This document shows positions 1-64,000 of a stretch of DNA of 64,000 nucleotides, in pieces. The position numbers were made by a program, and so were the translations under genes. The stretch is taken from positions 1-64,000 of the forward strand of contig WGNI01000004.1 in the NCBI GenBank assembly GCA_016124655.1, written 5' to 3'. Position 1 is the first letter of the stretch. Every line of letters begins with the position of its first letter. The notes below the pieces were generated by a model. It made no database searches, had not been told where the DNA came from, and saw nothing but the letters and a program-made list of their open reading frames with translations. This stretch comes from Alphaproteobacteria bacterium. GTDB lineage: Bacteria > Pseudomonadota > Alphaproteobacteria > Caulobacterales > Aquidulcibacteraceae.

Positions 1-204
1 CAACCCGGCGCGCGGGTTCCGGTTCGAGGAAAATCCTCTCACCTCCACCATTCTTGTTTGCGCGCCGCCGACGCCCGCCAACCCGGCGCGCGGGTTCCGG
101 TTCGAGGAAAATCCTCTCAACTCCACCATTCTTGTTTGCGCGCCGCCGACGCCCGCCAACCCGGCGCGCGGGTTCCGGTTCGAGGAAAATCCTCTCACCT
201 CCAC
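1..204. repeat. 78-bp direct tandem repeat, about 2.6 copies
   Basis: A 78-base unit occurs at 1-78 and 79-156, and its first ~48 bases again at 157-204. The first two copies differ at one visible base. The array begins at the window edge, so more copies may lie upstream. Each unit contains a short hairpin (gagga-aaa-tcctc) followed by cacctccacca, which resembles the acceptor end and CCA of a tRNA. The preceding bases do not form a normal 5-7-5 T-arm, so it is not a tRNA gene. No credible protein crosses it, and bases 205-264 hold nothing recognisable. Confidence 0.85.
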
Positions 205-264
205 GCGCTTTGCTTGCGGCCCCGTCAGGGCTTTGTCGTTTGTCCGTGCTCGCACCAGCGTCGC

Positions 265-879
265 TTAATACAAATTCTCCGTCGCATCTTGATCGAGCAT
301 GGCGTCGACGGCGGCGGCGGGAACTTCAAGCGCCATCTGATCGCGATAGACCGCGCCGGCGGTGGGGAAGCTCGCGCGATCGACGCGCGCGTCGGGATTC
401 CACAATTGCGCGCGCTTCATCGCCTTCACGCAATGCAGATAGGCTTCCTTCACGTCGACGACGATGACCGAGCGCGGCGGCTTTCCGTCCACGACAAAGC
501 GCGCCATGAGCGCGGGATCGGTGGTCACGCGCGCACGCCCGTTCACGCGCAGAGCGTCATCGAAGCCTGGAATGAAGAACAAGAGACCGACGCCCGGATT
601 GCGGGTGATGTTGGAGAGCGAATCCAGACGATTGTTTCCCGGCCGGTCGGGCATGGCCAGCGTGTGTTTGTCGATAACGTGAACAAAGCCCGGCTCGCCG
701 CCGCGGGGCGACACATCGCCCAGCCCGTCCGGGCTTGAGGTGCCGATGCACAGAAACGGCGAGAGCGCGATAAAGTGCGCGAAGTGCTTGTCGATCTGGG
801 CAATGTCCTTGCCGACGGCGCCGCCGGCGGGCGGCTTGTAAAGACCGCGCAGGTCGGTTTCGCTTGTGAGATCCGCCAT
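265..879 (-). CDS. PPOX-type FMN-binding protein (pyridoxamine phosphate oxidase-like)
   Basis: 204-residue protein starting MADLTSETDLRGLY. The start is set by a GGAG just upstream of the ATG at 879; an in-frame extension further upstream is less likely. It resembles the split-barrel, flavin-binding pyridoxamine-5-phosphate-oxidase superfamily, specifically the ~205-residue DR2398-like subfamily. Typical segments are CIGTSSPDGLGDVSPRGGEP, then DRPGNNRLDSLSNITRNPGVGLLF in two blocks, and AYLHCVKAMKRAQLW in the second half. Such proteins are cytosolic flavin or F420 reductases of mostly unknown substrate. PdxH activity itself is not implied. It is followed by a glutathione transferase gene on the same strand. 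Confidence 0.82.
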   Translation of the reverse strand: MADLTSETDLRGLYKPPAGGAVGKDIAQIDKHFAHFIALSPFLCIGTSSPDGLGDVSPRGGEPGFVHVIDKHTLAMPDRPGNNRLDSLSNITRNPGVGLLFFIPGFDDALRVNGRARVTTDPALMARFVVDGKPPRSVIVVDVKEAYLHCVKAMKRAQLWNPDARVDRASFPTAGAVYRDQMALEVPAAAVDAMLDQDATENLY

Positions 880-965
880 GGCGCCCTTCTCCTCTGCATT
901 TGCGCTGCGACGGTAGTGCGGCGGCGCGCGCCGCGCCAGCGCAAAGACGATGGCCCGCCCCGGCT

Positions 966-1622
966 TCATGTCCCGGTCGGAAAAGGCTTTTCCTTCAGTT
1001 CGTCAAAGGGGATCATGACGTGTTCGCGATAGGCCGGGCGTGTTTCAAGGCGATCACGCCACGCGGCGACATTGGGGACGTCTGGGCGGGGAATGTCCAA
1101 ACCGAAATAACGATAGAGCGTTGTTCCCACGGCGATGTCGGCCAGCGACAGCGTTTCGCCGGCGAGGAAGGGACGCTGCGCCAGCGCGCGATCGAGCAAA
1201 AGCATCAGCCCCGCACACGCTTTGATCGATGCGGCGATTGCGTGTTCATTGCGTTGCGCGACGGGCGTTCGGTACATGCCCCAGAACACGCCGTCGAGAA
1301 AACTCGGCTGCCACGCGGTCAGCGCCCAATCCATCCAGCGATCGACCTGCGAACGCCGTGCCGCGCTTTGGTCCCAGAAAAGGTCCGCGCCATGAGACGC
1401 TGCGAGAAAGCGCAGGATCGCGTGGCTTTCCCACACGACGAGTTCATCGTCCTGAATGACGGGAATGCGGCCGTTCGGGTTCAAAGCGAGAAAGGACGGA
1501 TCATTGAGCCCGCCATAATCGCCGCCGATCGCATGATGATGGTGCGGCAGGTTGAGTTCGCCTATGAGCCACATCACCTTTTGCACATTGCTCGAACTGC
1601 GGCGGCCATGGATTGTGAGCAT
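966..1622 (-). CDS. Glutathione S-transferase family protein
   Basis: 218-residue soluble protein. The N-terminal thioredoxin-like half begins MLTIHGRRSSSNVQKVMWL, with a Ser cluster at residues 9-11 in the usual thiol-activating position. It also has the cis-Pro region (NGRIPVIQDD) and the glutathione-binding ES motif (VVWESHAILRFLA). The helical C-terminal half carries the N-capping box (LSLADIAVG). GGGAGGA lies about 10 bases before the ATG at 1622, which excludes a 13-residue extension. The expected role is glutathione conjugation or reduction; the substrate is unknown. It is divergent from the GFA protein at 1720, another family historically tied to glutathione. Confidence 0.88.
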   Translation of the reverse strand: MLTIHGRRSSSNVQKVMWLIGELNLPHHHHAIGGDYGGLNDPSFLALNPNGRIPVIQDDELVVWESHAILRFLAASHGADLFWDQSAARRSQVDRWMDWALTAWQPSFLDGVFWGMYRTPVAQRNEHAIAASIKACAGLMLLLDRALAQRPFLAGETLSLADIAVGTTLYRYFGLDIPRPDVPNVAAWRDRLETRPAYREHVMIPFDELKEKPFPTGT

Positions 1623-1719
1623 TGGCGAGCATCCTCCCGGCGCGCTGCGCAGTGTGCGCAAGTCTAGACCGGCGGGGGCGGATTTGTCCCGCGGACAGCC
1701 TGAAAGGAGACCAGGGACG

Positions 1720-2112
1720 ATGCTTCAAGGAAGCTGTTTGTGCGGCGCGGTGGCCTATGAAAGCGGGCCGTTGGCGACGCCGATCGGACTTTGTCACTGC
1801 CGTACGTGCCAAAAAGCGCACGCCAGCGCGTATGCGGCGACCGCGCGCACGGCGCGTGCGGATTTTCGCTGGACGCGCGGCGGCGATCTGGTTGCAGCGT
1901 TTGCAAGCACGCCGGGAAAGAAGCGCTGGTTTTGCCCACGCTGCGGCACGCACCTGATGGCGGAATGGACGGATCAGGACCAGGTGATCCTGCGCGTCGG
2001 TTCGCTCGATACGCTTCTGGATCAACGCCCTGTCGTGCACATCTGGATGGCCGACGCCACGCCTATGCTGGAGCCGCCGGCCGGACTTCCAATGTTCGAG
2101 AAGGGGCGGTAA
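1720..2112 (+). CDS. GFA/CENP-V family zinc protein
   Basis: 130-residue protein with the cysteine pattern of the glutathione-dependent formaldehyde-activating (GFA) fold: Cys6, Cys8, Cys25, Cys27, Cys30, Cys72 and Cys75, the last two in WFCPRCGTH. These normally bind two structural zinc ions. AGGAG lies upstream of the ATG at 1720, and the downstream start gives the family's usual ~130-residue length. Most members have no proven enzyme activity, so a role in formaldehyde detoxification is only suggested. It is separated from the TIR gene downstream by 55 bases. Confidence 0.88.
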   Translation: MLQGSCLCGAVAYESGPLATPIGLCHCRTCQKAHASAYAATARTARADFRWTRGGDLVAAFASTPGKKRWFCPRCGTHLMAEWTDQDQVILRVGSLDTLLDQRPVVHIWMADATPMLEPPAGLPMFEKGR

Positions 2113-2167
2113 CGCGCTTGCCGGCGGCTGCGCTTGTGCTACGCACGACGCATAAAAGGGGACGCGC

Positions 2168-3166
2168 ATGGCAGGCGTTTTCGTGTCTTACAAGCGCGGC
2201 GACGAGGCGCTCGTGGAGCGGCTGGTGACGGCGCTGCGCGGCGCGGGCCTCGCGGTCTGGTGGGACAAGGACATTGCGCCCGACGCGCCGTGGGAAGACA
2301 CCATTGAGCGCGAATTGCAGGCCGCGAAAGCGGTGATCGTGGCGTGGTCGAAGGCTTCAGTCGATAGCGAAAACGTGAAAGCCGAAGCGCGGCGCGCCCG
2401 CGCGCAGGGCAAGCTCGTGCAATGTTACATTGAAGCATGCGAGGCGCCGCTGTTTTTCGGCGAGCGCCAGGGCGTTGATCTTTCCGATTGGCGCGGCGAT
2501 GCGCAGGACCGGCGGTTTCAAACCGTCGCGGCGGCGGCGCGCGCGCTGATCGAAGGCCGCGCGCCGGCTGTTGCGGTTGCGACCGCGCCGCGCAAACGCG
2601 CGAAATGGCCGCTCGCTGCGGGCGCCACGGCGCTGGTCGCGGCGATCCTGATTGGGATTGCGCTGTTTGGTTTTCCCGGCGGACAGATTGCACGGGAGGC
2701 CGAAACCCCGATCGCGAGCGACGGAGACGTCGCCGCTTCGGCCGCGCCGGCGCCTTCCTCAAGTCTTGCGCCAAGCGCTGCTTCGACGCCCGCGCTGACG
2801 CCGGGACAGCCGCATCGCCTCGATATCGCGCCCGGCTCGGCGGTCGATTTCGATTCCGGAGCGGTTTCGACCGCAATCACCGATGCCAGCGATTTTGTGC
2901 TGACAGGACGCGCGGCGGACGGCTTTTCCATTGCAACCGCGAACGATGGCGCGCTCATCGGCGTCGCCGCCAGCGGACCGGCGACGCCTGCGGCGTGCGG
3001 CACGGAGCTGACGCGGCCGACAATCTCGTGGCAGATTCCAATGGCCAATGACGTCGGCGAAATCCAATGCTTCAGAACCAATGCCGGGCGCGAGGGCGCG
3101 CTGACGCTGGAGCGCGGGCGCGCCGGCTATGACGGCGCTGTCGTCACCATCCTGCTTTGGCCGTAG
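2168..3166 (+). CDS. TIR-domain protein with one membrane segment and a C-terminal extracytoplasmic domain
   Basis: 332 residues. Residues 1-110 form a TIR domain: beta-A AGVFVSYKRGDE, then WWDKDIAPDAPWEDTI, then VIVAWSKASVDSENVKAEA. Glu73 sits where TIR NAD-hydrolases carry their catalytic glutamate. A basic stretch (PRKRAKW) precedes a hydrophobic segment at about 145-168. After it come an Ala/Ser/Pro linker and a ~110-residue domain with two cysteines, predicted to be outside the inner membrane. The arrangement suggests a membrane-tethered TIR effector or signalling protein with an external sensing domain. No antiphage partner such as a CBASS cyclase, Thoeris ThsA or short Argonaute is nearby. 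ATG 2168 follows AAAAGGGG. Confidence 0.82.
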   Translation: MAGVFVSYKRGDEALVERLVTALRGAGLAVWWDKDIAPDAPWEDTIERELQAAKAVIVAWSKASVDSENVKAEARRARAQGKLVQCYIEACEAPLFFGERQGVDLSDWRGDAQDRRFQTVAAAARALIEGRAPAVAVATAPRKRAKWPLAAGATALVAAILIGIALFGFPGGQIAREAETPIASDGDVAASAAPAPSSSLAPSAASTPALTPGQPHRLDIAPGSAVDFDSGAVSTAITDASDFVLTGRAADGFSIATANDGALIGVAASGPATPAACGTELTRPTISWQIPMANDVGEIQCFRTNAGREGALTLERGRAGYDGAVVTILLWP

Positions 3167-3177
3167 ATGGGCCCTGG

Positions 3178-3951
3178 TCAGGCTTTTTCTGAATAGCTCA
3201 CGGCCATGCCGTCGCGCACGTCCTGCTGCACGCCATATTGCGGGAACGGATAGCGGAAGCCGTTTTTCGCCAGCGCGGTCATGCCCTCGATCGCCTTGCG
3301 CATGTCTTGCGGCGTTGCCGCCATCAACATTTCATCATCGAGCACGCCGCCATAGCGGCGCTCGGCAAAGCAAGGAATGGAGAGGCTCGGCTGGCGCGTG
3401 GTCAGCGCGCGGCCCCAGGAATCGGCGCACGCGGATTCGCCGACGACGCTCCAATCGAAGCGCTTGTAGCCGCTCCATTGCAGGCCGTTGATGAAATAGA
3501 TCATCGCGCCGGGTGTTGCGTAAAACAGCGCGATGTCGGGGTCCTGCAATTTGCCGCCGGCAAGCGGACCAATGACGAGCGCTTCGTAGCGCCCGTCCGG
3601 CACGCAATGCATGGCGCGCTGGTGTGCGCCGGCATCCTCCAGCGTGGAGAACCACACGCCGGTCATGTGTGCGCCGGACATCCAATCATCGGTTTTGGCG
3701 CCGCCGAGACCGACAACGGCGCGGCATTGCGCGCCGACGAGATTTTCGCTGGTCACGCCCACGGTCCAGCCCAATCGCGCGGCCTGGCCGACGATCTGAT
3801 CCAGCGTGTGAATGGCTTTGGGCCGACGCAGGCGGGGAATGGCGTCGAGCTCCTCCTTGCGCTCGAACAATTTCATCGCGAAGGGAATGGTTCGCAATTT
3901 CAGCAAACGTTCGAGGTCCTGGGCCAATTCGCTCAAGGCTGCAGCGTCCAT
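3178..3951 (-). CDS. DUF169 family protein
   Basis: 257 residues starting MDAAALSELAQDLERLL, with GGGGAGGAGATC directly before the ATG at 3951. The sequence resembles the DUF169 family found in bacteria and archaea. Recognisable segments are IPFAMKLFERKEELDAIP, then KAIHTLDQIVGQAARLGWTV, GAQCRAVVGLG, PGAMIYFINGLQWSGYKRFDW and GESACADSWGRAL. The family is soluble and its biochemical function is not established; conserved Cys residues are consistent with a redox or cofactor role, which is inference. It is convergent with the TIR gene (11 bases apart) and divergent from the reductase at 4079. Confidence 0.82.
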   Translation of the reverse strand: MDAAALSELAQDLERLLKLRTIPFAMKLFERKEELDAIPRLRRPKAIHTLDQIVGQAARLGWTVGVTSENLVGAQCRAVVGLGGAKTDDWMSGAHMTGVWFSTLEDAGAHQRAMHCVPDGRYEALVIGPLAGGKLQDPDIALFYATPGAMIYFINGLQWSGYKRFDWSVVGESACADSWGRALTTRQPSLSIPCFAERRYGGVLDDEMLMAATPQDMRKAIEGMTALAKNGFRYPFPQYGVQQDVRDGMAVSYSEKA

Positions 3952-4078
3952 GATCTCCTCCCCGGCTTGGAAATTCCTGCATGATAGGCGCAATGCGCGG
4001 CTTGCGCGACGCTCTGGACTTTGGCGCCGCGCGCGTCCAGCCTGGGCTGAAGAAGCGAGACGCATGAGGGAGACGCCC

Positions 4079-5104
4079 ATGGCGCGCATGACGCGCCGCA
4101 TCGTGCTGGCCGCGCCGATCGAGGGCGCGCCAAAGCGTGCGGATTTTCGCCTGGAGGAGACCGCGCTGCCGGATGCGCTGCGCGAGGGCCAGGCGCTGGT
4201 GCGCACGCTTTACGCCTCCGCCGATCCCGGCACGCGGTCGAGGCTTTCGGCGGGCGCGAGCTATGCGCCGCCGCTAAAGCCCGGCGAAACAATTGACGGC
4301 TTTTGCGTCGGCGAAGTGACGGAAAGCGCCAATCCGCGCTTTGCGCCGGGCGACCTCGTGGCGCTGGGCGGCGGCTGGGCCGAGCATGTGTTGTTTTCCG
4401 GCCGAGGCTACATGCAGAAAATACCACACCGGCGGGTTCCGCTTTCGGCCTGGATCGGCGCGCTCGGCGTGCCGGGGATGACGGCGTGGTTCGGGCTCAA
4501 GCGCGTGGCGGAGATGAAGCCCGGCGCGCGCGTGCTGGTGACGTCGGCGGCGGGACCGGTCGGCGCGACGGCCGGGCAAGTCGCCAAGGCGTGGGGCGCG
4601 GAGCGTGTCGTCGGCGTCGCCGGCGGCGCGGAGAAATGCGCATGGCTGCGCGATGTCGGGTTTGACGCGGCGATCGATTACAAGGCGGAGGCCGATCTTG
4701 GCGCTGCGCTGAAGGCCGCGTCGCCTGAGGGCTATGATATTGTGTTCGACAATGTCGGACCGGCGATGCTCGATGCGGCGATTCCGCTGACGCGGATGAA
4801 CGCCCGCGTCGTCATTTCCGGTCAGGTGGCGGATTACAACACGCCCGCGGGCGCAGCGCCTGGCCTGCATACGACGCGGTATTTCATCGCCAACCGTTTG
4901 CGCATGGAAGGCCTTGTGGTGTTCGACGATCTGCGCGGCTTCGCGGAAGCGCAGGACGCGCTGTGCGCGCTCATTGAATCCGGCGCGGTGCAGACCCGCG
5001 AAGTGCGCAGCGCGGGATTGGAGTCCTTGCCGAACGCCTTCATCGGGCTTTTCAATGGCCAGGACTTTGGCCGCCGTATCGCTGCGATCGGCGCAGAGCC
5101 TTAA
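4079..5104 (+). CDS. NADP-dependent MDR-family oxidoreductase (prostaglandin/2-alkenal reductase-like)
   Basis: 341 residues, zinc-independent medium-chain dehydrogenase/reductase. It shows the PTGR/CurA-like N-terminal segment (VRTLYASADPGTRSRL), a GVPGMTAWFGL segment, the Rossmann core VLVTSAAGPVGATAGQVAK and the DYKAEADL region after the nucleotide site. Family members reduce activated C=C bonds with NADPH. Of three clustered ATGs, 4079 is preferred because GAGGGAGA precedes it. Only 9 bases separate it from the enoyl-CoA hydratase, so it is probably the first gene of a catabolic operon running to 8219. Confidence 0.85.
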   Translation: MARMTRRIVLAAPIEGAPKRADFRLEETALPDALREGQALVRTLYASADPGTRSRLSAGASYAPPLKPGETIDGFCVGEVTESANPRFAPGDLVALGGGWAEHVLFSGRGYMQKIPHRRVPLSAWIGALGVPGMTAWFGLKRVAEMKPGARVLVTSAAGPVGATAGQVAKAWGAERVVGVAGGAEKCAWLRDVGFDAAIDYKAEADLGAALKAASPEGYDIVFDNVGPAMLDAAIPLTRMNARVVISGQVADYNTPAGAAPGLHTTRYFIANRLRMEGLVVFDDLRGFAEAQDALCALIESGAVQTREVRSAGLESLPNAFIGLFNGQDFGRRIAAIGAEP

Positions 5105-5113
5105 GGATCAGGC

Positions 5114-5908
5114 ATGACCTTTGACGCTTACGAACGCATCAAGGCGACGCGCGCGGGACGCATCCTCACGCTGACGCTGACGGGGACGAATCCGGTCAAC
5201 GCCGTCGATGCGCGCATGCATCATGAATTGGGCCGCGTCTTTCTCGACGCGCAGGACGACGCCGACAGCGATCTGATCATTCTTACCGGCGCGGGGCGCG
5301 CGTTCTGCGCGGGCGGCGATGCGGCGTGGTTTCAGGCGCAGATCGATCACCCCGAGACGTTTCGCGCCATCGCGCCGGAGGCCAAGCGCATCATCACCTC
5401 GATGCTCGATTTGGAGAAGCCGATTGTGTGCCGATTGAACGGCGCGGCTGCGGGCTTGGGGGCGACGCTGGCGCTGTTGTGCGATGTTGTGGTCGCGTCG
5501 GAGAAAGCGGTCATCGGCGATCCGCACGTGAAGGTGGGGCTTGTGGCGGGCGATGGCGGCGCGGTGATCTGGCCGCAGCTGATCGGTTTCGCTCGGGCGA
5601 AAGAATTGCTGATGACGGGCGAGATGCTCACCGCGCAAGCCGCGCTCGATCTGGGGCTCGTCAATCACGTGGCGGCGCCTGACGCGCTGGACGACAAGGT
5701 GCAGGAGATCGCGGCGAAAATCCTCGCCAATCCGCGCTGGGCGGTGCGCTGGACCAAGACCATCGCCAATATTCCGCTGCGTGCGCTGGCGGCGCAGATC
5801 AATGATGCGGCGATGGGCTATGAGACGCTGTCGAACATGACGCGCGACCGGCGCGAAGCGGTGGCGGCGTTTCTGGAAAAGCGCGCGCCAAACCTGACGG
5901 GGGAATGA
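5114..5908 (+). CDS. Enoyl-CoA hydratase/isomerase family protein
   Basis: 264-residue crotonase-fold protein. The first oxyanion-hole segment is GAGRAFCAGGDAAWFQ and the second NGAAAGLGATLALLCDVV. The following PHVKVGLVAGDGGAVIWPQL block carries GDGG where classic hydratases have an acidic residue, as in several hydrolase or isomerase subfamilies, so the exact reaction (hydration, isomerisation or thioester hydrolysis) is open. The stop codon overlaps the start of the acyl-CoA dehydrogenase at 5905, implying translational coupling in a fatty-acid-like or steroid/terpenoid CoA-ester degradation operon. Confidence 0.88.
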   Translation: MTFDAYERIKATRAGRILTLTLTGTNPVNAVDARMHHELGRVFLDAQDDADSDLIILTGAGRAFCAGGDAAWFQAQIDHPETFRAIAPEAKRIITSMLDLEKPIVCRLNGAAAGLGATLALLCDVVVASEKAVIGDPHVKVGLVAGDGGAVIWPQLIGFARAKELLMTGEMLTAQAALDLGLVNHVAAPDALDDKVQEIAAKILANPRWAVRWTKTIANIPLRALAAQINDAAMGYETLSNMTRDRREAVAAFLEKRAPNLTGE

Positions 5909-7077
5909 TGATCGAAAGCGCGCTGCCCGAGCCGGAGCACGTTACGGCGCTGCGCGCGCAATTGCGCCGGTTCGTGGCGCAGAAGGCGCCGCGGGAAAAG
6001 CGCCGCGCGTGGGACGCCGCGCACGACTGGCCGCGCGATCTGTTTGCCGAACTGGCGGACATGGGCCTTTGCGCACTGACAGTGCCGGAAGAGTATGGCG
6101 GCGTCGGCCAAGACATCGTGGCCGCGGTCGCCGCGATCGAAGAATTGTGCCGCGCCGGGCCGTTCCTGGCCGGGCCGTTCATCCATTGCGCGTTCTATGG
6201 CGGGATGAACATCGCGGAGAATGGTTCTGAGGCGCAGAAACAAACGCTGCTGCCGAAGCTGGCGCGCGGAGAGTTGTTGTTCGCCTATGGCCTGTCGGAG
6301 CCGAATGTCGGCGGCGATCTCGCCAGCGTGGAGACACGCGGGCGCGTCGATGGGGATATGCTCGTCATCAATGGCGCGAAACGCTGGTGCACTGGCGCCG
6401 ATTGGGCGGATTACATCTATTGCCTGATCAACACCGCGCCGCATGCGCCGAAGCGGCAGGCGCTGACGTTTGCGCTTATTCCCGCCAAGGCTAAAGGCGT
6501 CACCGTTACGCCGATCGCGCATGTCAATCTGCGCTACACCGCCTCTTGCGACGTGCATCTCGATGACGTGCGGATTCCCTTGGACGCGGTTGTCGGAGGC
6601 CCGGAAAAGCTGAACCAGGGCTGGGGCATGCTGGCGGGCCGCGCGCTCGATGTGGAAAAGCTGGAGGTGGCCGCGGTTACGTTCGGCATTGCGCAGGCGG
6701 CGGTGGAGGAAGCCTGGACGTACGCGCAGGAGCGCGTGCAGTTCGGCAAGCCGATCGCCGCGCACCAGGCTGTGGCGCACAAGCTGGTCACAGCGCGCAC
6801 AAAGCTTGAAGCCTGCAGGCTGATGCTGCACCGCGCCGCGCAATTGGCGCATGGGAAGCAACCGTGCGCGATCGAAACCTCGATGGCGAAGTTGTTCATC
6901 GCCGATGCGGGCGTGGAGATCGCGCTTATTTGCCAACAGGTGATGGGTGCGTATGCGCTGTCGGACGGGTTCGACATGGAGCGGCATGTGCGCGATCTTC
7001 TGGGCATGCCCATTGTGGGCGGATCATCGGACATGCAGCGCAACAATCTCGCGGGCCTGTGGAGGCTGAAGCCATGA
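5905..7077 (+). CDS. Acyl-CoA dehydrogenase family protein
   Basis: 390 residues, about the usual family length. The helical N-terminal domain includes MGLCALTVPEEYGGVGQD. The beta domain follows with GLSEPNVGGDLAS and INGAKRWCTGADWADYIYCL, which line the flavin. The C-terminal helical domain contains the FAD-binding ERVQFGKPIAAHQAVAHKL segment. It probably oxidises an acyl-CoA at C2-C3 with FAD and passes electrons to ETF. The ATG at 5905 overlaps the preceding TGA, and its own TGA (7075-7077) overlaps the next ATG at 7074. Confidence 0.9.
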   Translation: MMIESALPEPEHVTALRAQLRRFVAQKAPREKRRAWDAAHDWPRDLFAELADMGLCALTVPEEYGGVGQDIVAAVAAIEELCRAGPFLAGPFIHCAFYGGMNIAENGSEAQKQTLLPKLARGELLFAYGLSEPNVGGDLASVETRGRVDGDMLVINGAKRWCTGADWADYIYCLINTAPHAPKRQALTFALIPAKAKGVTVTPIAHVNLRYTASCDVHLDDVRIPLDAVVGGPEKLNQGWGMLAGRALDVEKLEVAAVTFGIAQAAVEEAWTYAQERVQFGKPIAAHQAVAHKLVTARTKLEACRLMLHRAAQLAHGKQPCAIETSMAKLFIADAGVEIALICQQVMGAYALSDGFDMERHVRDLLGMPIVGGSSDMQRNNLAGLWRLKP

Positions 7078-8219
7078 CGATCTGGGTTGAGCGCGCGCGC
7101 GATCTGCGCGGCGATATCGTAGGCGCGCAAGCCGCGATGGACCAGGACCGGCGCATGCCGGACGCGCTGGCGGCGCGGTTCGCGGAGGCGGGGCTTTTCA
7201 AACTCTGCGCGCCGAAGGATTTCGGCGGCGCGGAGATCTCCCCTGCTGGGCTTGCGGAAACGCTGGAGGCGCTGGCGGAGAGCGATGCGTCCGCCGCCTG
7301 GGTGGCGATGATCGGGGCTACGACGAGTTCACTCGCGGCGTATCTCGACGCCGACGCGGCCGGCGAAATTTTCGGCGATCCCAAAACCATCGCGACCGGC
7401 GTCTATGCGCCGATGGGCAAGGCGAATATCGAGGATGGCGTGATCCACGCTTCGGGCCGCTGGAAGTGGAACAGCGGCGGACAGAATTCGCACTGGATCG
7501 CCGGCGGCTGCATGCTGTCGGAGAATGGCGCGCCGAAGAAGACCAGGAGCGGCGCGCCGATGGCGCGCATGATCTTTGCGCCGCGCGACAAGATCCGCTT
7601 CATCGACACGTGGCACACGGGCGGCCTGCGCGGCACGGGCAGCGGCGACATGGCGATGGAGGACATCGCAATTCCGCTGGCGCACGGCGTTTCGATCGTG
7701 GACACCCGCGCGCGGGTCTCCGGCGCGCTCTATGCTTTTCCCGCGTTCGGCCTGTTGGCGCTCGGGATTGCATCGGTCGCCAGCGGCAACGCCAAGGCGG
7801 CGCTTGTGGATTTCGACGCCGCGGCGCACGGCAAGAAAATGCCGAACGGCCGGACGCTGGCCGAACGCGGCACAACGCATGCACTGTTTGCGCAGGCGCA
7901 TGCGGAGTACGCCGCGGCGCGGGCCTTTCTGTTCAGCGAAGTCGACGCCGCGTGGGGCGAAGCGCAGCGCGACGCAGCGATTTCATTGGCGCAGCGCGCG
8001 CGGTTGCGGCTGGCGTGCACGCACATGACGCGCACGGCGGCGGAAATCGTGCGGCGGCTGCAGGATCACGCCGGCGGCGCGAGCGTCTTCCTCGACGATC
8101 CGCTGCAGCGGCGCCTGCGCGACGCGCAAACCATGACCGCGCACATCATGACCGCGCCCGGGACGTACGAACTCACGGGACGCGTGCTGATGGGCGGGGA
8201 AGGCATAGCGGAATTGTAG
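7074..8219 (+). CDS. Acyl-CoA dehydrogenase-like flavoprotein with type-2 C-terminal domain
   Basis: 381 residues starting MTIWVERARDLRGDIV, with ATGA overlap to the gene before. The N-terminal half is dehydrogenase-like (LFKLCAPKDFGGAEISPAGL; SDASAAWVAMIGATTSS). The second half matches the acyl-CoA dehydrogenase type-2 C-terminal domain found in HsaA, HpaB-like group D flavin monooxygenases and DszC-like enzymes (DTWHTGGLRGTGSGD; AHIMTAPGTYELTGRVLMG). It could therefore be a hydroxylase or desulfurase-like oxygenase rather than a dehydrogenase. Pairing with a normal acyl-CoA dehydrogenase in one operon points to breakdown of a cyclic or aromatic substrate; the substrate is unknown. Confidence 0.82.
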   Translation: MTIWVERARDLRGDIVGAQAAMDQDRRMPDALAARFAEAGLFKLCAPKDFGGAEISPAGLAETLEALAESDASAAWVAMIGATTSSLAAYLDADAAGEIFGDPKTIATGVYAPMGKANIEDGVIHASGRWKWNSGGQNSHWIAGGCMLSENGAPKKTRSGAPMARMIFAPRDKIRFIDTWHTGGLRGTGSGDMAMEDIAIPLAHGVSIVDTRARVSGALYAFPAFGLLALGIASVASGNAKAALVDFDAAAHGKKMPNGRTLAERGTTHALFAQAHAEYAAARAFLFSEVDAAWGEAQRDAAISLAQRARLRLACTHMTRTAAEIVRRLQDHAGGASVFLDDPLQRRLRDAQTMTAHIMTAPGTYELTGRVLMGGEGIAEL

Positions 8220-8241
8220 GCGCGCGCTTATCTTCGCGGGT

Positions 8242-8742
8242 ATGGCTGAAGCGTCCCTGACCGACCTCCCCGCCGACAAGGCGGACCGCTACGCCGCGTT
8301 GCGCCAAGAGATCGCGGCGGTGGTTGCAGGCGAAACAAGCGTGACCGCGCGCTACGCCAGCGCTGCGAGCCTTTTGGCGCATGGGTTTCCGGAAACATTC
8401 TTGTGGACCGGATTTTACGTGGTCGATCCGCACAAGCCGGAGGAACTCGTCGTGGGCCCGTATCAAGGCACGCTGGGATGTTTGCGCATTCCGTTCGGCA
8501 AGGGCGTGTGCGGCGCGGCGGCGGCGCAGCGGCGCACGGTCATCGTGGCGGACGTGCACGCCTTTCCCGGCCATATTGCGTGCGATTCCCGATCGAATTC
8601 CGAGATCGTGGTTCCGGTGTTCGATCGCGAGGGCGCGCTGGCGGCGGTGCTTGATGTCGACAGCGCGCAATTGAGCGCGTTTGACGCGGCCGATCAGGGG
8701 GGCCTGGAAGCGATCTGCGCGGACCTGTTGCGGCTCGATTAA
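8242..8742 (+). CDS. msrC: Free methionine-(R)-sulfoxide reductase, GAF type
   Basis: 166-residue cytosolic GAF-domain protein. Cys80, Cys90 and Cys114 reproduce the spacing of the three redox cysteines of E. coli fRMsr (84/94/118). The surrounding blocks are diagnostic: GTLGCLRIPFGKGVCGAAAA and VHAFPGHIACDSRSNSEIV. It reduces free L-methionine-R-sulfoxide using thioredoxin. It lies 22 bases after the acyl-CoA operon on the same strand and may be co-transcribed or have its own promoter. Its end overlaps the 3' end of the convergent ABC ATPase by four bases. Confidence 0.95.
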   Translation: MAEASLTDLPADKADRYAALRQEIAAVVAGETSVTARYASAASLLAHGFPETFLWTGFYVVDPHKPEELVVGPYQGTLGCLRIPFGKGVCGAAAAQRRTVIVADVHAFPGHIACDSRSNSEIVVPVFDREGALAAVLDVDSAQLSAFDAADQGGLEAICADLLRLD

Positions 8743-9506
8743 GCGACGGGCTCGAAGCCGGCCTGCTGCGCCGCGAGATACATGCCGATCACCGGCGCGG
8801 GATCGCCGATCGCGATCAAGCGGCCGCGGTCCAGCCAGGCGACCTTGTTGCACATCGACTTCATCAATTCGGTGGAGTGCGTGGCGAGCACGACGATCTG
8901 CGTGACACCCATCATCTGCTGCAAACGCTGCTGCGCGCGCTGATAAAAATCGGCGTCGCCGGTACCGAGCCATTCGTCGAGCAGCAGCACTTCGCCATGG
9001 ATGGCGGTGCACAGCGCAAAGGCGAGCCGTGCGCGCATACCTTCGGAATACGTGCGCACGGGCATGTGGATGAACGCGCCGAGACCGGTGAATTCCGGCA
9101 CCTCCTCCTTGGCGCGGCGCACTTCGGCGTCGCTGGCGCCAAGCAAGCGCAACGGCAATTCGATGTTGTCGAAGCCCGACAATTCCGGATTGACGCCCAG
9201 GCCCTTGTCGATCAGCGGCAGGACGCGACCTTCGATGCGCATGCGGCCCTTGGTGGGGTGCGCGAGCCCCGCCAGAAGCCGCAGCATGGTGGACTTGCCG
9301 GAGCCGTTGCGGCCGACAAGGCCGAGGCGATCGCCGGGCCCCAGATGAAACGAAATCTCCGACAGCGCCGCGATCTCCACCGATCCCACGCCGAGATCGA
9401 TCTTGGAGCCGACAAGCTGGCGCATGACCGTCATCTTCAGCGAGCGCCCAGTGACCTCAAACACCGGGTAGCTGAAGGAGACGTTGTCAAGTTCAACCGC
9501 CGCCAT
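8739..9506 (-). CDS. Polysaccharide ABC exporter ATPase (Wzt/TagH-like)
   Basis: 255 residues with a single nucleotide-binding domain. The N-terminal VSFSYPVFEVTGRSLK stretch is typical of capsule, O-antigen and teichoic-acid exporter ATPases. It has Walker A (GLVGRNGSGKST), signature (RTYSEGMRARLAFAL), Walker B (EVLLLDEWLGTGD) and H-loop (VLATHS). It lacks the C-terminal carbohydrate-binding extension of O9a-type Wzt, so it resembles KpsT/RfbE-type ATPases. It is downstream of, and 6 bases from, the permease at 9513, and together they should export a completed glycan across the inner membrane. Confidence 0.9.
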   Translation of the reverse strand: MAAVELDNVSFSYPVFEVTGRSLKMTVMRQLVGSKIDLGVGSVEIAALSEISFHLGPGDRLGLVGRNGSGKSTMLRLLAGLAHPTKGRMRIEGRVLPLIDKGLGVNPELSGFDNIELPLRLLGASDAEVRRAKEEVPEFTGLGAFIHMPVRTYSEGMRARLAFALCTAIHGEVLLLDEWLGTGDADFYQRAQQRLQQMMGVTQIVVLATHSTELMKSMCNKVAWLDRGRLIAIGDPAPVIGMYLAAQQAGFEPVA

Positions 9507-9512
9507 CGCCCC

Positions 9513-10292
9513 TCACAGCCACGTAAAGATGCGCTTGCGCGTGGCCGACAAGGTCACCAGCGACAGCCCGACAAGACCCCAAACCAAGCCGAGCGCGACG
9601 TACCAGTTTATCAGTTCCGGAGGATGGCCCTGGATCGGCGCGCGCACGAGTTCGAGGAGATGATAGAAGGGATTCGCATGCACGATCACGGGCGGAAGGC
9701 GGCCCTGATCCGGCATCCAGATGATCGGCGTGAGGAAAAACGCCAGCTGCAATACCGAACCCACAACCTGGGTTAGGTCGCGAAAGCGCAGGCAGATCGG
9801 CGAGACGACCAGGGCAAAGAAAAAGGCATATGCGGTCAACAGCGCCATGCCGGGCGCTGCGTAGAAGAGCGCCATGGAGGGGCGGAAACCAAAGACGACC
9901 ATCACGCCGCCGACGACCAGCGCATTGTGAAAGAAGATCACCAAGTTGCGTTGGATCATGCGCGCCACGAGCACCGGCGCGGGCAGCGGCACGGCGCGCA
10001 GATGGCTCTCCGCCTCGACCAATACGCCGCATCCGTCATTCATCGACCCCGCAATGAAGTTCCAGACCAGGAAGCCTGCAGCCAAGTAAAACAGATATTC
10101 CTGGAAGCTTCTTTCAAAGACATTGCCGAAGACAAAGGACATGCCGATGATCGTGAGCGACATCGAAATGCTGATCCAGAACGGGCCGATCAGCGAGCGG
10201 CGATAGCGCATCATGATGTCTTGGTTCGCCATCAGGAACCAGGTGCGCCAGCGTGCGAACACCGCGCCAAAGTCGCTGATCACGCCTGACAT
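9513..10292 (-). CDS. ABC-2 type polysaccharide export permease (Wzm-like)
   Basis: 259-residue inner-membrane protein with about six hydrophobic segments. The family-typical cytoplasmic motif MMRYRRSLIGPFWI is near residues 27-40 and NPFYHLLELVRAPIQG is near the C-terminus, as in Wzm, KpsM and TagG permeases. It partners the ATPase at 8739. The 173 bases upstream (10293-10465) separate it from the TIR-like pair on the same strand and show no other gene or clear promoter. Confidence 0.92.
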   Translation of the reverse strand: MSGVISDFGAVFARWRTWFLMANQDIMMRYRRSLIGPFWISISMSLTIIGMSFVFGNVFERSFQEYLFYLAAGFLVWNFIAGSMNDGCGVLVEAESHLRAVPLPAPVLVARMIQRNLVIFFHNALVVGGVMVVFGFRPSMALFYAAPGMALLTAYAFFFALVVSPICLRFRDLTQVVGSVLQLAFFLTPIIWMPDQGRLPPVIVHANPFYHLLELVRAPIQGHPPELINWYVALGLVWGLVGLSLVTLSATRKRIFTWL

Positions 10293-10465
10293 CCCCGCTC
10301 CTGCTTCGCGCCGCTTTCTGGCGACTGCGCCTGCACCGTTACACGCGCTCGTCCAAAGTCCCCTGCCGGACGCGGAGCTGGCGGGCCCAGCTTCATGCTT
10401 GCGCGCGCGCGCGGCGACTCGTGAAATAGCCTAACTTGCGACCTCGCCTCAAGATTGCGCCGCTG

Positions 10466-11134
10466 TCAGCCGTTTGGAGGGATAGCCTGGGATTGTGACA
10501 AATCTTCCGCGCGTTCGCGCTGGATCAGCATCGAGGCCCATGGCGCCAGGCCGGCGACGACGATCGCCGCGCCGATGATCGCGCCAATCAGAAAGCCCCA
10601 GCGCCCGGCGGCGCGGCGCACTTTCATTTCGGCTTCCGATGGCCGGGCGCGCGGCGGCGGCGATGCGGCTGGCCTGGACGGTGGTGCAGCTGCGGTGCGC
10701 GCGGGCGCGGGCGCCGGCGGCGGCGGCGCGACCCGGGGCGGCGGCGGCGCGGTCGAGGACGATACGAAAATGCCGAGCTTCAGGCTGCGGGCGATTTCCG
10801 CGATCTGGCCGGCGGCGGACTCCAGATCATCGCTCATGGCGATGACGGGGGTGCGCCCTTCACTGGTGCCGACCGGCGGGCGGCGATTGTCCCACACGAG
10901 CAGCGCTGCGCGGCGCGGCTGCGCGTCGAGCGCGTCTTGCAGGCGGACGCCGACGCTGTCTTCAGAGCGCGCGGTCCACACGCCGAAGACCTGCATCTGG
11001 TTGCCGAACTGGAGCGGCTGCGCCTCATCCTCCGGCGCGGGGCACGGGATGGCGTTCATGCCCTTCAGCGCGCGCGCCAGGGTCGCGGCGAAATCGGCAT
11101 CCGCTTTGGCGTGCAACAATACGGTGTCGACCAC
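10466..11134 (-). CDS. Degenerate TIR-like domain protein with C-terminal transmembrane helix
   Basis: 222 residues; I do not recognise a named family. Residues 1-105 look like a reduced TIR fold: TVLLHAKADADFAATLARAL (strand A and helix A), then MQVFGVWTARSEDSVGVRLQ and RRAALLVWDNRRPPVG. The catalytic Glu of the S-x(5)-E helix is absent. A Pro/Ala-rich linker spans about 125-168, and a strong hydrophobic helix at about 180-204 is followed by a short polar tail. It aligns end to end over its N-terminal domain with the product of the gene just upstream (11194-12114), so the two are tandem paralogues. Position beside the Wzm/Wzt genes suggests a membrane-associated regulatory or scaffolding role, which is inference. 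Confidence 0.6.
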   Translation of the reverse strand: MVDTVLLHAKADADFAATLARALKGMNAIPCPAPEDEAQPLQFGNQMQVFGVWTARSEDSVGVRLQDALDAQPRRAALLVWDNRRPPVGTSEGRTPVIAMSDDLESAAGQIAEIARSLKLGIFVSSSTAPPPPRVAPPPPAPAPARTAAAPPSRPAASPPPRARPSEAEMKVRRAAGRWGFLIGAIIGAAIVVAGLAPWASMLIQRERAEDLSQSQAIPPNG

Positions 11135-11193
11135 CCGGCCTTCCCCCTTGAGCGAGCGCTCGGGCTAGCTCAGCCGCCAGACGCGCGTCCAGC

Positions 11194-12114
11194 TCAGATG
11201 ACGGATGAACCCTGCTCCGGGTTCCATAGCTCCGCATCGTCCGGCGCGGAGACGGGCGTCGCCAAGGCCGGGACCGAGGCCGTGTTCAGGTCAGGAAGCG
11301 CTTCGATCGGCGCGGGCGAGGAGAAGTCCGCCACGCGATCCAGCGGCGCCGTCGCCGCGGGGCTGGGGCGCCAATCCTGGCGCGACCAGGAGTCGAGCTG
11401 GTTGACGAACGGATCGGTCGCTTCGCGCATCGCATCGAGCTGCGCGGCGGCGGCGGCCAGCCGATTTTGCACATCGGCCAATTCGTTCTGATCGACGGGC
11501 GCGACGGCGACCTCTTCTTCGCCCCAGTCGATATCGGGGGCGGCGGCCACCTGGCTGAGCACGCGCATGTCTTCAGGCGCGGAGGCCGCGGCGGCGTCGC
11601 GGGGGCCGGCCGCGCCAAGCTGATCCACTGCGCCGAGCGCCACCGCGCCGCCGACGCCGAGAAATGCGACGCTCGCGGCTGCGCCCTTCATCAGGCCGCC
11701 GGCGAAGGCGCCAGACGCGCGCCGCGCAGCGCCAGGCTCGCGCGGCTCCGCCGGGCGAGCGGGTTGCGCGGCGCGGGCGTTGCGCGCGGGCGCGGCATCG
11801 GCAGCGCGGAGCGCTTCAAGATCATAGACGACCGTGCGATCGCGCAGCGCGGCGGGCAGCGGCGCGTCATCGCACGCGCAGATCAACAGCGCGCCGGCGT
11901 GACCGGCGGCGATATCGGAAAACACGCGGCCGAGGCCTGCGTCCTGCGCAACGCGAGACCAGGCCAGCCACACGCTGATCTGCGGGCCGAACGCCATCGC
12001 GCGCGCGTCGCTCGACAGCGGAGACAGCAAGGGACGGACAGAAGCGGAGGCATCGCTGATGGCGCGGGCGCGGTCGGCGTCGCCTTCGGCGTAGAGCAAC
12101 ACAACGCTGGCCAT
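11194..12114 (-). CDS. Degenerate TIR-like domain membrane protein, paralogue of the downstream gene
   Basis: 306 residues. The N-terminal ~105 residues align with the protein at 10466-11134: VVLLYAEGDADRARAISDAS, then AFGPQISVWLAWSRVAQDAG and GALLICACDDAPLP. An Ala/Arg/Pro linker leads to a hydrophobic helix at about 138-165. The extra ~140-residue C-terminal part is acidic and contains a heptad-like NELADVQNRLAAAAAQLDAM segment, likely a short coiled coil. No TIR catalytic Glu is visible. The 59-base gap to the paralogue suggests one transcript. The C-terminal region would lie on the far side of the membrane from the TIR-like part. Confidence 0.6.
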   Translation of the reverse strand: MASVVLLYAEGDADRARAISDASASVRPLLSPLSSDARAMAFGPQISVWLAWSRVAQDAGLGRVFSDIAAGHAGALLICACDDAPLPAALRDRTVVYDLEALRAADAAPARNARAAQPARPAEPREPGAARRASGAFAGGLMKGAAASVAFLGVGGAVALGAVDQLGAAGPRDAAAASAPEDMRVLSQVAAAPDIDWGEEEVAVAPVDQNELADVQNRLAAAAAQLDAMREATDPFVNQLDSWSRQDWRPSPAATAPLDRVADFSSPAPIEALPDLNTASVPALATPVSAPDDAELWNPEQGSSVI

Positions 12115-12355
12115 CGACGCGTCTCCTCAATTCCCGCCATCGTATCCGAAAAGCGGCATCCGCGCAGCAAAAAAGTCCCCTGCCGCGCGGGATTTGACGC
12201 CGCTGCTCCCCAAGCGGGCGGCATGACGGGACATACCGGGCGGGCGCCGCGCTGACCAGCCCCATTGCGTGAAATTTCCAGATGAAATCAGCGCTTGCAC
12301 GCGAACGCCGCCGCGCGGCATGCACGGGCGCCCGGCGCATGAGCAGGAGGTGGCG

Positions 12356-13576
12356 ATGACGGACGTGCGAGACCGACTCGGGTTCGGCGCGGTTGCGTTT
12401 GCGGCGCTCATGGCTTTGGCGCCGGCAGCGGCCGTTGGCGGCGGCATGGCGCTGGCGCCGATCCAGGGGCTCGCGGGCGTGCTCGCCGCGCCGTGGCGGC
12501 GGCTGTTGCGCGCCGCGATGCGTCACTGGATGGTGGTTGTTTCCATTGCGCTTTTCGTCGGCTGGATGGGAATTGCCGCCAGCTGGTCGCCGTCGTCGAG
12601 CGCTGTTGAGCAAGCCGTGAAGCTTGGCGCGCTCGCGATCACGGCGTTGCTGCTGATCGCCGGCGCCGGCGGCGCGCACGAGCGCGATCGCGCGCTGATC
12701 CGCGCGGCGTGCATGGCGGCGGTCGCGCTCACGGCGCTGATGCTGCTCGTCGAGGCGTTCGCGGACATGCCGATCAACCGGCTCGACGAGGCGGCGAACG
12801 TCGATCCCGTCAAGCTCATGCGCAACCCCGCGAAGGGCGCGAGTTTCCTGGTGTTGATGCTGTGGCCGGCCATGGGCGCGCTGATCGGCGGGGCGCCGTG
12901 GGAGCGCGGCGCGTGGAAAATCCTCTTCGCGCTCAGCGCGGTGTGTGCGCTGCAGTTCGGCATGGAGGCCAATGCGCTGGCGCTGGGCGTGGGCCTGGTC
13001 GCGTTTCTGATCGCGCTTTCAGCGCCGCGGTTCGCACTGATCGCGCTGGGGCTCGGGCTTGCGGGCTGGCTGATCGCAGCGCCGTTCGTGACGCCGGTGA
13101 TCATGGCGCAGGAGGCGCTGGTGGCGCGGCTGCCGGATTCCTGGGCGATCCGCGCGGAGATGTGGACGTTTGTCAGCGAGCGCATCCGCGAGGCGCTCGT
13201 GATGGGTCATGGGATGGACGCGGCGCGCACGATTGAAGGCCAGAGCGAGGTGCGCGGCATCGTGTTCAACCTCGTTTCGCTGCACCCGCACTCCGCGAGC
13301 CTGCAGATCTGGTACGAGCTCGGCGCGGTCGGCGCGGGGCTTGGCGCGCTGGCGCTGATCGTCGGCGGGTTCGCGGCGGCGGCGGGACTGGCGAAGCAGC
13401 GCGAAGCGGCCGCGGCGGTCGCGGGCGTGATGGCCAGCGCGGGCGTGATCGCCAATGTCAGCTTCGGCGCATGGCAGGAATGGTGGCTTTCGGGAATCGT
13501 GATCGCGGCGGCGTGCGCGAACGCGGTGCGGCGCGCGAATTCGGCGGATTCGTTCAATCCGTCGGCAGCGCCTTGA
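12356..13576 (+). CDS. O-antigen ligase/polymerase-like membrane protein
   Basis: 406-residue polytopic membrane protein with about ten hydrophobic helices. The long periplasmic loop contains GHGMDAARTIEGQSEVRG and the HPHSASLQIWYELGAVGAG segment typical of the Wzy_C/WaaL family; Arg and His in this loop are important in that family. ATG 12356 is preceded by GCAGGAGG; a 29-residue upstream extension is unlikely. It probably joins or polymerises undecaprenyl-linked glycans in the periplasm, and whether it is ligase or polymerase cannot be told. Its last 23 bases overlap the 3' end of the convergent AGE-family gene. Confidence 0.82.
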   Translation: MTDVRDRLGFGAVAFAALMALAPAAAVGGGMALAPIQGLAGVLAAPWRRLLRAAMRHWMVVVSIALFVGWMGIAASWSPSSSAVEQAVKLGALAITALLLIAGAGGAHERDRALIRAACMAAVALTALMLLVEAFADMPINRLDEAANVDPVKLMRNPAKGASFLVLMLWPAMGALIGGAPWERGAWKILFALSAVCALQFGMEANALALGVGLVAFLIALSAPRFALIALGLGLAGWLIAAPFVTPVIMAQEALVARLPDSWAIRAEMWTFVSERIREALVMGHGMDAARTIEGQSEVRGIVFNLVSLHPHSASLQIWYELGAVGAGLGALALIVGGFAAAAGLAKQREAAAAVAGVMASAGVIANVSFGAWQEWWLSGIVIAAACANAVRRANSADSFNPSAAP

Positions 13577-14699
13577 TGCGATCCTCCAGTCGCAGCAGCT
13601 CCGCGAACGCCAAGAAGACGTGATAGAACGTCGAGGCCGGCACGACTTTGGAGAGCGGCGCGCCGTTGGCGTCGAAATGATCGATCCAAAGGCCGGGAAC
13701 GTCGGTGTTCAGGTAGCGGTTCAGCAAGAGATTTGCGGACTCCGACACGGCTGCGCGCGGATCGGCGCCGTTCAATTCATACAGCGCCAGCCAGCCCTTG
13801 ATGCGTTCGGTGTTCGGCCAGGTGCGGGAGGATGAATCGACGATCGCTCCATCCTCGCGCACGACCATGCGCGTGGCTTTGGATTGGGGATCGACGCCAT
13901 AGGTTTCGGCAAACGAAACCAATTGCGCCGCGGCGGAACTGACGTCTTCTCCTGACACCTTGGCGAATTGCGCGAGAATCCAGGCCCATTCCAGTTGATG
14001 GCCAGGCTCGGCAAGGCGTCCCTCTTCGCCCGGCGCGCGGGACCAATCGTCTTGAAAATATTCGGCCAGCGTGCGGCCGTTGAAGAATTTCGTGAGGAAT
14101 AGCGCATAGATTTCGCGCGCGAGATCGAGATAGCGCGGCGCCTGGGTGGCCTCGAACGCTGCAAGGCTCGCCTCGAACAGATGCATGTGCGGATTTTGCA
14201 GGCGCCAACCCTGCATCGGCTTTTCATGCAGGAATCCGCCGGCGGGATGACGCATCGCGTGGGTGATGAAGTCGTAGGCCAGATCCATGCCGCGCCGCGC
14301 ATCGGCGTCGCGCGTGGCGCGATAGGCCCAGGAAAACGCAAACAGCACGAAAGCGAGATCGTAGAGATCGGGCGTGGCGTCGGCGACGCTCCCGTCGCGA
14401 TTCAGGCATTTCGCAAAGCCGGGATCCGGGCCGAGATAGGCTTGGGTGAGCAGGAATTGGACGCCGTGGCGGCACAGCGCGCGGCCGTCGTTCCAGCCGA
14501 GCGCTGCGGCGTGCGCAAAAACGTAGGTCTGCCGGCAGGCCACGCGCGTGCGCTTGCGCGGCGCATCGGTGGGCGCGCCGGCGAAATCCAGTTCTTCATG
14601 GAAGCCGCCATGCGCGCGATCGACGCCGCGTTCGGCCCAGAGCGGCAGGGCGACCTGAAACATCCAGGCGCGCACGGCGTCAAACGGCGGATTTACCAT
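13554..14699 (-). CDS. AGE-family sugar isomerase/epimerase
   Basis: 381 residues starting MVNPPFDAVRAWMFQ, with GGGAGG before the ATG at 14699. It has the (alpha/alpha)6-barrel pattern of N-acylglucosamine 2-epimerases and mannose isomerases: RVACRQTYVFAHAAALGW, PAGGFLHEKPM, NPHMHLFEASLAAFEAT, EPGHQLEWAWIL and RTWPNTERIKGWLAL, with conserved His residues in the barrel. It is divergent from manC, so a plausible role is mannose/fructose (or phosphosugar) isomerisation feeding GDP-mannose synthesis. This is inferred from context; cellobiose or GlcNAc epimerase activity is also possible for the family. Confidence 0.85.
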   Translation of the reverse strand: MVNPPFDAVRAWMFQVALPLWAERGVDRAHGGFHEELDFAGAPTDAPRKRTRVACRQTYVFAHAAALGWNDGRALCRHGVQFLLTQAYLGPDPGFAKCLNRDGSVADATPDLYDLAFVLFAFSWAYRATRDADARRGMDLAYDFITHAMRHPAGGFLHEKPMQGWRLQNPHMHLFEASLAAFEATQAPRYLDLAREIYALFLTKFFNGRTLAEYFQDDWSRAPGEEGRLAEPGHQLEWAWILAQFAKVSGEDVSSAAAQLVSFAETYGVDPQSKATRMVVREDGAIVDSSSRTWPNTERIKGWLALYELNGADPRAAVSESANLLLNRYLNTDVPGLWIDHFDANGAPLSKVVPASTFYHVFLAFAELLRLEDRIKALPTD

Positions 14700-14828
14700 C
14701 CAAGCGGCCTCCCATCCCGGCCCGTCTTGGTACGCAGCGTCGCCGCGCGCGTCGAGGCCCGAGGCTTGCTTGCGTCGTTGCGTGGGCGCGCGTACCACGC
14801 GCCGGCGGCGACACGGGGACCATGAGGC

Positions 14829-15893
14829 ATGGCGCAGACGCGCATCCTTCCAGCAATCATGTCGGGCGGATCGGGCACACGGCTGTGGCCGACGTCCACC
14901 GATGACCGGCCGAAGCAATTCCATGCGCTGGGCGGCGCGCGCACGCTGATCCAGGATACGATCGCGCGCGTGCAGATGGACGCTGCGGGCCTCTCGTTCG
15001 CGGCGCCGATGATTTTGTGCAATGCGCGCCATGGCGCGCTGGTGGAGGCGCAGCTTGCCGCGATCGGCGCAACCGCAAGCGCGATCGCGCTGGAGCCCGT
15101 GGGGCGCAACACGGCTGCGACCGCGGCGATCGCGGCGCAACTGGCGCTGGAGATCGACCCGGAAGCGCTGGTGCTACTGTTGCCGGCGGACCATGTCATC
15201 GCCGACGCAGATGCGTTTCTCGACGTGGCAGCGCGCGCGGCGCCGATCGCGCGCGAGCGCATCGTGACGTTCGGCATTGCGCCGTCGCGGCCGGAAACCG
15301 GCTATGGCTACATCAAGCATGGCGCGCCGCTGACGGAGGGCGTGTTCGCGATCGAGGCGTTCAAGGAAAAACCGCAGCGCGATGTGGCGCAGCGCTATCT
15401 CGATGACGGCGGCTATAGCTGGAACGCAGGCATGTTCCTGTTTTCGCCGCGCGTGTTGTTGCAGGAATTCGCCGGCGCGGCGGACATCCGCGATGCAGCG
15501 CTTGCCGCCTTGGCGGCGGCGCCGCGCGACGGCGTGCGCATCGCCTTGCCGGACGCGCTGTTTGCGCAGGCGCCATCCGAGCCGCTCGACATAGCGGTGA
15601 TGGAGAAGACGCGGCTGGGCGCGGTCGCGCCGTGCGATATCGGCTGGGCCGATGTCGGCTCGTGGGCGGAGATCTGGCGGCTCGCGCCGCAAGACGGAAA
15701 GGGCAACGCAGTGAGCGGCGACGTCATCGCGCATGACGCGTCCGGTTTGCTGGTGCGCAACGACAGCGGCTTGAAGATCGCGCTGGCGGGGGTGTCCGAT
15801 CTCATTGTCATCGCGACGGACGAGGCAGTGATGATCGTGTCGCGCGAGCGCGCACAGGACGTGAAGAAGCTCTGGGAGCTGGCGCGGAAATAG
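14829..15893 (+). CDS. manC: Mannose-1-phosphate guanylyltransferase
   Basis: 354 residues. The nucleotidyltransferase signature is IMSGGSGTRLWPTSTDDRPKQ. Further family segments are EPVGRNTAATAAIAA, LLLPADHVIADAD, RPETGYGYIKHG, VEAFKEKP-like EAFKEKPQRDV, SWNAGMFLFSP and DIGWADVGSWAEIW. It makes GDP-mannose from mannose-1-phosphate and GTP. It lacks the C-terminal phosphomannose-isomerase domain of bifunctional ManC/AlgA, which fits having a separate isomerase (the AGE-family gene) divergent from it. The product probably supplies the surface glycan exported by Wzm/Wzt. Confidence 0.93.
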   Translation: MAQTRILPAIMSGGSGTRLWPTSTDDRPKQFHALGGARTLIQDTIARVQMDAAGLSFAAPMILCNARHGALVEAQLAAIGATASAIALEPVGRNTAATAAIAAQLALEIDPEALVLLLPADHVIADADAFLDVAARAAPIARERIVTFGIAPSRPETGYGYIKHGAPLTEGVFAIEAFKEKPQRDVAQRYLDDGGYSWNAGMFLFSPRVLLQEFAGAADIRDAALAALAAAPRDGVRIALPDALFAQAPSEPLDIAVMEKTRLGAVAPCDIGWADVGSWAEIWRLAPQDGKGNAVSGDVIAHDASGLLVRNDSGLKIALAGVSDLIVIATDEAVMIVSRERAQDVKKLWELARK

Positions 15894-15991
15894 GATGGGC
15901 CGCCGCTGCGTCACGCCTACCGCCCGCGCGGTCGCCGCTGTAGGGTGCGCTCCAAACCCGCCGCTGGACGCGGGATGGATGGGAGAGCGCG

Positions 15992-17077
15992 ATGAAGGCT
16001 GCGGTTCTGCGCGAGGTGGGCAAGCCCCTGCAAATCGAGGACGTGGCGATCGGCAAGCCGGCGGCGCACGAAGTGCTGATCCGCACGGCGGCGGCCGGCG
16101 TGTGCCATTCCGATCTGCATTTCGTGGAAGGCTCGTATCCTTATCCGCTGCCGGCCGTGCTTGGCCATGAAAGCGCGGGCGTCGTGGAGGCCGTGGGCTC
16201 GGAAGTGCGCACGGTGAAGCCCGGCGATCATGTGATCACCTGCCTTTCGGCGTTCTGCGGACACTGCAAACATTGCGTAACCGGGCACATGAACCGTTGC
16301 GAGAGCGGCGAAGTGCGGCGCGGGGAAAGCGAAGAGCCGCGGCTGACGCAAGCCGCCGCGCCGTTGAACCAATTCCTGAACCTTTCCTCGTTCGCCGAAC
16401 AAATGCTGATCCACGAACATGCGTGCGTGGCGATCCGGCCGGATATGCCGCTCGATCGCGCGGCGCTGATCGGCTGTTCGGTGATGACGGGCGTGGGCGC
16501 GGTGTTTCACACCTCCAATGTGCGCCCAGGCGATACGGTGGCGGTGATCGGGTGCGGCGGCGTGGGGCTGGCGGCGATCAATGGCGCGCAGATCGCAGGC
16601 GCCAGCCGCATCATCGCGATTGATATGGCCAAAGGCAAAGAGAACCTCGCCAAGCATTTCGGCGCGACGGATTTCGTGTGCGCGAGCGAGACCGATCCGG
16701 TCGCGGCGGTGATCGAAATGACCAAGGGCGGCGTGGAGCATTCGTTCGAGGCGGTCGGGCTGAAAGCGACCAGCGAACAGGCGTTTTTGATGCTGGCGCG
16801 CGGCGGCACGGCGAACATCATCGGCATGGTGCCGGTGACGCAGAAGATCGAATTGCCGGCCTACATGTTCCTCGGCGAGAAGCGCATTCAAGGATCGCTG
16901 ATGGGCTCCAACCATTTCCCGGTGGATATGCCGCGGCTGGTCGATTTCTACCTCGCGGGAAAGTTGCGCCTGGACGACATGATCAGCCGTCGCATCCGGC
17001 TGGAGCAGGTCAATGAAGCGTTCGCGGAAATGAAGACCGGCGGCGTGGCGCGCTCGGTCATCATGTTTGATGCTTGA
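15992..17077 (+). CDS. Zinc-dependent alcohol dehydrogenase, class III-like
   Basis: 361 residues. Catalytic zinc ligands are Cys38 and His59 with Glu60 (VLGHES) and a later Cys in LIGCSVMTGVGAV. The structural zinc lobe is Cys89, Cys92, Cys95 and Cys103. The Rossmann motif is VIGCGGVGLAAINGA and Asp of IIAIDMAKGK suggests NAD preference. It resembles AdhC/FrmA-like dehydrogenases used for formaldehyde-glutathione or long-chain alcohols, but the loop after the structural zinc differs from canonical FrmA. The following SDR gene begins 10 bases after its stop, so both may act in one alcohol/aldehyde pathway. Confidence 0.9.
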   Translation: MKAAVLREVGKPLQIEDVAIGKPAAHEVLIRTAAAGVCHSDLHFVEGSYPYPLPAVLGHESAGVVEAVGSEVRTVKPGDHVITCLSAFCGHCKHCVTGHMNRCESGEVRRGESEEPRLTQAAAPLNQFLNLSSFAEQMLIHEHACVAIRPDMPLDRAALIGCSVMTGVGAVFHTSNVRPGDTVAVIGCGGVGLAAINGAQIAGASRIIAIDMAKGKENLAKHFGATDFVCASETDPVAAVIEMTKGGVEHSFEAVGLKATSEQAFLMLARGGTANIIGMVPVTQKIELPAYMFLGEKRIQGSLMGSNHFPVDMPRLVDFYLAGKLRLDDMISRRIRLEQVNEAFAEMKTGGVARSVIMFDA

Positions 17078-17087
17078 GGCTTGCGCG

Positions 17088-17861
17088 ATGGATTTGCAGC
17101 TGAAGAACAAGGTCGTGTTCGTCGCGGGCGGAAGCCGCGGCATCGGGCTCGGCATCGTTGAGGCGCTGTTGGCGGACGGCGCAAAGGTCGCGATGGCCGC
17201 GCGCGGCGAAGCGGCGCTGGAGGCCGAGCGCGCGCGGCTTGCGGGCGTCTATGGCGCGGAAAAAATCTGGGCGCGCGCCGGCGATCTGCGCGACAGCGCG
17301 GTCATCGATGCCATGGTTGCGGCGGTGGAGAAGGATTTCGGACCCTTGTGGGGCGCGGTCGCGAATGTGGGTCTTTCGCCCTGCCCGCCCGGCTTTGAGG
17401 TGGACGACGCCACATGGGACGCCGGCATGAGCCAGAATCTCGACAGCGCGTTTCGCCTCGCGCGCGCGGCGCTGCGCGTGATGGTTCCGCGCGGAGAAGG
17501 CGCGATCGTGACGATCTCGTCCATCGCGGGTCTCGGCGCGCTCGGCACGCCGATCACCTACGGCACGGCGAAAGCCGCGATGAACCACATGGCGAAAGAG
17601 CTGGCGCGCGTTGCGGGGCCGTCCGGCGTGCGCATCAACGCAATCGCCCCGGGCAACATCATTTTCCCAGGCGGCGATTGGGAGAAGCGCTCGACCGGCG
17701 AACGCGGCGACGCGTGGACGCGCTGGGTCAACCGCGAAGTGCCCCTGAAGCGCTTCGGCACGCCGGAAGAAATCGGCGCGGCGGCGGCGTTTTTGTTGAG
17801 CCCGCGCGCAAGCTTCATCACCGGCGCGATCGTGCCGGTCGATGGCGGGCAGACGCGGTAG
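17088..17861 (+). CDS. Short-chain dehydrogenase/reductase
   Basis: 257 residues starting MDLQLKNKVVFVAGG. The NAD(P) motif is GGSRGIGLGIVEALL, and catalytic Ser and YxxxK lie in ISSIAGLGALGTPITYGTAK. The C-terminal PVDGGQT motif is typical of classical SDRs. A start 21 bases upstream would overlap the preceding stop. GAGG upstream favours the ATG at 17088. The substrate is unknown. Its stop is immediately followed by the end of the convergent transketolase gene with no spacer. Confidence 0.88.
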   Translation: MDLQLKNKVVFVAGGSRGIGLGIVEALLADGAKVAMAARGEAALEAERARLAGVYGAEKIWARAGDLRDSAVIDAMVAAVEKDFGPLWGAVANVGLSPCPPGFEVDDATWDAGMSQNLDSAFRLARAALRVMVPRGEGAIVTISSIAGLGALGTPITYGTAKAAMNHMAKELARVAGPSGVRINAIAPGNIIFPGGDWEKRSTGERGDAWTRWVNREVPLKRFGTPEEIGAAAAFLLSPRASFITGAIVPVDGGQTR

Positions 17862-19850
17862 CTACGCCAACGCCTTCGCGGTTTCGACGATGGCCTCGGC
17901 GGTGATGCCGAAATGGGCGTAGAGATCCTTCGCGGGCGCTGAGGCGCCGAAGCCGTGCATGCCGATGAAGGCGTCGAGACCAAACGCTTCAAACCAGCCC
18001 AGGCCAATCGCGGCCTCCACGCCGATGCGGACTTCATCATCCGCGCCGAGCACGGAATCCTGATAGCCTTCAGGCTGTTCGCTGAAGAGTTCGAAGCACG
18101 GGGCGGAGATCACGCGCGTGGGCACGCCCTCCGTCTGCAGCGTTTCTCTTGCGGCAACAGCGAGCGCGACTTCCGTGCCGGTGGCGAAGAGCGCCACGCG
18201 CGCGGGCCCGCCGGTTGCGGGCAAGAGTTCATAGGCGCCGCGCGCGCACAAATTCTCTGACGCATCTGCGCGCAGCGCGGGCACAGATTGCCGCGACAGC
18301 GCCAGCGCGCTGGGGCCCTTCTCATGCGCAATTGCTAGCGCCCAGCATTCGGCGGTCTCCACTGCATCGCAGGGGCGGAACACGCGCAGGTTCGGAATCG
18401 CGCGCAAGGCGGCTAGATGCTCCACCGGCTGGTGCGTGGGACCATCTTCGCCGAGCCCGATGGAATCGTGGGTGAGCACATGCACAACGCGCACGCCCAT
18501 CAACGCCGCAAGCCGGATCGCGGGGCGCGAATAATCCGAGAAAACCAGAAAGGTTCCGCCATAGGGAACGACCCCGCCATGCAGCGCCATGCCGTTCATC
18601 GCGGCGGCCATGGCGTGTTCGCGCACGCCATAATGCACGTAGCGGCCGGCCGGCGTTTCATGGTCGAACACCTGGGTGTTCTTCACGAGCGTGTTGTTGG
18701 AGCCGGTGAGATCGGCTGAGCCGCCGATCAGCGCGGAGAATTCGTTGAACATGGCGTCAAGCGCCGCGCCGGAGGCTGCGCGCGTGGCCATGGCGGGTTT
18801 TTCCGCGGCCATCTTTTTCGCGTGCGCCGACAGCGCGGCGATCGCAGGCGCTGGATCCATCGCCAACGCCGCACGCAGGGCGTCGCCCTTTTCGCTTGTT
18901 TGCGCGCGCGCTTCCCAGGCTTCGCGCGCGGCCTTGCCGCGGGCGGCGATGGCGGACCAGCCTTTGCGGATATCGTCGGGCACGAAGAACGGCTCTTCCG
19001 GCAGGCCGAGCGCCTTTTTCGCGGCGGCGAGTTCTTCGGCGCCCAAGGGTTCGCCATGGGCGTTCTTGGTGCCGGATTTTTTCGGAGCGCCGAAACCGAT
19101 CGTGGTCTTCACCGCGATCAGCACCGGGCGATCGGATGTTTTCGCCTCCGTCAAAGCATCGTCGATGGCCTTGGGATCGTGACCGTCGCAGGCAAGCGTG
19201 CGCCAGCCGGAGGCTTCAAAGCGCTTGCGCTGATCGGTGGCGTCGGAGATCGACACCGATCCGTCGATGGAAATGGAATTGTCGTCCCACAGCACAATCA
19301 ATTTATCGAGGCGGTGACGGCCCGCCAGCGTGATGGCTTCCTGCGACACGCCTTCCATCAAGCAGCCGTCGCCGGCGATCACGTAGGTGAAATGATCGAT
19401 CAGCTGATCGCCGAAGCGCGCCCACAGGCTGCGCTCAGCCATCGCCATGCCGACGGCTGTGGCGAACCCCTGCCCCAGCGGGCCGGTGGTGGTTTCGATG
19501 CCTGCGGCGTGACCGTATTCAGGATGGCCCGCGGTTTTCGAGCCGAGCTGGCGGAAGCGCTTGATTTCATCGAGCGCCATGCCGGGATAGCCGGTCAGGT
19601 GCAGGAGCGCATAAAGCAGCATCGAGCCGTGGCCGGCCGACAGCACAAAGCGGTCGCGATCGGGCCAATCCGGCGCTGAAGGATCGAACTTCAGGTGCCG
19701 CGCGAAGAGCACGGTCGCGGCGTCGGCCATGCCCATCGGCATGCCCGGATGGCCGGACTTGGCGGCCTCCACCGCGTCCATCGCCAAGGTGCGGATGGCG
19801 CCGGCCAGGCGCTTGATTTCTGCGGCGTCGATCGGCTTTGCGTGGGACAT
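17862..19850 (-). CDS. tkt: Transketolase
   Basis: 662 residues, the usual length. N-terminal thiamine-diphosphate domain: [36 protein letters not shown] and the [13 protein letters not shown] motif that binds metal and cofactor. The middle pyrimidine-binding domain has [19 protein letters not shown] and [17 protein letters not shown]. The C-terminal domain carries [11 protein letters not shown]. It transfers two-carbon units in the pentose-phosphate and, where present, Calvin pathways; there are no Calvin genes here. It is divergent from the transaldolase at 19960 (109-base gap), so the non-oxidative pentose-phosphate genes share a control region. Confidence 0.96.
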
Positions 19851-19959
19851 TCTGGATAAGGGCTCCGAGTCGCGCGATTCTGCGAACCGGCCCCGTCTTG
19901 AGGCAAAGCGGCGTGCGCGCCAAGACGCGCGGCCGGCTTGGGAAGAAGGAGATGCGCCC

Positions 19960-20613
19960 GTGTTGCTCTTCATCGACAGCGCCGATATCGGCGACATCCG
20001 CGCGCTGGCCGATACCGGCCTGGTGGACGGGGTGACGACCAATCCGAGCCTGGTGGCGAAGTCCGGCCGCAAGTTCGAAGAGGTGCTGGCGGAAATCTGC
20101 GCGGTCGTGGATGGGCCGATCAGCGCGGAGGCCGTGGCCACGGACTATGACGGCATGCTGGCGGAAGGCCGGAAGCTCGCGAAAATCCACGAGAACATCG
20201 CGGTGAAGCTGCCGCTGACGCCGGACGGGCTGAAGGCGTGTCTGGCGCTGTCGGAGGAAGGCACGCCGGTGAACGTGACGCTGTGCTTTTCGCCGGTGCA
20301 GGCGCTCTTGGCCGCAAAGGCGGGCGCGACCTTCATCTCCCCTTTTATCGGGCGGCTGGACGACGGCGCGCAGGACGGGATGGAGCTGATCCGGGAAATC
20401 CGCACCATCTATGACAATTACGGCTTCGAGACGCAGATCCTGGCGGCGTCGATCCGGTCGGTCACGCATGTGCGGCTGTGCGCGATCGCGGGCGCGGATT
20501 GCGCGACGCTGCCGCCGGCGGTGTTCAAGAGCCTCTACAAGCACCCGCTGACCGACGCCGGGCTGGAGGCGTTCCTGAAGGATTGGAAGTCGACCGGGCA
20601 GTCGATTTTGTAG
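19960..20613 (+). CDS. tal: Transaldolase, small TalC/FSA type
   Basis: 217 residues, the length of the TalC/fructose-6-phosphate-aldolase subfamily. The start is GTG at 19960, preceded by GGAAGAAGGAG. Lys83 in [13 protein letters not shown] is the Schiff-base lysine. Other blocks are [38 protein letters not shown] (split), [10 protein letters not shown] and [12 protein letters not shown]. It probably converts sedoheptulose-7-P plus glyceraldehyde-3-P to erythrose-4-P plus fructose-6-P. Divergence from tkt supports transaldolase over aldolase activity, though sequence alone does not separate them. Confidence 0.9.
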
Positions 20614-20620
20614 GGCGTCG

Positions 20621-20745
20621 CCGGCATCTCCCCCCGTTCACGGGGGGAGTACGGCCGAAGGCCGGGAGGGGGGCGGATATGCGCGCAGTCGCTGTGCCCC
20701 CTCCGGCCCTTCGGGCCACCTCCCCCGCCATGCGGGGGAGGATGG
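20621..20745. repeat. Intergenic palindromes (cctccccc family)
   Basis: Two palindromes fill the gap after the transaldolase. The first, near 20632-20652, is ccccccgttcacgggggg. The second, near 20698-20742, combines ccggcccttcgggcc with cctcccccgccatgcgggggagg. The second resembles the element at 38166-38226. They could act as bidirectional terminators between the convergent tal and glycosyltransferase genes. Confidence 0.7.
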
Positions 20746-20747
20746 CG

Positions 20748-21647
20748 CTAATCCCTGCCCCGCCGCCGCACGCTCCAGCGCATCGGCAGGAGCCAGGGCA
20801 GGATCAGGGCCATGGCTTCGGCCTGCAGGCGCGACCAGGGACCGCGGGCTGAGGTGCGGAAGAAGCGGACATAGCCGCGCGCTTTGTGGCGTTCGACTTC
20901 AGCGCGCGCAACATTTGAGGTCGCGCCCTCGTGGCGGCCTTCGGCGCGCGGATCGAACCAGACCGATCCTCCGGCGCGGCGAGCGCGGGCGCAGATGTCG
21001 ATGTCTTCCACGTGCAGGAAGTACGCTTCGTCGAAACCGCCCAGCGCGCGGAAATCCCGCACCGTCATGGCCATCAGCGCGCCGCTGACCGCGGCAACTT
21101 CAATCGGCGCCGCGGGAACCGGATCGCGCTCGCGAAACGGCGAGCGAAAGATCGGGTGCAGCGGCTCAAGCCGCGTGAGGCCTGAGAACGCCGCGAAGAC
21201 GCGCCAGGGCGTGATCGCCTCGCGCCGCGCGCCGCGCTGTTCGGCGCCGTCGGGCCCAAAGAGGCGGCCGCCGGCCACGCACGGCTGCGGCCCGCGCGCG
21301 GCGGTTTCGGCGAGGCGCACTGCTGCGCCCGGCGCAAGCGCGAGGTCGGGATTGACGAAGAGAAAGACGTCCGCGTCCGGGGCCGCGGCCGCGCCGAGAT
21401 TGCAGCCGCGCGCGAAGCCGACATTGCCCTGCCCCGCGATCAGACGGGCGCGCGCGTTCGCGGCTGCGAAGGCGCGCAGGCGGGCTTCGGCTTCCGGTGG
21501 ATTGCCGTTGTCGACGACGACGATGGCGGCGATGTCCGGGTCCGCCGCCAGGCGCGCCAGACAGGTTTCGAGGATGGGACCGGTGTTGAAGCTGACGACG
21601 ATCGCGACCACCCGCGCGGGCGGGGCGCCGGACTCAGGACCGCTCAC
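20748..21647 (-). CDS. Glycosyltransferase family 2
   Basis: 299 residues, GT-A fold. The N-terminal block is VVAIVVSFNTGPILETCL, followed by AAIVVVDNGN and GNVGFARGCNLGA, as in rhamnosyltransferase-like GT2 enzymes. The acidic metal-binding region is FLFVNPDLALAPG, and the acceptor-side motif is GGFDEAYFLHVEDIDICARA. It probably adds a deoxyhexose or related sugar to a surface glycan in the cytoplasm. The start is GTG at 21647, 3 bases after the stop of the small gene upstream, so translation is likely coupled. It ends near the repeat at 20621-20745. Confidence 0.87.
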   Translation of the reverse strand: MSGPESGAPPARVVAIVVSFNTGPILETCLARLAADPDIAAIVVVDNGNPPEAEARLRAFAAANARARLIAGQGNVGFARGCNLGAAAAPDADVFLFVNPDLALAPGAAVRLAETAARGPQPCVAGGRLFGPDGAEQRGARREAITPWRVFAAFSGLTRLEPLHPIFRSPFRERDPVPAAPIEVAAVSGALMAMTVRDFRALGGFDEAYFLHVEDIDICARARRAGGSVWFDPRAEGRHEGATSNVARAEVERHKARGYVRFFRTSARGPWSRLQAEAMALILPWLLPMRWSVRRRGRD

Positions 21648-21650
21648 GCG

Positions 21651-22007
21651 TTAGAGCGCGGAGCCGCCCCGGGCGTGGCGCGACAGCAGCGCGACCGCGC
21701 CGCTGGACGCGGCCCGATGGCGCTCGATCGTGGCTTCGGCGGCGTCGATCTGGGCTTCAATAGCGGCCAGTTCCGCAGCCGAAATGGCGTCCGTCGTCGC
21801 GACGACGGGGAACAGCGAGTCCGGAATGCGGTCCTCGACCGGCGCCGGCTCATGGGCGATGGCGCGGCTGGTTTGCAGCGAAGGGGCGAGAGCGCCAAGG
21901 GTGATCGCGGCCACGCCCAGAGCCAGGCTGCCCAGAACGGCGCCCAACGGTGATCTGTGGCGGAACCCGCCCTGCGCCTTCGCGTTGCCCTTCACTTGCG
22001 TAGCCAT
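21651..22007 (-). CDS. Small membrane-anchored hypothetical protein
   Basis: 118 residues, not recognised. A basic N-terminus (residues 1-19) precedes one hydrophobic segment at about 20-42 (LGAVLGSLALGVAAITLGAL). A polar part follows with an Ala/Glu-rich helical stretch (ISAAELAAIEAQIDAAEATI). The likely topology is cytoplasmic N-terminus with the rest in the periplasm. It sits directly upstream of the glycosyltransferase and divergent from galU, so a role in envelope glycan synthesis is possible but unsupported by sequence. Confidence 0.65.
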   Translation of the reverse strand: MATQVKGNAKAQGGFRHRSPLGAVLGSLALGVAAITLGALAPSLQTSRAIAHEPAPVEDRIPDSLFPVVATTDAISAAELAAIEAQIDAAEATIERHRAASSGAVALLSRHARGGSAL

Positions 22008-22038
22008 CGTCGCCTCACATCAGCCTGCATATAGGCTC

Positions 22039-22050
22039 ACACAGCTGTGT
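22039..22050. promoter_or_regulatory. Perfect 12-bp palindrome upstream of galU
   Basis: acacagctgtgt is its own reverse complement. It lies in the 150-base divergent region between the 118-residue gene and galU, close to a TTGAAA. It may be a regulator-binding site. Confidence 0.4.
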
Positions 22051-22080
22051 TGAAAGACCGTCTATGTTGCATTGCACACT

Positions 22081-22109
22081 TTGACACGTGACGCCCGTCA
22101 CGCCATCAA
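22081..22109 (+). promoter_or_regulatory. Candidate galU promoter with inverted repeat in the spacer
   Basis: A perfect TTGACA (22081-22086) is followed after 17 bases by CATCAA (22104-22109, 3 of 6 matches to TATAAT). The spacer holds a perfect inverted repeat, CGTGACG-CC-CGTCACG (22087-22102), well placed for a repressor or activator. The galU GTG is 49 bases beyond. Confidence 0.45.
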
Positions 22110-22157
22110 CCAGCGCTCGGGACGTAGGCGGTTTTACGACCGATTAAGGGGGACCTC

Positions 22158-23057
22158 GTGACCACAGCGCATTCTGGCGCGCAGCGCGTCCGCAAGGCGG
22201 TTCTGCCTGTGGCCGGGTTCGGCACGCGCGTTTTGCCCGCGACGAAAACGATCCCGAAAGAACTCTTACCGGTTTTTGACCGTCCCGCCATCCAGTACGT
22301 CGTGGACGAGGCGATCGATGCGGGCATCGAACACCTTGTGTTCATAACCGGCCGCAACAAGGGCGCGATCGAGGACTATTTCGACCGCGCATTCGAACTT
22401 GAAGAGTCGTTGCGAAATAAGAACAAAACCGAAGCGCTGACGACGCTCGACCGCACGGTCCGGGCGCCGGGGGCCATGAGCTTTGTGCGGCAACAAGCCG
22501 CACTGGGTTTGGGCCATGCGGTGTGGTGCGCGCGCGACATCATTGGCGACGAGCCGTTCGCGGTGTGCCTGCCGGACATGCTGATGATGGGCCAGCCGTC
22601 CTGCCTGCGCCAGATGGTCGACGCTTACGCCCAGGTCGGCGGCAACATGATCGCGGTGGAGCCGACGGATAATCCCTCCGGCTATGGCATCATTGATCCG
22701 GCGTCGCGCGACGGGCGGCTCATTCGCATGAAGGGCATGGTGGAGAAGCCGGCGAAGGGGAGCGAGCCGTCGAACCTCTTCATTTCCGGCCGCTACATCC
22801 TGCAGCCGGAAATCTTTGCGCTCCTGGAAAACCAGGCGAAAGGCGCTGGCGGGGAAATCCAGCTCACGGATTCCATGGCGCGGCTGATGGACGTGCAGGC
22901 GTTTCACGCGTTCGAGTTCGAGGGCCGCTCCTATGATTGCGGCGACAAGCTTGGATATCTGGAGGCGGTGGCGGCGTTTGCGCTGACAAATGCGGAGTTC
23001 GCCGGCGGCGCGCGCGCGATGCTGGAGAAGACGCTCGCCGATCCCAGCCTGCGCTGA
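22158..23057 (+). CDS. galU: UTP-glucose-1-phosphate uridylyltransferase
   Basis: 299 residues. The nucleotide-binding signature is PVAGFGTRVLPATKTIPKEL. Other conserved blocks are FITGRNKGAIEDYFDRAFEL, FAVCLPDMLMM, GYGIIDPASRDG, VEKPAKGSEPSNLFISGRY (in two pieces) and GGEIQLTDSMARL. It produces UDP-glucose for glycans and envelope sugars. Translation starts at GTG 22158, preceded by AAGGGGGA; no in-frame ATG gives the correct N-terminus. It is probably transcribed with the flavin reductase-like gene 11 bases downstream. Confidence 0.95.
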   Translation: MTTAHSGAQRVRKAVLPVAGFGTRVLPATKTIPKELLPVFDRPAIQYVVDEAIDAGIEHLVFITGRNKGAIEDYFDRAFELEESLRNKNKTEALTTLDRTVRAPGAMSFVRQQAALGLGHAVWCARDIIGDEPFAVCLPDMLMMGQPSCLRQMVDAYAQVGGNMIAVEPTDNPSGYGIIDPASRDGRLIRMKGMVEKPAKGSEPSNLFISGRYILQPEIFALLENQAKGAGGEIQLTDSMARLMDVQAFHAFEFEGRSYDCGDKLGYLEAVAAFALTNAEFAGGARAMLEKTLADPSLR

Positions 23058-23068
23058 GCGGGCCGGTC

Positions 23069-23689
23069 ATGCGCGATCCCGCTGCGGATTATTTCTACGC
23101 TCCCGAAACAGGCCACGGCCTGGAGCACGATCCGATGAAGGCGATCATCGCGCCGCGGCCGATCGGCTGGATGTCGACGATGGACGCTGAAGGCCGGGTG
23201 AACCTGGCGCCGTTCAGCTATTTCAACGCGTTCTGCTCGCGCCCGCCGATCCTGGGCTTCGCCAGCGAGCAGATCAGCGACACGCTGCAGAACATCCTTG
23301 AGACCGGCGAGTTCGTGTTCAACCTCGTCACGGAAGAGCTGGCGGAGGCGATGAACGCGACTGCGCTCGCTGCGCCGCGCGGCGTCAATGAGATGGCGCT
23401 TGCGGGACTGGCGCCGGCGCAGTGCCGGGCGGTGCGGGCGCCGCGCGTGGCGGCGAGCCCCGTGGCGATGGAGTGCAAGGTTCTCTCCGTGCAGACGCTG
23501 CGCGATCTCAGCGGCGCGGAGACAGCCTCCCATCTGGTGCTGGGCCAGGTCGTGGGCGTGCACATCGATCCGGATTATCTGCGCGAGGGGCGGTTCGACA
23601 CCGCGGCGGCGCGGCCGCTGGCGCGGTGCGGATACCTGTCGGACTACGCGGTGGTGCGCGAGATGTTCAAGATGCGCCGGCCGCGCTGA
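23069..23689 (+). CDS. Flavin reductase family protein (flavoredoxin/DIM6-NTAB type)
   Basis: 206 residues starting MRDPAADYFYAPETGHGLE. The split-barrel FMN-binding family is recognised by IIAPRPIGWMSTMDAEG, LAPFSYFNAFCSRPPILGFAS and GEFVFNLVTEELAEAMNATA. Members reduce flavin or accept electrons from NAD(P)H for partner monooxygenases; the partner is not evident here. A start at 23069 avoids a long overlap with galU. Confidence 0.85.
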   Translation: MRDPAADYFYAPETGHGLEHDPMKAIIAPRPIGWMSTMDAEGRVNLAPFSYFNAFCSRPPILGFASEQISDTLQNILETGEFVFNLVTEELAEAMNATALAAPRGVNEMALAGLAPAQCRAVRAPRVAASPVAMECKVLSVQTLRDLSGAETASHLVLGQVVGVHIDPDYLREGRFDTAAARPLARCGYLSDYAVVREMFKMRRPR

Positions 23690-23772
23690 GCGCGGCGAAA
23701 CCGTGTTGACAGTCGCCAAACGGCGGGCACAACCTCCCGTACGCGCGCAACGATCGCGCCTGTGGGGGGACA

Positions 23773-25098
23773 ATGACAAAACGATTTCTGGCGAGCGCCG
23801 CGTGCGCGATCGCATTGGCCGGCTGTGCGACCGCGCCGCAATATCCGAGCATGCGGCCTTTGACCGACGCGCACGTCGAGACCATCGGCGCGACGCCGGT
23901 TTCGGTGGCTGAGAACAATGCCGGGGTGGAGAAGGCGTGGTTCTACACGACCACCGCTTCCGCCGGCGCCGCCTATGGCCTCATCGGCGTGCTGGTGACG
24001 ACCGCGATGGACGCCATCATCAATGCGGGACCGTCGCGGCGCGCGCAGAAGGCCGCCGATGAAATGGCGGAGCTGATGCCGCCGGACACGCTCAATGCGT
24101 CGCTGACGGCGCAGTTGCAGCGCGCCGCGCAAGCCGCCTCGGCGCCGCCGGCGCCGGCGGCGTTGACGGTCGAGCCCATGGCGGATGCAGCCCTGGCCGC
24201 AGATGCGGCGCAGAGCGCAGAGCCCGTCGCGGACGCGACCCTGATCACACTGCCGGTCGAAAGCACGGAGCTTGCGACGGTCGACGCCGCCCTGGCGGTT
24301 GCGCCGGAGCCCGCGCCTCCGCCTGCGCCGCTGGCGGGCGTGCGCTATTCCGAAATCCTCACCGCGCAGAAGCTGACCGCGCCGGATCCGCTCGACGACG
24401 TGATCGAGATCGCCGTGCGATATACGCTTTCGGAAGATTCCAGCACGCTGCGCATCATCGCCAATGCAAGCTATCAAAGCCCGCGTACGCCTTATGCGAC
24501 GCGCTACACGTTCACCGGTTCGACGCCGCGGGCGGAAACGCGCGGGCCGGTCTATCGCAACACCTTCACCTATTACTCCACGCAATTGCCGGTGCCGGTG
24601 CTGACCCCGGAGCTGCGCGAACGGCTGATCGCGTCGATCCAGGACAGCGCGCGCGATGAAAATGGCGCCCTGCCCGCGGAAGGCACGGACGAGTATCGCT
24701 CGATGAGCAATGAACTGGAGAAGGCGCGCGACGACACGCTCACCAAGGATGAGATCGCCATTTTCCTCACGCGCGAATGGCTGCGCGACGATGGCGCGCG
24801 GCTGCGCGAAGAGGTCGAGCAAGCGCACGCCTTTATCGCGCGCTATGTGGTTGCGGACATGAACCGCACCGTCGTGCCCAGCATTGACGGCGCGGATGAG
24901 CTTTTGGAGACGCTGCCCAATCAACGCACGGTGCGGCGCATCGGCGTGGGGATGGAGGCCGGCTCTTATGTGTCCTCCGCCGGCAACGTCATGTCCTTCG
25001 CGACCTATGGCAATGCGATTGGGGTGTCGCGCGCCGCGCGCGACCGCGCCGAAGCCATTCGCGATTCCGCGCGCGCATCGCAGCGCTCGTCACGATGA
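23773..25098 (+). CDS. Large exported lipoprotein, unknown function
   Basis: 441 residues. The signal peptide ends in lipobox LAGC (Cys18). A moderately hydrophobic segment lies around 58-85 (ASAGAAYGLIGVLVTTAMDA), followed by an Ala/Pro/Glu-rich stretch at about 115-180. The C-terminal ~250 residues look globular (VRYSEILTAQKLTAPDPLDDV split; FTYYSTQLPVPVLTPELRE). I do not recognise a family. Its stop overlaps the start of the next lipoprotein (ATGA at 25095), implying joint production. Both are probably anchored in the outer membrane. Confidence 0.75.
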   Translation: MTKRFLASAACAIALAGCATAPQYPSMRPLTDAHVETIGATPVSVAENNAGVEKAWFYTTTASAGAAYGLIGVLVTTAMDAIINAGPSRRAQKAADEMAELMPPDTLNASLTAQLQRAAQAASAPPAPAALTVEPMADAALAADAAQSAEPVADATLITLPVESTELATVDAALAVAPEPAPPPAPLAGVRYSEILTAQKLTAPDPLDDVIEIAVRYTLSEDSSTLRIIANASYQSPRTPYATRYTFTGSTPRAETRGPVYRNTFTYYSTQLPVPVLTPELRERLIASIQDSARDENGALPAEGTDEYRSMSNELEKARDDTLTKDEIAIFLTREWLRDDGARLREEVEQAHAFIARYVVADMNRTVVPSIDGADELLETLPNQRTVRRIGVGMEAGSYVSSAGNVMSFATYGNAIGVSRAARDRAEAIRDSARASQRSSR

Positions 25099-25550
25099 TG
25101 CGGCCGGGATGGATCGCCGCGTTCGCGGCGCTCGGCCTTGCGGCATGCGCTGTCACGCCGCTCGCCTACGGTCCGATCACGCCGGACGGGTCGCACTACG
25201 GCTATCGCGACACGCAGAACCCGGACGGCAGCTACACGATCCTTCTCGTCACCAATAACGCGGCGCTGGCGCAGGCGTTCTGGGATCGGCGCGCGGCGGA
25301 ATTGTGCAACGGCGCGAGCGTGCAGAAGAACATCTTCCGCGCGCAGCGGCCGGTCTATCAATATACCGGCTACGCCACGAACGGGTATGGCGGCGGCGGC
25401 TCGTACACGGAAAGCCGCTACGGGGACTTTTTTCTCGAAGGCTATCTGCGCTGCGGGGACGCGGAGACCGCCGCGACCGAGACAGCGGATGCAGCGCCGG
25501 ACGCCGCGGCTGCCGAGACGGCGGCCGTTAGCGAAAGCGGCGAGCCATAG
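25095..25550 (+). CDS. Small lipoprotein, loosely CC0125/CC1285-like
   Basis: 151 residues with lipobox LAAC (Cys18). The mature part starts with YGPITPDGSHYGYRDTQNPD, followed by a YTILLVTNNAALAQAFWDRR segment and AAELC. This pattern loosely resembles the CC0125/CC1285-type lipoproteins of Caulobacterales (G-Y-x-[DE], ...RAAEL), but two Cys residues and a Gly/Tyr-rich loop (TGYATNGYGGGGSYTE) are distinctive. The Ala/Glu/Thr-rich tail is low complexity. It is translationally coupled to the larger lipoprotein upstream, suggesting a two-protein envelope complex. Confidence 0.7.
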   Translation: MMRPGWIAAFAALGLAACAVTPLAYGPITPDGSHYGYRDTQNPDGSYTILLVTNNAALAQAFWDRRAAELCNGASVQKNIFRAQRPVYQYTGYATNGYGGGGSYTESRYGDFFLEGYLRCGDAETAATETADAAPDAAAAETAAVSESGEP

Positions 25551-25554
25551 CGGC

Positions 25555-25688
25555 TAGAGCATCTTGCGACCATACACGCTCGCTTCAGCGAACGGATGGT
25601 CGGAAAAAGATGCTCTACAACTTTGGTTCTAGAGCAACTTTATCCGATCACTGAATCGCCCCGCGATTCTATTTGATCGGATGTTGCT
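25555..25688. repeat. Two adjacent imperfect palindromes (ctagagca elements)
   Basis: From 25555 to about 25618, tagagcatctt pairs with aagatgctcta around a GC-rich centre. From about 25630 to 25692, ctagagcaactttatccgatca pairs with tgatcggatgttgctctag. Both arms begin with agagca, so the two are probably related. Similar agagca-ended palindromes are common between genes in Alphaproteobacteria. They lie between the convergent lipoprotein and YcnI-like genes, where they could terminate both transcripts. Confidence 0.8.
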
Positions 25689-26213
25689 CTAGTGCGCGTG
25701 CGTCGATGGCGCCGCCGGCGCTGTGACGGTCAGAACCGGCGCCGGGTTTGTCACGCTATGCCAGGCCTGGCCTGGCGCGGGGATTTGCGTCCAGCGGCGT
25801 TCCCCTTCGGCGCAGGTCTGCGTGACGGGGAAGTAGATCGGCCCGGAGTCAACGGGTGCGCGCACGAGCAGGCCGAATTCATCGAACTGATCGGCAGGCA
25901 GCGCGCCGCGCCACGTAACGGCGGCGACCCGGTCGTGCTCGGCGCGGCCTTCGACCATGACGGGCGCTGGGCGCGGTGCGCGTTCTATCTCCAACGTCCA
26001 GCCCGGCTTCGGCTGCGGCCGCGCGAGGGCTACGCTTTCAGGAATCTCCACACGAACGGCGATCGTGGTCGAGGCGTCGCAACCGTGGCCGATGCGAAAA
26101 TATGCTGCGTGATAGGCGCCGGGCGCGGCGATCGGATCGGCGATCACCACATGCGCGGACGCAGCGGCGCTGAACATCAGCACGCCCGCCAACGCCGTCG
26201 CGTGGATGCGCAT
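25689..26213 (-). CDS. YcnI-like copper-binding protein (DUF1775)
   Basis: 174 residues, exported. The signal peptide ends ASA before His21 (mature HVVIADPIAAPGAYHAAYF). An N-terminal His after cleavage is the copper ligand in YcnI-like proteins. Further family segments are IGHGCDASTTIAVRVEIPES and WRGALPADQFDEFGLLVRAP. GGAG precedes the ATG at 26213. It follows the PCuAC gene with only two bases between stop and start, in a copper-related operon, and should act in periplasmic copper delivery or storage. Confidence 0.87.
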   Translation of the reverse strand: MRIHATALAGVLMFSAAASAHVVIADPIAAPGAYHAAYFRIGHGCDASTTIAVRVEIPESVALARPQPKPGWTLEIERAPRPAPVMVEGRAEHDRVAAVTWRGALPADQFDEFGLLVRAPVDSGPIYFPVTQTCAEGERRWTQIPAPGQAWHSVTNPAPVLTVTAPAAPSTHAH

Positions 26214-26215
26214 TC

Positions 26216-26704
26216 TCAATGCTCCATCGCGTGGGGCGCGGCGCGATCGCGGACGGCGAAATCGACGGTCATCGGGTCCTGAGTTTCAAAGGTCATCGTC
26301 ACCGAAACCGTTTCGCCGTCGGCGAGGGGTTCGGGGAGATCGACGAACATGATGTGATCGCCGCCGGGCTCGAGGGCGACTGCGCCATTCGCGGGGATCT
26401 CCAACGCCTCGATCGGGCGCATCTGCATCACGCCGCCGTCCATCGACATCGTGTGCAGCTCCACGCGCGGCGCGCTAGGGCTGCTCAAGGACACGAGGCG
26501 ATCCGGCGCGTCGCCCGCATTGCGCAGCGTGACATAGCCGGCCGCGATCGCCACGCCTTGCGGCGAGGCCGCGATCCAGGCGTCTTCCACCACGACATTC
26601 GGCGCGGCGGCCGCCGCTTCCGGCGCCGCGGGGGCCGTGTTTTGACTGCATGCCGCGAGCGATAGCGCCAACGCAAGCATGCCTGCGCCCCAAACTGATT
26701 TCAT
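26216..26704 (-). CDS. Periplasmic copper chaperone PCuAC, lipoprotein form
   Basis: 162 residues with lipobox LAAC (Cys19), then an Ala-rich linker. The cupredoxin-like domain contains the family's copper motif H-x(10)-M-x(21)-H-x-M: His84, Met95, His117, Met119, in ELHTMSMDGGVMQM and GGDHIMF. PCuAC loads Cu(I) into cytochrome oxidase CuA and CuB sites together with Sco proteins. The ATG at 26704 has GGAGGTGA upstream; a GTG six bases earlier is not needed. It lies between the TonB receptor and YcnI-like genes, all on one strand. Confidence 0.92.
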   Translation of the reverse strand: MKSVWGAGMLALALSLAACSQNTAPAAPEAAAAAPNVVVEDAWIAASPQGVAIAAGYVTLRNAGDAPDRLVSLSSPSAPRVELHTMSMDGGVMQMRPIEALEIPANGAVALEPGGDHIMFVDLPEPLADGETVSVTMTFETQDPMTVDFAVRDRAAPHAMEH

Positions 26705-26728
26705 GTTCACCTCCCGCTTGAATCCAAA

Positions 26729-28741
26729 TCAAAACCGGTAAGACAGTCCGGCATACACGGAACGCCCTTCGCCTGGATAGAACACCGCTAAATTAGACCC
26801 GGGCGCTGCGGCGTTCACAACCGCGCCGAATTCCGGAACGTAGATTTCGTCGGTCAGATTGCGCGCATCGACGAATGCGGACACGCCATTGGCGAAGTCC
26901 CAACCGGCATTGAGGCCCCACAGGGCGTAGCCCGGCGCCTTCAGCGTGTTGGCGTAGTCAACATAGACGTCGCTCGGCCGCCATTCGACATTCGGCGCCA
27001 GATACCAGCCGGATGCATGCGCGTAGGTGAGGCTTGCGCGGTATTGATGTTCGGGCGCGACGGGGAGACGATTGTCGCCGTACACCCGATCGCCGTCGAA
27101 CGCGAAATCGGAATATGCGTAGGCTTGGCGCAGCGCCCAGCCTTCGGCGAAGCGCCAATCGAGCGCCAGCTCCAGGCCTTGATGCACGGTGTCGCCGGCA
27201 TTGAAGACCGCGGCGGGCACGCCGGCGGCCGGGCTGAAGCTCAGCAATTCGTTCTGAAGCTGCGCGCGATAGAGCGTGATATCCCATACCAGCGACGCCG
27301 CGCGGCCACGCGTTCCGATCTCTCCTGTCCAGGCTTCCTGCGGGGCCACAGGCACAAAGCCAGCATTGGGCGCCTGCACGAGCGCGCCATAGTGCGGCGG
27401 CTCCACCGACTTGGTGATGTTGGCGTAGATTTGCGCGCCGCCCTCGCCTTCCCAAAGCACGCCGATGCGCGGGGCGAACCAATCATCGTCGCGCGAGGCA
27501 TTGTTCGATGCGTTGAGACGATCTTCGTAGTCGCGCGTCGCGCGGCCATAGGAGCCGCCGGCGACGAGCGCGACGTCGTCGGTGACGAACAGGCGCGCTT
27601 CCGCAAACACGTCGAGGCCCGCGGCTTCGCGGCGGCTGTCGCCGGCAACAGGAAAAAAGACCGGGCCCAGAAACTGTTCGACGTAGCCTTGGCGATAGGA
27701 TGCGCCGGCGAACAGATCGGCGCGCAAGCCTGCAAGCTCGCCCGCCCATTCCACGCGTCCAAACGCGCCTTGGGTTTGGATTTGCTGATTGATGAGAAGC
27801 GCGATCGGGTGGTGCAGGTCGGTGGCGGTGGCGTAGACGCCGCCGGCGAAGTCTGTGTGCGCGTTGAGCCGCCATTGCGTCTGCACGCTGGCGCGGAACA
27901 CGCTTTGATCGCGTTTCCAATCGGTTTGCTCTACGCGGAAGCCGGCGGCCTCGGGATTGCGCAGCGCCTGCTGCAGCGTGAGCGTGCCCGGGACTTCCTG
28001 GTGGATGTCGGCGCCGTACAGCGTCACGCGCAGCGCGCGACCCTCGGCGACGCGGTAGCCGACATTGAGCGTGCCGCGGGTTTGCTCCTGGCTGGAATTG
28101 ACGCGGAACCCGTCGGTCCTGAGCGCGGTGAGCGCGGCGAATCCGTCCCAATCCTCGCCCGCACGCGCGACCTGCACTGCGCCGCGACGCAGGCCATACG
28201 ATCCGCCTTCAATGCGCAGCAGGTTTTGAGACTGCGCGGTGCGTCCCGTCGGCGTGACGACATTGACGGCGCCGCCCAATTGCGCGCCGCCGAAGCGCAA
28301 GGCGTTGCCGCCGCGATGCACTTCGACATATCGCGCGGTGAGCGGATCGATTTTCTGAAAATCGGAAAAACCGTCGGCGTCCGCGAAGGGCACGCCGTCC
28401 TGCGCCAGGAGCACGCCGCGTTGATGGAAGGATTGGTCCAGGCCAGAACCGCGGATGGAAAGCCGGGATTCCTCGCCGTAGCGCTTCTGCGCCAGCACGC
28501 CGGGCGCATCGCGCAGGATATCGGAAAAGCCCTGCGCCACACGGCGTTCGATCGATTCATTGGGAATGACCGACACCGCGCCTGGCGTGCGGGAGAGGTC
28601 TTCGCGCGCCTGCGCCACCACTGGGGGATCTTCCGGATCGGGACGCGCGGTGACGATGATGGTTTCCGAGACGTTGGCCTGCGCGGCGCAAACGCTTGGC
28701 GCGCACGCCAGCACGCCGCCGATGAAGACGGTTCGCAACAT
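26729..28741 (-). CDS. TonB-dependent outer-membrane receptor, probable copper uptake
   Basis: 670 residues. A signal peptide (MLRTVFIGGVLACAPSVCAA) and N-terminal ETIIVTARPDPED TonB-box-like segment are followed by a plug domain (SVIPNESIERRVAQGFSDIL; SIRGSGLDQSFHQRGVLL). A 22-strand-type barrel ends in Phe (YAGLSYRF), as required for outer-membrane insertion. The substrate is inferred from neighbours: PCuAC and YcnI-like genes downstream and a DUF2946-like gene upstream make this resemble OprC/NosA-type copper receptors. It could also carry a siderophore or another metal complex. Confidence 0.9.
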   Translation of the reverse strand: MLRTVFIGGVLACAPSVCAAQANVSETIIVTARPDPEDPPVVAQAREDLSRTPGAVSVIPNESIERRVAQGFSDILRDAPGVLAQKRYGEESRLSIRGSGLDQSFHQRGVLLAQDGVPFADADGFSDFQKIDPLTARYVEVHRGGNALRFGGAQLGGAVNVVTPTGRTAQSQNLLRIEGGSYGLRRGAVQVARAGEDWDGFAALTALRTDGFRVNSSQEQTRGTLNVGYRVAEGRALRVTLYGADIHQEVPGTLTLQQALRNPEAAGFRVEQTDWKRDQSVFRASVQTQWRLNAHTDFAGGVYATATDLHHPIALLINQQIQTQGAFGRVEWAGELAGLRADLFAGASYRQGYVEQFLGPVFFPVAGDSRREAAGLDVFAEARLFVTDDVALVAGGSYGRATRDYEDRLNASNNASRDDDWFAPRIGVLWEGEGGAQIYANITKSVEPPHYGALVQAPNAGFVPVAPQEAWTGEIGTRGRAASLVWDITLYRAQLQNELLSFSPAAGVPAAVFNAGDTVHQGLELALDWRFAEGWALRQAYAYSDFAFDGDRVYGDNRLPVAPEHQYRASLTYAHASGWYLAPNVEWRPSDVYVDYANTLKAPGYALWGLNAGWDFANGVSAFVDARNLTDEIYVPEFGAVVNAAAPGSNLAVFYPGEGRSVYAGLSYRF

Positions 28742-28821
28742 GGTGAAGTATCGCCGGGACGGCCGCTTGCGCGGCGCGATGCACGATGCGCCGCTGCACG
28801 CGGCACGGTTTCAGCGGTAAT

Positions 28822-29232
28822 TTATGCAGGCATCGGCGGGCCGCGCGCCGGCAAAGGCGGGCGGACTGGCGCCGCGACACCGGCTTGCAGCGGTTCGGCG
28901 CCGGGATCAGCATCGATGACGGTCGACGTATCGAGCGCGACGCGTTGCGGAGGCGCGGTGAGCGCTGCTGCGCCCATCATGGCGAACGCGCAGGCCGGCG
29001 GCGCTGCGCGATCATCGTGTTCGCGCGCGGGCGCCTGGTCGTCGCTGCGTTCAATGCTTAAGGCGATATGCGCATCGCCGCCGCCGCACAGCGCGACCGT
29101 GACGCCGGTATCAGCGGACGCCTTGAGCATGTAGCCGCTAGGCGCAAGCGTCATCAGCGTCGCGGCGGCGAGCGCGAGAATCAGGCCGAACCGCCTGCAT
29201 GCAGCGAGGAGCGCTTCATGCGTCATCGCCAT
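28822..29232 (-). CDS. DUF2946-like small exported protein
   Basis: 136 residues. A signal or membrane segment spans about 13-32 (FGLILALAAATLMTLAPSGYM). The remainder is Ala/Pro-rich, with Cys residues in VALCGGGDAHIAL and PPACAFAMMG and ends in RPPLPARGPP, the closing motif seen in DUF2946 proteins that accompany TonB copper receptors. It is the first gene of the copper module (28822-29232, then receptor, PCuAC, YcnI). The role is unknown; metal binding by its Cys, His and Met residues is inferred. Confidence 0.72.
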   Translation of the reverse strand: MAMTHEALLAACRRFGLILALAAATLMTLAPSGYMLKASADTGVTVALCGGGDAHIALSIERSDDQAPAREHDDRAAPPACAFAMMGAAALTAPPQRVALDTSTVIDADPGAEPLQAGVAAPVRPPLPARGPPMPA

Positions 29233-29298
29233 ATTCTTGCCTGAACGGATAAGCTTTCGCTAGTGCGCAATCGTCGCAAGCGAGTTTGGGACTTGTTA

Positions 29299-29412
29299 AG
29301 CGCGCGCGATGGCCGCCAAAACTGCTCTCTGCTACCGGCTATCGCGCGCTACGGTCTCTGCTTAGCGCGCGATGGCCGCCAAAACCGGTTTCCACTCTTG
29401 GCTATCGCGCGC
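29299..29412. repeat. Two tandem copies of a ~50-bp gccgccaaaac palindrome
   Basis: Each copy starts gcgcgcgatggccgccaaaac and ends ggctatcgcgcgct, so the outer arms (agcgcgcgat / atcgcgcgct) are inverted repeats. Copies lie at about 29299-29351 and 29364-29412. A third, diverged copy is at about 38308-38353. They sit between the DUF2946-like gene and the end of corC. Confidence 0.8.
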
Positions 29413-30692
29413 TAGGCCCCGCCCTCGGCGTCGGCCATTTCCTCGCGCTCGATGCGCAGCGCGGTGATCTGGTTGCGATAGCGGCGCAGCACCTGGAAAC
29501 GATAGCCGTGAAAGGCGAAGCGCTGGCCGGGCTCTGGGATGGCCTGCGCCTCGTGAATGACGAGGCCTGCGACGGTCACCGCCTCTTCGTCCGGCAAATC
29601 CCAATTCATTGCGCGGTTGAGATCGCGGATCGGCACGACGCCATCGACATTCACCGAGCCATCGGGCTGCGGGCGCACGCCGACGACGGCGACGTCGTGC
29701 TCGTCCTTGATGTCGCCGACGATCTCTTCGAGGATATCTTCCAGCGTGATCAGGCCCATCAGCGCGCCGTATTCGTCAACGACCAGCGCGAAATGTTCGC
29801 GGCGGCGCAAGAATTCCGCGAGCTGGTCTTCCGCGCTCGTGGTTTCGGGCACGAACCAGGGCTTGCGCGCGACATCAACGGTGGAGAAGCCGTCCCGGCC
29901 CTTTTCCGAAATGGCGCGCAGCAGGTCGCGCGCATGCAGCACGCCGACGATATTCTCCGGCTCGCCGCGCCAGAGCGGAATGCGCGTGTGCGCGCTGGCG
30001 GTGGCTTGGGCGGCGATCTCGCGCGGGGGCAGATCGGCATTGAGCATGCGGATCGCCTTGCGGTGGATCATCATGTCGCCGATCGTGAGATCGGAGAGAT
30101 CGAGCGCGCCGCGCAAACGGTCGCGCATATTGATCTCGACGGCGCCCTCTTCGGCGTGAAGCTCCACGGTGCCCAGGATTTCCGCGCGCGCGGCGAGCAC
30201 GTCGATGCCTTCGGCCACTTTCACGCCCATCAGGCGCAGCGACTGATTGACGATGATCTGCACGCCGGCGACGATCGGGGCTAGAATTTTCACCATCCAC
30301 GCCACGGGCAGCGAGACCGAGCGCGCGAGCTTATCGGCATTGGTGATGGCGAACGTTTTCGGCATCACTTCGCCGAACACGAGAAGCAGCGGCGTCAGCG
30401 CCAGCGTGGCGATGACCGGGCCGGCTTCGCCATAGAGTCCGGAGAAGATGGTCGACGCGATCGCGGATGCTGCGATGGTCACGAAGTTCGCGCCGAGCAA
30501 CACCGCGCCGATCATGCGCTCGCGATCTTCCTGAAGATCGGACACGCGCTTGGCGGCGGCGTCGCCTTCTTTCTCCAGGCTCGCCATGCGCGCCCGGGAG
30601 GCCGCGGTCAAAGAGGTTTCGGCCATCGAAAAGAAGGCGTTGAGCAGGATCAGCGCCACGATGACGAGGCCGGCAATGATCAGTCCGGTCAT
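29412..30692 (-). CDS. HlyC/CorC-family membrane protein (CNNM domain plus CBS pair)
   Basis: 426 residues. The N-terminal CNNM/DUF21 domain (about 1-190) has three to four membrane helices ([40 protein letters not shown]). A CBS pair (about 210-330) contains [20 protein letters not shown] and [20 protein letters not shown], and a CorC/HlyC C-terminal domain (about 345-420) follows. Such proteins mediate Mg2+ or Co2+ efflux or regulate ion homeostasis. The start overlaps the aroB stop (ATGA), placing it third in the aroK-aroB-corC operon, an order I recall in other Alphaproteobacteria. Confidence 0.92.
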
Positions 30693-31798
30693 CGCGCGGC
30701 CTCCAGCACGGCGCGCACGGGCGCTTCGTCGACGCCCTTTTCAACGAAGGCGCGGCCGATGCCGCGGGTGAGCACGAACGCGAGCGCGCCGGCTTCGGCC
30801 TTCTTGTCGTGGCGCATGTGGGCGATCAGCGCGTCCGCGCTCCAGCCGGCGGGCAGGATCGCGTTCAGCGCGGTTGCAAAGCCTGCGTCGCGCAGATGCG
30901 CTTCGACGCGCGCGGCGTCGTCGTTTGGCGCGGCGTTGAGCTGCGCGGAGAGTTTGTGCGCCATCACCATGCCGGCGGCGACCGCTTCGCCGTGCAGAAG
31001 CGTTGCGCCAAAGCCGGTCTCGGCCTCGAAGGCGTGCGCGAAGGTGTGGCCGAAATTGAGCAGCGCGCGCTGGCCGGCTTCGCGTTCATCGGCAGCGACG
31101 ATGCGGGCCTTGGCGCGCACGGCATGCGTGACGGCATGGGCCAGCGCCTGCGGATCGCCCTGCAAAAGATGCTGGCCGTTTTGTTCACACCAGGCGAAAA
31201 AATCCGCATCGTCGATCAAGCCGTATTTGACGATCTCGGCGTAACCGGCGCGCATCTCGCGGGCGGGAAGCGTGTTCAGCACGTCGAGATCGGCGATCAC
31301 GAGGCGCGGCTGATGAAACGCGCCGACGAGATTTTTACCAAGGCGGGTATCGATGGCGGTCTTGCCGCCGACGCTGGAATCGACTTGCGCCAACAGCGTC
31401 GTGGGGATCTGCACGAAATCGACGCCGCGCATCAGAATGGCCGCGGCGAAGCCGGCCAGATCGCCGATCACGCCGCCGCCGAACGCGACAAGCAGATCGC
31501 CGCGATCGAGGCCTGCTTCCAGCGCGGCATCGCAGACGCGCGCGAGATGGGCGAAGCTTTTGGTCTCTTCGCCGGGCGGCGTCACGATATCGATCTGCGT
31601 TAGGCCCGCGCTCTGAAGCGCTCCGCGCAAGGACGGCCCATACAGCGCCGCGACGGTTTCATCGGCGACGACAAACACGCGCCGGCGCGGCGCGAAGGGC
31701 GCGATCATCGCGCCCGCATTCGCCATCAGGCCTGGGCCGATCGCGACATCGTAGCTGCGCGCGCCGAGATCGACGCGCACGCGCTTTAGTTCGCTCAT
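30689..31798 (-). CDS. aroB: 3-dehydroquinate synthase
   Basis: 369 residues starting [20 protein letters not shown] overlap with the aroK stop at 31795-31798 fixes the start. It has the NAD-binding [20 protein letters not shown] and [20 protein letters not shown] blocks, and the metal-binding [26 protein letters not shown] and [16 protein letters not shown]-like segments. It converts DAHP to 3-dehydroquinate in the shikimate pathway. Confidence 0.97.
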
Positions 31799-32415
31799 GT
31801 CGTCGCGCCCATCGCGCATTGGCGGGCGCGCAGCGCACGCAGCACCGCGGCGACGGAATCGTTGTGCGGGCCGGTGGAGGATTCCACCGTCAGGTCCGCC
31901 TGCGCATAGATCGGGTACCGCACGTCCATCAGTTTCTGCATCACCGCTCTTGGATCATCCGTTTTCAGCAAGGGGCGATCATCCCGGCGCTCCACGCGGC
32001 GCATCAACACGTCCAGGCCCGCGCGCAGCCAGATCGACACCGCCTTGGCGCGCATCAAGGCGCGAGTCTGCGGATCGATGAAGGCGCCGCCGCCGGTAGC
32101 CAGCACGAAGGGCTCACCGCTCAACAGCCGCTCGATCACGCGCCGCTCGCCCTGACGGAAATAGGCCTCGCCGAATTCGGCGAAGATTTCCTGAACCGTC
32201 ATTCCGGCGGCGCGCTCGATTTCGGCGTCAGCATCGAGGAACGGCACCTGCAGCGCGGCCGCAAGCCTGCGCCCGATCGTGGTCTTGCCGGCGCCCATGA
32301 GCCCCACCAAAGCGATCGGCCGGTCGACCTTCAGCCCTTCCGCCAGCGCCGCGATTTCGGCGGCGTCGTCCGGCTTGTCTCTCAGGTCGCCCCCATCGCG
32401 GTCCGGGCGCGTCAC
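31795..32415 (-). CDS. aroK: Shikimate kinase
   Basis: 206 residues. Walker A is [17 protein letters not shown], the shikimate-binding region is [20 protein letters not shown] followed by [13 protein letters not shown], and GGGAFID plus RPLLKTDDP complete the substrate site and lid. The start is GTG at 32415 with TTGGAGG just upstream. The first ~30 residues form an extension before the kinase fold, as is frequent in this group. It is the first gene of an operon with aroB and corC and is divergent from the gene at 32524. Confidence 0.96.
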
Positions 32416-32523
32416 GGTTAACCTCCAAGGGGTGCGCCGAAACCCTTTTGAAACCCGGTTCGGCTGGAAACTCGCCGCATTTTGGGGTCAATCTGGATGC
32501 TTCGCAATGGCGAGAGGGTTTGA

Positions 32524-32733
32524 GTGAGACGGCGCAGGCGCAGAAGCGGGTTCAGCCGCGAGTCCTGGTTTTCCGGCCGCACGCGCGTGGCGACCCTGGC
32601 GCTGGGGGCAGCGCTCGTGCTGGGCGGGTTCTGGTATCTGCAGACCCGCGCCGACCAGATCGAGCCGGAGCGCGCGGAAGTGCGCATCCCCCTGCCCGAC
32701 GCCTTCAAAGACGCCGCAAGGCCCGGCCCTTGA
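32524..32733 (+). CDS. Small single-pass membrane protein
   Basis: 69 residues, GTG start (32524). A very basic N-terminus (seven Arg in the first eight residues) precedes a transmembrane helix at about 22-40 (VATLALGAALVLGGFWYLQT) and an acidic C-terminal tail. I do not recognise a family. The TGA overlaps the next ATG (TGATG at 32731-32735), so it is translationally coupled to the exported protein that precedes xerD. Positive charge before the helix predicts a cytoplasmic N-terminus. Confidence 0.7.
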   Translation: MRRRRRRSGFSRESWFSGRTRVATLALGAALVLGGFWYLQTRADQIEPERAEVRIPLPDAFKDAARPGP

Positions 32734-34283
32734 TGCGGCGGCTGACCCTGGCTGCGGCGCTGGCGTCGGCGTGGGCCGGGCCTGGCCTCGCCCAGACGCC
32801 GGCGGCGATCGAGGTCGGCCAGCTGCGCGAGCTCAATGTGTGGACGGTGGGCGCGGTCAGCCGCGGCGAGGCGCTGCCCATGACCGCCTGGTCGGGATCG
32901 AGCGCTGCCTATGCCGGGGCGCTGTTCGACCGGTTGCCGGCGGCGCCGGACTCCCCGGCGGGCTTTGCGCTGGCGCGCCGGCTTCTGGCGTCGCCCGCCG
33001 ACGCGCCTCCCGATCCCGGCGGCGCGGAGGCCGCGGCCAAGCGGTTCGCGGCGCTCGGCCGGATGGGTCTGGCCGACGATCTGGCCGTCATGGCCGCGAG
33101 CGCGGGGTCCGCGGCGAGCGCTGCGTCGGTGGCGCAATATGTGGCCCAGGCGGAGCTGGCGCGCGGCGACATGGCGGCGGCGTGCCGGCGCGCCGCCAAT
33201 GCCGGGGGCGAAAGCCAGCCGGCCTTCATCCTGCGGCTGCGCGCCTTGTGCGCGGCGGCGGCGGGCGAACGCGCCGGCGCCGACCTCGCCATCGCCGTGG
33301 CGCGATCGGCGAACGCCGGAGACCCGTGGTTCGAGTCCGTGATCGGGCACATGGTGGCGCCCGCGGCGCGGCCGCCGGCGGCGAAGTTCGACACCAGCCT
33401 GAACGCTTCGGCCTCGCTGGCGGCTGGCCTCCGCGCCGGGGCCAATCCCTTGGCGGAGTCCTCCACGCTGGCGCTGCTGACGGTGGCGCGCGGGGAACGC
33501 GCCGATCCGGCGCTGCGCGCGCAGGCGGCGGCGCTGGCGTTTCGGCGCGGCGCGCTTTCGCCAGCCGATGCGCGGCGGATCATTCTTTCAGTCTATTCCG
33601 GCGCGGTGGCGCCGCCGCCGCTGGCGCGCGCGTTGCAGCTCTCGGAAGCCGCGCCGGGCAGCCTGGAGACCGGCGCCGCGATTGCGCAAGTCTTGCGCGC
33701 GGCGACCGCTTATCCCGATTTCGCCGCGGCGGCGCGGCTGTTCCATGGCGACATCGCGGCGCTGACGGCGGCGCCGGACGCGGCGGCTGTGCTGGTGTTC
33801 TGGCGCGCGGCGCTGGCGGCGGACGATCTCAATCTCGCGCGGCGCATGGCGGAATCGGCGCAAAACGCCGCCATACCCGAAGCGGCGCGGGCATCGCTTC
33901 TCACCGCCACCGCGATCCGGATCCAGGCCGATACCGGCGCGCTGGCGCGGCGGTTGTCGCTGGGCGGAGACCGGGCGGCGCGCGACGCCGGCATTCTGAT
34001 CGCGCTGGGCGCGCCGAGCGACGCGGCCACGCGCGCGCAAATCACCGCCGGCGCGGGCGCGGGCGGCGCAAGCGCCGATCCCGCCGTGATGGCGGCGCTC
34101 GCAGCTTCGGCGCAGGCCGGCGCGACCGGCGAGACCGCAGCGCTTGCCGCCATCGCAGTAGCGCCGGGCGCGCATGCGCTCGATGCGGCCAGTCTCAATG
34201 CTGTGATCGCCGCTTTGCGCGCGGTAGGGCTTGACGGCGCGGCGCGAAGCATCGCTGCTGAAGCGCTGATCGGCGGCGGCTGA
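32733..34283 (+). CDS. Exported Ala-rich repeat protein of unknown function
   Basis: 516 residues. The signal peptide is MRRLTLAAALASAWAGPGLA with cleavage before QTPAA. The mature protein is extremely Ala-rich and helical, with recurrent A-x(2)-L-A-x-A patterns suggestive of an alpha-solenoid (TPR- or HEAT-like). No catalytic motif was seen. It lies between a coupled small membrane protein and xerD; the 10-base gap to xerD suggests an operon. The start at 32733 overlaps the previous stop and gives a proper signal peptide. Confidence 0.75.
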   Translation: MRRLTLAAALASAWAGPGLAQTPAAIEVGQLRELNVWTVGAVSRGEALPMTAWSGSSAAYAGALFDRLPAAPDSPAGFALARRLLASPADAPPDPGGAEAAAKRFAALGRMGLADDLAVMAASAGSAASAASVAQYVAQAELARGDMAAACRRAANAGGESQPAFILRLRALCAAAAGERAGADLAIAVARSANAGDPWFESVIGHMVAPAARPPAAKFDTSLNASASLAAGLRAGANPLAESSTLALLTVARGERADPALRAQAAALAFRRGALSPADARRIILSVYSGAVAPPPLARALQLSEAAPGSLETGAAIAQVLRAATAYPDFAAAARLFHGDIAALTAAPDAAAVLVFWRAALAADDLNLARRMAESAQNAAIPEAARASLLTATAIRIQADTGALARRLSLGGDRAARDAGILIALGAPSDAATRAQITAGAGAGGASADPAVMAALAASAQAGATGETAALAAIAVAPGAHALDAASLNAVIAALRAVGLDGAARSIAAEALIGGG

Positions 34284-34293
34284 GGGCCAAAGC

Positions 34294-35214
34294 ATGCATG
34301 CGCGCATCGACGCCTTCCTGGAAATGCTCTCCGCGGAGCGCGGGGCGCGGCGCAACACGCTGGCGGCCTATCGCCGCGACCTCGCTGACGCGGCGTCCGA
34401 AATCGGCGGCGATCTGAGCCGGGCAAGCGCTGAGCAGCTGGAGGCGTATGTCGCGGGACTTGCCGCGCGCCAGCTCTCGGCGGCGACGGCGGCGCGACGT
34501 ATTTCCGCGCTGCGGCAATATTTCCGCTTTCTGCTCAGCGAAGGCGATCGCAGCGACGATCCCGCGCAGCGGCTCACGCCGCCTACGCGGCGCCGGCGTC
34601 TGCCGAAGACTCTTGCGGCGGCGGAAGCCGTGCGCCTGATCGAGGCGGCGGCGCGGATCGAAGGGCCGGTCGGCGTGCGCGACCGTGCGCTTCTGGAATT
34701 GCTCTATGGCGGCGGGTTTCGCGTCAGCGAATTGGTGTCGTTGCCGCTGAAGGCGGCGCCGAAGCCCGGGCAATCGCATCTCATCATCACCGGCAAGGGC
34801 GGACGTGAACGGCTGATTGCGCTGGGGCGGCCGGCGCTCGAAGCGCTTGACGCCTATTTGCGGGTGCGCACGCACTTCCTGCCGAAATCCGCGGTGAAAA
34901 AGGACAAGGCCGAACGCTGGCTGTTCTGTTCGCCGACATCGCGGGACGGAAAACTCACGCGCCGGCGCGTGCAGCAAATCCTGGCGACCGCGGCGCGCGC
35001 GGCGGGGATCGATCCGAAGAATGTCTCGCCGCACGTGTTGCGCCACGCGTTTGCGACGCATCTCGTCGATGGCGGGGCGGATCTGCGGACGGTGCAGTCC
35101 CTGCTCGGCCATGCCGACATTTCCACGACGCAGATTTACACGCATGTTGCGCAGAGCCGGCTGCGCGCGGTGATGGAGCGCGCGCATCCGCTGGCGAAGC
35201 GCGGGCGGCGCTGA
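34294..35214 (+). CDS. xerD: Site-specific tyrosine recombinase
   Basis: 306 residues, the usual XerC/D length. The N-terminal SAM-like core-binding domain spans residues 1-95. Catalytic residues are Arg143 (GGGFRVSEL), Lys168 (ITGKGGRER), His247 and Arg250 (SPHVLRHAFATH), His273 (LLGHADISTTQ) and Tyr282 (IYTHV). It resolves chromosome dimers at dif with XerC. No dif site, att site or integron cassette is visible beside it, and its position opposite aroK marks it as the housekeeping enzyme rather than a phage integrase. Confidence 0.93.
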   Translation: MHARIDAFLEMLSAERGARRNTLAAYRRDLADAASEIGGDLSRASAEQLEAYVAGLAARQLSAATAARRISALRQYFRFLLSEGDRSDDPAQRLTPPTRRRRLPKTLAAAEAVRLIEAAARIEGPVGVRDRALLELLYGGGFRVSELVSLPLKAAPKPGQSHLIITGKGGRERLIALGRPALEALDAYLRVRTHFLPKSAVKKDKAERWLFCSPTSRDGKLTRRRVQQILATAARAAGIDPKNVSPHVLRHAFATHLVDGGADLRTVQSLLGHADISTTQIYTHVAQSRLRAVMERAHPLAKRGRR

Positions 35215-35218
35215 AACC

Positions 35219-35600
35219 TTGCCGTCCTTCCGCGTGAGGGGAAGGTGGATGCGAGCGCAGCGCGCAGACGGATGGGGCGTCGGCTCTGATCTTTGCAGGC
35301 TCGGCAGTTCCGCCCCTCCCGTCGGCTTCGCCGACACCCTCCCCTCACGGGGAGGGACGGCGGCTCATTCTGCGACGCTGGAAGTTTGCCGTCCTTCCCC
35401 GTGAGGGGAAGGTGGATGCGAGCGCAGGGCGCAGACGGATGGGGCGGCGGCTCTGATCTTTGCAGGATTGGCGGTTCCGCCCCTCCCGTCGGCTTCGCCG
35501 ACACCCTGCTCCGCTTCGCTTCGCCTTCTCCGCGGCGATCGATCCCCCGGATCGATCGCTGATCGCTTCGAAGCCGCCTCACGGGGAGGGACGGCGTCAC
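35219..35600. repeat. Duplicated ~150-bp intergenic element
   Basis: No gene lies between xerD and exoD. Copy 1 (about 35219-35362) and copy 2 (about 35390-35600) both start ccgtccttccccgtgaggggaagg-like and continue through gatgcgagcgcag, ggcgcagacggatgggg, ctctgatctttgcagg, ttccgcccctcccgtcggcttcgccgacaccct. Each copy closes with ctcacggggagggacggc, which is inverted relative to its opening, so each is a long imperfect palindrome. Copy 2 carries an extra ~75 bases near 35511-35578 that contain the palindrome cgatcgatcccccggatcgatcg. Confidence 0.8.
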
Positions 35601-35602
35601 GA

Positions 35603-36223
35603 TCAGAAAAACAGCGTGTAGAGCGTGTAGCCGGCGAACGGCAGCATCGCCGCGCCCAACAGGATCACGACGCCGTCGCGCGCGGTCATGCCCAGACCGA
35701 TCAGCACGGTGGCGATGCCCGGCAGCAGCGGCGCGAACGGCACAAAGCCCAAAGGAAACGTGACGAGCGCCGCCAACATCCCGGTGAGCCCAACGAGATT
35801 GACGAAGGGCGTGTTGGTCAGAAACGTCAGGCGCGGCTTGAGGACTTTATCGATGCTGCGCGCGCTGGGGCGGAGCTTGTCGATGAACGTGACCAGGGGC
35901 TGTTCGGGAATCGCGACATCGAGAAATTTTCGCGGCAGCCACAGGCGCTGGGCGCCGACGGCGATGTGCGCGCACACGACGAACGACAACGCCGCGCTGA
36001 CCCAGGTCAGGCCGGGCACGGCGGTCGCCGGGGAAATCGCGAACACGCCGATGGCCAGAAGCACGGGACCGAAGGAGCGGCGGCCGACAGCGTCGAACAG
36101 ATCGGCGACCGACAGCGCGCCGTCGCCCTGGGCTTCGGCGTGGGCGCGGTTTTCGATCTCGTCGAGCACGCCGGTCAGGTTCATCGGATCGGCGGCGGTG
36201 GCCGTCGCGGTCGCAGCCGTCAT
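35603..36223 (-). CDS. exoD: ExoD family membrane protein
   Basis: 206 residues starting MTAATATATAADPMNLTGVL. It has the ExoD arrangement: N-terminal SVADLFDAVGRRSFGPVLLA, membrane segments with ISPATAVPGLTWVSAAL, the interhelical LWLPRKFLDVAIPEQPL and two C-terminal helices. ExoD was described in Rhizobium as needed for exopolysaccharide production and alkaline tolerance; its molecular function is unclear. AAGGA precedes the ATG at 36223; longer in-frame starts are unsupported. Confidence 0.88.
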   Translation of the reverse strand: MTAATATATAADPMNLTGVLDEIENRAHAEAQGDGALSVADLFDAVGRRSFGPVLLAIGVFAISPATAVPGLTWVSAALSFVVCAHIAVGAQRLWLPRKFLDVAIPEQPLVTFIDKLRPSARSIDKVLKPRLTFLTNTPFVNLVGLTGMLAALVTFPLGFVPFAPLLPGIATVLIGLGMTARDGVVILLGAAMLPFAGYTLYTLFF

Positions 36224-36292
36224 GGCGAATCCTTTTGGCTGGGTATAGGAACTGCAACGCCCATATAGGGGTTTTGCTCCCGGGAGGCGCGC

Positions 36293-36682
36293 ATGACTAC
36301 GCTTGACCAGCCGACGAGCGGCGCCACCGGCCGCATGGCCGCGTTTATCGTCTATGGCCTTTATCTGCTGAGCATACCGAGCGCGGCGGCGTTCGCGCTG
36401 GTCGGCGTGATCGTCGCGTATGTGGCGCGAGCGGATGCGAGCGGGCTGGCGCGCGTGCATTTGGACAACGCGATCCGAATCTGGTGGCTGGCGTTCTGGT
36501 GGGCGGTGGGCCTGATGCTGGTAGCGGCGCTGGCATGGCTGTTCATCGTCACGATCATCGGGGCGATTATCGGCATTCCGCTTCTGGGCCTCGTGGGGCT
36601 GGCGGGATTTCTGGTGTTTATCTGGTTCACCGTGGTCAGCGGCTGGGGACTGTTGAAGCTGCTGGCGGGGGAAGGCGTTTAG
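36293..36682 (+). CDS. DUF4870-like small membrane protein
   Basis: 129 residues with three predicted membrane segments: about 16-44 (MAAFIVYGLYLLSIPSAAAF and following), 63-86 (WWLAFWWAVGLMLVAALAWL) and 87-120 (TIIGAIIGIPLLGLVGLAGF). The loop between the first two includes ARADASGLARVHLDNAIRIW, which resembles the conserved loop of DUF4870/Tic20-like proteins (H-x(3)-A). The function is unknown. It is divergent from exoD (69-base gap). Confidence 0.72.
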   Translation: MTTLDQPTSGATGRMAAFIVYGLYLLSIPSAAAFALVGVIVAYVARADASGLARVHLDNAIRIWWLAFWWAVGLMLVAALAWLFIVTIIGAIIGIPLLGLVGLAGFLVFIWFTVVSGWGLLKLLAGEGV

Positions 36683-36734
36683 GGGGCGGATTGCTCCACG
36701 CAACCGCGCATCGCCTTTCGTCACGCGTGAACCA

Positions 36735-37038
36735 TGGGGCCCGGATCAGGCTGCGCCTGTCCGGGCCGATGGGTCAGAGTATTTTATCGTCCGCACGCTC
36801 ATAGGCTGAAGCCGCATGGGCGCGGACGGGGGCGTCCGCGCTCCAGTCTCTCCGTCTGCCGCTCGGCCCAGGACCTGATCCAGGGCCCATTCCTGCAAGC
36901 GCCTCTGTTCATGGGCCCTGGCTTTCGCCAGGGCCGAGCCGCGCTCATGACAAGAGGGCAGAGTACGGAGCGCGGACGCCCTCGTCCGCGCTTTCTTGTT
37001 TTCCTTCGTGCGCGCAGGGGCGAGGGCGCCCCTGCTCC
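36735..37038. repeat. Cluster of intergenic palindromes, no gene
   Basis: The gap 36683-37046 holds several palindromes in a row. Near 36735-36767: gggcccggatcaggctgcgcctgtccgggcc. Near 36818-36844: the half-element gggcgcggacgggggcgtccgcgctcc. Near 36861-36939: a composite opening gctcggcccagg and closing ccagggccgagc. Near 36967-37038: the full element ggagcgcggacgccctcgtccgcg plus aggggcgagggcgcccctgctcc. Relatives recur at 44382-44728, 52038-52153, 55643-56429, 57388-57465, 58821-58995 and 63648-63880. Confidence 0.85.
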
Positions 37039-37046
37039 AGGTCGCG

Positions 37047-38096
37047 CTAAACGCCATACGCCGCCTTCATCGCAGGGTCTCTCGCGGCCACCAATTTCGC
37101 CAGATCGACAATCACTTTCGCCTGTTTCCAGGTGGCGTCGTCCTGCATCTTGCCGTCGATCATCGCGACGCCGGCGCCATCGGGCATGGCCTCCAGAATC
37201 CGCAGCGCGAACTTCACTTCCTCGACCTCCGGATTGAACACCTTCTTCGCGATGGCGATCTGGGAGGGATGCAGCGTCCATGCGCCGACGCAGCCCATCA
37301 AAAACGCATTGCGGAATTGCTGCTCGCAGGCTTCGGGATCATCGATCGCGCCGAAGGGCCCATAGAACGGCTTGATGCCGTGCATGGCGCAGGCGTCGAC
37401 CATTTTCGCAAACGTATAGTGCCACAAATCCTGCTGCACGCTTTCGCGCGCGGCGCCGTCTCCTGAAGGATCAGCGATCACACGATAGCCCGGATGGCCG
37501 CCGCCGACGCGCGTGGTTTTCATCTTGCGGCTCGCGGCGAGATCGGCGGGGCCTAATGAAATCCCCTGCATGCGCGGCGATGCGCCGGCGATGGCTTCGA
37601 CATTGGCGACGCCTTCGGCCGTCTCCAGAATCGCGTGCAACAGGATCGGCTTTTTCACGCCGTGCCTGGCTTCAAGCAGCGCGAGCAGCTGATCGACGTA
37701 ATGAATGTCCCACGGGCCTTCGACCTTCGGGATCATCATGACGTCGAGCTTGTTGCCGGCTTTCGCAACGATTTCGGTGACGTCGTCCAGGTGCCACGGC
37801 GAGTTGAGGCAATTCACGCGCGTCCACACGCCCACGCCCAGGCTCGCGAAATCGGTCGCGTTGGCCATCTCGATGAAGCCGGCGCGCGCGGCTTCTTTGG
37901 CGTCGGCTGGGATCGCGTCTTCGAGATTGCCGAGCACGACATCGACGTCGCGGGCGATCTCGGGGACCTTGGCGCGCACCTTCTCCAGATGCGCCGGCAC
38001 GAAATGGATCATGCGCTCCAGCCGCACGGGCAGGTCGCGCAAGGGCTCGGGCGCGCCGATGGCCAGGGGCTTGAAGAAGGATCTGGGGGTTTTCAT
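37047..38096 (-). CDS. CoA-ester lyase, malyl-CoA lyase-like (HpcH/HpaI/CitE superfamily)
   Basis: 349 residues. TIM-barrel lyase segments are [77 protein letters not shown] and [18 protein letters not shown]. The acidic residues in LEDAI, ILETAEG and GPADLA match the Mg2+ and substrate sites. It resembles Mcl1-type malyl-CoA/beta-methylmalyl-CoA lyases and related citramalyl-CoA lyases. [13 protein letters not shown] stretch and TLHPSQ near the end support this. No other ethylmalonyl-CoA, serine-cycle or glyoxylate gene is in the window, so its pathway is open. Confidence 0.85.
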
Positions 38097-38165
38097 GCGC
38101 GCGGCTCCTTGCGCCCTGGCCTAAAGGGGGCCGCGCTGCAGCGCAACATGGGGTACGCCGCGCCC

Positions 38166-38226
38166 TCCGACCTCCCCTGGCTTGCGCCAGGGTCGGCCAC
38201 CTCCCCCGTAAACCGGGGAGGATGGG
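38166..38226. repeat. Intergenic palindromes (cctccccc family)
   Basis: cgacctcccctggcttgcgccagggtcgg is followed by ccacctcccccgtaaaccggggaggatgg. The second part matches the element near 20698-20742. It lies upstream of the malyl-CoA-lyase-like gene within a 270-base gap that precedes accA. Confidence 0.7.
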
Positions 38227-38307
38227 CCGCCTGGCCTGCCCCTCACACATGTCTGATCTGGACTGGAACCGGCTTCTGCGTATGGTCCCCAGCTCTTCAG
38301 GTTTGGA

Positions 38308-38353
38308 GTGTGATATCCGCCAAAACCGGTACCCACTTTTGGCTATCACGCTC
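38308..38353. repeat. Third copy of the gccgccaaaac-type palindrome
   Basis: agtgtgatatccgccaaaaccggtacc...ggctatcacgct has the same layout as the pair at 29299-29412: inverted outer arms and a shared ccgccaaaaccgg core. It ends 13 bases before the accA start codon, inside the likely accA leader. Confidence 0.75.
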
Positions 38354-38366
38354 TTAGGGCGGCTCG

Positions 38367-39332
38367 GTGCGGACTTATCTGGACTTCGAAAAATCGATCG
38401 CGGAGATCGAGGCCAAGATCGAAGAGCTGCAGGCGCTGGCGGAGAGCTCCGACGCGCTGGAGATGGGCGTCGAGCTGTCGCGGCTCAAAACCAAGTCCGA
38501 GCGAATGCTGCAGGACATCTACGCCAAGCTCGATCCGTGGCAAAAAACCGCCGTGGCGCGGCACCCGGAACGGCCGCGCTTCCGCGACTTCGTGGCGTCT
38601 CTGGTCACGGATTTCGTTGAGCTTTCCGGCGACCGTACCTATGGCGAGGACCCCGCCGTGCTTGGCGGACTGGGCAAGTTCCTGGGCCGGCCGTCTGTGC
38701 TGCTCGGCCACGAGAAAGGCCGCACCACGGCGGAGCGGCTGAAGCACAATTTCGGCATGGCGCGGCCGGAGGGCTACCGCAAAGCCGTGCGCCTGATGGA
38801 CATGGCCGACACCTTCCAGCTGCCGGTGATCAGTTTCGTCGATACCGCCGGCGCCTATCCCGGCATCGGCGCGGAAGAGCGCGGCCAGGCGGAAGCGATC
38901 GCGCGCTCCACCGAGCGCTGCCTGACGCTGGGCGTGCCAATGGTGTCGGTGATTACGGGCGAAGGCGGCTCGGGCGGGGCGCTGGCGATCGCTGCGGCGA
39001 ACGCGGTGATGATGCTGGAGCATGCGGTCTATTCGGTGATCAGCCCGGAGGCCGGCGCTTCGATTCTGTTCAAGGATTCCGGGCGCGCCAAGGACATGGC
39101 CCATGCCATGAAGATCACCGCGCAGGACCTGATCGGCCTGAAGGTGATCGATTCCATTATCAAGGAGCCGCTGGGCGGGGCGCACCGCGCGCCCGAGCGG
39201 GCGATCTCCACCGTCGGCGCGGCGGTGGCCCAGGCGCTGGACGGGCTGAAGGACCTCTCCCCCGACGCGCTGCGCGCGCAGCGGCGCGAGCGCTTCTACG
39301 CCATCGGCCGGCTGGAAAATGACGCCGCCTGA
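38367..39332 (+). CDS. accA: Acetyl-CoA carboxylase carboxyltransferase, alpha subunit
   Basis: 321 residues. It begins with a GTG codon (VRTYLDFEKSIAEIEAKI). Conserved blocks are FVELSGDRTYGEDPAVLGGL, GHEKGRTTAERLKHNFGMA, PEGYRKAVRLMDMAD, PVISFVDTAGAYPGIGAEER, TGEGGSGGALAIAAAN and SVISPEAGASILFKDS. With AccD it transfers CO2 from carboxybiotin to acetyl-CoA in fatty-acid synthesis. The first ~50 residues are coiled-coil-like, as in the family. It follows a palindrome at 38308-38353 rather than a clear promoter. Confidence 0.96.
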   Translation: MRTYLDFEKSIAEIEAKIEELQALAESSDALEMGVELSRLKTKSERMLQDIYAKLDPWQKTAVARHPERPRFRDFVASLVTDFVELSGDRTYGEDPAVLGGLGKFLGRPSVLLGHEKGRTTAERLKHNFGMARPEGYRKAVRLMDMADTFQLPVISFVDTAGAYPGIGAEERGQAEAIARSTERCLTLGVPMVSVITGEGGSGGALAIAAANAVMMLEHAVYSVISPEAGASILFKDSGRAKDMAHAMKITAQDLIGLKVIDSIIKEPLGGAHRAPERAISTVGAAVAQALDGLKDLSPDALRAQRRERFYAIGRLENDAA

Positions 39333-39403
39333 CACGGTTTGACGGTTGCGCGGCCGGGCCGGGACCGGCATCGTTAACCATCCTTCACCGTAAAGGACGG
39401 ACC

Positions 39404-40432
39404 ATGCGCAGGATTTCGGCCTGGATCGCGGCCCTTTCGCTCGCGGCTGTGTTGGCGGCGTGCAGCGCCCAAGTCGAGGCGCCGCCGGACCAGCAGGCGA
39501 CAGAGGCCGCGCCGGTGGACGACGCGCCGCCGCCCGCCGCGGCGCCCGATCAACCGGCCGCGCAAGAGGAGCAGCAGGCCGAAGCGCAGCCTGCGCCACC
39601 GCCGATGCCGCCGCCGGCGCCGGTCCAGATTCCGGACGAACAAGCCTCCATCGCGCCGGCGCCGAGCGCGCCGGGCTCGGTGCAAGACCGCACGCGCGGC
39701 ATCAATCCGCCGCGGGCGGAAATGCGCGCGCCGGCCTCCACGACGGCGCCGGTTCCGCGCATGCAGGAGCGCACGCTGACGCCGGTCGTGGTGGAGTTGC
39801 AGCATGATCAGGCGCGCACGCCGCGCCAGGGCGGCTCCGCAGTGGTGCTGTTGGGCGATCCCGCCGTGGCGCTGTTGGCGCGGCGCAATCTGGCGCTGTG
39901 CGAAGCGCTTTACACGACATTCGATCAGGCCACGCGCGAACAGGTGGAAGTCGGCGTGCGGCGCGACGCGGAAGGCCAGGTGCAATTGCTGCGGCCGATC
40001 TATTGGCTGGCGCGCACGCTGACGGCCGGCGCGCCGGGCGCGGAGGGCTGTGCGCGGCGGCTGCAGGCGTATGATTATCCGCGCGCGGCGGTGATCAAGA
40101 GCAAGTTCCGGCTTTCGGGCACGGGGCCGTATCTTATCGTGGAGCGCAACGATCAGAGCGCAACGGAACGCGTCGTCGCCGTGATCGATCTATCGCGCAC
40201 GCGGGATGCGGATGTCGTCAATATGGTGCGGTATTTCCGCGACGGGTTCGTGCAGCGCGGCGACATCTGGAATCCCGGCATCTACGCACCGGACCGCACG
40301 CGCGGCGATCTCACCGCGTTTTTCGGCGCGCCGGTGCAATTCGGATTGCTGCCGCGGCTGGTGCGCGTGACGCATCATGTCGGGTGTCCGCTTGCGAACC
40401 TGTTGGATATCTGCGACTCCGCGCCGGGGTGA
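39404..40432 (+). CDS. Lipoprotein with C-terminal four-Cys domain, tandem paralogue 1
   Basis: 342 residues. Lipobox LAAC gives an acylated Cys20. Residues 21-118 are a Pro/Ala/Gln-rich, probably disordered linker. Residues 124-337 form a globular domain shared with the next two genes: LTPVVVELQHDQARTPRQGG, SAVVLL, LLRPIYW, GCARRL, KFRLSGTGPYLIVER, VVAVIDLSR, YFRDGFVQRGDIWNPGIY and HVGCPLANLLDIC. Cys166, Cys216, Cys328 and Cys337 are conserved in all three copies and could form two disulfides. The domain is not assigned to a named family. It is 71 bases after accA. Confidence 0.8.
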   Translation: MRRISAWIAALSLAAVLAACSAQVEAPPDQQATEAAPVDDAPPPAAAPDQPAAQEEQQAEAQPAPPPMPPPAPVQIPDEQASIAPAPSAPGSVQDRTRGINPPRAEMRAPASTTAPVPRMQERTLTPVVVELQHDQARTPRQGGSAVVLLGDPAVALLARRNLALCEALYTTFDQATREQVEVGVRRDAEGQVQLLRPIYWLARTLTAGAPGAEGCARRLQAYDYPRAAVIKSKFRLSGTGPYLIVERNDQSATERVVAVIDLSRTRDADVVNMVRYFRDGFVQRGDIWNPGIYAPDRTRGDLTAFFGAPVQFGLLPRLVRVTHHVGCPLANLLDICDSAPG

Positions 40433-40491
40433 CGGCGGTCATGGCGGCGCAGCGGCGGTGCGGGCAAGCGGAGCACGAAGGAGACGGCGTC

Positions 40492-41604
40492 ATGCGCGGG
40501 ATCATCGCTGCTTGTTTTGCGGTCGCCATGCTGGCGTTTGGCGCAGCAAGCGCACAGGCCCAAGAGGCCAACCTGGAGCGCTGCATGCGCATCGCCATCC
40601 AAGGCTGGACCAGGGACGTGGTGCCGCTGCAAAGTGCGCTGGGCATCACGATCGGCGAAGTCAGCGCCAGCGCCCTGGGCGATCTGCGCAGCGGTTCGGT
40701 GTGCCCGTCCGATCCGGCGCGCGCACGCGTGACCATCAATGGGCAAACCTATTGGATCGCGTTGAGCGACATGCGCGCGACGCGCGACACAACGGCGAGC
40801 GACGGCGTTTCGCCGGGACCGCGCGGCGTGAGCATCGATCCGCCGCCGAGTTTCGGCCGCGGCGGCGAAACGGCGGCGCCATCGCGGCCGCCGACTGCGG
40901 CGCGCGAAACGCCGGACCGCAGCGCCACGCGCGGCGTGGGACGGCGCGCGCGCACGCTCACGCCGGCGCTGGTGGAATTGCTTGGCGATCAGGCGCGCAC
41001 GCCGCGCCAGGGCGGTTCGGCGGTGGTGCTGTTGGCGCGTCCCGGCGCGCGCGCGCAGGCGCAGCGCAACGAACTTCTGTGTCAGACGATGTTTCAGGTG
41101 TTCGACCAGGCGACGCCGTCAGAAATCGCGGTGGGCGTGCGCACCGATCCTGACGGCGGCACGCAATTGCTGCGCCCGATCTATTGGCCGGTCGTGGCCA
41201 ATTCGCAGAACGCGCCCGGCGCGGGGGGATGCGCGCAGCGGCTGGCGAATTTCGATTTCCCGCGCGGTCAGCGGTTGCGAAACAAGTTCCGGCTGACGAA
41301 TGCTGGGCCGTACATTGCGATTGAACGCTATGAACCCAATCAGACCGAAACGCTGGTGGCGGTGATCGATTTCACCGATGCGCGGCCGAATGAAATTCCA
41401 AGCGTGGTGAACGATTTCCGCGACGGCTTCTCGCAGCGCAACGATATCTGGAATCCCAATCTCTATACGCCGGACCCGAACCGCAGCCTGGTCGCTTCGA
41501 TCTTCGGGGGATCGACGAGCCGCAGCGTGCTGCCGCGGCTGACGCAGGTGACGCAGCACATTGCGTGTCCGCTGGCGAACCTGCTGGACGTGTGCCGGAA
41601 TTGA
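40492..41604 (+). CDS. Exported protein with four-Cys domain, tandem paralogue 2
   Basis: 370 residues. The signal peptide ends ASAQA before QEANLE, so this copy is soluble or secreted, not a lipoprotein. Residues 25-95 form an extra small domain with Cys31 and Cys71 absent from the other copies. A Gly/Ser/Pro linker follows, then the shared domain at about 155-368 (RTLTPALVELLGDQARTPRQ; GGSAVVLL; QLLRPIYWPVV; GFSQRNDIWNPNLY; HIACPLANLLDVC) with Cys197, Cys247, Cys359 and Cys368. CGAAGGAG precedes the ATG at 40492, which lies 59 bases after paralogue 1. Confidence 0.8.
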   Translation: MRGIIAACFAVAMLAFGAASAQAQEANLERCMRIAIQGWTRDVVPLQSALGITIGEVSASALGDLRSGSVCPSDPARARVTINGQTYWIALSDMRATRDTTASDGVSPGPRGVSIDPPPSFGRGGETAAPSRPPTAARETPDRSATRGVGRRARTLTPALVELLGDQARTPRQGGSAVVLLARPGARAQAQRNELLCQTMFQVFDQATPSEIAVGVRTDPDGGTQLLRPIYWPVVANSQNAPGAGGCAQRLANFDFPRGQRLRNKFRLTNAGPYIAIERYEPNQTETLVAVIDFTDARPNEIPSVVNDFRDGFSQRNDIWNPNLYTPDPNRSLVASIFGGSTSRSVLPRLTQVTQHIACPLANLLDVCRN

Positions 41605-41629
41605 TTTTCGCCATGGGAAGGGGCTCCGC

Positions 41630-42388
41630 ATGCGAACGCTCACGCAATGGATAGTAGCCGCCGCCACAGCGCTTCTGGCGGCCTGCACGACGCCGATGAG
41701 CAGCGCGCCGCCGGCCCCAACGGATCAGGTGGTGGTGACGGGCCGCCGTGTCATAACGCCGGTCCTGGTCGAGATTCGCCCCACTGAAGCGCGCACGCCG
41801 CGTCAGGGCGGCTCTGCGGTCGTCATTTTAGGCCCGGACACATTCGGCGAGCAGAACGCGGCGGTGTGCGTGGAACTCTATCGTCGGTTTGACGAGGCGC
41901 GGCGCTCGGAGGTCCTGGTCGGCGCCCGGCGCGGCGAGAACGGGGAGACGGAATTGCTGCGGCCGATCTATTGGCCGCTTTCCGTGCGCTCGGGGCCTGA
42001 GCCGCAGATGTGTCTGGAGCGGATTCAAGGCTACGATTTCGCGCGCGCGACCGCGCTGAAGCGGAAATTCGGCTTGACGGCCGCGGGGCCATTTCTCGTG
42101 GTGGAGCGGTTTGAGCCGAGCCGCGGCGAGACCCTCGCCGCCGTCATTGACATGACGCGCCTGCGTGCGGACGACATTGCGGCCGCCGTGCAGTATTTCA
42201 GCGAAGGATTTTCCCAGCGAAATGACATCTGGGACCCGCAGATTTACGAGCCTGCGCGCCAGAGGCAGGATATCGCGTCGTTCTTTGGCGTCGACCGCCC
42301 GGCATTTCATGCGCGGCTCTTGCAGGTGACGCAGCATGTCGGCTGCCCGCTGGCGAATTTGCTGGACGTGTGTTCTCCCGCTCAATAG
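41630..42388 (+). CDS. Lipoprotein with four-Cys domain, tandem paralogue 3
   Basis: 252 residues, the shortest copy. Lipobox LAAC gives Cys19; the linker is only ~20 residues. The shared domain runs from about 41 to 248: VITPVLVEIRPTEARTPRQG, GSAVVIL, ELLRPIYWPLS, MCLERIQGYDFARA, KFGLTAAGPFLVVER, GFSQRNDIWDPQIY and HVGCPLANLLDVC, with Cys80, Cys128, Cys239 and Cys248. The 25-base spacing and GGGAAGGGG before the ATG support a common transcript with the other two. Its end overlaps the convergent epoxide-hydrolase gene by seven bases. Confidence 0.8.
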   Translation: MRTLTQWIVAAATALLAACTTPMSSAPPAPTDQVVVTGRRVITPVLVEIRPTEARTPRQGGSAVVILGPDTFGEQNAAVCVELYRRFDEARRSEVLVGARRGENGETELLRPIYWPLSVRSGPEPQMCLERIQGYDFARATALKRKFGLTAAGPFLVVERFEPSRGETLAAVIDMTRLRADDIAAAVQYFSEGFSQRNDIWDPQIYEPARQRQDIASFFGVDRPAFHARLLQVTQHVGCPLANLLDVCSPAQ

Positions 42389-43533
42389 CCGATCGTGCGC
42401 GCGAATGACCGTACGTCGGCGGTGAAGACTTCCGGCTTCTCCATCGCCGCGAAGTGACCGCCTTCGGCCATGTCGCTCCAATGCACGATATTGTAGATGC
42501 GCTCGGCCCAGGAGCGCGGCGGAATCTTGAACACCGGCTCGCCGGCGAAATTCGCCACGCCCGTGGGCTTGTTCACGCGTTCGCCGGGCGCAAGAAAAAA
42601 TCCGCCCTCCTCCACGCGCGCGCGATAATACCACACGCTGGTGGCGATCGCGTCATTGACGAGATAGAGCATGATGTTGGTGAGCAGCTGATCCTTGGAA
42701 TAGACGCTCTCAAGGCCGCCGGCGCGGAGATCCGACCAGCCGTGGAATTTCTCCAGAATCCAGGCCGCGGTTCCGACCGGCGAATCCATCAGCGCCATCG
42801 CCAGCGTCTGCGGTTTGGTGGATTGCTCCTGCAGATACGCGCCCTCCAATTGCAGCGCCATCTGCATGTGCGCGAGCCAGGCTTTTTCATCATCGGTCTG
42901 CGGCGTCGCATCGGCGCCGCGCAGGCCGATCATGTTCACATGAATGCCAATGCACGCATCGTGATCCATGCCGAGGTAGGATGTGACCAGAGAGCCCCAA
43001 TCGCCGCCCTGGGCGATGTAGCGCGGATAGCCGAGTTCTTCGGTCATCATCGCGTTCCAGAGCTTCGCGGTGGCGCGCTGGCCGAGCGGCGTTTGCGGCT
43101 TGAAGGAAAAGCCGTACCCCGGCAGCGACGGCGCGACGACGTCAAACGCGTCTTTCGTATCGCCGCCGAATTTCGAGGGAAACGCCAATTTCTCGATCGC
43201 GGCCCAGAATTCGTAGTGCGAGCCGGGCCAGCCATGGGTGAGGATCAGCGGGCGCTTGCCCTGCGCTTCGCCGACGACATGCACGAAATGCACCGACTTG
43301 CCGTCGATGGTCGCGGTGAATTGCGGATAGCGGTTGAGGTCAGCCTCTTGAGCGCGCCAATTGAAGCCATCCAACCAATAGGCGCACAGATCCTTAAGGT
43401 AGGCGGTGTTGACGCCGCGCGCCCAGGCCTCGCCTTCATCGGCGGGCGCTGGAAACCAGGGAAACGCCCGCACGCGCGCGGCGATGGCGTCGAGTTTCGC
43501 CTGCGGCACATTGACGGAAAAGGGCGTCGCCAT
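42382..43533 (-). CDS. Epoxide hydrolase (alpha/beta hydrolase with N-terminal EHN domain)
   Basis: 383 residues. The N-terminal epoxide-hydrolase domain (about 1-105) has FSVNVPQAKLDAIAARVRAF and LDGFNWRAQEADLNRYPQF. The alpha/beta fold shows the oxyanion HGWPG motif (LTHGWPGSHYEFW), nucleophile Asp in AQGGDWGSLVTSYLG and catalytic His in SDMAEGGHFAAMEKPE. Lid tyrosines are plausible in VWYYRARVEEGG. It hydrolyses epoxides to diols, probably of organic or xenobiotic substrates, and is cytosolic. GAGGAG precedes the ATG at 43533. It is divergent from a dienelactone-hydrolase-like gene. Confidence 0.9.
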   Translation of the reverse strand: MATPFSVNVPQAKLDAIAARVRAFPWFPAPADEGEAWARGVNTAYLKDLCAYWLDGFNWRAQEADLNRYPQFTATIDGKSVHFVHVVGEAQGKRPLILTHGWPGSHYEFWAAIEKLAFPSKFGGDTKDAFDVVAPSLPGYGFSFKPQTPLGQRATAKLWNAMMTEELGYPRYIAQGGDWGSLVTSYLGMDHDACIGIHVNMIGLRGADATPQTDDEKAWLAHMQMALQLEGAYLQEQSTKPQTLAMALMDSPVGTAAWILEKFHGWSDLRAGGLESVYSKDQLLTNIMLYLVNDAIATSVWYYRARVEEGGFFLAPGERVNKPTGVANFAGEPVFKIPPRSWAERIYNIVHWSDMAEGGHFAAMEKPEVFTADVRSFARTIGY

Positions 43534-43606
43534 ATTTCGCTCCTCACAGCTTTGGCAGCATCGCGCCCGCGGCGCTGGGGAAGTCAAGGCGCAACAGGAG
43601 ATCGGC

Positions 43607-44368
43607 GTGCCGCGCACGCAATGGTTTGAAGAGCGGGTCGCTGCGCTCAACGCGCACGCCACAATCATCCCGCCGCCCGGCGATGGGCCGGCGCCGGTGG
43701 TGGTGCAGTTTCATGGTTGCGGCGGGCGAAAGCGTTTTCAGGACGTGTGGGCGGAGAAGTTCGCGCAAATGGGCGCGGGTGCGGTGATCGTGGATTCGTA
43801 TGCGCCGCGCGGGGTCTCCACGGCCGAGGCGTACGCGACGATCTGCACGGGCCTGCGCTTTTGGGGCCGCGAACGCGCGGGCGACGTGTTCGCGGGACTT
43901 GCGATCGCGCGCGATCTGCCGTTCGCCGATCCGGCGCGGCTTTTCCTCGCGGGCTGGAGCCATGGCGGCTGGGCGGTGCTCGATGCGATGGCTTTGCGGC
44001 CCGGCGCAGAGATCGAACGCGCCACCGGTTTGCGCGACGTACCGGATGAGCCGCTGGAGGGATTGGGCGGCGCGCTGTTGTTTTATCCGTATTGCGGACG
44101 CGCGGCGGTGGCGCGGCGCGGCTTGCGTCATGGCGCGCCGGTGAGCGCTATTCTCGGCGGCAAGGATTCGATTGTCGGCGCGCGCGAGCCGTCGCGCGTG
44201 TTGGGCGCGCTTGCGCAATCGGGCGCGCCGATCGCGACGCATCTGTTTGAAACCGCCACGCACGCTTTCGATGAGGCTGACGCGCGCGATGCGCGGGTGT
44301 GTTACGATCAAGACTTGGTGGATCGCGCGGAAGCGCTGGCGCGGGATTTTCTGTTTGGCGCGCGGTGA
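43607..44368 (+). CDS. Dienelactone hydrolase-like alpha/beta hydrolase
   Basis: 253 residues, GTG start at 43607 after CAGGAG. The fold shows VVVQFHGCGGRKRF (oxyanion loop), nucleophile elbow LAGWSHGGWAVL, an aspartate in LGGKDSIVGARE and catalytic His in ETATHAFDEADA. No signal peptide is present. DLH-family members hydrolyse dienelactones or carboxylic esters; the substrate here is unknown. It is divergent from the epoxide hydrolase (73-base gap), suggesting shared control in degradation of organic compounds, which is inference. Confidence 0.83.
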   Translation: MPRTQWFEERVAALNAHATIIPPPGDGPAPVVVQFHGCGGRKRFQDVWAEKFAQMGAGAVIVDSYAPRGVSTAEAYATICTGLRFWGRERAGDVFAGLAIARDLPFADPARLFLAGWSHGGWAVLDAMALRPGAEIERATGLRDVPDEPLEGLGGALLFYPYCGRAAVARRGLRHGAPVSAILGGKDSIVGAREPSRVLGALAQSGAPIATHLFETATHAFDEADARDARVCYDQDLVDRAEALARDFLFGAR

Positions 44369-44381
44369 CGCGCGCGTTTGC

Positions 44382-44728
44382 CTGGACCCCGGCTGACGCT
44401 GCGCGCCGCCGGGGTGATGGATAGATGCAAACATCCGCACTCGGCGCGGGCGAACGCCAGCGCCCATTTGCGCAAGCCTCCCTGATCATGCGCCCTGGCC
44501 TTCGCCAGGGCCGAGCGCTTGGTTCATGCGCAAACTTTGCAGCTGCTTTCCCTCATCGCCCCGGGCCTGCTCCGACGCAAATCGATGCACCCCGGCTGAC
44601 GCTGCGCGTCGCCGGGGTGATGGGGTTGTTGTTTATTGCGGAAACATTTCCGCTCGGTCCTGGCGAAGCCCGGGACCCATGATCACACAGTTGCGGCAAT
44701 GGCCCCCGAGCCGCGTCGGGGCCGAGCG
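44382..44728. repeat. Cluster of intergenic palindromes, no gene
   Basis: The 399-base gap 44369-44767 holds at least four elements: ctggaccccggctgacgctg...ccggggtgatgg at about 44382-44420; a composite ending ccctggccttcgccagggccgagc at about 44438-44516; cccggctgacgctgcgcgtcgccggggtgatgg at about 44588-44624; and ctcggtcctggcgaagcccgggaccca with cgagccgcgtcggggccgagc at about 44652-44728. They lie between the DLH-like gene and the convergent glutamate dehydrogenase and could serve as terminators. Confidence 0.82.
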
Positions 44729-44767
44729 ATTGTGCACAAGCGCAACTCACTTCGCGCCCAGCGCCTC

Positions 44768-47700
44768 TCAATGCGCGATGGCGCTGGCGAGCGCGCGCAT
44801 CTCCGCGGTGGCGATCATCAGCTTGGCGAAGGTCCAAGGGCCCTGCTCTTCCAGCTCAGCCATGGTGCGGCGCACGGGATCGGCGACCGCGCCCAAGGCT
44901 TCGGCCCACCGTGCGACGCCCTGCATGGCCCAGGCTTTATCGGCGCGCGGCGGCGAGGGCAGATGCGCAATCGCGGCTTCAGCCAAGAGCCGCTGAATTT
45001 CGAACAGGTCTTCGCTGGCGCGGCGCATGGCGAGGCGATCCCAATGCTGGGACAGCGTCAAGGACAACGCTTCGGACCGCAGTCGATCGAGCGCAAAGGT
45101 TTCGCCGATGGCGCGATAGGCAAACGCGGTGGCGTCCACCGGCCAGCCGACCTTGAGCGCTGCGTCGGCGATATCGAGCCCCGCGGCGCGCGCGCTGACG
45201 AGCGCCGCATCGCCGGCGACATCGTCGGGCGCGCCATGGGCGCGGAAATCATCGCGCCGCGCTTCGGCGCGTTCGCGCTCCAGCGCCGTCAAGCTCGCCC
45301 AGGTGACGTCGCGCTGCGCATCGACGGCGTCGCGATAGGCGGCGATGGTTTGGCCGACGCTCATGCTGGGGCCGATCGGCGCGCGGCGCACGAGATAGAC
45401 GGTCAGGCGGCGCAAGGCGGCGACGACCTGGAGATGCATCTGCGTCTGCAATTCGGCGGGCGCGCGATTGTCGAGCGCATTGATGCGGCCGGACAATTCA
45501 TCCAAACGGAAAATACGGCGCGCGGCCTCGAAGGCGCAGGCGATATCGACGGCCTTGGCGCGCGCGGTTTCGCGCACACGGTCGACGAAGCTCGGCCCGC
45601 CCATGTTGACGAGGTCATCGGCCAGCGCGGTGGCGATGATTTCGCGGCGCAGGCGATGGCGGCGCATGCTGGTCTCGAAGCGCTGCAATTGGGGCGGAAA
45701 ATACGCCACGAGGGATGCTTCGAAATGCGGATCGTCAGGCGCATCGCTGGCGACCAGCGCGTCGAACAGATCAATCTTGGCGTAGGCGACAAGCTTGGCG
45801 AGTTCGGGCCGCGTGAGGCCGGCGCCGGCGTCGCGCAGCGCGCGAATGTCTTCGCTTGAGGGCAAGCCTTCGACGGCGCGATCGAGCTTGCCGGTGCGCT
45901 CCAGGCGCTGCATCAGCCGTTCGTGACTGTCGAGATCGGCGGCGGCGGTCGCCTGGGACAAGGTGAGCGCCAGGGTCTGATCGTAATTGTCGGCGAGCAC
46001 AAGGTTCGCCACGTCGTCGGTCATGTCAGCCAGGAGCGGATTGCGTTCCGGAGGCGAAAGCACTCCGGACTCCAGCGCATCCTTGAGCAGGATTTTGATG
46101 TTCACTTCGTGGTCGGAAGTGTCGACGCCGGCGGAATTGTCGACCGCATCGGTGTTGATGCGGCCGCCGCCGTCCTCGCGTTTGTGGCGCGCAAAGGCGA
46201 TGCGGCCGGCTTGGGTCACGCCGAGATTGGCGCCCTCGCCGATCACGCAGGCGCGGAGGTCCTCCGCGTTGACGCGCAGGCCGTCATTGGCCTTGTCGCC
46301 AACCTGTTCGTTGGATTCCGATTTCGCCTTTACATAGGTTCCGATGCCGCCAAACCAGAGCAGTTCACACGGGGCCTTGAGCAGTGCGGAGATCAATTCC
46401 GCGGGCGTTACAGCAGTTTGCGAAAGCCCTGTTATCTCTTGGATTTCCGCGGTGAGCTGCACGGATTTGAGCGTGCGGGAGAACACGCCGCCGCCTTGCG
46501 AAATCAGGCTGGCGTCATAATCCTTCCAGGACGAACGCGGCATGTCGAACAGGCGTTTGCGTTCGGCCCAGGTTGCGTCGAGATCGGCGGGATTGGGGTC
46601 GATGAAAATGTCGCGGTGATCGAAGGCCGCAATCAGCCTCGTCTTCTGCGATAGCAGCATGCCGTTGCCGAACACGTCGCCGCTCATATCCCCCACGCCG
46701 ATGGCGGTGAACGGTTCTTCCTGGATGTTCTTTCCCATTTCGCGGAAGTGCCGCTTGACCGCCTCCCAGGCGCCGCGCGCAGTGATGCCCATGGCCTTGT
46801 GGTCGTATCCGACCGAGCCGCCGGAGGCGAAGGCGTCGCCCAGCCAGTGGCCATAGTCTTCGCTGATGGCGTTGGCGATATCGGAAAACGTGGCGGTGCC
46901 TTTATCCGCGGCGACGACAAGATAAGGATCGTCGGCGTCCCAGCGCACGACGTCCTTCGGCGCGAAGATGTCGGCGCCGGCGATGTTGTCGGTGATGTCC
47001 AACAGGCCGCGCAGAAACGTGCGGTAGGCGGATTGTCCGGCTTCGAGCCAGCCCGGCGCGCCACGCGGCGGCAGACGCTTGGGATAAAAGCCGCCCTTGG
47101 CGCCGACGGGCACGATGATGGCGTTTTTCACCTGCTGGGCTTTGACGAGATCGAGCACCTCGGTGCGGAAATCGTCGCGCCGGTCGGACCAGCGCAAGCC
47201 GCCGCGCGCGACGGCGCCGAAGCGCAGATGCACGCCCTCCACTTCCGGGCCGGCGACCCAGATCTCGCGGAACGGTTTCGGCGCGGGCAGATGCTCCAGC
47301 GCGCGGCTGTCGATCTTGAACGACATCCAGGCTTTCGGCGCGCCGCCGGCGCCGGACTGATAATAATTGGTGCGCACGATGGCGTGGATCAGCCGCGCAA
47401 GCCTGCGCAGCGCGCGATCCTCATCGAGGCTGGCGACCGCGTTCAACGCGGCCTCGATCTTGTGATCCAATTGCGCAAGCCAGGTCGTGCGATCGGATTC
47501 GCCTTCGGGGAGCGCTGGATCGAAGCGCACGCGAAACATCGCCAGAAGCAGCGCGGCGATTTCAGGATGCGCGGAGAGCGCGTCTTCCTGCACGGCCTGC
47601 GAAGGATCAAGGCCGGATTGCTGGCGGTAGCGGCAGAGCGCACGCAACAGCGCCGCTTCGCGCCACGAGCAGCCCAGGGACAGGATCAGTCGATTGAAGC

Positions 47701-49651
47701 CGTCGCTTTCGGCGGCGCCGGTCCAGATCGCGGTGAAGGCGGCCTCGAAATGCGCTTCGACCTTGGCGAAATCGAGCGCCGCGCCGCTCGATGCGCGCAT
47801 GTCGAGATCGTGAATGAAGACGACCTGATCGGCGGCGGCGCCGCCGGCAAAGAGATCGAGGCGATAGTTCAGTTCGGATTCAATATAGAGGCCCATGTGC
47901 TCCAGGATCGGCACGGTGGCGGAGAGTGGCAGCGCTTCGCCGCGCGCATAGATCTTGCAGCGCAGACGATCGGGCGCATCTTCAGGGCGGCGATAGGCGC
48001 GCACGCGCACGGTTTCATCGGCGCGGCCGCGCTGAATTTCGCGGACGTCGCACAAGGCTTCATCGACGGGAAACGCTTCGCGATACGCCGCGGAAAAGGC
48101 GTTGCGAAAGCGCGCGCCGGCGTCTTCGCGGGCCGCTTCATTGAACAGCGTGCTGCGCACCAGCGCCTGATCGAAGCCATCCTCCCAGGTGCGCGTGAGG
48201 GCTGCGATATCGTCGTCCAGCTGTTCCTGATTGGGATCGGGCAGATTGCGATCGATGTCGGAAATGACAAACAATACCCGCGCCATCGGCCCTTCGCCGA
48301 GCTGCGGATAATACGAATCCACGCGCCCGCCATAGGCGCGCTCAAGCCGGCGGCCGACCGCTTCGCGCACGGTGGAGTTGAAGCGATCCTTGGGCAGATA
48401 GACGAGCGAGGTGACGAAGCGATTGAACGGATCGCGGCGATTGAAGGCGCGGGCGCGCGGGCGATCCAAGAGGTGCAGCACGCCGCGGGCGATGCGCAGC
48501 ATTTCCTCGCGCGAAATCTGCCACAGCTCGTCGCGGGGATAGGATTCCAGCGTTTTCCGCAGCGTCTTCGCGTTGTGGCCGCCGGCCATGTAGGCCGCCT
48601 TCTCGATCACCCATTCGACCTTGCGGCGCAGCATGGGAATGTCGCGCGTCATTTCGATATAGGCGTCGGACGCGAAGAGCCCGACAAAGCGCGTTTCGCC
48701 GGTGACTTCGCCATCGGGCCCGTAGCGTTTGACGCCGATATAATCGGCGGTGACGCGGCGATGCACGCGCGAGCGCATGGTGGATTTCGCCACGATCAGC
48801 GGATCGGGCTCGCCCAGCATTTTTTGGATTTCCGGCGTCAAGAGCAGCGGCTCGTTGCTGGTGCGCAGAACATAGCGCTCGGGATCGGCCAGCACGCCGA
48901 TGCCGGAATTCTCCAGGATGATCGGCTCGTCGGCGAGAAACTTGCCCGACGCATCGCGCGGATAGGCGTAATCACGCGCGCCGAGAAACGTGAAGCGATC
49001 GCCGGCGAGCCAGCGCAGCAGCGCCACCGCCTCACTTACGGTTTCGCGCGGCAGCGTCGTCACCGCGCGCGCGAGTTCGTCGGCGCAATCCATCATGCGC
49101 CGCTTCATCGCGGCATAGGACGAAACCGCGATGCGCACATCCGCCAGCGTCTGGCGGACGCCGGCGTGCAGCGCTTGCGTCTTCTGCGGCGACGACGGCG
49201 GCAGGTGCACCTGGATCATGGATTCCGCGCCGGCGCGGGCGGGGTCGTGCACGATGGGATGGAACAGCGCCAATGGCGACACGCCCTGATCGGAAATCTC
49301 GCCCATCACGGAATCGACGAGGAACGGCATGTCGGGGCCGTAGATTTCCAGAATGTCGCGGCCGATTGGGCGCCCGCCCGCGCCGACGCCGGCGCGGATG
49401 CGCACTTTCTGTTCGTCGCCGCCGGCTTCGCCGCGCCAGAGCCAGAACTCATGCGACAGCGCGATGAGATCGTCGGTGGACAGCCCGGTCAACTCGTCGG
49501 CGGTGGCGTCTTCATACATCCCCATCAGGAAGCGCTGCGCCGCGGTCCCCAGCGCGCCGCCTTCCTTGAACGCCGGATACGGGCCCGAAGCGGCGCGCGC
49601 GACGAAATCGCTCTCGGAAATGGCGAGGTCGCCTCTGACGGCGGTGTCCAT
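44768..49651 (-). CDS. NAD-specific glutamate dehydrogenase, large (~180 kDa) type
   Basis: 1,627 residues, the expected size for the L-GDH180 class of Proteobacteria. The long N-terminal half holds ACT-like regulatory regions (IVHDPARAGAESMIQVHLPP). The catalytic domain around 800-1,100 contains RFGAVARGGLRWSDRRDDFR, VKNAIIVPVGAKGGFYPKR, VVAADKGTATFSDIANAIS and GVGDMSGDVFGNGML, followed by the NAD-binding GEGANLGVTQAGRIAFA. It catalyses oxidative deamination of glutamate to 2-oxoglutarate, usually catabolic and allosterically controlled. AAAGGA precedes the ATG at 49651; a 25-residue extension upstream is unlikely. It is the largest gene in the window. Confidence 0.95.
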   Translation of the reverse strand: MDTAVRGDLAISESDFVARAASGPYPAFKEGGALGTAAQRFLMGMYEDATADELTGLSTDDLIALSHEFWLWRGEAGGDEQKVRIRAGVGAGGRPIGRDILEIYGPDMPFLVDSVMGEISDQGVSPLALFHPIVHDPARAGAESMIQVHLPPSSPQKTQALHAGVRQTLADVRIAVSSYAAMKRRMMDCADELARAVTTLPRETVSEAVALLRWLAGDRFTFLGARDYAYPRDASGKFLADEPIILENSGIGVLADPERYVLRTSNEPLLLTPEIQKMLGEPDPLIVAKSTMRSRVHRRVTADYIGVKRYGPDGEVTGETRFVGLFASDAYIEMTRDIPMLRRKVEWVIEKAAYMAGGHNAKTLRKTLESYPRDELWQISREEMLRIARGVLHLLDRPRARAFNRRDPFNRFVTSLVYLPKDRFNSTVREAVGRRLERAYGGRVDSYYPQLGEGPMARVLFVISDIDRNLPDPNQEQLDDDIAALTRTWEDGFDQALVRSTLFNEAAREDAGARFRNAFSAAYREAFPVDEALCDVREIQRGRADETVRVRAYRRPEDAPDRLRCKIYARGEALPLSATVPILEHMGLYIESELNYRLDLFAGGAAADQVVFIHDLDMRASSGAALDFAKVEAHFEAAFTAIWTGAAESDGFNRLILSLGCSWREAALLRALCRYRQQSGLDPSQAVQEDALSAHPEIAALLLAMFRVRFDPALPEGESDRTTWLAQLDHKIEAALNAVASLDEDRALRRLARLIHAIVRTNYYQSGAGGAPKAWMSFKIDSRALEHLPAPKPFREIWVAGPEVEGVHLRFGAVARGGLRWSDRRDDFRTEVLDLVKAQQVKNAIIVPVGAKGGFYPKRLPPRGAPGWLEAGQSAYRTFLRGLLDITDNIAGADIFAPKDVVRWDADDPYLVVAADKGTATFSDIANAISEDYGHWLGDAFASGGSVGYDHKAMGITARGAWEAVKRHFREMGKNIQEEPFTAIGVGDMSGDVFGNGMLLSQKTRLIAAFDHRDIFIDPNPADLDATWAERKRLFDMPRSSWKDYDASLISQGGGVFSRTLKSVQLTAEIQEITGLSQTAVTPAELISALLKAPCELLWFGGIGTYVKAKSESNEQVGDKANDGLRVNAEDLRACVIGEGANLGVTQAGRIAFARHKREDGGGRINTDAVDNSAGVDTSDHEVNIKILLKDALESGVLSPPERNPLLADMTDDVANLVLADNYDQTLALTLSQATAAADLDSHERLMQRLERTGKLDRAVEGLPSSEDIRALRDAGAGLTRPELAKLVAYAKIDLFDALVASDAPDDPHFEASLVAYFPPQLQRFETSMRRHRLRREIIATALADDLVNMGGPSFVDRVRETARAKAVDIACAFEAARRIFRLDELSGRINALDNRAPAELQTQMHLQVVAALRRLTVYLVRRAPIGPSMSVGQTIAAYRDAVDAQRDVTWASLTALERERAEARRDDFRAHGAPDDVAGDAALVSARAAGLDIADAALKVGWPVDATAFAYRAIGETFALDRLRSEALSLTLSQHWDRLAMRRASEDLFEIQRLLAEAAIAHLPSPPRADKAWAMQGVARWAEALGAVADPVRRTMAELEEQGPWTFAKLMIATAEMRALASAIAH

Positions 49652-49798
49652 ACGGGGGTCCTTTGGATGGCGCGAGACGGCGGCCCGGCGCGGAATCGGC
49701 GGGAGCCTAGGCTTCGGCGCGGACAAGGCAACCCGCGCACGAAGCGTGCGCGCAGCCTTCGCTTGAGACGAGAAAGCGTGCGCAAGCCCCCAAGCCGA

Positions 49799-49830
49799 CG
49801 CCGCCGGACGACTGAATTCGTCCGGCGGCG
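49799..49830. repeat. 13-bp perfect hairpin in the GDH/HerA-like divergent region
   Basis: cgccgccggacga, a six-base loop (ctgaat) and tcgtccggcggcg form a perfect 13-bp stem. No T-run follows, so it is not a typical terminator. It lies 150 bases upstream of the glutamate dehydrogenase start. The rest of the 419-base gap (49652-50070) contains no gene. Confidence 0.8.
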
Positions 49831-49908
49831 CCTGCAGGCCTCGCTCGCAGGCTGGGTGGGGGACGCACGCGGAGGCCTACTTGGCAATCGCAGCGAGCCG
49901 GCCGGCCC

Positions 49909-49927
49909 GTCACGAAAGATGTGTGAC
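49909..49927. promoter_or_regulatory. Possible operator, gtcac-N9-gtgac
   Basis: gtcacgaaagatgtgtgac is an inverted repeat with 5-bp arms in an AT-richer stretch that continues gaaactgttacagag. It could be a regulator site for either divergent gene. No convincing -35/-10 pair was identified. Confidence 0.3.
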
Positions 49928-50070
49928 GAAACTGTTACAGAGAGTCGTACCAGTTGCAAGCTCGCGCGCCCGCGGCGCGTCGGCTCGGAGCGGCTCAGGC
50001 GCGGGGTTCCCGCCGCCGCCGCGCCGCGCCATGGTAAGGCCGAATCCGCCAAAAACCCGATGGAGACCCG

Positions 50071-51624
50071 ATGACCGACGCCATCCTGATCGGCGTGAGC
50101 CCCGAAGGCCCGCAGGCGCTGACGCTGAAGCGCGCCAACCGGCATGGCCTGATCGCCGGCGCCACCGGCACGGGCAAGACCGTGACGCTGCAGGTGCTGG
50201 CCGAAGCCTTCGCCGACGCGGGCGTTCCGGTCTTCGCCGCCGACATCAAGGGCGATCTTTCCGGCGTGGCGGCGGCCGGGGATCCGGCGCCGAAATGGGC
50301 GTTGGCGCGGGCTGAAGAAATCGGGGTGACGCTCGATCCCAAAGCGGCGCCCGTCGTGTTCTGGGACGTCTATGGCGATCTGGGCCATCCCGTGCGCACC
50401 ACGATCACCGAAATGGGGCCGGTTCTTCTCGGGCATATTCTTGAAGCGACAGACGCGCAGGAAGGCGCGCTCACCATCGCGTTCAAGATCGCCGACGAGT
50501 GGCTGAAGGAAGGCAAGGCGGAAGGGCTTCTGCTGGACCTCAAGGATTTGCGGTCGATCCTGACCTATATCGCGGAGAACGCAGACGATATCGGCAAGAC
50601 CTATGGGCTGGTTACGCCGCAGACCATTTCCGCGCTGCAGCGAAAGTTGCTGCAATTGGAAATGGACGGCGCGGAGCGCTTCTTCGGAGAAAAGGCGCTT
50701 GAGCTTGAGGATCTGATGACGCTCGACCCATCGGGGCGCGGCGTGATCAACGTGCTCGCCGCGGAAAAGCTCGTGCAATCGCCGCGACTCTATTCGGCGT
50801 TCTTGTTGTGGCTTTTATCGGAATTATGGGAGAGCCTTCCGGAAGTCGGCGATCCGGACAAGCCGAAGCTCGTTTTCTTCTTCGATGAAGCGCATCTTTT
50901 GTTTCGCGATGCGTCAAAGGAATTGCTCAACCGGGTGGAGCAAGTGGCGCGGCTGATCCGCTCCAAGGGCGTGGGGATTTACTTCGTCACGCAATCGCCG
51001 TCTGACGTTCCAGATACTGTTTTGGCGCAATTGGGCAACCGGGTGCAGCACGCGCTGCGCGCCTACACGCCGTCGGATCAGAAGGCGGTGAAGGCGGCGG
51101 CGCAATCGTTCCGCGCCAATCCGGGCGTGGACGTCGCCAAGGAGATCCAGGAGCTCGGCGTGGGCGAAGCGCTGGTCTCAACGCTGGACGCGAAGGGCGC
51201 GCCGACGCCGGTCGCGCGCACCAAGGTGCGCCCGCCGAACAGCCAGGTGGGCGCGCTGTTGCTGGCGGCGCGTCAAGAGATCGTGGCGCAAGGGCGGTTT
51301 GAAAAAACCTATCGCCAGGCGATCGACCGGGTTTCGGCGTACGAAGTTCTGTCCAAGCGCGCGGGTGATGCGGCGGCCGCTGCGGCGGAAGAAAAAGAGC
51401 GCGAAGCGCGGGACAAGGAGCGCGCCGCGCAGGAAAAGGAACGGGAAAGAGAGCGTTCGCGCGGCTCTTCGGCGCCGCAGACCCGGCGCCGCTCCAGTTC
51501 AAGCTCAAGCGCTGCGAAAACCGCCGAGCGCGTCGGCGGGCGCGTGGCGTCGAACGTGTTGAGCACGATCGGGCGCGAATTGGTGCGCGGCATCTTCGGC
51601 ACGCCGCGGCGGCGCCGGCGATGA
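50071..51624 (+). CDS. HerA-like ATPase, DUF853 family
   Basis: 517 residues. Walker A is GATGTGKTVTLQVLAE (residues 30-37 core), FAADIKGDLSGVA follows, and Walker B is LVFFFDEAHLLF; a downstream YFVTQSPSDVPDTVLAQLG block resembles the sensor/arginine-finger region of HerA/FtsK-like motors. An AE-rich segment at about 430-475 is a charged coiled coil, and the C-terminus is Ser- and then Arg-rich, likely nucleic-acid-binding. Such proteins are hexameric motor ATPases of unclear role in bacteria; there is no NurA nuclease or Sir2 partner here. The stop overlaps the next start (ATGA at 51621). Confidence 0.9.
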   Translation: MTDAILIGVSPEGPQALTLKRANRHGLIAGATGTGKTVTLQVLAEAFADAGVPVFAADIKGDLSGVAAAGDPAPKWALARAEEIGVTLDPKAAPVVFWDVYGDLGHPVRTTITEMGPVLLGHILEATDAQEGALTIAFKIADEWLKEGKAEGLLLDLKDLRSILTYIAENADDIGKTYGLVTPQTISALQRKLLQLEMDGAERFFGEKALELEDLMTLDPSGRGVINVLAAEKLVQSPRLYSAFLLWLLSELWESLPEVGDPDKPKLVFFFDEAHLLFRDASKELLNRVEQVARLIRSKGVGIYFVTQSPSDVPDTVLAQLGNRVQHALRAYTPSDQKAVKAAAQSFRANPGVDVAKEIQELGVGEALVSTLDAKGAPTPVARTKVRPPNSQVGALLLAARQEIVAQGRFEKTYRQAIDRVSAYEVLSKRAGDAAAAAAEEKEREARDKERAAQEKERERERSRGSSAPQTRRRSSSSSSAAKTAERVGGRVASNVLSTIGRELVRGIFGTPRRRRR

Positions 51625-52013
51625 GCGCGCCGGAACGCATCGCCGCGACCCTGGAGCGCGCCATCGAACGCGGCGGCGATCCCGAAGCGGCGGTCTATGC
51701 CGCGCTCTATGCGCGCCATCCCGACACCGAAGCGCTGTTTGTGCTGGACAAGGACGGCGGGCGGCGCACGCACATGTTCACCGAAGCGATCGAGGTGCTG
51801 ATCGATCTGGCCGGCGCAAATCGCTATGGCGGCAATTTCCTGCACAGCGAAAACATCAATCACGAGGCGCTGGGCGTATCGCGCGCGATCTTTCCGGAAT
51901 TCTTCGCGCTGATCCGCGACGTCGTGCGCGCGCAGTGCGCGGAGACATGGGACGGCGCGGATGAAGACGCCTGGACGCACGCGCTCGACGCCGCCGCGGC
52001 GCATTCGGCGTAA
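51621..52013 (+). CDS. Globin-like small protein
   Basis: 130 residues, alpha-helical. The pattern ARHPDTEALFVLD, then ENINHEALGVSRAIFPEFFA and an AW near the end (DEDAWTHALDAAA) matches the F-helix/H-helix layout of bacterial globins; His81 corresponds to the proximal heme ligand. A B/C-helix Phe is in place (LFVLD). It is clearly below usual globin conservation, so heme binding is uncertain. ATGA overlap with the HerA-like ATPase gene indicates translational coupling, which is unexpected for a globin. Confidence 0.6.
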   Translation: MSAPERIAATLERAIERGGDPEAAVYAALYARHPDTEALFVLDKDGGRRTHMFTEAIEVLIDLAGANRYGGNFLHSENINHEALGVSRAIFPEFFALIRDVVRAQCAETWDGADEDAWTHALDAAAAHSA

Positions 52014-52037
52014 GGCTTTGCGCGCCGCACACCGGCG

Positions 52038-52153
52038 CTGGACCCCGGTCTTCGCGTGCCGCGAAACCGGGGTGATGGGGTTGGAGCGCGGACGCCCTCG
52101 TCCGCGCTTTTGTTTCGATGTTTGGCAAGCAGGGGCGAGGGCGCCCCTGCTCC
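52038..52153. repeat. Two adjacent palindromic elements
   Basis: ctggaccccggtcttcgcgtgccgcgaaaccggggtgatgg (about 52038-52080) is directly followed by ggagcgcggacgccctcgtccgcg...aggggcgagggcgcccctgctcc (about 52083-52153). The second matches the copies at 36967-37038 and 55643-55711. They separate the globin-like gene from the convergent zapE. Confidence 0.85.
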
Positions 52154-52154
52154 A

Positions 52155-53264
52155 CTAATCCACCAGGCCGCGTTTCCATTCCGCGTCGCGGCGCGGGAGC
52201 GCGAGATAGGCCTGGCTGCGCATCTCCATCAGGCGCGAGGCGGTGCGCTCAAATTCAAAGCTCTGATCGCCGGCGAGATAGAGCTTCTCCGGCGGGGCTT
52301 CGGCGGAGGCGACGAGTTTCACTTTCGCTTCGTAGAGCGCGTCGACGAGATTGCGGAAGCGCGCGGCCTCCTCGCGCCTGGCGGGCGACAATTGCGGGAT
52401 GTCGTCCAGCAGCACGGCGTGGAACCGTTCGGCGATCTCCAAATAATCCGCGGCGCCGAGCGGGCGTTCGCACAATTCGGCGAAGGAAAAGCGCGCTACG
52501 CCGGCGGCCTGCTTGTCGACATGCAGCGCGCGTCCATTGACGTCGAGCTCGGCGGCGTGGGGATGGGCGCCGAAGGTCAGCCGCGACCACGCCGCATCCA
52601 TCATCTCCGCCGCGGCCGGGCCGAGCGGGGTGTAATAGACCGGCGCCGCCATCAGGCGCTCAAGGCGGTAGTCGCGTTCGGCGTCGAGCGAAATGACGTC
52701 GAGCTGTTCCTGCAACAACGCAATGAAGGGCAGGAAGAGCTGGCGGTTTAGGCCGTTCTTGTAGAGCTGATCGGGCGGGCGATTGGATGTGGCGACGATG
52801 ACGACGCCATCGTCGAACAGGCGCTCGAACAGCCGGCCCAAGATCATCGCGTCGGCGATGTCGGTGACCTGCAATTCGTCAAAGCAGATCAGCCGCGCCT
52901 CCTCCGCCACCTGGCGGGCGGCGCGGGAGATCAGTTCGTCCTGGGCGGCGCCCGCCTCCGCCCGCGCGCGGCGCATGAAGGCGTGGCGCGCGAGCATGAA
53001 CTCATGGAAGTGCCAGCGGCGTTTCTTCTCGAAACGAACGGTCTCGAAAAACAAATCCATCAGCATGGATTTGCCGCGGCCGACGGGCCCGAAAATGTAG
53101 AGGCCTTTCGGCGTGCGCTTGGGCCCGAACCAGGCTTTCGGGCGCCAGCGCTCCAGCTCATCGGCGAGCGCGTCGAGACGCGCGGCGGTTTCGGCTTGCG
53201 CTGCGTCGGCGGCCAGGTCGCCTGCGGCGATGCGCGCCCGATAGGCCTCGGTCACCGCCGCCAT
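52155..53264 (-). CDS. zapE: Cell division protein ZapE (AFG1-like ATPase)
   Basis: 369 residues starting MAAVTEAYRARIAAGDLAAD. Walker A is YIFGPVGRGKSMLMDLF, followed by RRWHFHEFMLARHAFM, Walker B LICFDELQVTDIADAMILGR and the sensor region VIVATSNRPPDQLYKNGLNR. A C-terminal HVDKQAAGVARFSFAELCERP segment is typical. ZapE modulates FtsZ ring stability in E. coli; mitochondrial AFG1 orthologues assist respiratory-complex turnover. It lies 10 bases after a thioredoxin-like gene on the same strand; a start 52 codons further upstream would overlap that gene and is rejected. Confidence 0.92.
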   Translation of the reverse strand: MAAVTEAYRARIAAGDLAADAAQAETAARLDALADELERWRPKAWFGPKRTPKGLYIFGPVGRGKSMLMDLFFETVRFEKKRRWHFHEFMLARHAFMRRARAEAGAAQDELISRAARQVAEEARLICFDELQVTDIADAMILGRLFERLFDDGVVIVATSNRPPDQLYKNGLNRQLFLPFIALLQEQLDVISLDAERDYRLERLMAAPVYYTPLGPAAAEMMDAAWSRLTFGAHPHAAELDVNGRALHVDKQAAGVARFSFAELCERPLGAADYLEIAERFHAVLLDDIPQLSPARREEAARFRNLVDALYEAKVKLVASAEAPPEKLYLAGDQSFEFERTASRLMEMRSQAYLALPRRDAEWKRGLVD

Positions 53265-53274
53265 GGAAACAAGA

Positions 53275-53793
53275 TCAGGCGCGCGCCTGGAGTTCAGCGG
53301 CGAGCTGGCGCGCGGTCTGTGCGCGGACGCCGCTGGCGGCGCGCCAGAGGCCGTCTTCGCCGCGCCACACCAGATACGGCCGGCCGAGGGCGACGCCGCT
53401 GTCGCGCATGGCGCGTTCAAGCTGCGCCTCGGCGCCGCGATCGGAGGCGTCGGCGGCGGCGCCGATCAGGCGCAAAAGCGCGCCGGAGTCGCGTTCTTCA
53501 AGCTGCACAAAGCGCACGCGCGCGCCCGCGGCGCGCAGCACTTCGGCGTCTTCCCGATGCAGACGGGCGCAGGCGGCGCACTGGTCCGGCGACACTATCC
53601 AAACATCGCGCCCATCGGGATGGGCTTCCGGCATGCCGACCGCGGCGGCGAGCACGAAGGGATTGTCGGGATGCGCGGTCGCAAGCTCCGTCCAGGAGCG
53701 CGCGCTGAACGCCAGGCTGACACAGGCGAGGAAAGCGAGGCACAGCGCCAGGATCGGGCGCTCAACGCTGGCGCGGGATTCCGTCAAGAACAT
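53275..53793 (-). CDS. Membrane-anchored protein with a CxxC thioredoxin-like motif
   Basis: 172 residues from MFLTESRASVERP. One hydrophobic anchor spans about 13-30 (PILALCLAFLACVSLAFS), so the rest is probably periplasmic. VWIVSPDQCAACARLHREDA places Cys72 and Cys75 after a beta-strand, as in thioredoxin-fold oxidoreductases, although CAAC is not a standard DsbA or TlpA active-site dipeptide. A cis-Pro candidate lies in VALGRPYLVWRGED near the C-terminus. It precedes zapE and is probably co-transcribed with it. The redox partner is unknown. Confidence 0.7.
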   Translation of the reverse strand: MFLTESRASVERPILALCLAFLACVSLAFSARSWTELATAHPDNPFVLAAAVGMPEAHPDGRDVWIVSPDQCAACARLHREDAEVLRAAGARVRFVQLEERDSGALLRLIGAAADASDRGAEAQLERAMRDSGVALGRPYLVWRGEDGLWRAASGVRAQTARQLAAELQARA

Positions 53794-53931
53794 GCCGCCT
53801 CGCTCATTGCGCCGCTTTTCAGCCTCAGTGCGCTGATTTGCGCAAGACGCCCAACCCCAAAATCGCAGTAATCCACCACCCATGTGCCTTCCGGCGCACA
53901 TGCGTTGAGTATTCGCCGCCCATTTCGGCAG

Positions 53932-54609
53932 CTAGACCTTGCGCAAAGCCTGCAGCGTCTGGGCGCGATAGGCCGCGAGGTCCTCACCGGCATCGTCGAT
54001 GAAGGCCTCCGCGGCGGTGAAGCCGCCCTCCCAGAACAGCGACGCGCCGCTTTCGCCCTCGCGCATTTTGCGTCCGAGATCGCCGCGCGTGATGAACCGG
54101 CGGCGATCGTTGAGCAACCGCTGGTCCTTGGCGATGAACGTCACATGATTGTCATCAATCTCCACGAACCAGCGGTGGTGATTGAAACCGACATCGGGCA
54201 TGCGCCCCAGCGCCGTGCGCACATCGAAGAAGCGGGCCTTGGCGAAGATTTCGCGGGCGCGCGACGGTGTCTCGATATAGCCGGCCTTGGAGACGCGGAC
54301 CAATTCCTGGCACACCGCCAGCGGATCGCGGACGTCCTCCAACAGGTGCGAACAGAAGGAAAAATCGAAGAATTTGTCCGGGAACGGCCAGGGCGGCGCG
54401 CAGGCGTCGTGGACGATCCAGGTCTCGGCGGTGAAGCGGCGCGGGTTATCGGGATCGAGCGCGCCGTGATGATCGCGCTCGTTGAAGGGTTTCAAATCGA
54501 GCACGTGGGTGGCCAGATTGAGCGGGTGGCGGCCGCCGCCGGCGTCGAGCACGCGCTCCGCCGCGCGGGCGCGGGCGTAGATTTCAGGCAGGTTGGACCG
54601 CAGGATCAT
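53932..54609 (-). CDS. Class I SAM-dependent methyltransferase
   Basis: 225 residues starting MILRSNLPEIYARARAAERV. The SAM-binding motif is VLDAGGGRHPLNLATHVLDL, and the acidic end of motif II follows in DLKPFNERDHHGALDPD. FDFSFCSHLLEDVRDPLAVC resembles motif IV. The GRH after the glycines departs slightly from the usual GxGxG. The substrate is unknown; similar small methyltransferases modify glycan or lipid precursors. It is divergent from the acyltransferase at 54698. Confidence 0.8.
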   Translation of the reverse strand: MILRSNLPEIYARARAAERVLDAGGGRHPLNLATHVLDLKPFNERDHHGALDPDNPRRFTAETWIVHDACAPPWPFPDKFFDFSFCSHLLEDVRDPLAVCQELVRVSKAGYIETPSRAREIFAKARFFDVRTALGRMPDVGFNHHRWFVEIDDNHVTFIAKDQRLLNDRRRFITRGDLGRKMREGESGASLFWEGGFTAAEAFIDDAGEDLAAYRAQTLQALRKV

Positions 54610-54697
54610 GGCCTGCCCTCTATCCGCGGGCGCGGCGGCGGTCCAGCGCGAGGGCCTTTTCGGGCCGCGGGCGGCGTGCTTGAATCGGCGACGCGCC

Positions 54698-55636
54698 ATG
54701 ACTGACTTCGCTCATCCCAGCGCCGGCGCCCGAGCCGCGTCGCCGCGGCCGGACAAGCACATCGTCGACGTGCTCATCGAAGAGCGCGCGCCGAAACTGT
54801 CGAAGAGCCCGGCGTGGCCGCTGGTGCGCCCGCCGATCTATCAAATTCTCAATCACCGCAAAGCCTTGGGCATGGCCGATGCGATCGCGCCGATGGGCGG
54901 GCGGGCGGCGCTCGATCATATCAGCGCGATCCTGCGGCTCGACGTGCGCGCGCGCGGCATCGAGCGCACGCCGCAGAGCGGGTCATTCCTGGTGATGGCC
55001 AATCACCCGACGGGAATCACCGACGGGATCGCGGCGTTCGACGTGCTGATCCCGCGGCGACCGGATCTTCTGATCTACGCCAATTCCGATGCGCACCGGG
55101 TGTGCGCCCGGTTCGATGAAATCCTGATCCCGGTGGAATGGGTGCTGGCCAAGCGCACGCGCGAGCGCACGCGGCTGACGCTGAAAATGACGAATGAGGC
55201 GGTCGCCGCCGGCCGGCCGATCGTGATCTTTCCCGCCGGGCGGCTGGCGCGGATGCGCGACGGGCTTTTGACCGATCCGGAATGGATGGCGACCGGCGTG
55301 AGCCTGGCGCGGAAATTCTCGCTGCCGATCCTGCCCATTCATGTGCGCGGGCCGTACGCCTTTTGGTTTCACTTCTTCGACAAGTTCTCCGGCGAGCTGC
55401 GCGACATGACGCTGTTCCACGAGCTGCTGAACAAGGAAGGCAAGACCTACAATCTGACGTTCGGCCCGCTCATTCCGCCCGAGCATGTCGCGGGCGACGC
55501 CACGTCTGTGACGCGCAAGATCAAGCGCTATGTCGAGCGCGTGCTGGGCGAGGATTCCGACGCTACGTTCGATCCCGACGGGCCGGAATGCGCGTGGCGC
55601 GATCCGGCGAGCGCGCAGACGTTCGCGCAGGGGTGA
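54698..55636 (+). CDS. Lysophospholipid acyltransferase family protein (PlsC-like)
   Basis: 312 residues. The acyltransferase NHx(5)D motif is VMANHPTGITDGIAAFDVL, and the second motif is IVIFPAGRLARMRDGL, with ILPIHVRGPYAFWFHFFDKF further on. No signal peptide is apparent; a peripheral or weakly hydrophobic membrane association is expected. It should transfer an acyl chain to a lysophospholipid or a similar acceptor. It is divergent from the methyltransferase and followed by a repeat-rich gap. Confidence 0.85.
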   Translation: MTDFAHPSAGARAASPRPDKHIVDVLIEERAPKLSKSPAWPLVRPPIYQILNHRKALGMADAIAPMGGRAALDHISAILRLDVRARGIERTPQSGSFLVMANHPTGITDGIAAFDVLIPRRPDLLIYANSDAHRVCARFDEILIPVEWVLAKRTRERTRLTLKMTNEAVAAGRPIVIFPAGRLARMRDGLLTDPEWMATGVSLARKFSLPILPIHVRGPYAFWFHFFDKFSGELRDMTLFHELLNKEGKTYNLTFGPLIPPEHVAGDATSVTRKIKRYVERVLGEDSDATFDPDGPECAWRDPASAQTFAQG

Positions 55637-55642
55637 TGGGGG

Positions 55643-55952
55643 GGCGCGAACGCCTTCGTCCGCGCGCTTGTTTTCGTTGAGCTTAGGCAGGGGCGAGGGC
55701 GCCCCTGCTCCAGCTTGGCATTCGCACGCGTTGTCATCCCGGACGCTGAGCGTCAGCGAAGCGATCCGGGACCTTGTGCAGACGAGACCGCGCGCTTGCA
55801 CGAGGTCCCGGCTCTCCCCCGGCTCACGTCCGGGGTTCGGCCGGGATGACAGAAGAGTGGACCCCGGCCGATGCTGCGCATCGCCGGGGTGATGGGTAGA
55901 GTTTGGAGGCAATGGTTTGGGCTCGGCCCCGGCGAAGGCCAGGGCCGAGCAT
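55643..55952. repeat. Run of four intergenic palindromic elements
   Basis: About 55643-55711: gaacgccttcgtccgcgcgc...aggggcgagggcgcccctgctcc, a diverged copy of the 36967 element. About 55732-55851: a nested palindrome opening tgtcatcccgg and closing ccgggatgaca, with inner arms ccgggaccttgtgca / tgcacgaggtcccgg. About 55858-55896: tggaccccggccgatgctgcgcatcgccggggtgatgg. About 55918-55950: gctcggccccggcgaaggccagggccgagc. No coding sequence is supported up to 56030. Confidence 0.82.
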
Positions 55953-55980
55953 CAGTCATCGCAGTCATCGAGTCATCGGG

Positions 55981-56011
55981 ACACTTCGATTTTTCCAGAA
56001 AGCCGAAGTGT
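55981..56011. promoter_or_regulatory. Hairpin in the leader of the 59-codon gene
   Basis: acacttcg and cgaagtgt form an 8-bp stem with a 15-base loop, ending 19 bases before the ATG at 56031. Three gtcatcg direct repeats lie immediately upstream (about 55952-55977). Confidence 0.4.
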
Positions 56012-56030
56012 GCGGATGTAAGAAGCAGCC

Positions 56031-56210
56031 ATGTCACACAAGAAAAAAGGACACCTCACCACATCCGAAGACTGGGCGGTCCATCTCCGGAAAGAGAGGA
56101 AGCGCAGGTATTGGAAAGGTGAGCGCCAGGCCGGAAAAGACGACGCATACAGTCAGGCGAGCGATCCAGGCGTGGACGATGCGCCCGTGAAAGCTGAGCC
56201 GCCGGCGTGA
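56031..56210 (+). CDS. 59-residue basic hypothetical protein
   Basis: A short reading frame between two repeat clusters encodes a protein beginning MSHKKKGHLTTSEDWAVHLR and continuing with KERKRRYWKGERQAGKDD, then an acidic/Pro tail ending AEPPA. The Lys/Arg-rich first 37 residues with two Trp (15, 28) look like a genuine small conserved protein; I recall similar short proteins (K-K-K-G-H-L-T-T-S start) in other Alphaproteobacteria. Base composition is lower in GC than the flanking repeats. The Shine-Dalgarno (aagaagcag) is weak. Nucleic-acid or ribosome association is a guess from charge only. Confidence 0.65.
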   Translation: MSHKKKGHLTTSEDWAVHLRKERKRRYWKGERQAGKDDAYSQASDPGVDDAPVKAEPPA

Positions 56211-56272
56211 TGCGGGCGGGTTGTGGAAATGTCGGCGCCCCAGACTTTGGCGCCATACGCCCCTACGCTTCG

Positions 56273-56429
56273 GCTCGGCCCCGACGAAGGTCGGGGCCTA
56301 TTCCCGCAAACGCCCGTGCGCATGGGCCCCGACCTTCGTCGGGGCCGAGCGCCGCGACCATTGCTCCGGCGGGCGGCGGGACTGCGCTGGACCCCGGTCT
56401 TCGCGTTCCGCGAAACCGGGGTGATGGGG
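56273..56429. repeat. Two palindromic elements between the small gene and sdhB
   Basis: About 56273-56350: composite palindrome gctcggccccgacgaaggtcgggg...ccccgaccttcgtcggggccgagc, nearly perfect over 78 bases. About 56387-56429: ctggaccccggtcttcgcgttccgcgaaaccggggtgatgggg. Both are members of families repeated elsewhere in the window. Confidence 0.88.
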
Positions 56430-56482
56430 TGGCGGTTTGGCTGCGCATGCCCGACTAGAGCGCCCACCAATCGCCGCGCCGC

Positions 56483-57265
56483 CTACACTTGCCGCTCAAC
56501 CAAATCCTTCTTGATTTCGGCAATCGCTTTGCTTGGGTTCAGACCCTTTGGGCAGACCTGCGCGCAATTCATGATCGTGTGGCAGCGATAGAGCTTGAAG
56601 GGATCTTCGAGATCATCGAGCCGTTCGCCGGTGTGTTCGTCGCGGCTGTCGGAAATCCAGCGATGCGCCTGCAACAGCGCGGCGGGACCCAAGAACCGAT
56701 CGGGGTTCCACCAATAGGACGGGCACGAGGTGGAGCAGCAAGCGCAGAGGATGCATTCATACAATCCATCGATCTTGGCGCGTTCTTCCGGGCTTTGCAG
56801 GCGCTCCTTGGTGGGATCGGGCGTCTCGGCCTGCAGGAAGGGCTTGATGGAGGCGTATTGCGCGTAAAAGTTCGTCAGATCGGGAACCAAATCCTTGACC
56901 ACAGGCTGGCTCGGCAACGGCGCGATGGTGATGGTTCCGGCAGGCAATTCATCGATGCCCTTGGTGCAGGCGAGCGTGTTGCGGCCGGAGATGTTCATCG
57001 CGCACGATCCGCACACGCCTTCGCGGCAGGAGCGGCGAAAGGCGAGCGTTGAATCGATCGAATTCTTGATGGCGATGATGGCGTCGAGCACCATCGGGCC
57101 GCACGTGGAGAGATCAAGCTCGTAGATATCCCAGCGCGGATTTTCGCCGGCCTCGGGGTCGTAGCGATAGACTTTGAAGGTCCGGACGTTTTTGGCGCCT
57201 TTTTCGGCCTTGTAGCGCTTGCCGGCTTTGACTTCGGACCCGCGCGGCAACGTCAGCTGCACCAT
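56483..57265 (-). CDS. sdhB: Succinate dehydrogenase iron-sulfur subunit
   Basis: 260 residues. The N-terminal ferredoxin domain binds [2Fe-2S] through Cys residues in [20 protein letters not shown] and the [10 protein letters not shown] that follows. The C-terminal domain holds [4Fe-4S] and [3Fe-4S] ligands in [19 protein letters not shown] and [17 protein letters not shown]. It carries electrons from SdhA FAD to the membrane quinone site. The N-terminal [11 protein letters not shown] and [20 protein letters not shown] are alphaproteobacterial in style. SdhC, SdhD and SdhA genes, which usually precede sdhB, are absent; ccmB and ccmA lie upstream instead. Confidence 0.96.
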
Positions 57266-57387
57266 GAGGCATCGACCCTTTTGTGACCGGCGCGGAAGGT
57301 GACGGGCGCTGCGTTGAAAATCAAGACGTTGCCGGGTCGCAACGCGGGGCCGGCGTCGGTTTTGTTTGGAGCTTGCGATTCATCGCC

Positions 57388-57465
57388 GCTCAGTCCTGGC
57401 GAAAGCCAGGACCCATTTCTGCAAACGCGCTTGGTCATGGGCCCTGGCCTGCGCCAGGGCCGAGC
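57388..57465. repeat. Composite palindrome between ccmB and sdhB
   Basis: gctcagtcctggcgaaagccaggaccca...atgggccctggcctgcgccagggccgagc spans about 78 bases with inverted outer arms and one hairpin at each end. It has the same layout as 36861-36939, 56273-56350 and 63648-63726. The remaining bases of the 57266-57498 gap show nothing. Confidence 0.85.
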
Positions 57466-57498
57466 GCAAAGTGTTACGCCCGGGGGTGATGACGGATG

Positions 57499-58148
57499 CT
57501 AGTCCGCCTGCACGCGCAGCGCGGCTGCGGCGCCGACAGGACCAAGCGCCCAGGCGCCCAGCGTGAGCGCGCAGAGAACCAGGAAGGCCGGACCGAAACC
57601 GCCCGAAGCGCTGGCGGCGGCGCCGAAGATCACGATCGGGGCGAAGAAGGGCAGCACGAGCAGCGCGATCAGCACGCCGCCGCGGCGCACGCCGGCGGCG
57701 ACGGCTGCGCCAACAAGGCCTGCGGCGATGTAGGCGCCCATGCCGACGGCGAGCTGGAGCGCCACGACCGGCGCCTGGGCGGGCGGCGTCTGCAGCGCGA
57801 TGGCGGCGAGCGCGCCGACCGCCGCCAGCGGCAGTCCGACCGCGACCCAAAGCGCTGCGGCCTTGGCGGCGACCACGGCGGTCAGGGATTGTGGCGCGAG
57901 TAATTGATGATCGAGCCCGCCATCCTCCAGATCGGCCTGAAACAATCTTTCCAGCGTCATCAGCGCGGCGAGCGCTGCGGCGATCCATAAAAGCGGCGCG
58001 CCGGTCTGGCGCAGCAGCGCGCGCTCGGTCCCAAGCGCGAAAGGCAAGAGCGTCGCCGCGCCCAGAAAGAAACCGACGGGCGCAGCTGCGCCGCCCCCTG
58101 CTCCCCAGGCCAGCGCGACCTCGCGCTTGAACACGGCGTAGAGCGCGC

Positions 58149-58152
<4 letters not shown>
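57499..58152 (-). CDS. ccmB: Heme exporter membrane subunit CcmB
   Basis: 217 residues, six predicted membrane helices. Family segments are FKREVALAWGAGGGAAAPVG, LWIAAALAALMTLERLFQAD, EDGGLDHQLLAPQSLTAVVA (LEDGTLDQLLLAP-like) and LLVLPFFAPIVIFGAA. With CcmA (and normally CcmC and CcmD) it serves in cytochrome c maturation, supplying heme to CcmE. The start overlaps the ccmA stop (ATGA at 58149-58152). No ccmC follows; the next gene on the strand is sdhB. Confidence 0.93.
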
Positions 58153-58721
<569 letters not shown>

Positions 58722-58820
58722 GGCGGCGTTCGCGATGGGGGATGGGCGCGTCCCGGCATGGAGGAGTGCTAACCCCGATTCGAGGCGGGATGAACTGGGC
58801 TCCCCCGGCGCGGCGGCGGC

Positions 58821-58995
58821 GAGCGCCCAGCTTTGCGACCGCTTGTGGTCATGGGTCCTGGCTTGCGCCAGGACCGAGCCTTGAGGGTCGTGACGACTAC
58901 AAACCCATCACCCCGGCGACGTGGAGCGTCAGCCGGGGTCCAGGCGGATGGCGCGCCTGGGCCCCGGGTCTTCCTCCGGTCGCCCGGGGCGATGG
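58821..58995. repeat. Three intergenic palindromic elements upstream of the DUF4349 gene
   Basis: The 331-base gap 58722-59052 has no gene. About 58821-58878: gagcgcccagctttgcg...atgggtcctggcttgcgccaggaccgagcc. About 58904-58943: ccatcaccccggcgacgtggagcgtcagccggggtccag. About 58956-58995: ggccccgggtcttcctccggtcgcccggggc. The last is repeated at 63841-63880. Confidence 0.83.
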
Positions 58996-59052
58996 AGAGG
59001 CGGTCGTGAATTCGCCGCAAGCATCGGCAAGCTCAGGCGCAAAGGAGAACCT

Positions 59053-60021
59053 ATGCGCGCTTTGATTTTCGCTGCGGCGTTGGCGCTGGCGGCATGCAGC
59101 CGCGGCGGCGAGATGGAGGCTTCGGCCCCGCCGCCGCCGCCGATGGCGGCGCATTCAGCGGACATGGCGGTCACGGAAGCTTATGCCGGGGAAGCCGCCA
59201 ACGCCGCAGCGCAACCTGAGCCATCGCCGGCGGGTGCGGAGCGCGGCGCAATCGAAGTTGAGACCGAGGAAGGCCGTCGGCAGGCGACCCCGGGTCCGGC
59301 GGCGCCGGCGATGTTTCTCGCCTATTCCTACGCGATGGGGATCGAGACGCCGGCGAACCGGCTGATCGCCGTGATGGACGCGCACACAGCGGCGTGCCGG
59401 GAAGCCGGGCCGCAAGTGTGCCAAATCATTTCCGCGGGCCGCGACGGCGATGCGGATACGTATTTGACCGGCACACTGAATTTGCGCGCGGAGCCGCGCT
59501 GGCTTGCGACCTTCATGGCGCGGATCGCGGCGGATGCGGAGCAGGCGCGCGGGCGCGTGCGCTCCACATCCACGTCGACGGAAGATTTGACGCGCGCGAT
59601 CATCGACACCGAAGCGCGGCTCAGGGCGATGACCACGCTGCGCGACCGGCTGCAAAATCTGCTCGCGTCCAGGCCAGGGCGGCTTTCGGATTTGCTCGAT
59701 GTCGAGCGCGAATTGGCGCGTGTGCAGGGGGAATTGGATTCCACGCGCTCAAACCTCGCGGCGATGCGCGCGCGGGTCGATATGTCGGCCTTGTCGGTCA
59801 ACTATCAGTCCGAGCCGCGCTCGGTGACGACCTCGACGTTCGAGCCGCTGGGCCAGGCGTTCGCGAATTTCCTCCGCAATGTGGTGGGCGGGATCGCAGC
59901 CATCGTCACGTTGATCGCAGTCGCGCTGCCGTGGCTGATCGTGGTGATATTGGCGTTGTGGGGCCTGCGCGCGGTGTGGAGGATGCGGCGGGCGCGGCGC
60001 GCGGCGGCGCCGGACGCCTGA
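59053..60021 (+). CDS. DUF4349 lipoprotein with coiled coil and C-terminal membrane helix
   Basis: 322 residues. AAAGGAG precedes the ATG. Lipobox LAAC gives Cys15. After a Pro/Ala linker, the DUF4349 domain spans about 80-270: ETPANRLIAVMDAHTAACRE, LTGTLNLRAEPRWLATFMAR, STSTEDLTRAIIDTEARLRA, a heptad-rich coiled coil (LLDVERELARVQGELDST) and VDMSALSVNYQSEPRS. A hydrophobic helix at about 280-310 is followed by a basic tail. Having both a lipobox and a C-terminal anchor is typical of the family. Its function is unknown; an envelope role is likely. Confidence 0.88.
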   Translation: MRALIFAAALALAACSRGGEMEASAPPPPPMAAHSADMAVTEAYAGEAANAAAQPEPSPAGAERGAIEVETEEGRRQATPGPAAPAMFLAYSYAMGIETPANRLIAVMDAHTAACREAGPQVCQIISAGRDGDADTYLTGTLNLRAEPRWLATFMARIAADAEQARGRVRSTSTSTEDLTRAIIDTEARLRAMTTLRDRLQNLLASRPGRLSDLLDVERELARVQGELDSTRSNLAAMRARVDMSALSVNYQSEPRSVTTSTFEPLGQAFANFLRNVVGGIAAIVTLIAVALPWLIVVILALWGLRAVWRMRRARRAAAPDA

Positions 60022-60039
60022 ACGACAAGGGCGGATTGC

Positions 60040-60813
60040 ATGGATCTCGGCATCGCAGGACGCAAAGCCATCGTCGCGGGCGGCAGCGCGGGCATGGGCA
60101 AACAGGCTGCGCTGGCTTTGGCGCGGGCGGGCGCGGACCTGGTCGTCGGCGCGCGCGGCGCAGAGCGGCTTGAGGCGGCCTGCGCGGCGATCGCTGCGGA
60201 CTCGGGCCAGCGGCCAACGCCCGTGATCGTCGATCTCGGCGATGCGGCGGGCCGCGAGCGACTCTTGGAGGCTTGTCCCACGCCGGACATCCTGGTGCTG
60301 ACGGTTTCGCCGGCGCCGCCCACGTCGGACCTCGATGATATCGCCGCGGAGGATTGGGCGCAGGCGCTGGGCCCTGCCCTGATCGGGCAGATGGAGATGA
60401 TCCGCACGGTCAGCGCGGGGATGGCGCAGCGCGGCTTCGGGCGCATCGTGATCATCGCGACGATCGCGGCCAAAACGCCTTCGGTGTGGCGCGTGCTTTC
60501 GGGCGCGCCGCGCGCGGCGCTATTGAATTACATGGCCGCCGCCTCGAAAGCGCTGGCGAAAGACAATGTCACGCTCAACGCCATTCTGCCGGGCATGTTC
60601 GACACCGAAGGCGCCCGCAAGGGCTTCGCCGACGAAGCCGCGTTTCAGGCGCATGCGGCGACGCAGGTGCAGCGGCTGCGCATTCCCGCTGGCCGGTTCG
60701 GCGATCCGGAAGACGTCGGCGCGCTGTGCGCGTTCTTGTGCAGCCGGCATGCGGGCTACATCACCGGGCAAAGCATCGTCATCGACGGCGGGCTGACAAA
60801 CGTTCTGTTTTGA
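60040..60813 (+). CDS. SDR-family oxidoreductase lacking the standard YxxxK motif
   Basis: 257 residues. The nucleotide motif is IVAGGSAGMGKQAALALARA and the terminal GQSIVIDGGLTN is typical of SDRs. The active-site helix reads PRAALLNYMAAASKALAKDN, in which Tyr and Lys are six, not four, residues apart, so the catalytic tetrad is altered or uses other residues. Similar SDRs with this arrangement exist and their reactions are mostly unknown. It could be a reductase, an epimerase or a non-catalytic fold. It lies between the DUF4349 gene and acnA on the same strand. Confidence 0.82.
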   Translation: MDLGIAGRKAIVAGGSAGMGKQAALALARAGADLVVGARGAERLEAACAAIAADSGQRPTPVIVDLGDAAGRERLLEACPTPDILVLTVSPAPPTSDLDDIAAEDWAQALGPALIGQMEMIRTVSAGMAQRGFGRIVIIATIAAKTPSVWRVLSGAPRAALLNYMAAASKALAKDNVTLNAILPGMFDTEGARKGFADEAAFQAHAATQVQRLRIPAGRFGDPEDVGALCAFLCSRHAGYITGQSIVIDGGLTNVLF

Positions 60814-60830
60814 AGGCCTCCGCAACCCAA

Positions 60831-60859
60831 TTGCCATTGGCCGCGTACGGGCATACATA
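60831..60859 (+). promoter_or_regulatory. Candidate acnA promoter
   Basis: TTGCCA (60831-60836, 5 of 6 to the -35 consensus), a 17-base spacer and TACATA (60854-60859, 3 of 6 to -10) lie about 90 bases before the acnA ATG. The -10 is weak. The leader also contains ccggttcgaatccgg (about 60870-60884), a T-arm-like sequence with no surrounding tRNA. Confidence 0.4.
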
Positions 60860-60950
60860 GAGTGTTGCCGCGCGCCGGTTCGAATCCGGATGGGGCGCTC
60901 CCCGCCGCGCCTGCGATCTCTTTCACGCTAAAGACATCCAGGGGCCCTCC

Positions 60951-63638
60951 ATGCCTTCACTCGATTCCTTTAACTGTCGCTCAACCATTTCGGCGGGCGG
61001 CAAAAACTACACGTTCTTCGATCTGAACAAGGCGCAGGCCAGTGGCCTGGGCGATATCTCGCGGCTGCCGAATTCGCTGAAAGTGCTGTTGGAAAACCTG
61101 TTGCGCACGGAAGACGGCGTGGCGGTGAAAAAAGCCGACATCCAGGCGATGGCGGCGTGGCTGTCCAACAAGGGCAAGGCCGACGTCGAGATCGCGTTCA
61201 CGCCCGCACGCGTGCTGATGCAGGATTTCACCGGCGTGCCGGCGGTGGTCGATCTTGCGGCGATGCGCGACGCGGCCAGGGCGCTCGGCGCCGATCCGCA
61301 AAAAGTAAATCCCCTCGTGCCGGTCGATCTCGTGATCGATCACTCGGTAATGGTGGATCATTTCGGCAATCCGCAAGCGTTTGAGAAGAACGTCGCGCTG
61401 GAATATGAGCGCAATCTGGAGCGCTATCAGTTTCTGCGCTGGGGCCAGAAGGCGTTCCGCAATTTCCGCGTCGTGCCGCCGGGTACGGGCATCTGCCACC
61501 AGGTGAATCTGGAGTATCTCGGCCAGACCGTGTGGGTGAACGATGAGGGCGTCGCGTATTGCGACACGGTCGTCGGCACCGACAGCCACACCACGATGAT
61601 CAACGGCATCGGCGTTCTGGGCTGGGGCGTGGGCGGCATCGAAGCGGAGGCGGCGATGCTGGGACAGCCGATCTCGATGCTGATTCCGGAAGTCGTCGGC
61701 TTCGAGCTGACCGGAAAGTTGCCGGAAGGCGCAACCGCCACGGACCTGGTGCTGACCGTCACCCAAATGCTGCGCAAGCTGGGCGTGGTCGGCAAGTTCG
61801 TGGAGTTCTATGGTGCGGGGCTGGCGCATTTGAGCCTCGCGGATCGCGCGACGATCGCGAACATGGCGCCGGAATATGGCGCGACGTGCGGGTTTTTCCC
61901 GGTCGACGACACGACGGTGAAATATCTCGCCGCCACGGGCCGCGAGCCGGATCGCGTGGCGTTGGTGGAGGCCTATTGCAAGGCGCAAGGCTTGTGGCGC
62001 AGCGATGTCGCTCCGGAATTCACCACCACGCTGAAGCTTGAGCTCGCGGACGTGCGGCCTTCCTTGGCTGGACCGAAACGGCCGCAGGATCGCGTGTTGT
62101 TGAGCGACGCGGCGAAAGGCTTCGCCGACGTGATGGCGAGCGAATTCAAGAAGGCCGATGAAATGAGCAAGCGGTTCGCCGTCGCAGGCGAAGGCTTCGA
62201 TATCGGCCATGGCGATGTGGTGATCGCGGCGATCACGTCGTGCACCAACACGTCCAACCCGTCGGTGCTGATCGCGGCGGGGCTTGTCGCGCGCAACGCC
62301 CGCGCCAAGGGCCTGAGCGTGAAGCCGTGGGTGAAGACCTCGCTGGCGCCGGGCAGCCAGGTGGTGACGGATTATCTCGCCAAGGCGGGGCTGACCGATG
62401 ATCTCAACGCGATGGGATTTAATCTTGTCGGCTATGGCTGCACGACGTGCATCGGCAATTCCGGCCCGCTGCCGCCGCCGATTTCGAAATCCGTGAACGA
62501 CAACCAATTGGTGGTCGCCTCGGTGCTTTCAGGCAATCGCAATTTCGAAGGCCGCGTGAGCCCGGACGTGCGGGCGAATTATCTCGCCTCGCCGCCTTTG
62601 GTGGTCGCGTATGCGCTTGCGGGATCGATGAACATTGATCTCACAACGCAACCTTTGGGAACCGGCGCCAATGGCCAGCCGGTGTATCTGAAGGATATCT
62701 GGCCTTCGAATGCGGAGATCGAGCAGGTCGTGCGCGCGGCGGTGACGCCGGAGATGTTCTCCACGCGCTATGCCGACGTGTTCAAGGGCGACGAGCATTG
62801 GCAGGCGATCCAGGTGACGGGCGGGGACACTTATTCCTGGGACAATGCGTCGACCTACGTGCAGAACCCGCCCTATTTCGCGGGCATGACGATGCAACCG
62901 AAAGCGCCGACGGATATTGTCCGCGCGCGCGTGCTCGGGTTGTTCGGCGATTCCATCACCACCGATCACATCTCGCCGGCGGGCTCGATCAAGAAGGTCA
63001 GTCCGGCGGGCGAATATCTCGTCGCGCACAACGTGACTCAGGCGGATTTCAATTCCTACGGCGCGCGGCGCGGCAATCATGAAGTGATGATGCGCGGCAC
63101 GTTCGCGAATATCCGCATCAAGAACCAGATGGTGAAGGACGCGGCGGGCAATGCGGTGGAAGGCGGCTTGACGCTGCATCAGCCGGACGGCGCGCAGATG
63201 CCGATCTATGACGCAGCGATGCAGTATCAGCGCGAAGGCGTTCCGCTGGTGATTTTCGCGGGCAAGGAATACGGCACGGGGTCTTCGCGCGACTGGGCGG
63301 CGAAAGGCACGAACCTTCTGGGCGTGCGCGCGGTGATTTCGGAAAGCTTCGAGCGCATTCACCGCTCCAACCTGATCGGCATGGGCGTGTTGCCGCTGCA
63401 ATTCCAGAACGGGCAAAGCTGGGCGGCGCTCGGCCTTGACGGCTCGGAGACGGTGTCGATCACGGGCGTCGCCAGCCTGCAGCCGCGGCAGAATGTGCAG
63501 GTGGAGATCACCAAGGGCGACGGGTCCAAGCTCGTCGTGCCTGCGCTGTGCCGCATCGATACGGAAAACGAAGTCGATTACTTCAACAATGGCGGCATTC
63601 TACACTTCGTGCTGCGCGGCCTGGCGAAGGCGGCGTAA
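60951..63638 (+). CDS. acnA: Aconitate hydratase A
   Basis: 895 residues, typical of AcnA/IRP-type aconitases. The [4Fe-4S] cluster ligands are Cys431 ([12 protein letters not shown]), Cys497 and Cys500 ([19 protein letters not shown]). Other blocks include [36 protein letters not shown] and the C-terminal [15 protein letters not shown] arginine/serine site. It interconverts citrate and isocitrate in the TCA cycle; without iron such enzymes can bind RNA. It is near ccmA, an association I recall in other Alphaproteobacteria. A repeat cluster directly after its stop probably ends transcription. Confidence 0.97.
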
Positions 63639-63647
63639 GGGTTCAGC

Positions 63648-63880
63648 TGCTCGGCCCTGGCGAAGGCCAGGGCCCATTTCCGCGAACGCTTGTGGTCATG
63701 GGTCCTGGCTTTCGCTAGGACCGAGCGGCGTTGTTTTCGCGCATGCACAACAAAGCGCGGACGGGGGCGTCCGCGCTCCAAATCCATCACCCCGGTTTCG
63801 CGGAACGCGAAGACCGGGGTCCAGTGCATGCGATTACGGTCCTGGGCCCCGGGCCGGCCTCCGGTCGCCCGGGGCGATGG
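63648..63880. repeat. Cluster of four palindromic elements after acnA
   Basis: About 63648-63726: composite ctcggccctggcgaaggccagggccca...atgggtcctggctttcgctaggaccgag. About 63754-63779: agcgcggacgggggcgtccgcgct. About 63784-63824: ccatcaccccggtttcgcggaacgcgaagaccggggtccag, the reverse complement of the 56387 and 52038 type. About 63841-63880: cctgggccccgggccggcctccggtcgcccggggcgatgg. They separate acnA from the convergent gene that enters at the right edge. Confidence 0.88.
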
Positions 63881-63908
63881 GGCATTGAGGGTTCACTCGG
63901 CTTTCGCC

Positions 63909-64000
63909 TCAATCCGTGCGCACGAAGGCGGCGGTGACGGGCTGGTGATCGGTGAACCGGAAGGTCAGGTCGCGGGTGCGCAAGTCCGCCGCTTCGACAT
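63909..64000 (-). CDS. 3' end of an exonuclease/endonuclease/phosphatase (DNase-I-like) family gene, partial
   Basis: Only the last ~30 codons lie in the window. They read ...VEAADLRTRDLTFRFTDHQP and end VTAAFVRTD before TGA. The DHxPV-x-A-x-F sequence matches the C-terminal [SD]-D/H-x-P-[IV] active-site strand of the endonuclease/exonuclease/phosphatase superfamily, where the His is catalytic. Which enzyme it is (nuclease, phosphoesterase, sphingomyelinase-like) cannot be told from this fragment. It is convergent with acnA. Confidence 0.6.
   Translation of the reverse strand, partial: VEAADLRTRDLTFRFTDHQPVTAAFVRTD

What the first reader, a model, noticed from the sequence alone, without database searches (positions are those of the whole stretch)
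10466..12114. Tandem degenerate TIR-like membrane proteins next to a Wzm/Wzt exporter
Both proteins have an N-terminal ~105-residue alpha/beta domain with TIR-like strand A, helix A and later VW-x-AW and ALL segments, a Pro/Ala linker and one transmembrane helix. They align to each other but lack the TIR catalytic Glu, and differ in their C-terminal tails (one short, one with a coiled coil). They sit just upstream of, and on the same strand as, the polysaccharide exporter. A pair of catalytically dead TIR folds facing the cytosol at an export site could be an adaptor, a sensor or a decoy of TIR signalling.
Basis: partly seen in the sequence, partly recalled or inferred. Interest (0 to 1): 0.7.

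Follow-up and report, generated by a model that had tools for sequence, protein, structure and literature searches.

The report
Dead TIR-like membrane pair, glycan export
Two neighbouring bacterial genes encode membrane proteins whose inner part is an immune-type TIR domain that has lost its catalytic residue, and relatives of these proteins sit again and again beside the genes that build and export surface sugars, which suggests a non-immune, scaffold-like use of TIR domains.

Summary
B (10466-11134, 222 aa) and A (11194-12114, 306 aa) are tandem paralogues: a ~110-residue N-terminal domain, linker, one TM helix (N-in by charge), then a short (B) or 143-aa acidic (A) tail. Wzm/Wzt follow on the same strand. 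Neither hits Pfam TIR, but profiles link them stepwise to TIR (2e-10, then 3e-15; direct 9e-5 against 0.058 for the best of 100 shuffles). A's model matches bacterial TIRs best; B's is flavodoxin-like with TIRs among its best matches. Helix alphaB is missing, and none of 29 relatives has Glu at the catalytic position. dN/dS of 0.04-0.28 says they are maintained.

The new result is the family: 22 loci in 14 genomes, 12 of them within 10 kb of O-antigen-ligase or Wzm genes, against 1 of 150 ordinary TIR loci in those genomes (P = 8e-12). Gene order TIR-like/wzm/wzt recurs in three other genomes; another subfamily lies just downstream of wzm-wzt in three families of the order. Nothing resembling defence was found. 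Best reading: a non-enzymatic TIR-derived membrane adaptor of surface-glycan assembly/export. That role rests on genome context alone; the mechanism is inferred.

The parts
11194..12114 (-). Gene A: TIR-like domain, Ala/Pro linker, one TM helix, 143-aa acidic periplasmic tail (306 aa)
   Evidence: ORF, topology, AF2 model, homologues
11770..12114 (-). A residues 1-115: TIR-like domain without alphaB and without catalytic Glu (F65 at that column)
   Evidence: AF2 pLDDT 90-96 over most of it; VIA-align best rows are bacterial TIRs; Glu column
11626..11691 (-). A residues 142-163: TM helix with G140xxxG144 motif at its start
   Evidence: hydropathy and charge; G140 and G144 invariant. AF2 confidence is low here
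11380..11490 (-).
   Evidence: AF2 pLDDT about 70-90
11365..11373 (-). First W-x-P motif in A's tail (W248)
11218..11226 (-). Second W-x-P motif in A's tail (W297); the motif is found in all 8 A proteins that have a B partner and in none of 5 without
10466..11134 (-). Gene B: TIR-like domain, Pro/Ala linker, one TM helix, 25-aa tail (222 aa)
   Evidence: ORF, AF2 model, homologues
10775..11134 (-). B residues 1-120: TIR-like domain (flavodoxin-like alpha/beta, Q66 at the catalytic-Glu column)
   Evidence: AF2 pLDDT 81-95, VIA-align
10544..10600 (-). B residues 179-197: TM helix, G180xxxG184xxxG188
   Evidence: invariant glycines
9513..10292 (-). wzm-like permease, next gene downstream (173-bp gap)
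   Evidence: PF01061 3.8e-10; NF050109 1.9e-55 but under its cut-off
8739..9506 (-). wzt-like ATPase without a C-terminal glycan-binding domain
   Evidence: PF00005 4.6e-21, no Wzt_C
12269..13576 (+). O-antigen-ligase-like (Wzy_C) membrane protein, divergent neighbour
   Evidence: PF04932 3.1e-9
13554..15140 (-). GlcNAc 2-epimerase/mannose-isomerase-like gene in the same glycan region
   Evidence: PF07221 3.5e-71
14829..15893 (+). ManC-like mannose-1-phosphate guanylyltransferase
   Evidence: PF00483 and PF22640

Best explanation
A and B are a co-transcribed, paralogous pair of inner-membrane proteins belonging to a family that arose from a bacterial TIR domain and lost its enzymatic function. 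The dead TIR-like domain faces the cytosol, one TM helix crosses the membrane, and A's tail reaches into the periplasm. They most likely act as a non-enzymatic adaptor or scaffold of the surface-polysaccharide machinery: the TIR-like domains associate with each other (A:B) and hold or position cytosolic glycan enzymes or the Wzm/Wzt exporter, while A's tail contacts periplasmic partners such as the ligase. Shown here: TIR descent, loss of the catalytic Glu, purifying selection, an old A/B duplication, and a strong association with glycan genes. Inferred: co-transcription, topology, A:B association, and the scaffold role.
For: TIR descent: profile of the family to an intermediate TIR group next to the ispA/dxs genes, 2e-10; that group to canonical TIR, 3e-15; direct 9e-5 with column-shuffled controls no better than 0.058 and reversed about 0.3. 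Fold: A's best VIA-align row is a TIR and 4 of its top 5 are bacterial TIRs, Z 8.3-8.9. No Glu in any of 29 members against 7 of 8 canonical TIRs. dN/dS of the N-domain 0.04-0.28. Context: 12 of 22 loci within 10 kb of Wzy_C or a window-type Wzm, against 1 of 150 canonical TIR loci in the same genomes, Fisher 8e-12; several remaining loci adjoin Polysacc_synt_2, UDP-sugar epimerase, GlmM or ManC genes. TIR-like/wzm/wzt order on one strand in the window, G001, G074 and G083; downstream of wzm-wzt in G063, G195 and G174, with a 3-bp gap in G174. B is a supported clade, aLRT 99.8, bootstrap 93.
Against: No partner has been shown; function rests on neighbourhood. Not every glycan locus has the protein: 0 of 11 loci with a more distant Wzm had one, and 9 of 15 with a window-type Wzm had none within 3 kb, some because the contig ends. 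Two members lie beside transketolase or pyruvate kinase genes without glycan genes in view. Loci of related genomes are not independent, so the Fisher P is too small. B's model alone does not single out TIR from other flavodoxin-like folds.
Confidence: 0.5

Rival explanations
1. Sensor pseudo-enzyme: the emptied TIR pocket still binds a nucleotide (NAD, ADP-ribose or a nucleotide sugar) and reports sugar-nucleotide supply to the exporter or polymerase through the TM helix.
For: The first TIR motif (H/Y8...D12) and the W-S of the third strand are kept, while the Glu is lost. Members adjoin nucleotide-sugar genes (ManC, Polysacc_synt_2, rmlABCD, GlmM, GlmS) and transketolase.
Against: Helix alphaB is missing, which changes the pocket. 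No binding was tested, and the conserved positions may be structural.
Confidence: 0.15
2. Anti-phage component: the pair guards the surface-glycan exporter, a common phage receptor pathway, and joins the cell's active TIR proteins in defence.
For: The genome has 21 TIR_2 domains, a canonical TIR gene lies in the window at 2168-3166, and TIRs are frequent in defence.
Against: PADLOC finds nothing in A or B. No phage-protein family matches. Some pairs are kept in synteny with transketolase across four genomes, and purifying selection is strong. Canonical TIR genes of the same genomes do not share this setting.
Confidence: 0.08
3. Chain-length or polymerisation regulator resembling polysaccharide co-polymerases, acting mainly through the periplasmic tail and TM helices, with the TIR-like domain as a dimerisation knob.
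For: A's tail has a predicted helix and a conserved W-x-P motif. G-x-x-x-G TM motifs are invariant in both proteins. Many members lie beside Wzy_C genes.
Against: There is one TM helix instead of two, and the tail is short and mostly low-confidence. No co-polymerase family matches in Pfam.
Confidence: 0.15
4. Hitch-hiker: the genes have a general membrane or sugar-metabolism role and lie near glycan genes only because these regions are old and syntenic.
For: Some members lie by transketolase or pyruvate kinase; close relatives share synteny.
Against: The setting recurs in non-syntenic glycan loci with different enzymes (rml, CapD-like, ManC, two kinds of Wzm/Wzt) in several genera and three families.
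Confidence: 0.12

Closest known systems
TIR_2 (PF13676), bacterial enzymatic TIR domains (BtTir, AbTir, PdTIR, TcpB)
   Same: Fold order of strands, first motif and W-S segment; profile link through an intermediate group
   Different: No Pfam hit, no catalytic Glu, helix alphaB missing, and a TM helix with a periplasmic tail after the domain
Scaffold TIR adaptors of animals (MAL/TIRAP, MyD88)
   Same: Non-enzymatic TIRs thought to work by assembly; TIRAP is among the best structural matches of B (Z 10.9). Scaffold and enzyme TIR classes are described in PMC8635717
   Different: Bacterial, membrane-spanning, linked to glycan genes; no known signalling partner
Intermediate TIR-TM proteins beside ispA/dxs in the same family of bacteria (L113, L116, L117, L129)
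   Same: TIR domain, Pro/Ala linker, TM helix, periplasmic part
   Different: They still match TIR_2 and keep an acidic residue (E or D) at the catalytic column
Wzm/Wzt exporters and accessory proteins, polysaccharide co-polymerases
   Same: Same loci; membrane protein with a periplasmic helix
   Different: No sequence match; a cytosolic TIR-like domain has not been described for these as far as the held papers show

Membership tests
TIR domain (fold and descent) | Flavodoxin-like alpha/beta fold of the TIR type | tested here: met
   A: best rows are bacterial TIRs, Z 8.9, 8.7, 8.4, 8.3. For B the match is not specific: CENP-M 11.8, TIRAP 10.9, RPS4/RRS1 TIR 10.6, receivers 10.8
TIR domain (fold and descent) | Sequence match to the TIR_2 Pfam profile over its cut-off | tested here: not met
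   No TIR hit for A or B even at E up to 1; the link is only by profile-profile steps
Enzymatic TIR (NADase) | Catalytic Glu in helix alphaC | tested here: not met
   None of 29 family members has Glu at that column; 7 of 8 canonical TIRs of the genome do
Enzymatic TIR (NADase) | Complete five-helix TIR including alphaB | tested here: not met
   The models go from strand B to strand C without a helix
Anti-phage TIR systems (Thoeris, CBASS and other PADLOC models) | Match to a defence-protein model | tested here: not met
   No PADLOC hit for A, B or two relatives at E up to 0.1
Scaffold TIR adaptors | Self- or hetero-association into TIR assemblies | not testable with these tools
   No complex prediction or biochemistry was available
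Polysaccharide co-polymerase (Wzz type) | Two TM helices flanking a periplasmic domain | tested here: not met
   One TM helix in each protein
Wzm/Wzt ABC exporter (for the neighbours) | ABC2_membrane permease plus ABC ATPase | tested here: met
   PF01061 and PF00005 over cut-off; the galactan-export equivalog models match below their cut-offs

The most novel reading that the evidence does not exclude
A lineage of Alphaproteobacteria has turned TIR domains into a housekeeping membrane scaffold: heteromeric pairs of dead TIRs, linked by TM helices to a periplasmic arm, organise surface-glycan synthesis and export on both sides of the inner membrane. This would be a use of TIR assembly in bacteria without NAD cleavage and outside immunity.
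Probability: 0.3. Interest if true: 0.8.

Novelty: new variant of a known kind. Interest (0 to 1): 0.58.

Why it matters
Bacterial TIR domains are discussed almost only as NAD-cleaving effectors of defence or as virulence factors. A selected, catalytically dead branch tied to surface-polysaccharide loci would show that the scaffold use of TIRs also exists in bacteria, and would add an unrecognised component to Wzm/Wzt-type glycan export. It is testable: single gene pairs beside defined exporter genes.

Tried and rejected
Pfam, NCBIfam, PADLOC and PHROGs on A and B: no meaningful hit. The first TIR profile comparison used loci in the wrong orientation for the canonical TIRs; only its comparisons that do not involve them (family against the ispA-linked group, A against B) are used, and the rest was redone. 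The search for related loci with the broad alignment failed for lack of conserved stretches; a narrow one gave three metagenome-assembled genomes, which served as the alignment for the structure models. Structure search with B alone does not separate TIR from receiver, SIS or Ras-like folds. No promoter-like site was found in the region and terminator-like sites were at chance level, so operon structure rests on spacing only. A search of 385 genomes of the class found no clear member outside the order (one marginal hit, E = 9.5e-4). Paper searches found no description of TIR proteins in glycan loci. The Wzm comparison (6 of 15 against 0 of 11, P = 0.02) used loci fetched because of Wzm; it is weaker than the unbiased test.

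Full report
Observation. The window carries, on the minus strand, A (11194-12114, 306 aa) and B (10466-11134, 222 aa, GTG start), 59 bp apart, then wzm 173 bp downstream and wzt 6 bp after that. All four have plausible ribosome-binding sites. Pfam identifies ABC2_membrane and ABC_tran for the exporter and Wzy_C for the divergent neighbour at 12269-13576, but nothing meaningful for A or B. Each has an N-terminal domain of about 110 residues, a linker, one hydrophobic helix with a positive N-flank (A +3 before and -3 after; B +4 and -1), and a C-terminal tail: 25 aa in B, 143 aa with net charge -18 in A. So an N-in topology is predicted, not shown.

Is it TIR? AlphaFold2 with ten sequences gives confident N-domains (A mostly 90-96, B 81-95) with the order strand-helix-strand-strand-helix-strand-strand-helix, that is, a TIR-like arrangement without helix alphaB. 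For A, the best VIA-align row is a TIR and four of the top five are bacterial TIRs (Bacillus cereus TIR Z 8.9, BtTir 8.7, PdTIR 8.4, TcpB 8.3), although Foldseek E-values are only 5e-3 at best. For B, the best rows mix CENP-M (11.8), TIRAP (10.9), a plant TIR (10.6) and receiver domains, so B's model alone is not specific. Sequence profiles settle the descent better. The family matches an intermediate TIR-TM group that lies beside ispA/dxs genes at 2e-10, and that group matches canonical TIRs of the same genome at 3e-15. The direct comparison gives 9e-5, against 0.058 for the best of 100 column shuffles and about 0.3 for reversed profiles. A profile of A-type proteins also picks out a TIR_2 protein of the own genome at 4e-7.

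Is it dead, and kept? At the column of the catalytic Glu, none of 29 family members has Glu (F65 in A, Q66 in B; one member has a gap), while 7 of 8 canonical TIRs do and the intermediate group has E or D. The genes are not decaying: between genomes G021 and G025, dN/dS of the N-domain is 0.22 and 0.10 for A and 0.04 and 0.28 for B.

The pair. Relatives in one other genus hold the pair A-B in the same order, about 4 to 35 bp apart, and two genomes hold it twice: once directly before a transketolase gene and once beside a Wzy_C ligase, a glycosyltransferase and a flippase-like gene. B proteins form a supported clade (aLRT 99.8, bootstrap 93), and the window's B groups with the glycan-linked B proteins (94.5/73), so the A/B duplication is older than these genera; the A proteins are not resolved as a clade. 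Both TM helices carry invariant G-x-x-x-G glycines. All eight A proteins with a B partner carry a W-x-P motif in the tail, and five without a partner do not; ten motifs against 2.5 expected from shuffles. One locus keeps A but has B reduced to little more than its TM helix. These facts suggest that A and B work together in the membrane, which is inference.

The setting. The search for A- and B-like proteins was made without regard to neighbours. Of 22 loci in 14 genomes, 12 lie within 10 kb of a Wzy_C gene or a homologue of the window's Wzm; of 150 canonical TIR_2 loci in the same genomes, 1 does, and that one is the TIR gene in this very window (Fisher 8e-12; related genomes are not independent, so the true value is weaker). 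Further loci adjoin Polysacc_synt_2 (three loci), UDP-sugar epimerase, GlmM or ManC genes. Starting instead from Wzm, the order TIR-like, wzm, wzt on one strand, as in the window, recurs in G001, G074 and G083; G010 and G036 have the protein 1 to 3 kb away; 0 of 11 loci with a more distant Wzm have it. A separate subfamily of about 177 aa (50-55% identical) lies immediately downstream of wzm-wzt, with a methyltransferase gene between in two of three cases, in three different families of the order; in G174 the gap is 3 bp, and that Wzt has a glycan-binding Wzt_C domain, unlike the window's. Outside the order, 385 genomes of the class gave one marginal hit.

How it may work. Shown: TIR descent, absence of the catalytic residue, selection, an old duplication, and association with glycan genes. 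Inferred: co-transcription, N-in topology, A:B association through TIR-like domains and TM helices, and a scaffold role that ties cytosolic glycan enzymes or Wzm/Wzt to periplasmic steps through A's tail. Known TIRs fall into scaffold and enzyme classes (PMC8635717); loss of the Glu with a kept fold fits the scaffold class. Rivals are a nucleotide-sugar sensor, a chain-length regulator, a phage-defence guard and a hitch-hiker; the defence rival has the least support.

Verdict. What is new is the family-wide link between dead TIR membrane proteins and surface-glycan loci, which the held papers do not describe (most subscription journals are not in that library).

Noticed in passing
window 2168-3166 (+), and G000 genome-wide: A canonical TIR_2 protein (332 aa, catalytic Glu present). 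The 2.94-Mb genome has 21 TIR_2 domains, and related genomes hold 9 to 25, an unusually rich TIR complement.
   Followed up: partly
L113 8858-10318, L116 8551-9654, L117 9467-10735, L129 7593-8675: A conserved TIR-linker-TM protein beside ispA and dxs genes in many genomes of the family, with E or D at the catalytic column; an intermediate between canonical and dead TIRs.
   Followed up: partly
L031 11953-15562, L032 7128-10757, L033 8284-11966, L034 6427-9973: In one genus the A-B pair is directly followed by the transketolase gene on the same strand (a possible operon), separate from the glycan-linked pair.
   Followed up: partly
L035 9808-10071: B reduced to a 70-87 aa protein that is little more than its TM helix, while A is full length.
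   Followed up: no
window 21651-22007 (-): A small protein of unknown family (no Pfam hit) next to a glycosyltransferase; a weak homologue (E 9e-4) lies beside the transketolase-linked pair in L032 5968-6288.
   Followed up: no
L109 9733-10830, L135 652-1593: A DUF2793 gene lies between the TIR-like gene and wzm in L109 (Pfam); similar-looking ORFs lie in the glycan regions of L135, L033 and L039 (judged by eye only).
   Followed up: no

Follow-up and report, generated by a model that had tools for sequence, protein, structure and literature searches.

Three exported proteins with a common four-cysteine domain are encoded downstream of accA

Three consecutive genes located directly after accA were found to encode exported proteins that share one four-cysteine (four-Cys) domain, and this domain defines a family that is genuine, undescribed and narrowly distributed. 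The genes lie in the window, which is the whole 64,000-nucleotide stretch of DNA that was analyzed (Table 1). Translation confirmed the coordinates, strand and order after accA that had been assigned in an initial reading of the letters without database searches (the sequence-only reading), and placed the start codon (ATG) of copy 2 at 40492. The intergenic gaps are 71 nt between accA and copy 1, 59 nt between copies 1 and 2, and 25 nt between copies 2 and 3, and no terminator-like site was detected within these gaps. A convergent gene for an epoxide hydrolase (EHN plus alpha/beta hydrolase; 42382-43668, minus strand) has 7 nt in common with the 3' end of copy 3; in the relative L014, an epoxide hydrolase gene is likewise the downstream neighbor of the single four-Cys gene.

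Table 1. Positions in the window of accA, the three four-Cys genes and their shared domains
Feature	Position	Strand	Basis
accA (acetyl-CoA carboxylase carboxyltransferase subunit alpha)	38367..39332	+	Pfam ACCA, E 1.4e-133; synteny in L012-L016
Copy 1, lipoprotein-type precursor, 342 aa	39404..40432	+	translation, alignment, own-genome search
Shared four-Cys domain, copy 1 (residues 122-342)	39767..40429	+	alignments
Copy 2, secreted-type precursor, 370 aa	40492..41604	+	translation, alignment, Cys positions
Shared four-Cys domain, copy 2	40948..41601	+	alignments
Copy 3, lipoprotein-type precursor, 252 aa	41630..42388	+	translation, alignment
Shared four-Cys domain, copy 3	41744..42385	+	alignment; AlphaFold2 model pLDDT 83.4, pTM 0.83

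The shared domain forms the C-terminal 214-221 residues or so of each protein, and 49-52% identity was observed among the three copies. When copy 3 was used as query against the same genome, copies 1 and 2 were retrieved at E 6e-65 and 6e-63, so that chance likeness is excluded; these three copies are the only ones in the window genome. Four cysteines (C166, C216, C328 and C337 in copy 1) are present without exception in the three copies, as the sequence-only reading had indicated for the shared domain, and they are also kept in the relatives outside the window. The motifs listed in that reading are present as well, except that the first one reads TP-x-x-VE and not TP-x-VE.

The N-terminal regions differ among the three copies. 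A lipobox was scored as an N-terminal signal with [LVI][ASTVI][GAS]C. Copy 1 carries LAAC at residues 17-20 (C20, Ser at +2), separated from the shared domain by a Pro/Ala/Gln-rich linker of about 100 residues, and copy 3 carries LAAC at residues 16-19 (C19, Thr at +2) with a linker of about 20 residues. As judged from this motif, both proteins fit the predicted signal of bacterial lipoproteins. Copy 2 starts with a Sec-type signal peptide, ending near ASAQAQ24 and without usable lipobox, followed in order by a two-Cys N-terminal module (C31, C71), a linker and the shared domain. Translations and alignments thus agree with the earlier description of a single domain that occurs in two proteins of lipoprotein type and in one secreted protein.

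A two-Cys N-terminal module was also observed in the secreted-type copies of the relatives L013, L014, L015 and L016, with cysteines exactly 21 residues apart, whereas the spacing in copy 2 is 40; homology between the copy 2 module and that of the relatives was sought and not demonstrated. Of these modules, that of L014 gave the best match to PF16998 17kDa_Anti_2, the 17 kDa outer membrane surface antigen, but this match is weak (E 0.028, 14.7 bits) and the Pfam cut-off of 26.6 bits was reached by none of the N-terminal modules. The remaining modules, including that of window copy 2, gave no match. A possible lipobox was noted in some of the secreted-type relatives (LAAC in L014:6351-7061 and FAAC in L016:2731-3261), and for this reason the distinction between anchored and soluble forms is ambiguous in L014 and L016.

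The four-Cys family is narrowly distributed and linked to accA

Searches for known families were negative throughout. In Pfam and NCBIfam, all three copies stayed below the curated cut-offs, only sub-threshold noise being returned; the same was observed for PADLOC and PHROGs, with no defence-family match. Sequence profiles reached no thioredoxin family, and PDB sequence matches (for instance, an aminotransferase and an antibody chain) were rejected as chance. Foldseek returned nothing at E below 0.001 for either of the two models searched, whether in PDB or in a viral structure library. The earlier failure to assign the domain to a named family was therefore upheld against Pfam, NCBIfam, PDB sequences and structures, and viral structures, and a literature search found no description of a four-Cys domain family of this kind.

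The domain was detected in six of 60 genomes of the same GTDB family, namely the window genome and five others, and a broader profile over this family added no further carriers. When about 85,000 species genomes were scanned with an 11-row profile, the result was the same five relatives, which are labelled as Alphaproteobacteria, Hyphomonadaceae or Caulobacteraceae metagenome bins; an earlier contig scan, with the three-copy alignment as profile, had given zero matches. No credible relatives were found among viral contigs or plasmids. In all six carrying genomes of the family, the first four-Cys gene is located directly after accA with short gaps. The tandem organization recurs in three genomes of genus g8, where the lipoprotein form is followed by the secreted-type form, but is not universal, since the other two relatives, g10 and g14, carry a single four-Cys gene each.

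Profile search identified a second, divergent subfamily in a different family of the order Caulobacterales, where four genomes encode five of these lipoproteins, most with long poly-proline linkers. Profile-profile alignment of the two subfamilies gave a probability of 97.7% (E 1.7e-12). Matches in 218 genomes to the full-length profile of the second subfamily were rejected, as they involved mostly the signal peptide and proline-rich stretch; after removal of these parts, the profile detected only the original five copies within that subfamily's own GTDB family. Samples from the rest of the class yielded nothing credible, two class-level matches (E 0.018 and 0.039) being rejected as too weak. 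Three of the five second-subfamily lipoproteins (L038, L040, L042) lie near genes for an HSP20 chaperone, a rhomboid protease and a GST-like protein, for which the Pfam check covers HSP20 and rhomboid in L040 only. The gene adjoining the second-subfamily member in L040 encodes a lipoprotein with a methyltransferase domain.

The post-accA spot is variable across the GTDB family. In some members lacking the four-Cys domain, the gene for EipA (envelope integrity protein A; PF06577) is located directly after accA (L079:2544-3116 in G034 and L090:2559-3143 in G063). EipA resembles the four-Cys proteins in being an exported envelope protein and in occupying this site, but its sequence is unrelated. 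Replacement of EipA by the four-Cys genes was considered and rejected, because the window genome retains EipA on another contig. The presence of EipA at the post-accA site is context, not evidence of common function.

The copies are old paralogues

The sequence-only reading had suggested recent duplication, and this suggestion was not supported. Copy 1 is 54% identical to the g10 gene, as compared with 52% to copy 2 and 50% to copy 3, and most comparisons show synonymous change close to saturation. From these two observations, the copies are old paralogues, of roughly the same age as the split from another genus. The g10 gene groups with the window copies in a single clade (support 100/99). 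Within the tandem-pair genus g8, the lipoprotein form shows 68-89% identity to its sister-species counterpart versus 35-43% to its own neighbor. The dN/dS ratio was 0.09 and 0.30 for sister-species orthologues and 0.25-0.55 between the window copies, and such values below 1 indicate that the copies are maintained. The domain changes faster than AccA, with dN to the G009 gene of 0.40-0.54 for the four-Cys domain versus 0.21 for AccA; the AccA tree has too little resolution to show when the four-Cys genes were gained.

Conserved cysteines and fold of the shared domain

The residues invariant in both subfamilies are one Asn, two Cys, one Trp, Asp, Arg, Gly-Pro and one Asp. These two cysteines, 48 residues apart in copy 3, are the only ones common to both subfamilies. 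In the mature proteins, the number of cysteines is always even (4, 6 or 2, the lipobox Cys not counted). The CxxC active site of thioredoxin, TlpA and DsbA is absent from all 16 members, and the peroxiredoxin PxxxTxxC pattern is absent from all 16 domains. The even counts and the absence of both motifs favor structural disulfides, of which one putative pair would be ancestral, one gained in the lineage of the window and one located in the secreted-type N-terminal module.

AlphaFold2 models of the window domain (copy 3) and of the second subfamily (pLDDT 82.5, pTM 0.82) show the same core order, strand-strand-helix-strand-helix-strand-strand-helix; the alignments behind them have rows in common, so the two models are not fully independent. 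This order agrees with the thioredoxin-like order beta-(alpha)-beta-alpha-beta-alpha-beta-beta-alpha, the helix after the first strand being absent. This reading of the topology was taken from the order of elements and preceded the second Foldseek search. The fourth core strand is immediately preceded by the invariant Gly-Pro, which thus agrees in position with the cis-proline of thioredoxin. In the search of PDB with the second-subfamily model, thioredoxin-fold chains (Etrx1, TlpA, DipZ, ResA, Bcp1, the thioredoxin domain of Grx3, and GSTs) made up most of the top 50, but none of the matches is significant, the best E being 0.022 and TM by target not exceeding 0.47 within this list; with the window-domain model, no thioredoxin enrichment was observed in PDB. 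Like Etrx1/Etrx2, TlpA and ResA (PDB 4hqs, 4txv, 1su9), the four-Cys proteins are exported or anchored, and they resemble these proteins in the order of strands and helices and in the proline before the fourth strand. They differ in lacking CxxC and in the placement of the cysteines, they show no sequence similarity and the structural score is not significant.

Discussion

The reading that we prefer, at a probability of roughly 40%, is that the four-Cys proteins contain an export-only, redox-inactive, disulfide-locked thioredoxin-like domain, which would be used in the periplasm, in anchored or soluble form, for binding or scaffolding and is encoded by accA-linked old paralogues. The thioredoxin-like fold is supported by the agreement of element order, Gly-Pro placement and the second Foldseek list. 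The same three points argue against a fold of its own, or one represented only in libraries of predicted structures, in which case the likeness to thioredoxin would be incidental to a small alpha/beta sheet and the proteins would be lineage-specific structural envelope lipoproteins. We consider this alternative possible though rather unlikely; in its favor are the absence of Foldseek matches below E 0.001 for both models and the absence of a curated family match.

Redox-active thioredoxin-fold enzymes, with the two superfamily-wide cysteines cycling as in an atypical two-Cys peroxidase, would account for the retention of just these two cysteines in both subfamilies and for TlpA, Etrx1 and Bcp1 among the Foldseek matches. 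In the AlphaFold2 models, however, the first of these cysteines is located at the second turn of its helix, not at the helix start; together with the fully even cysteine sets and the lack of CxxC and PxxxTxxC in all members, this makes a redox enzyme improbable. Only slightly less improbable are fast-evolving lipoproteins of surface or immunity type, which would protect against phages or competitors or mask receptors and the copies of which would be kept for diversity. Patchy distribution within the family, variable copy number and faster change than AccA are in line with this explanation, but the domain lacks phage or plasmid relatives and defence-family matches, and the genes occupy a fixed chromosomal site beside a housekeeping gene.

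Under the preferred thioredoxin-like reading, the three genes would be an old paralogue set, probably co-transcribed with accA, as supported by the short gaps in six of six genomes and by the lack of terminator-like sites in the gaps of the window. The fold would be of thioredoxin type but without CxxC, and the domain would be held by two presumed disulfides, the older one shared by the whole superfamily by descent and the younger one gained in the lineage of the window. Copies 1 and 3 may both be lipid-anchored, the former through a long and flexible tether rich in Pro and Ala and the latter kept near the membrane by its short linker, and copy 2 would be free in the periplasm, carrying the extra two-cysteine module. 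The same binding face may thus be presented at differing distances from the membrane. A non-catalytic binding or scaffold role in the envelope best fits this anatomy, and a division of labor among the copies and a distinct envelope system, both raised in the sequence-only reading, are plausible proposals. The post-accA position suggests expression in common with fatty-acid synthesis. A fuller version of this proposal, to which we assign a low probability, is a Caulobacterales-specific envelope module in which an unrecognized, export-only, disulfide-locked thioredoxin-derived domain, in tandem long-tethered, short-tethered and soluble forms and tied in transcription, by way of accA, to fatty-acid synthesis, would coordinate membrane lipid supply with envelope structure.

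The four-Cys proteins are an orphan envelope family of ordinary scale and of moderate specialist interest. They enlarge the poorly known set of envelope proteins in uncultured Caulobacterales by an exported domain family that is undescribed, comprises two subfamilies and keeps a stable place in the genome. Should the proposed fold be right, they would add a further thioredoxin-like scaffold turned into a non-catalytic, disulfide-stabilized binding domain, and the linkage to accA provides a concrete, testable tie to membrane lipid synthesis.
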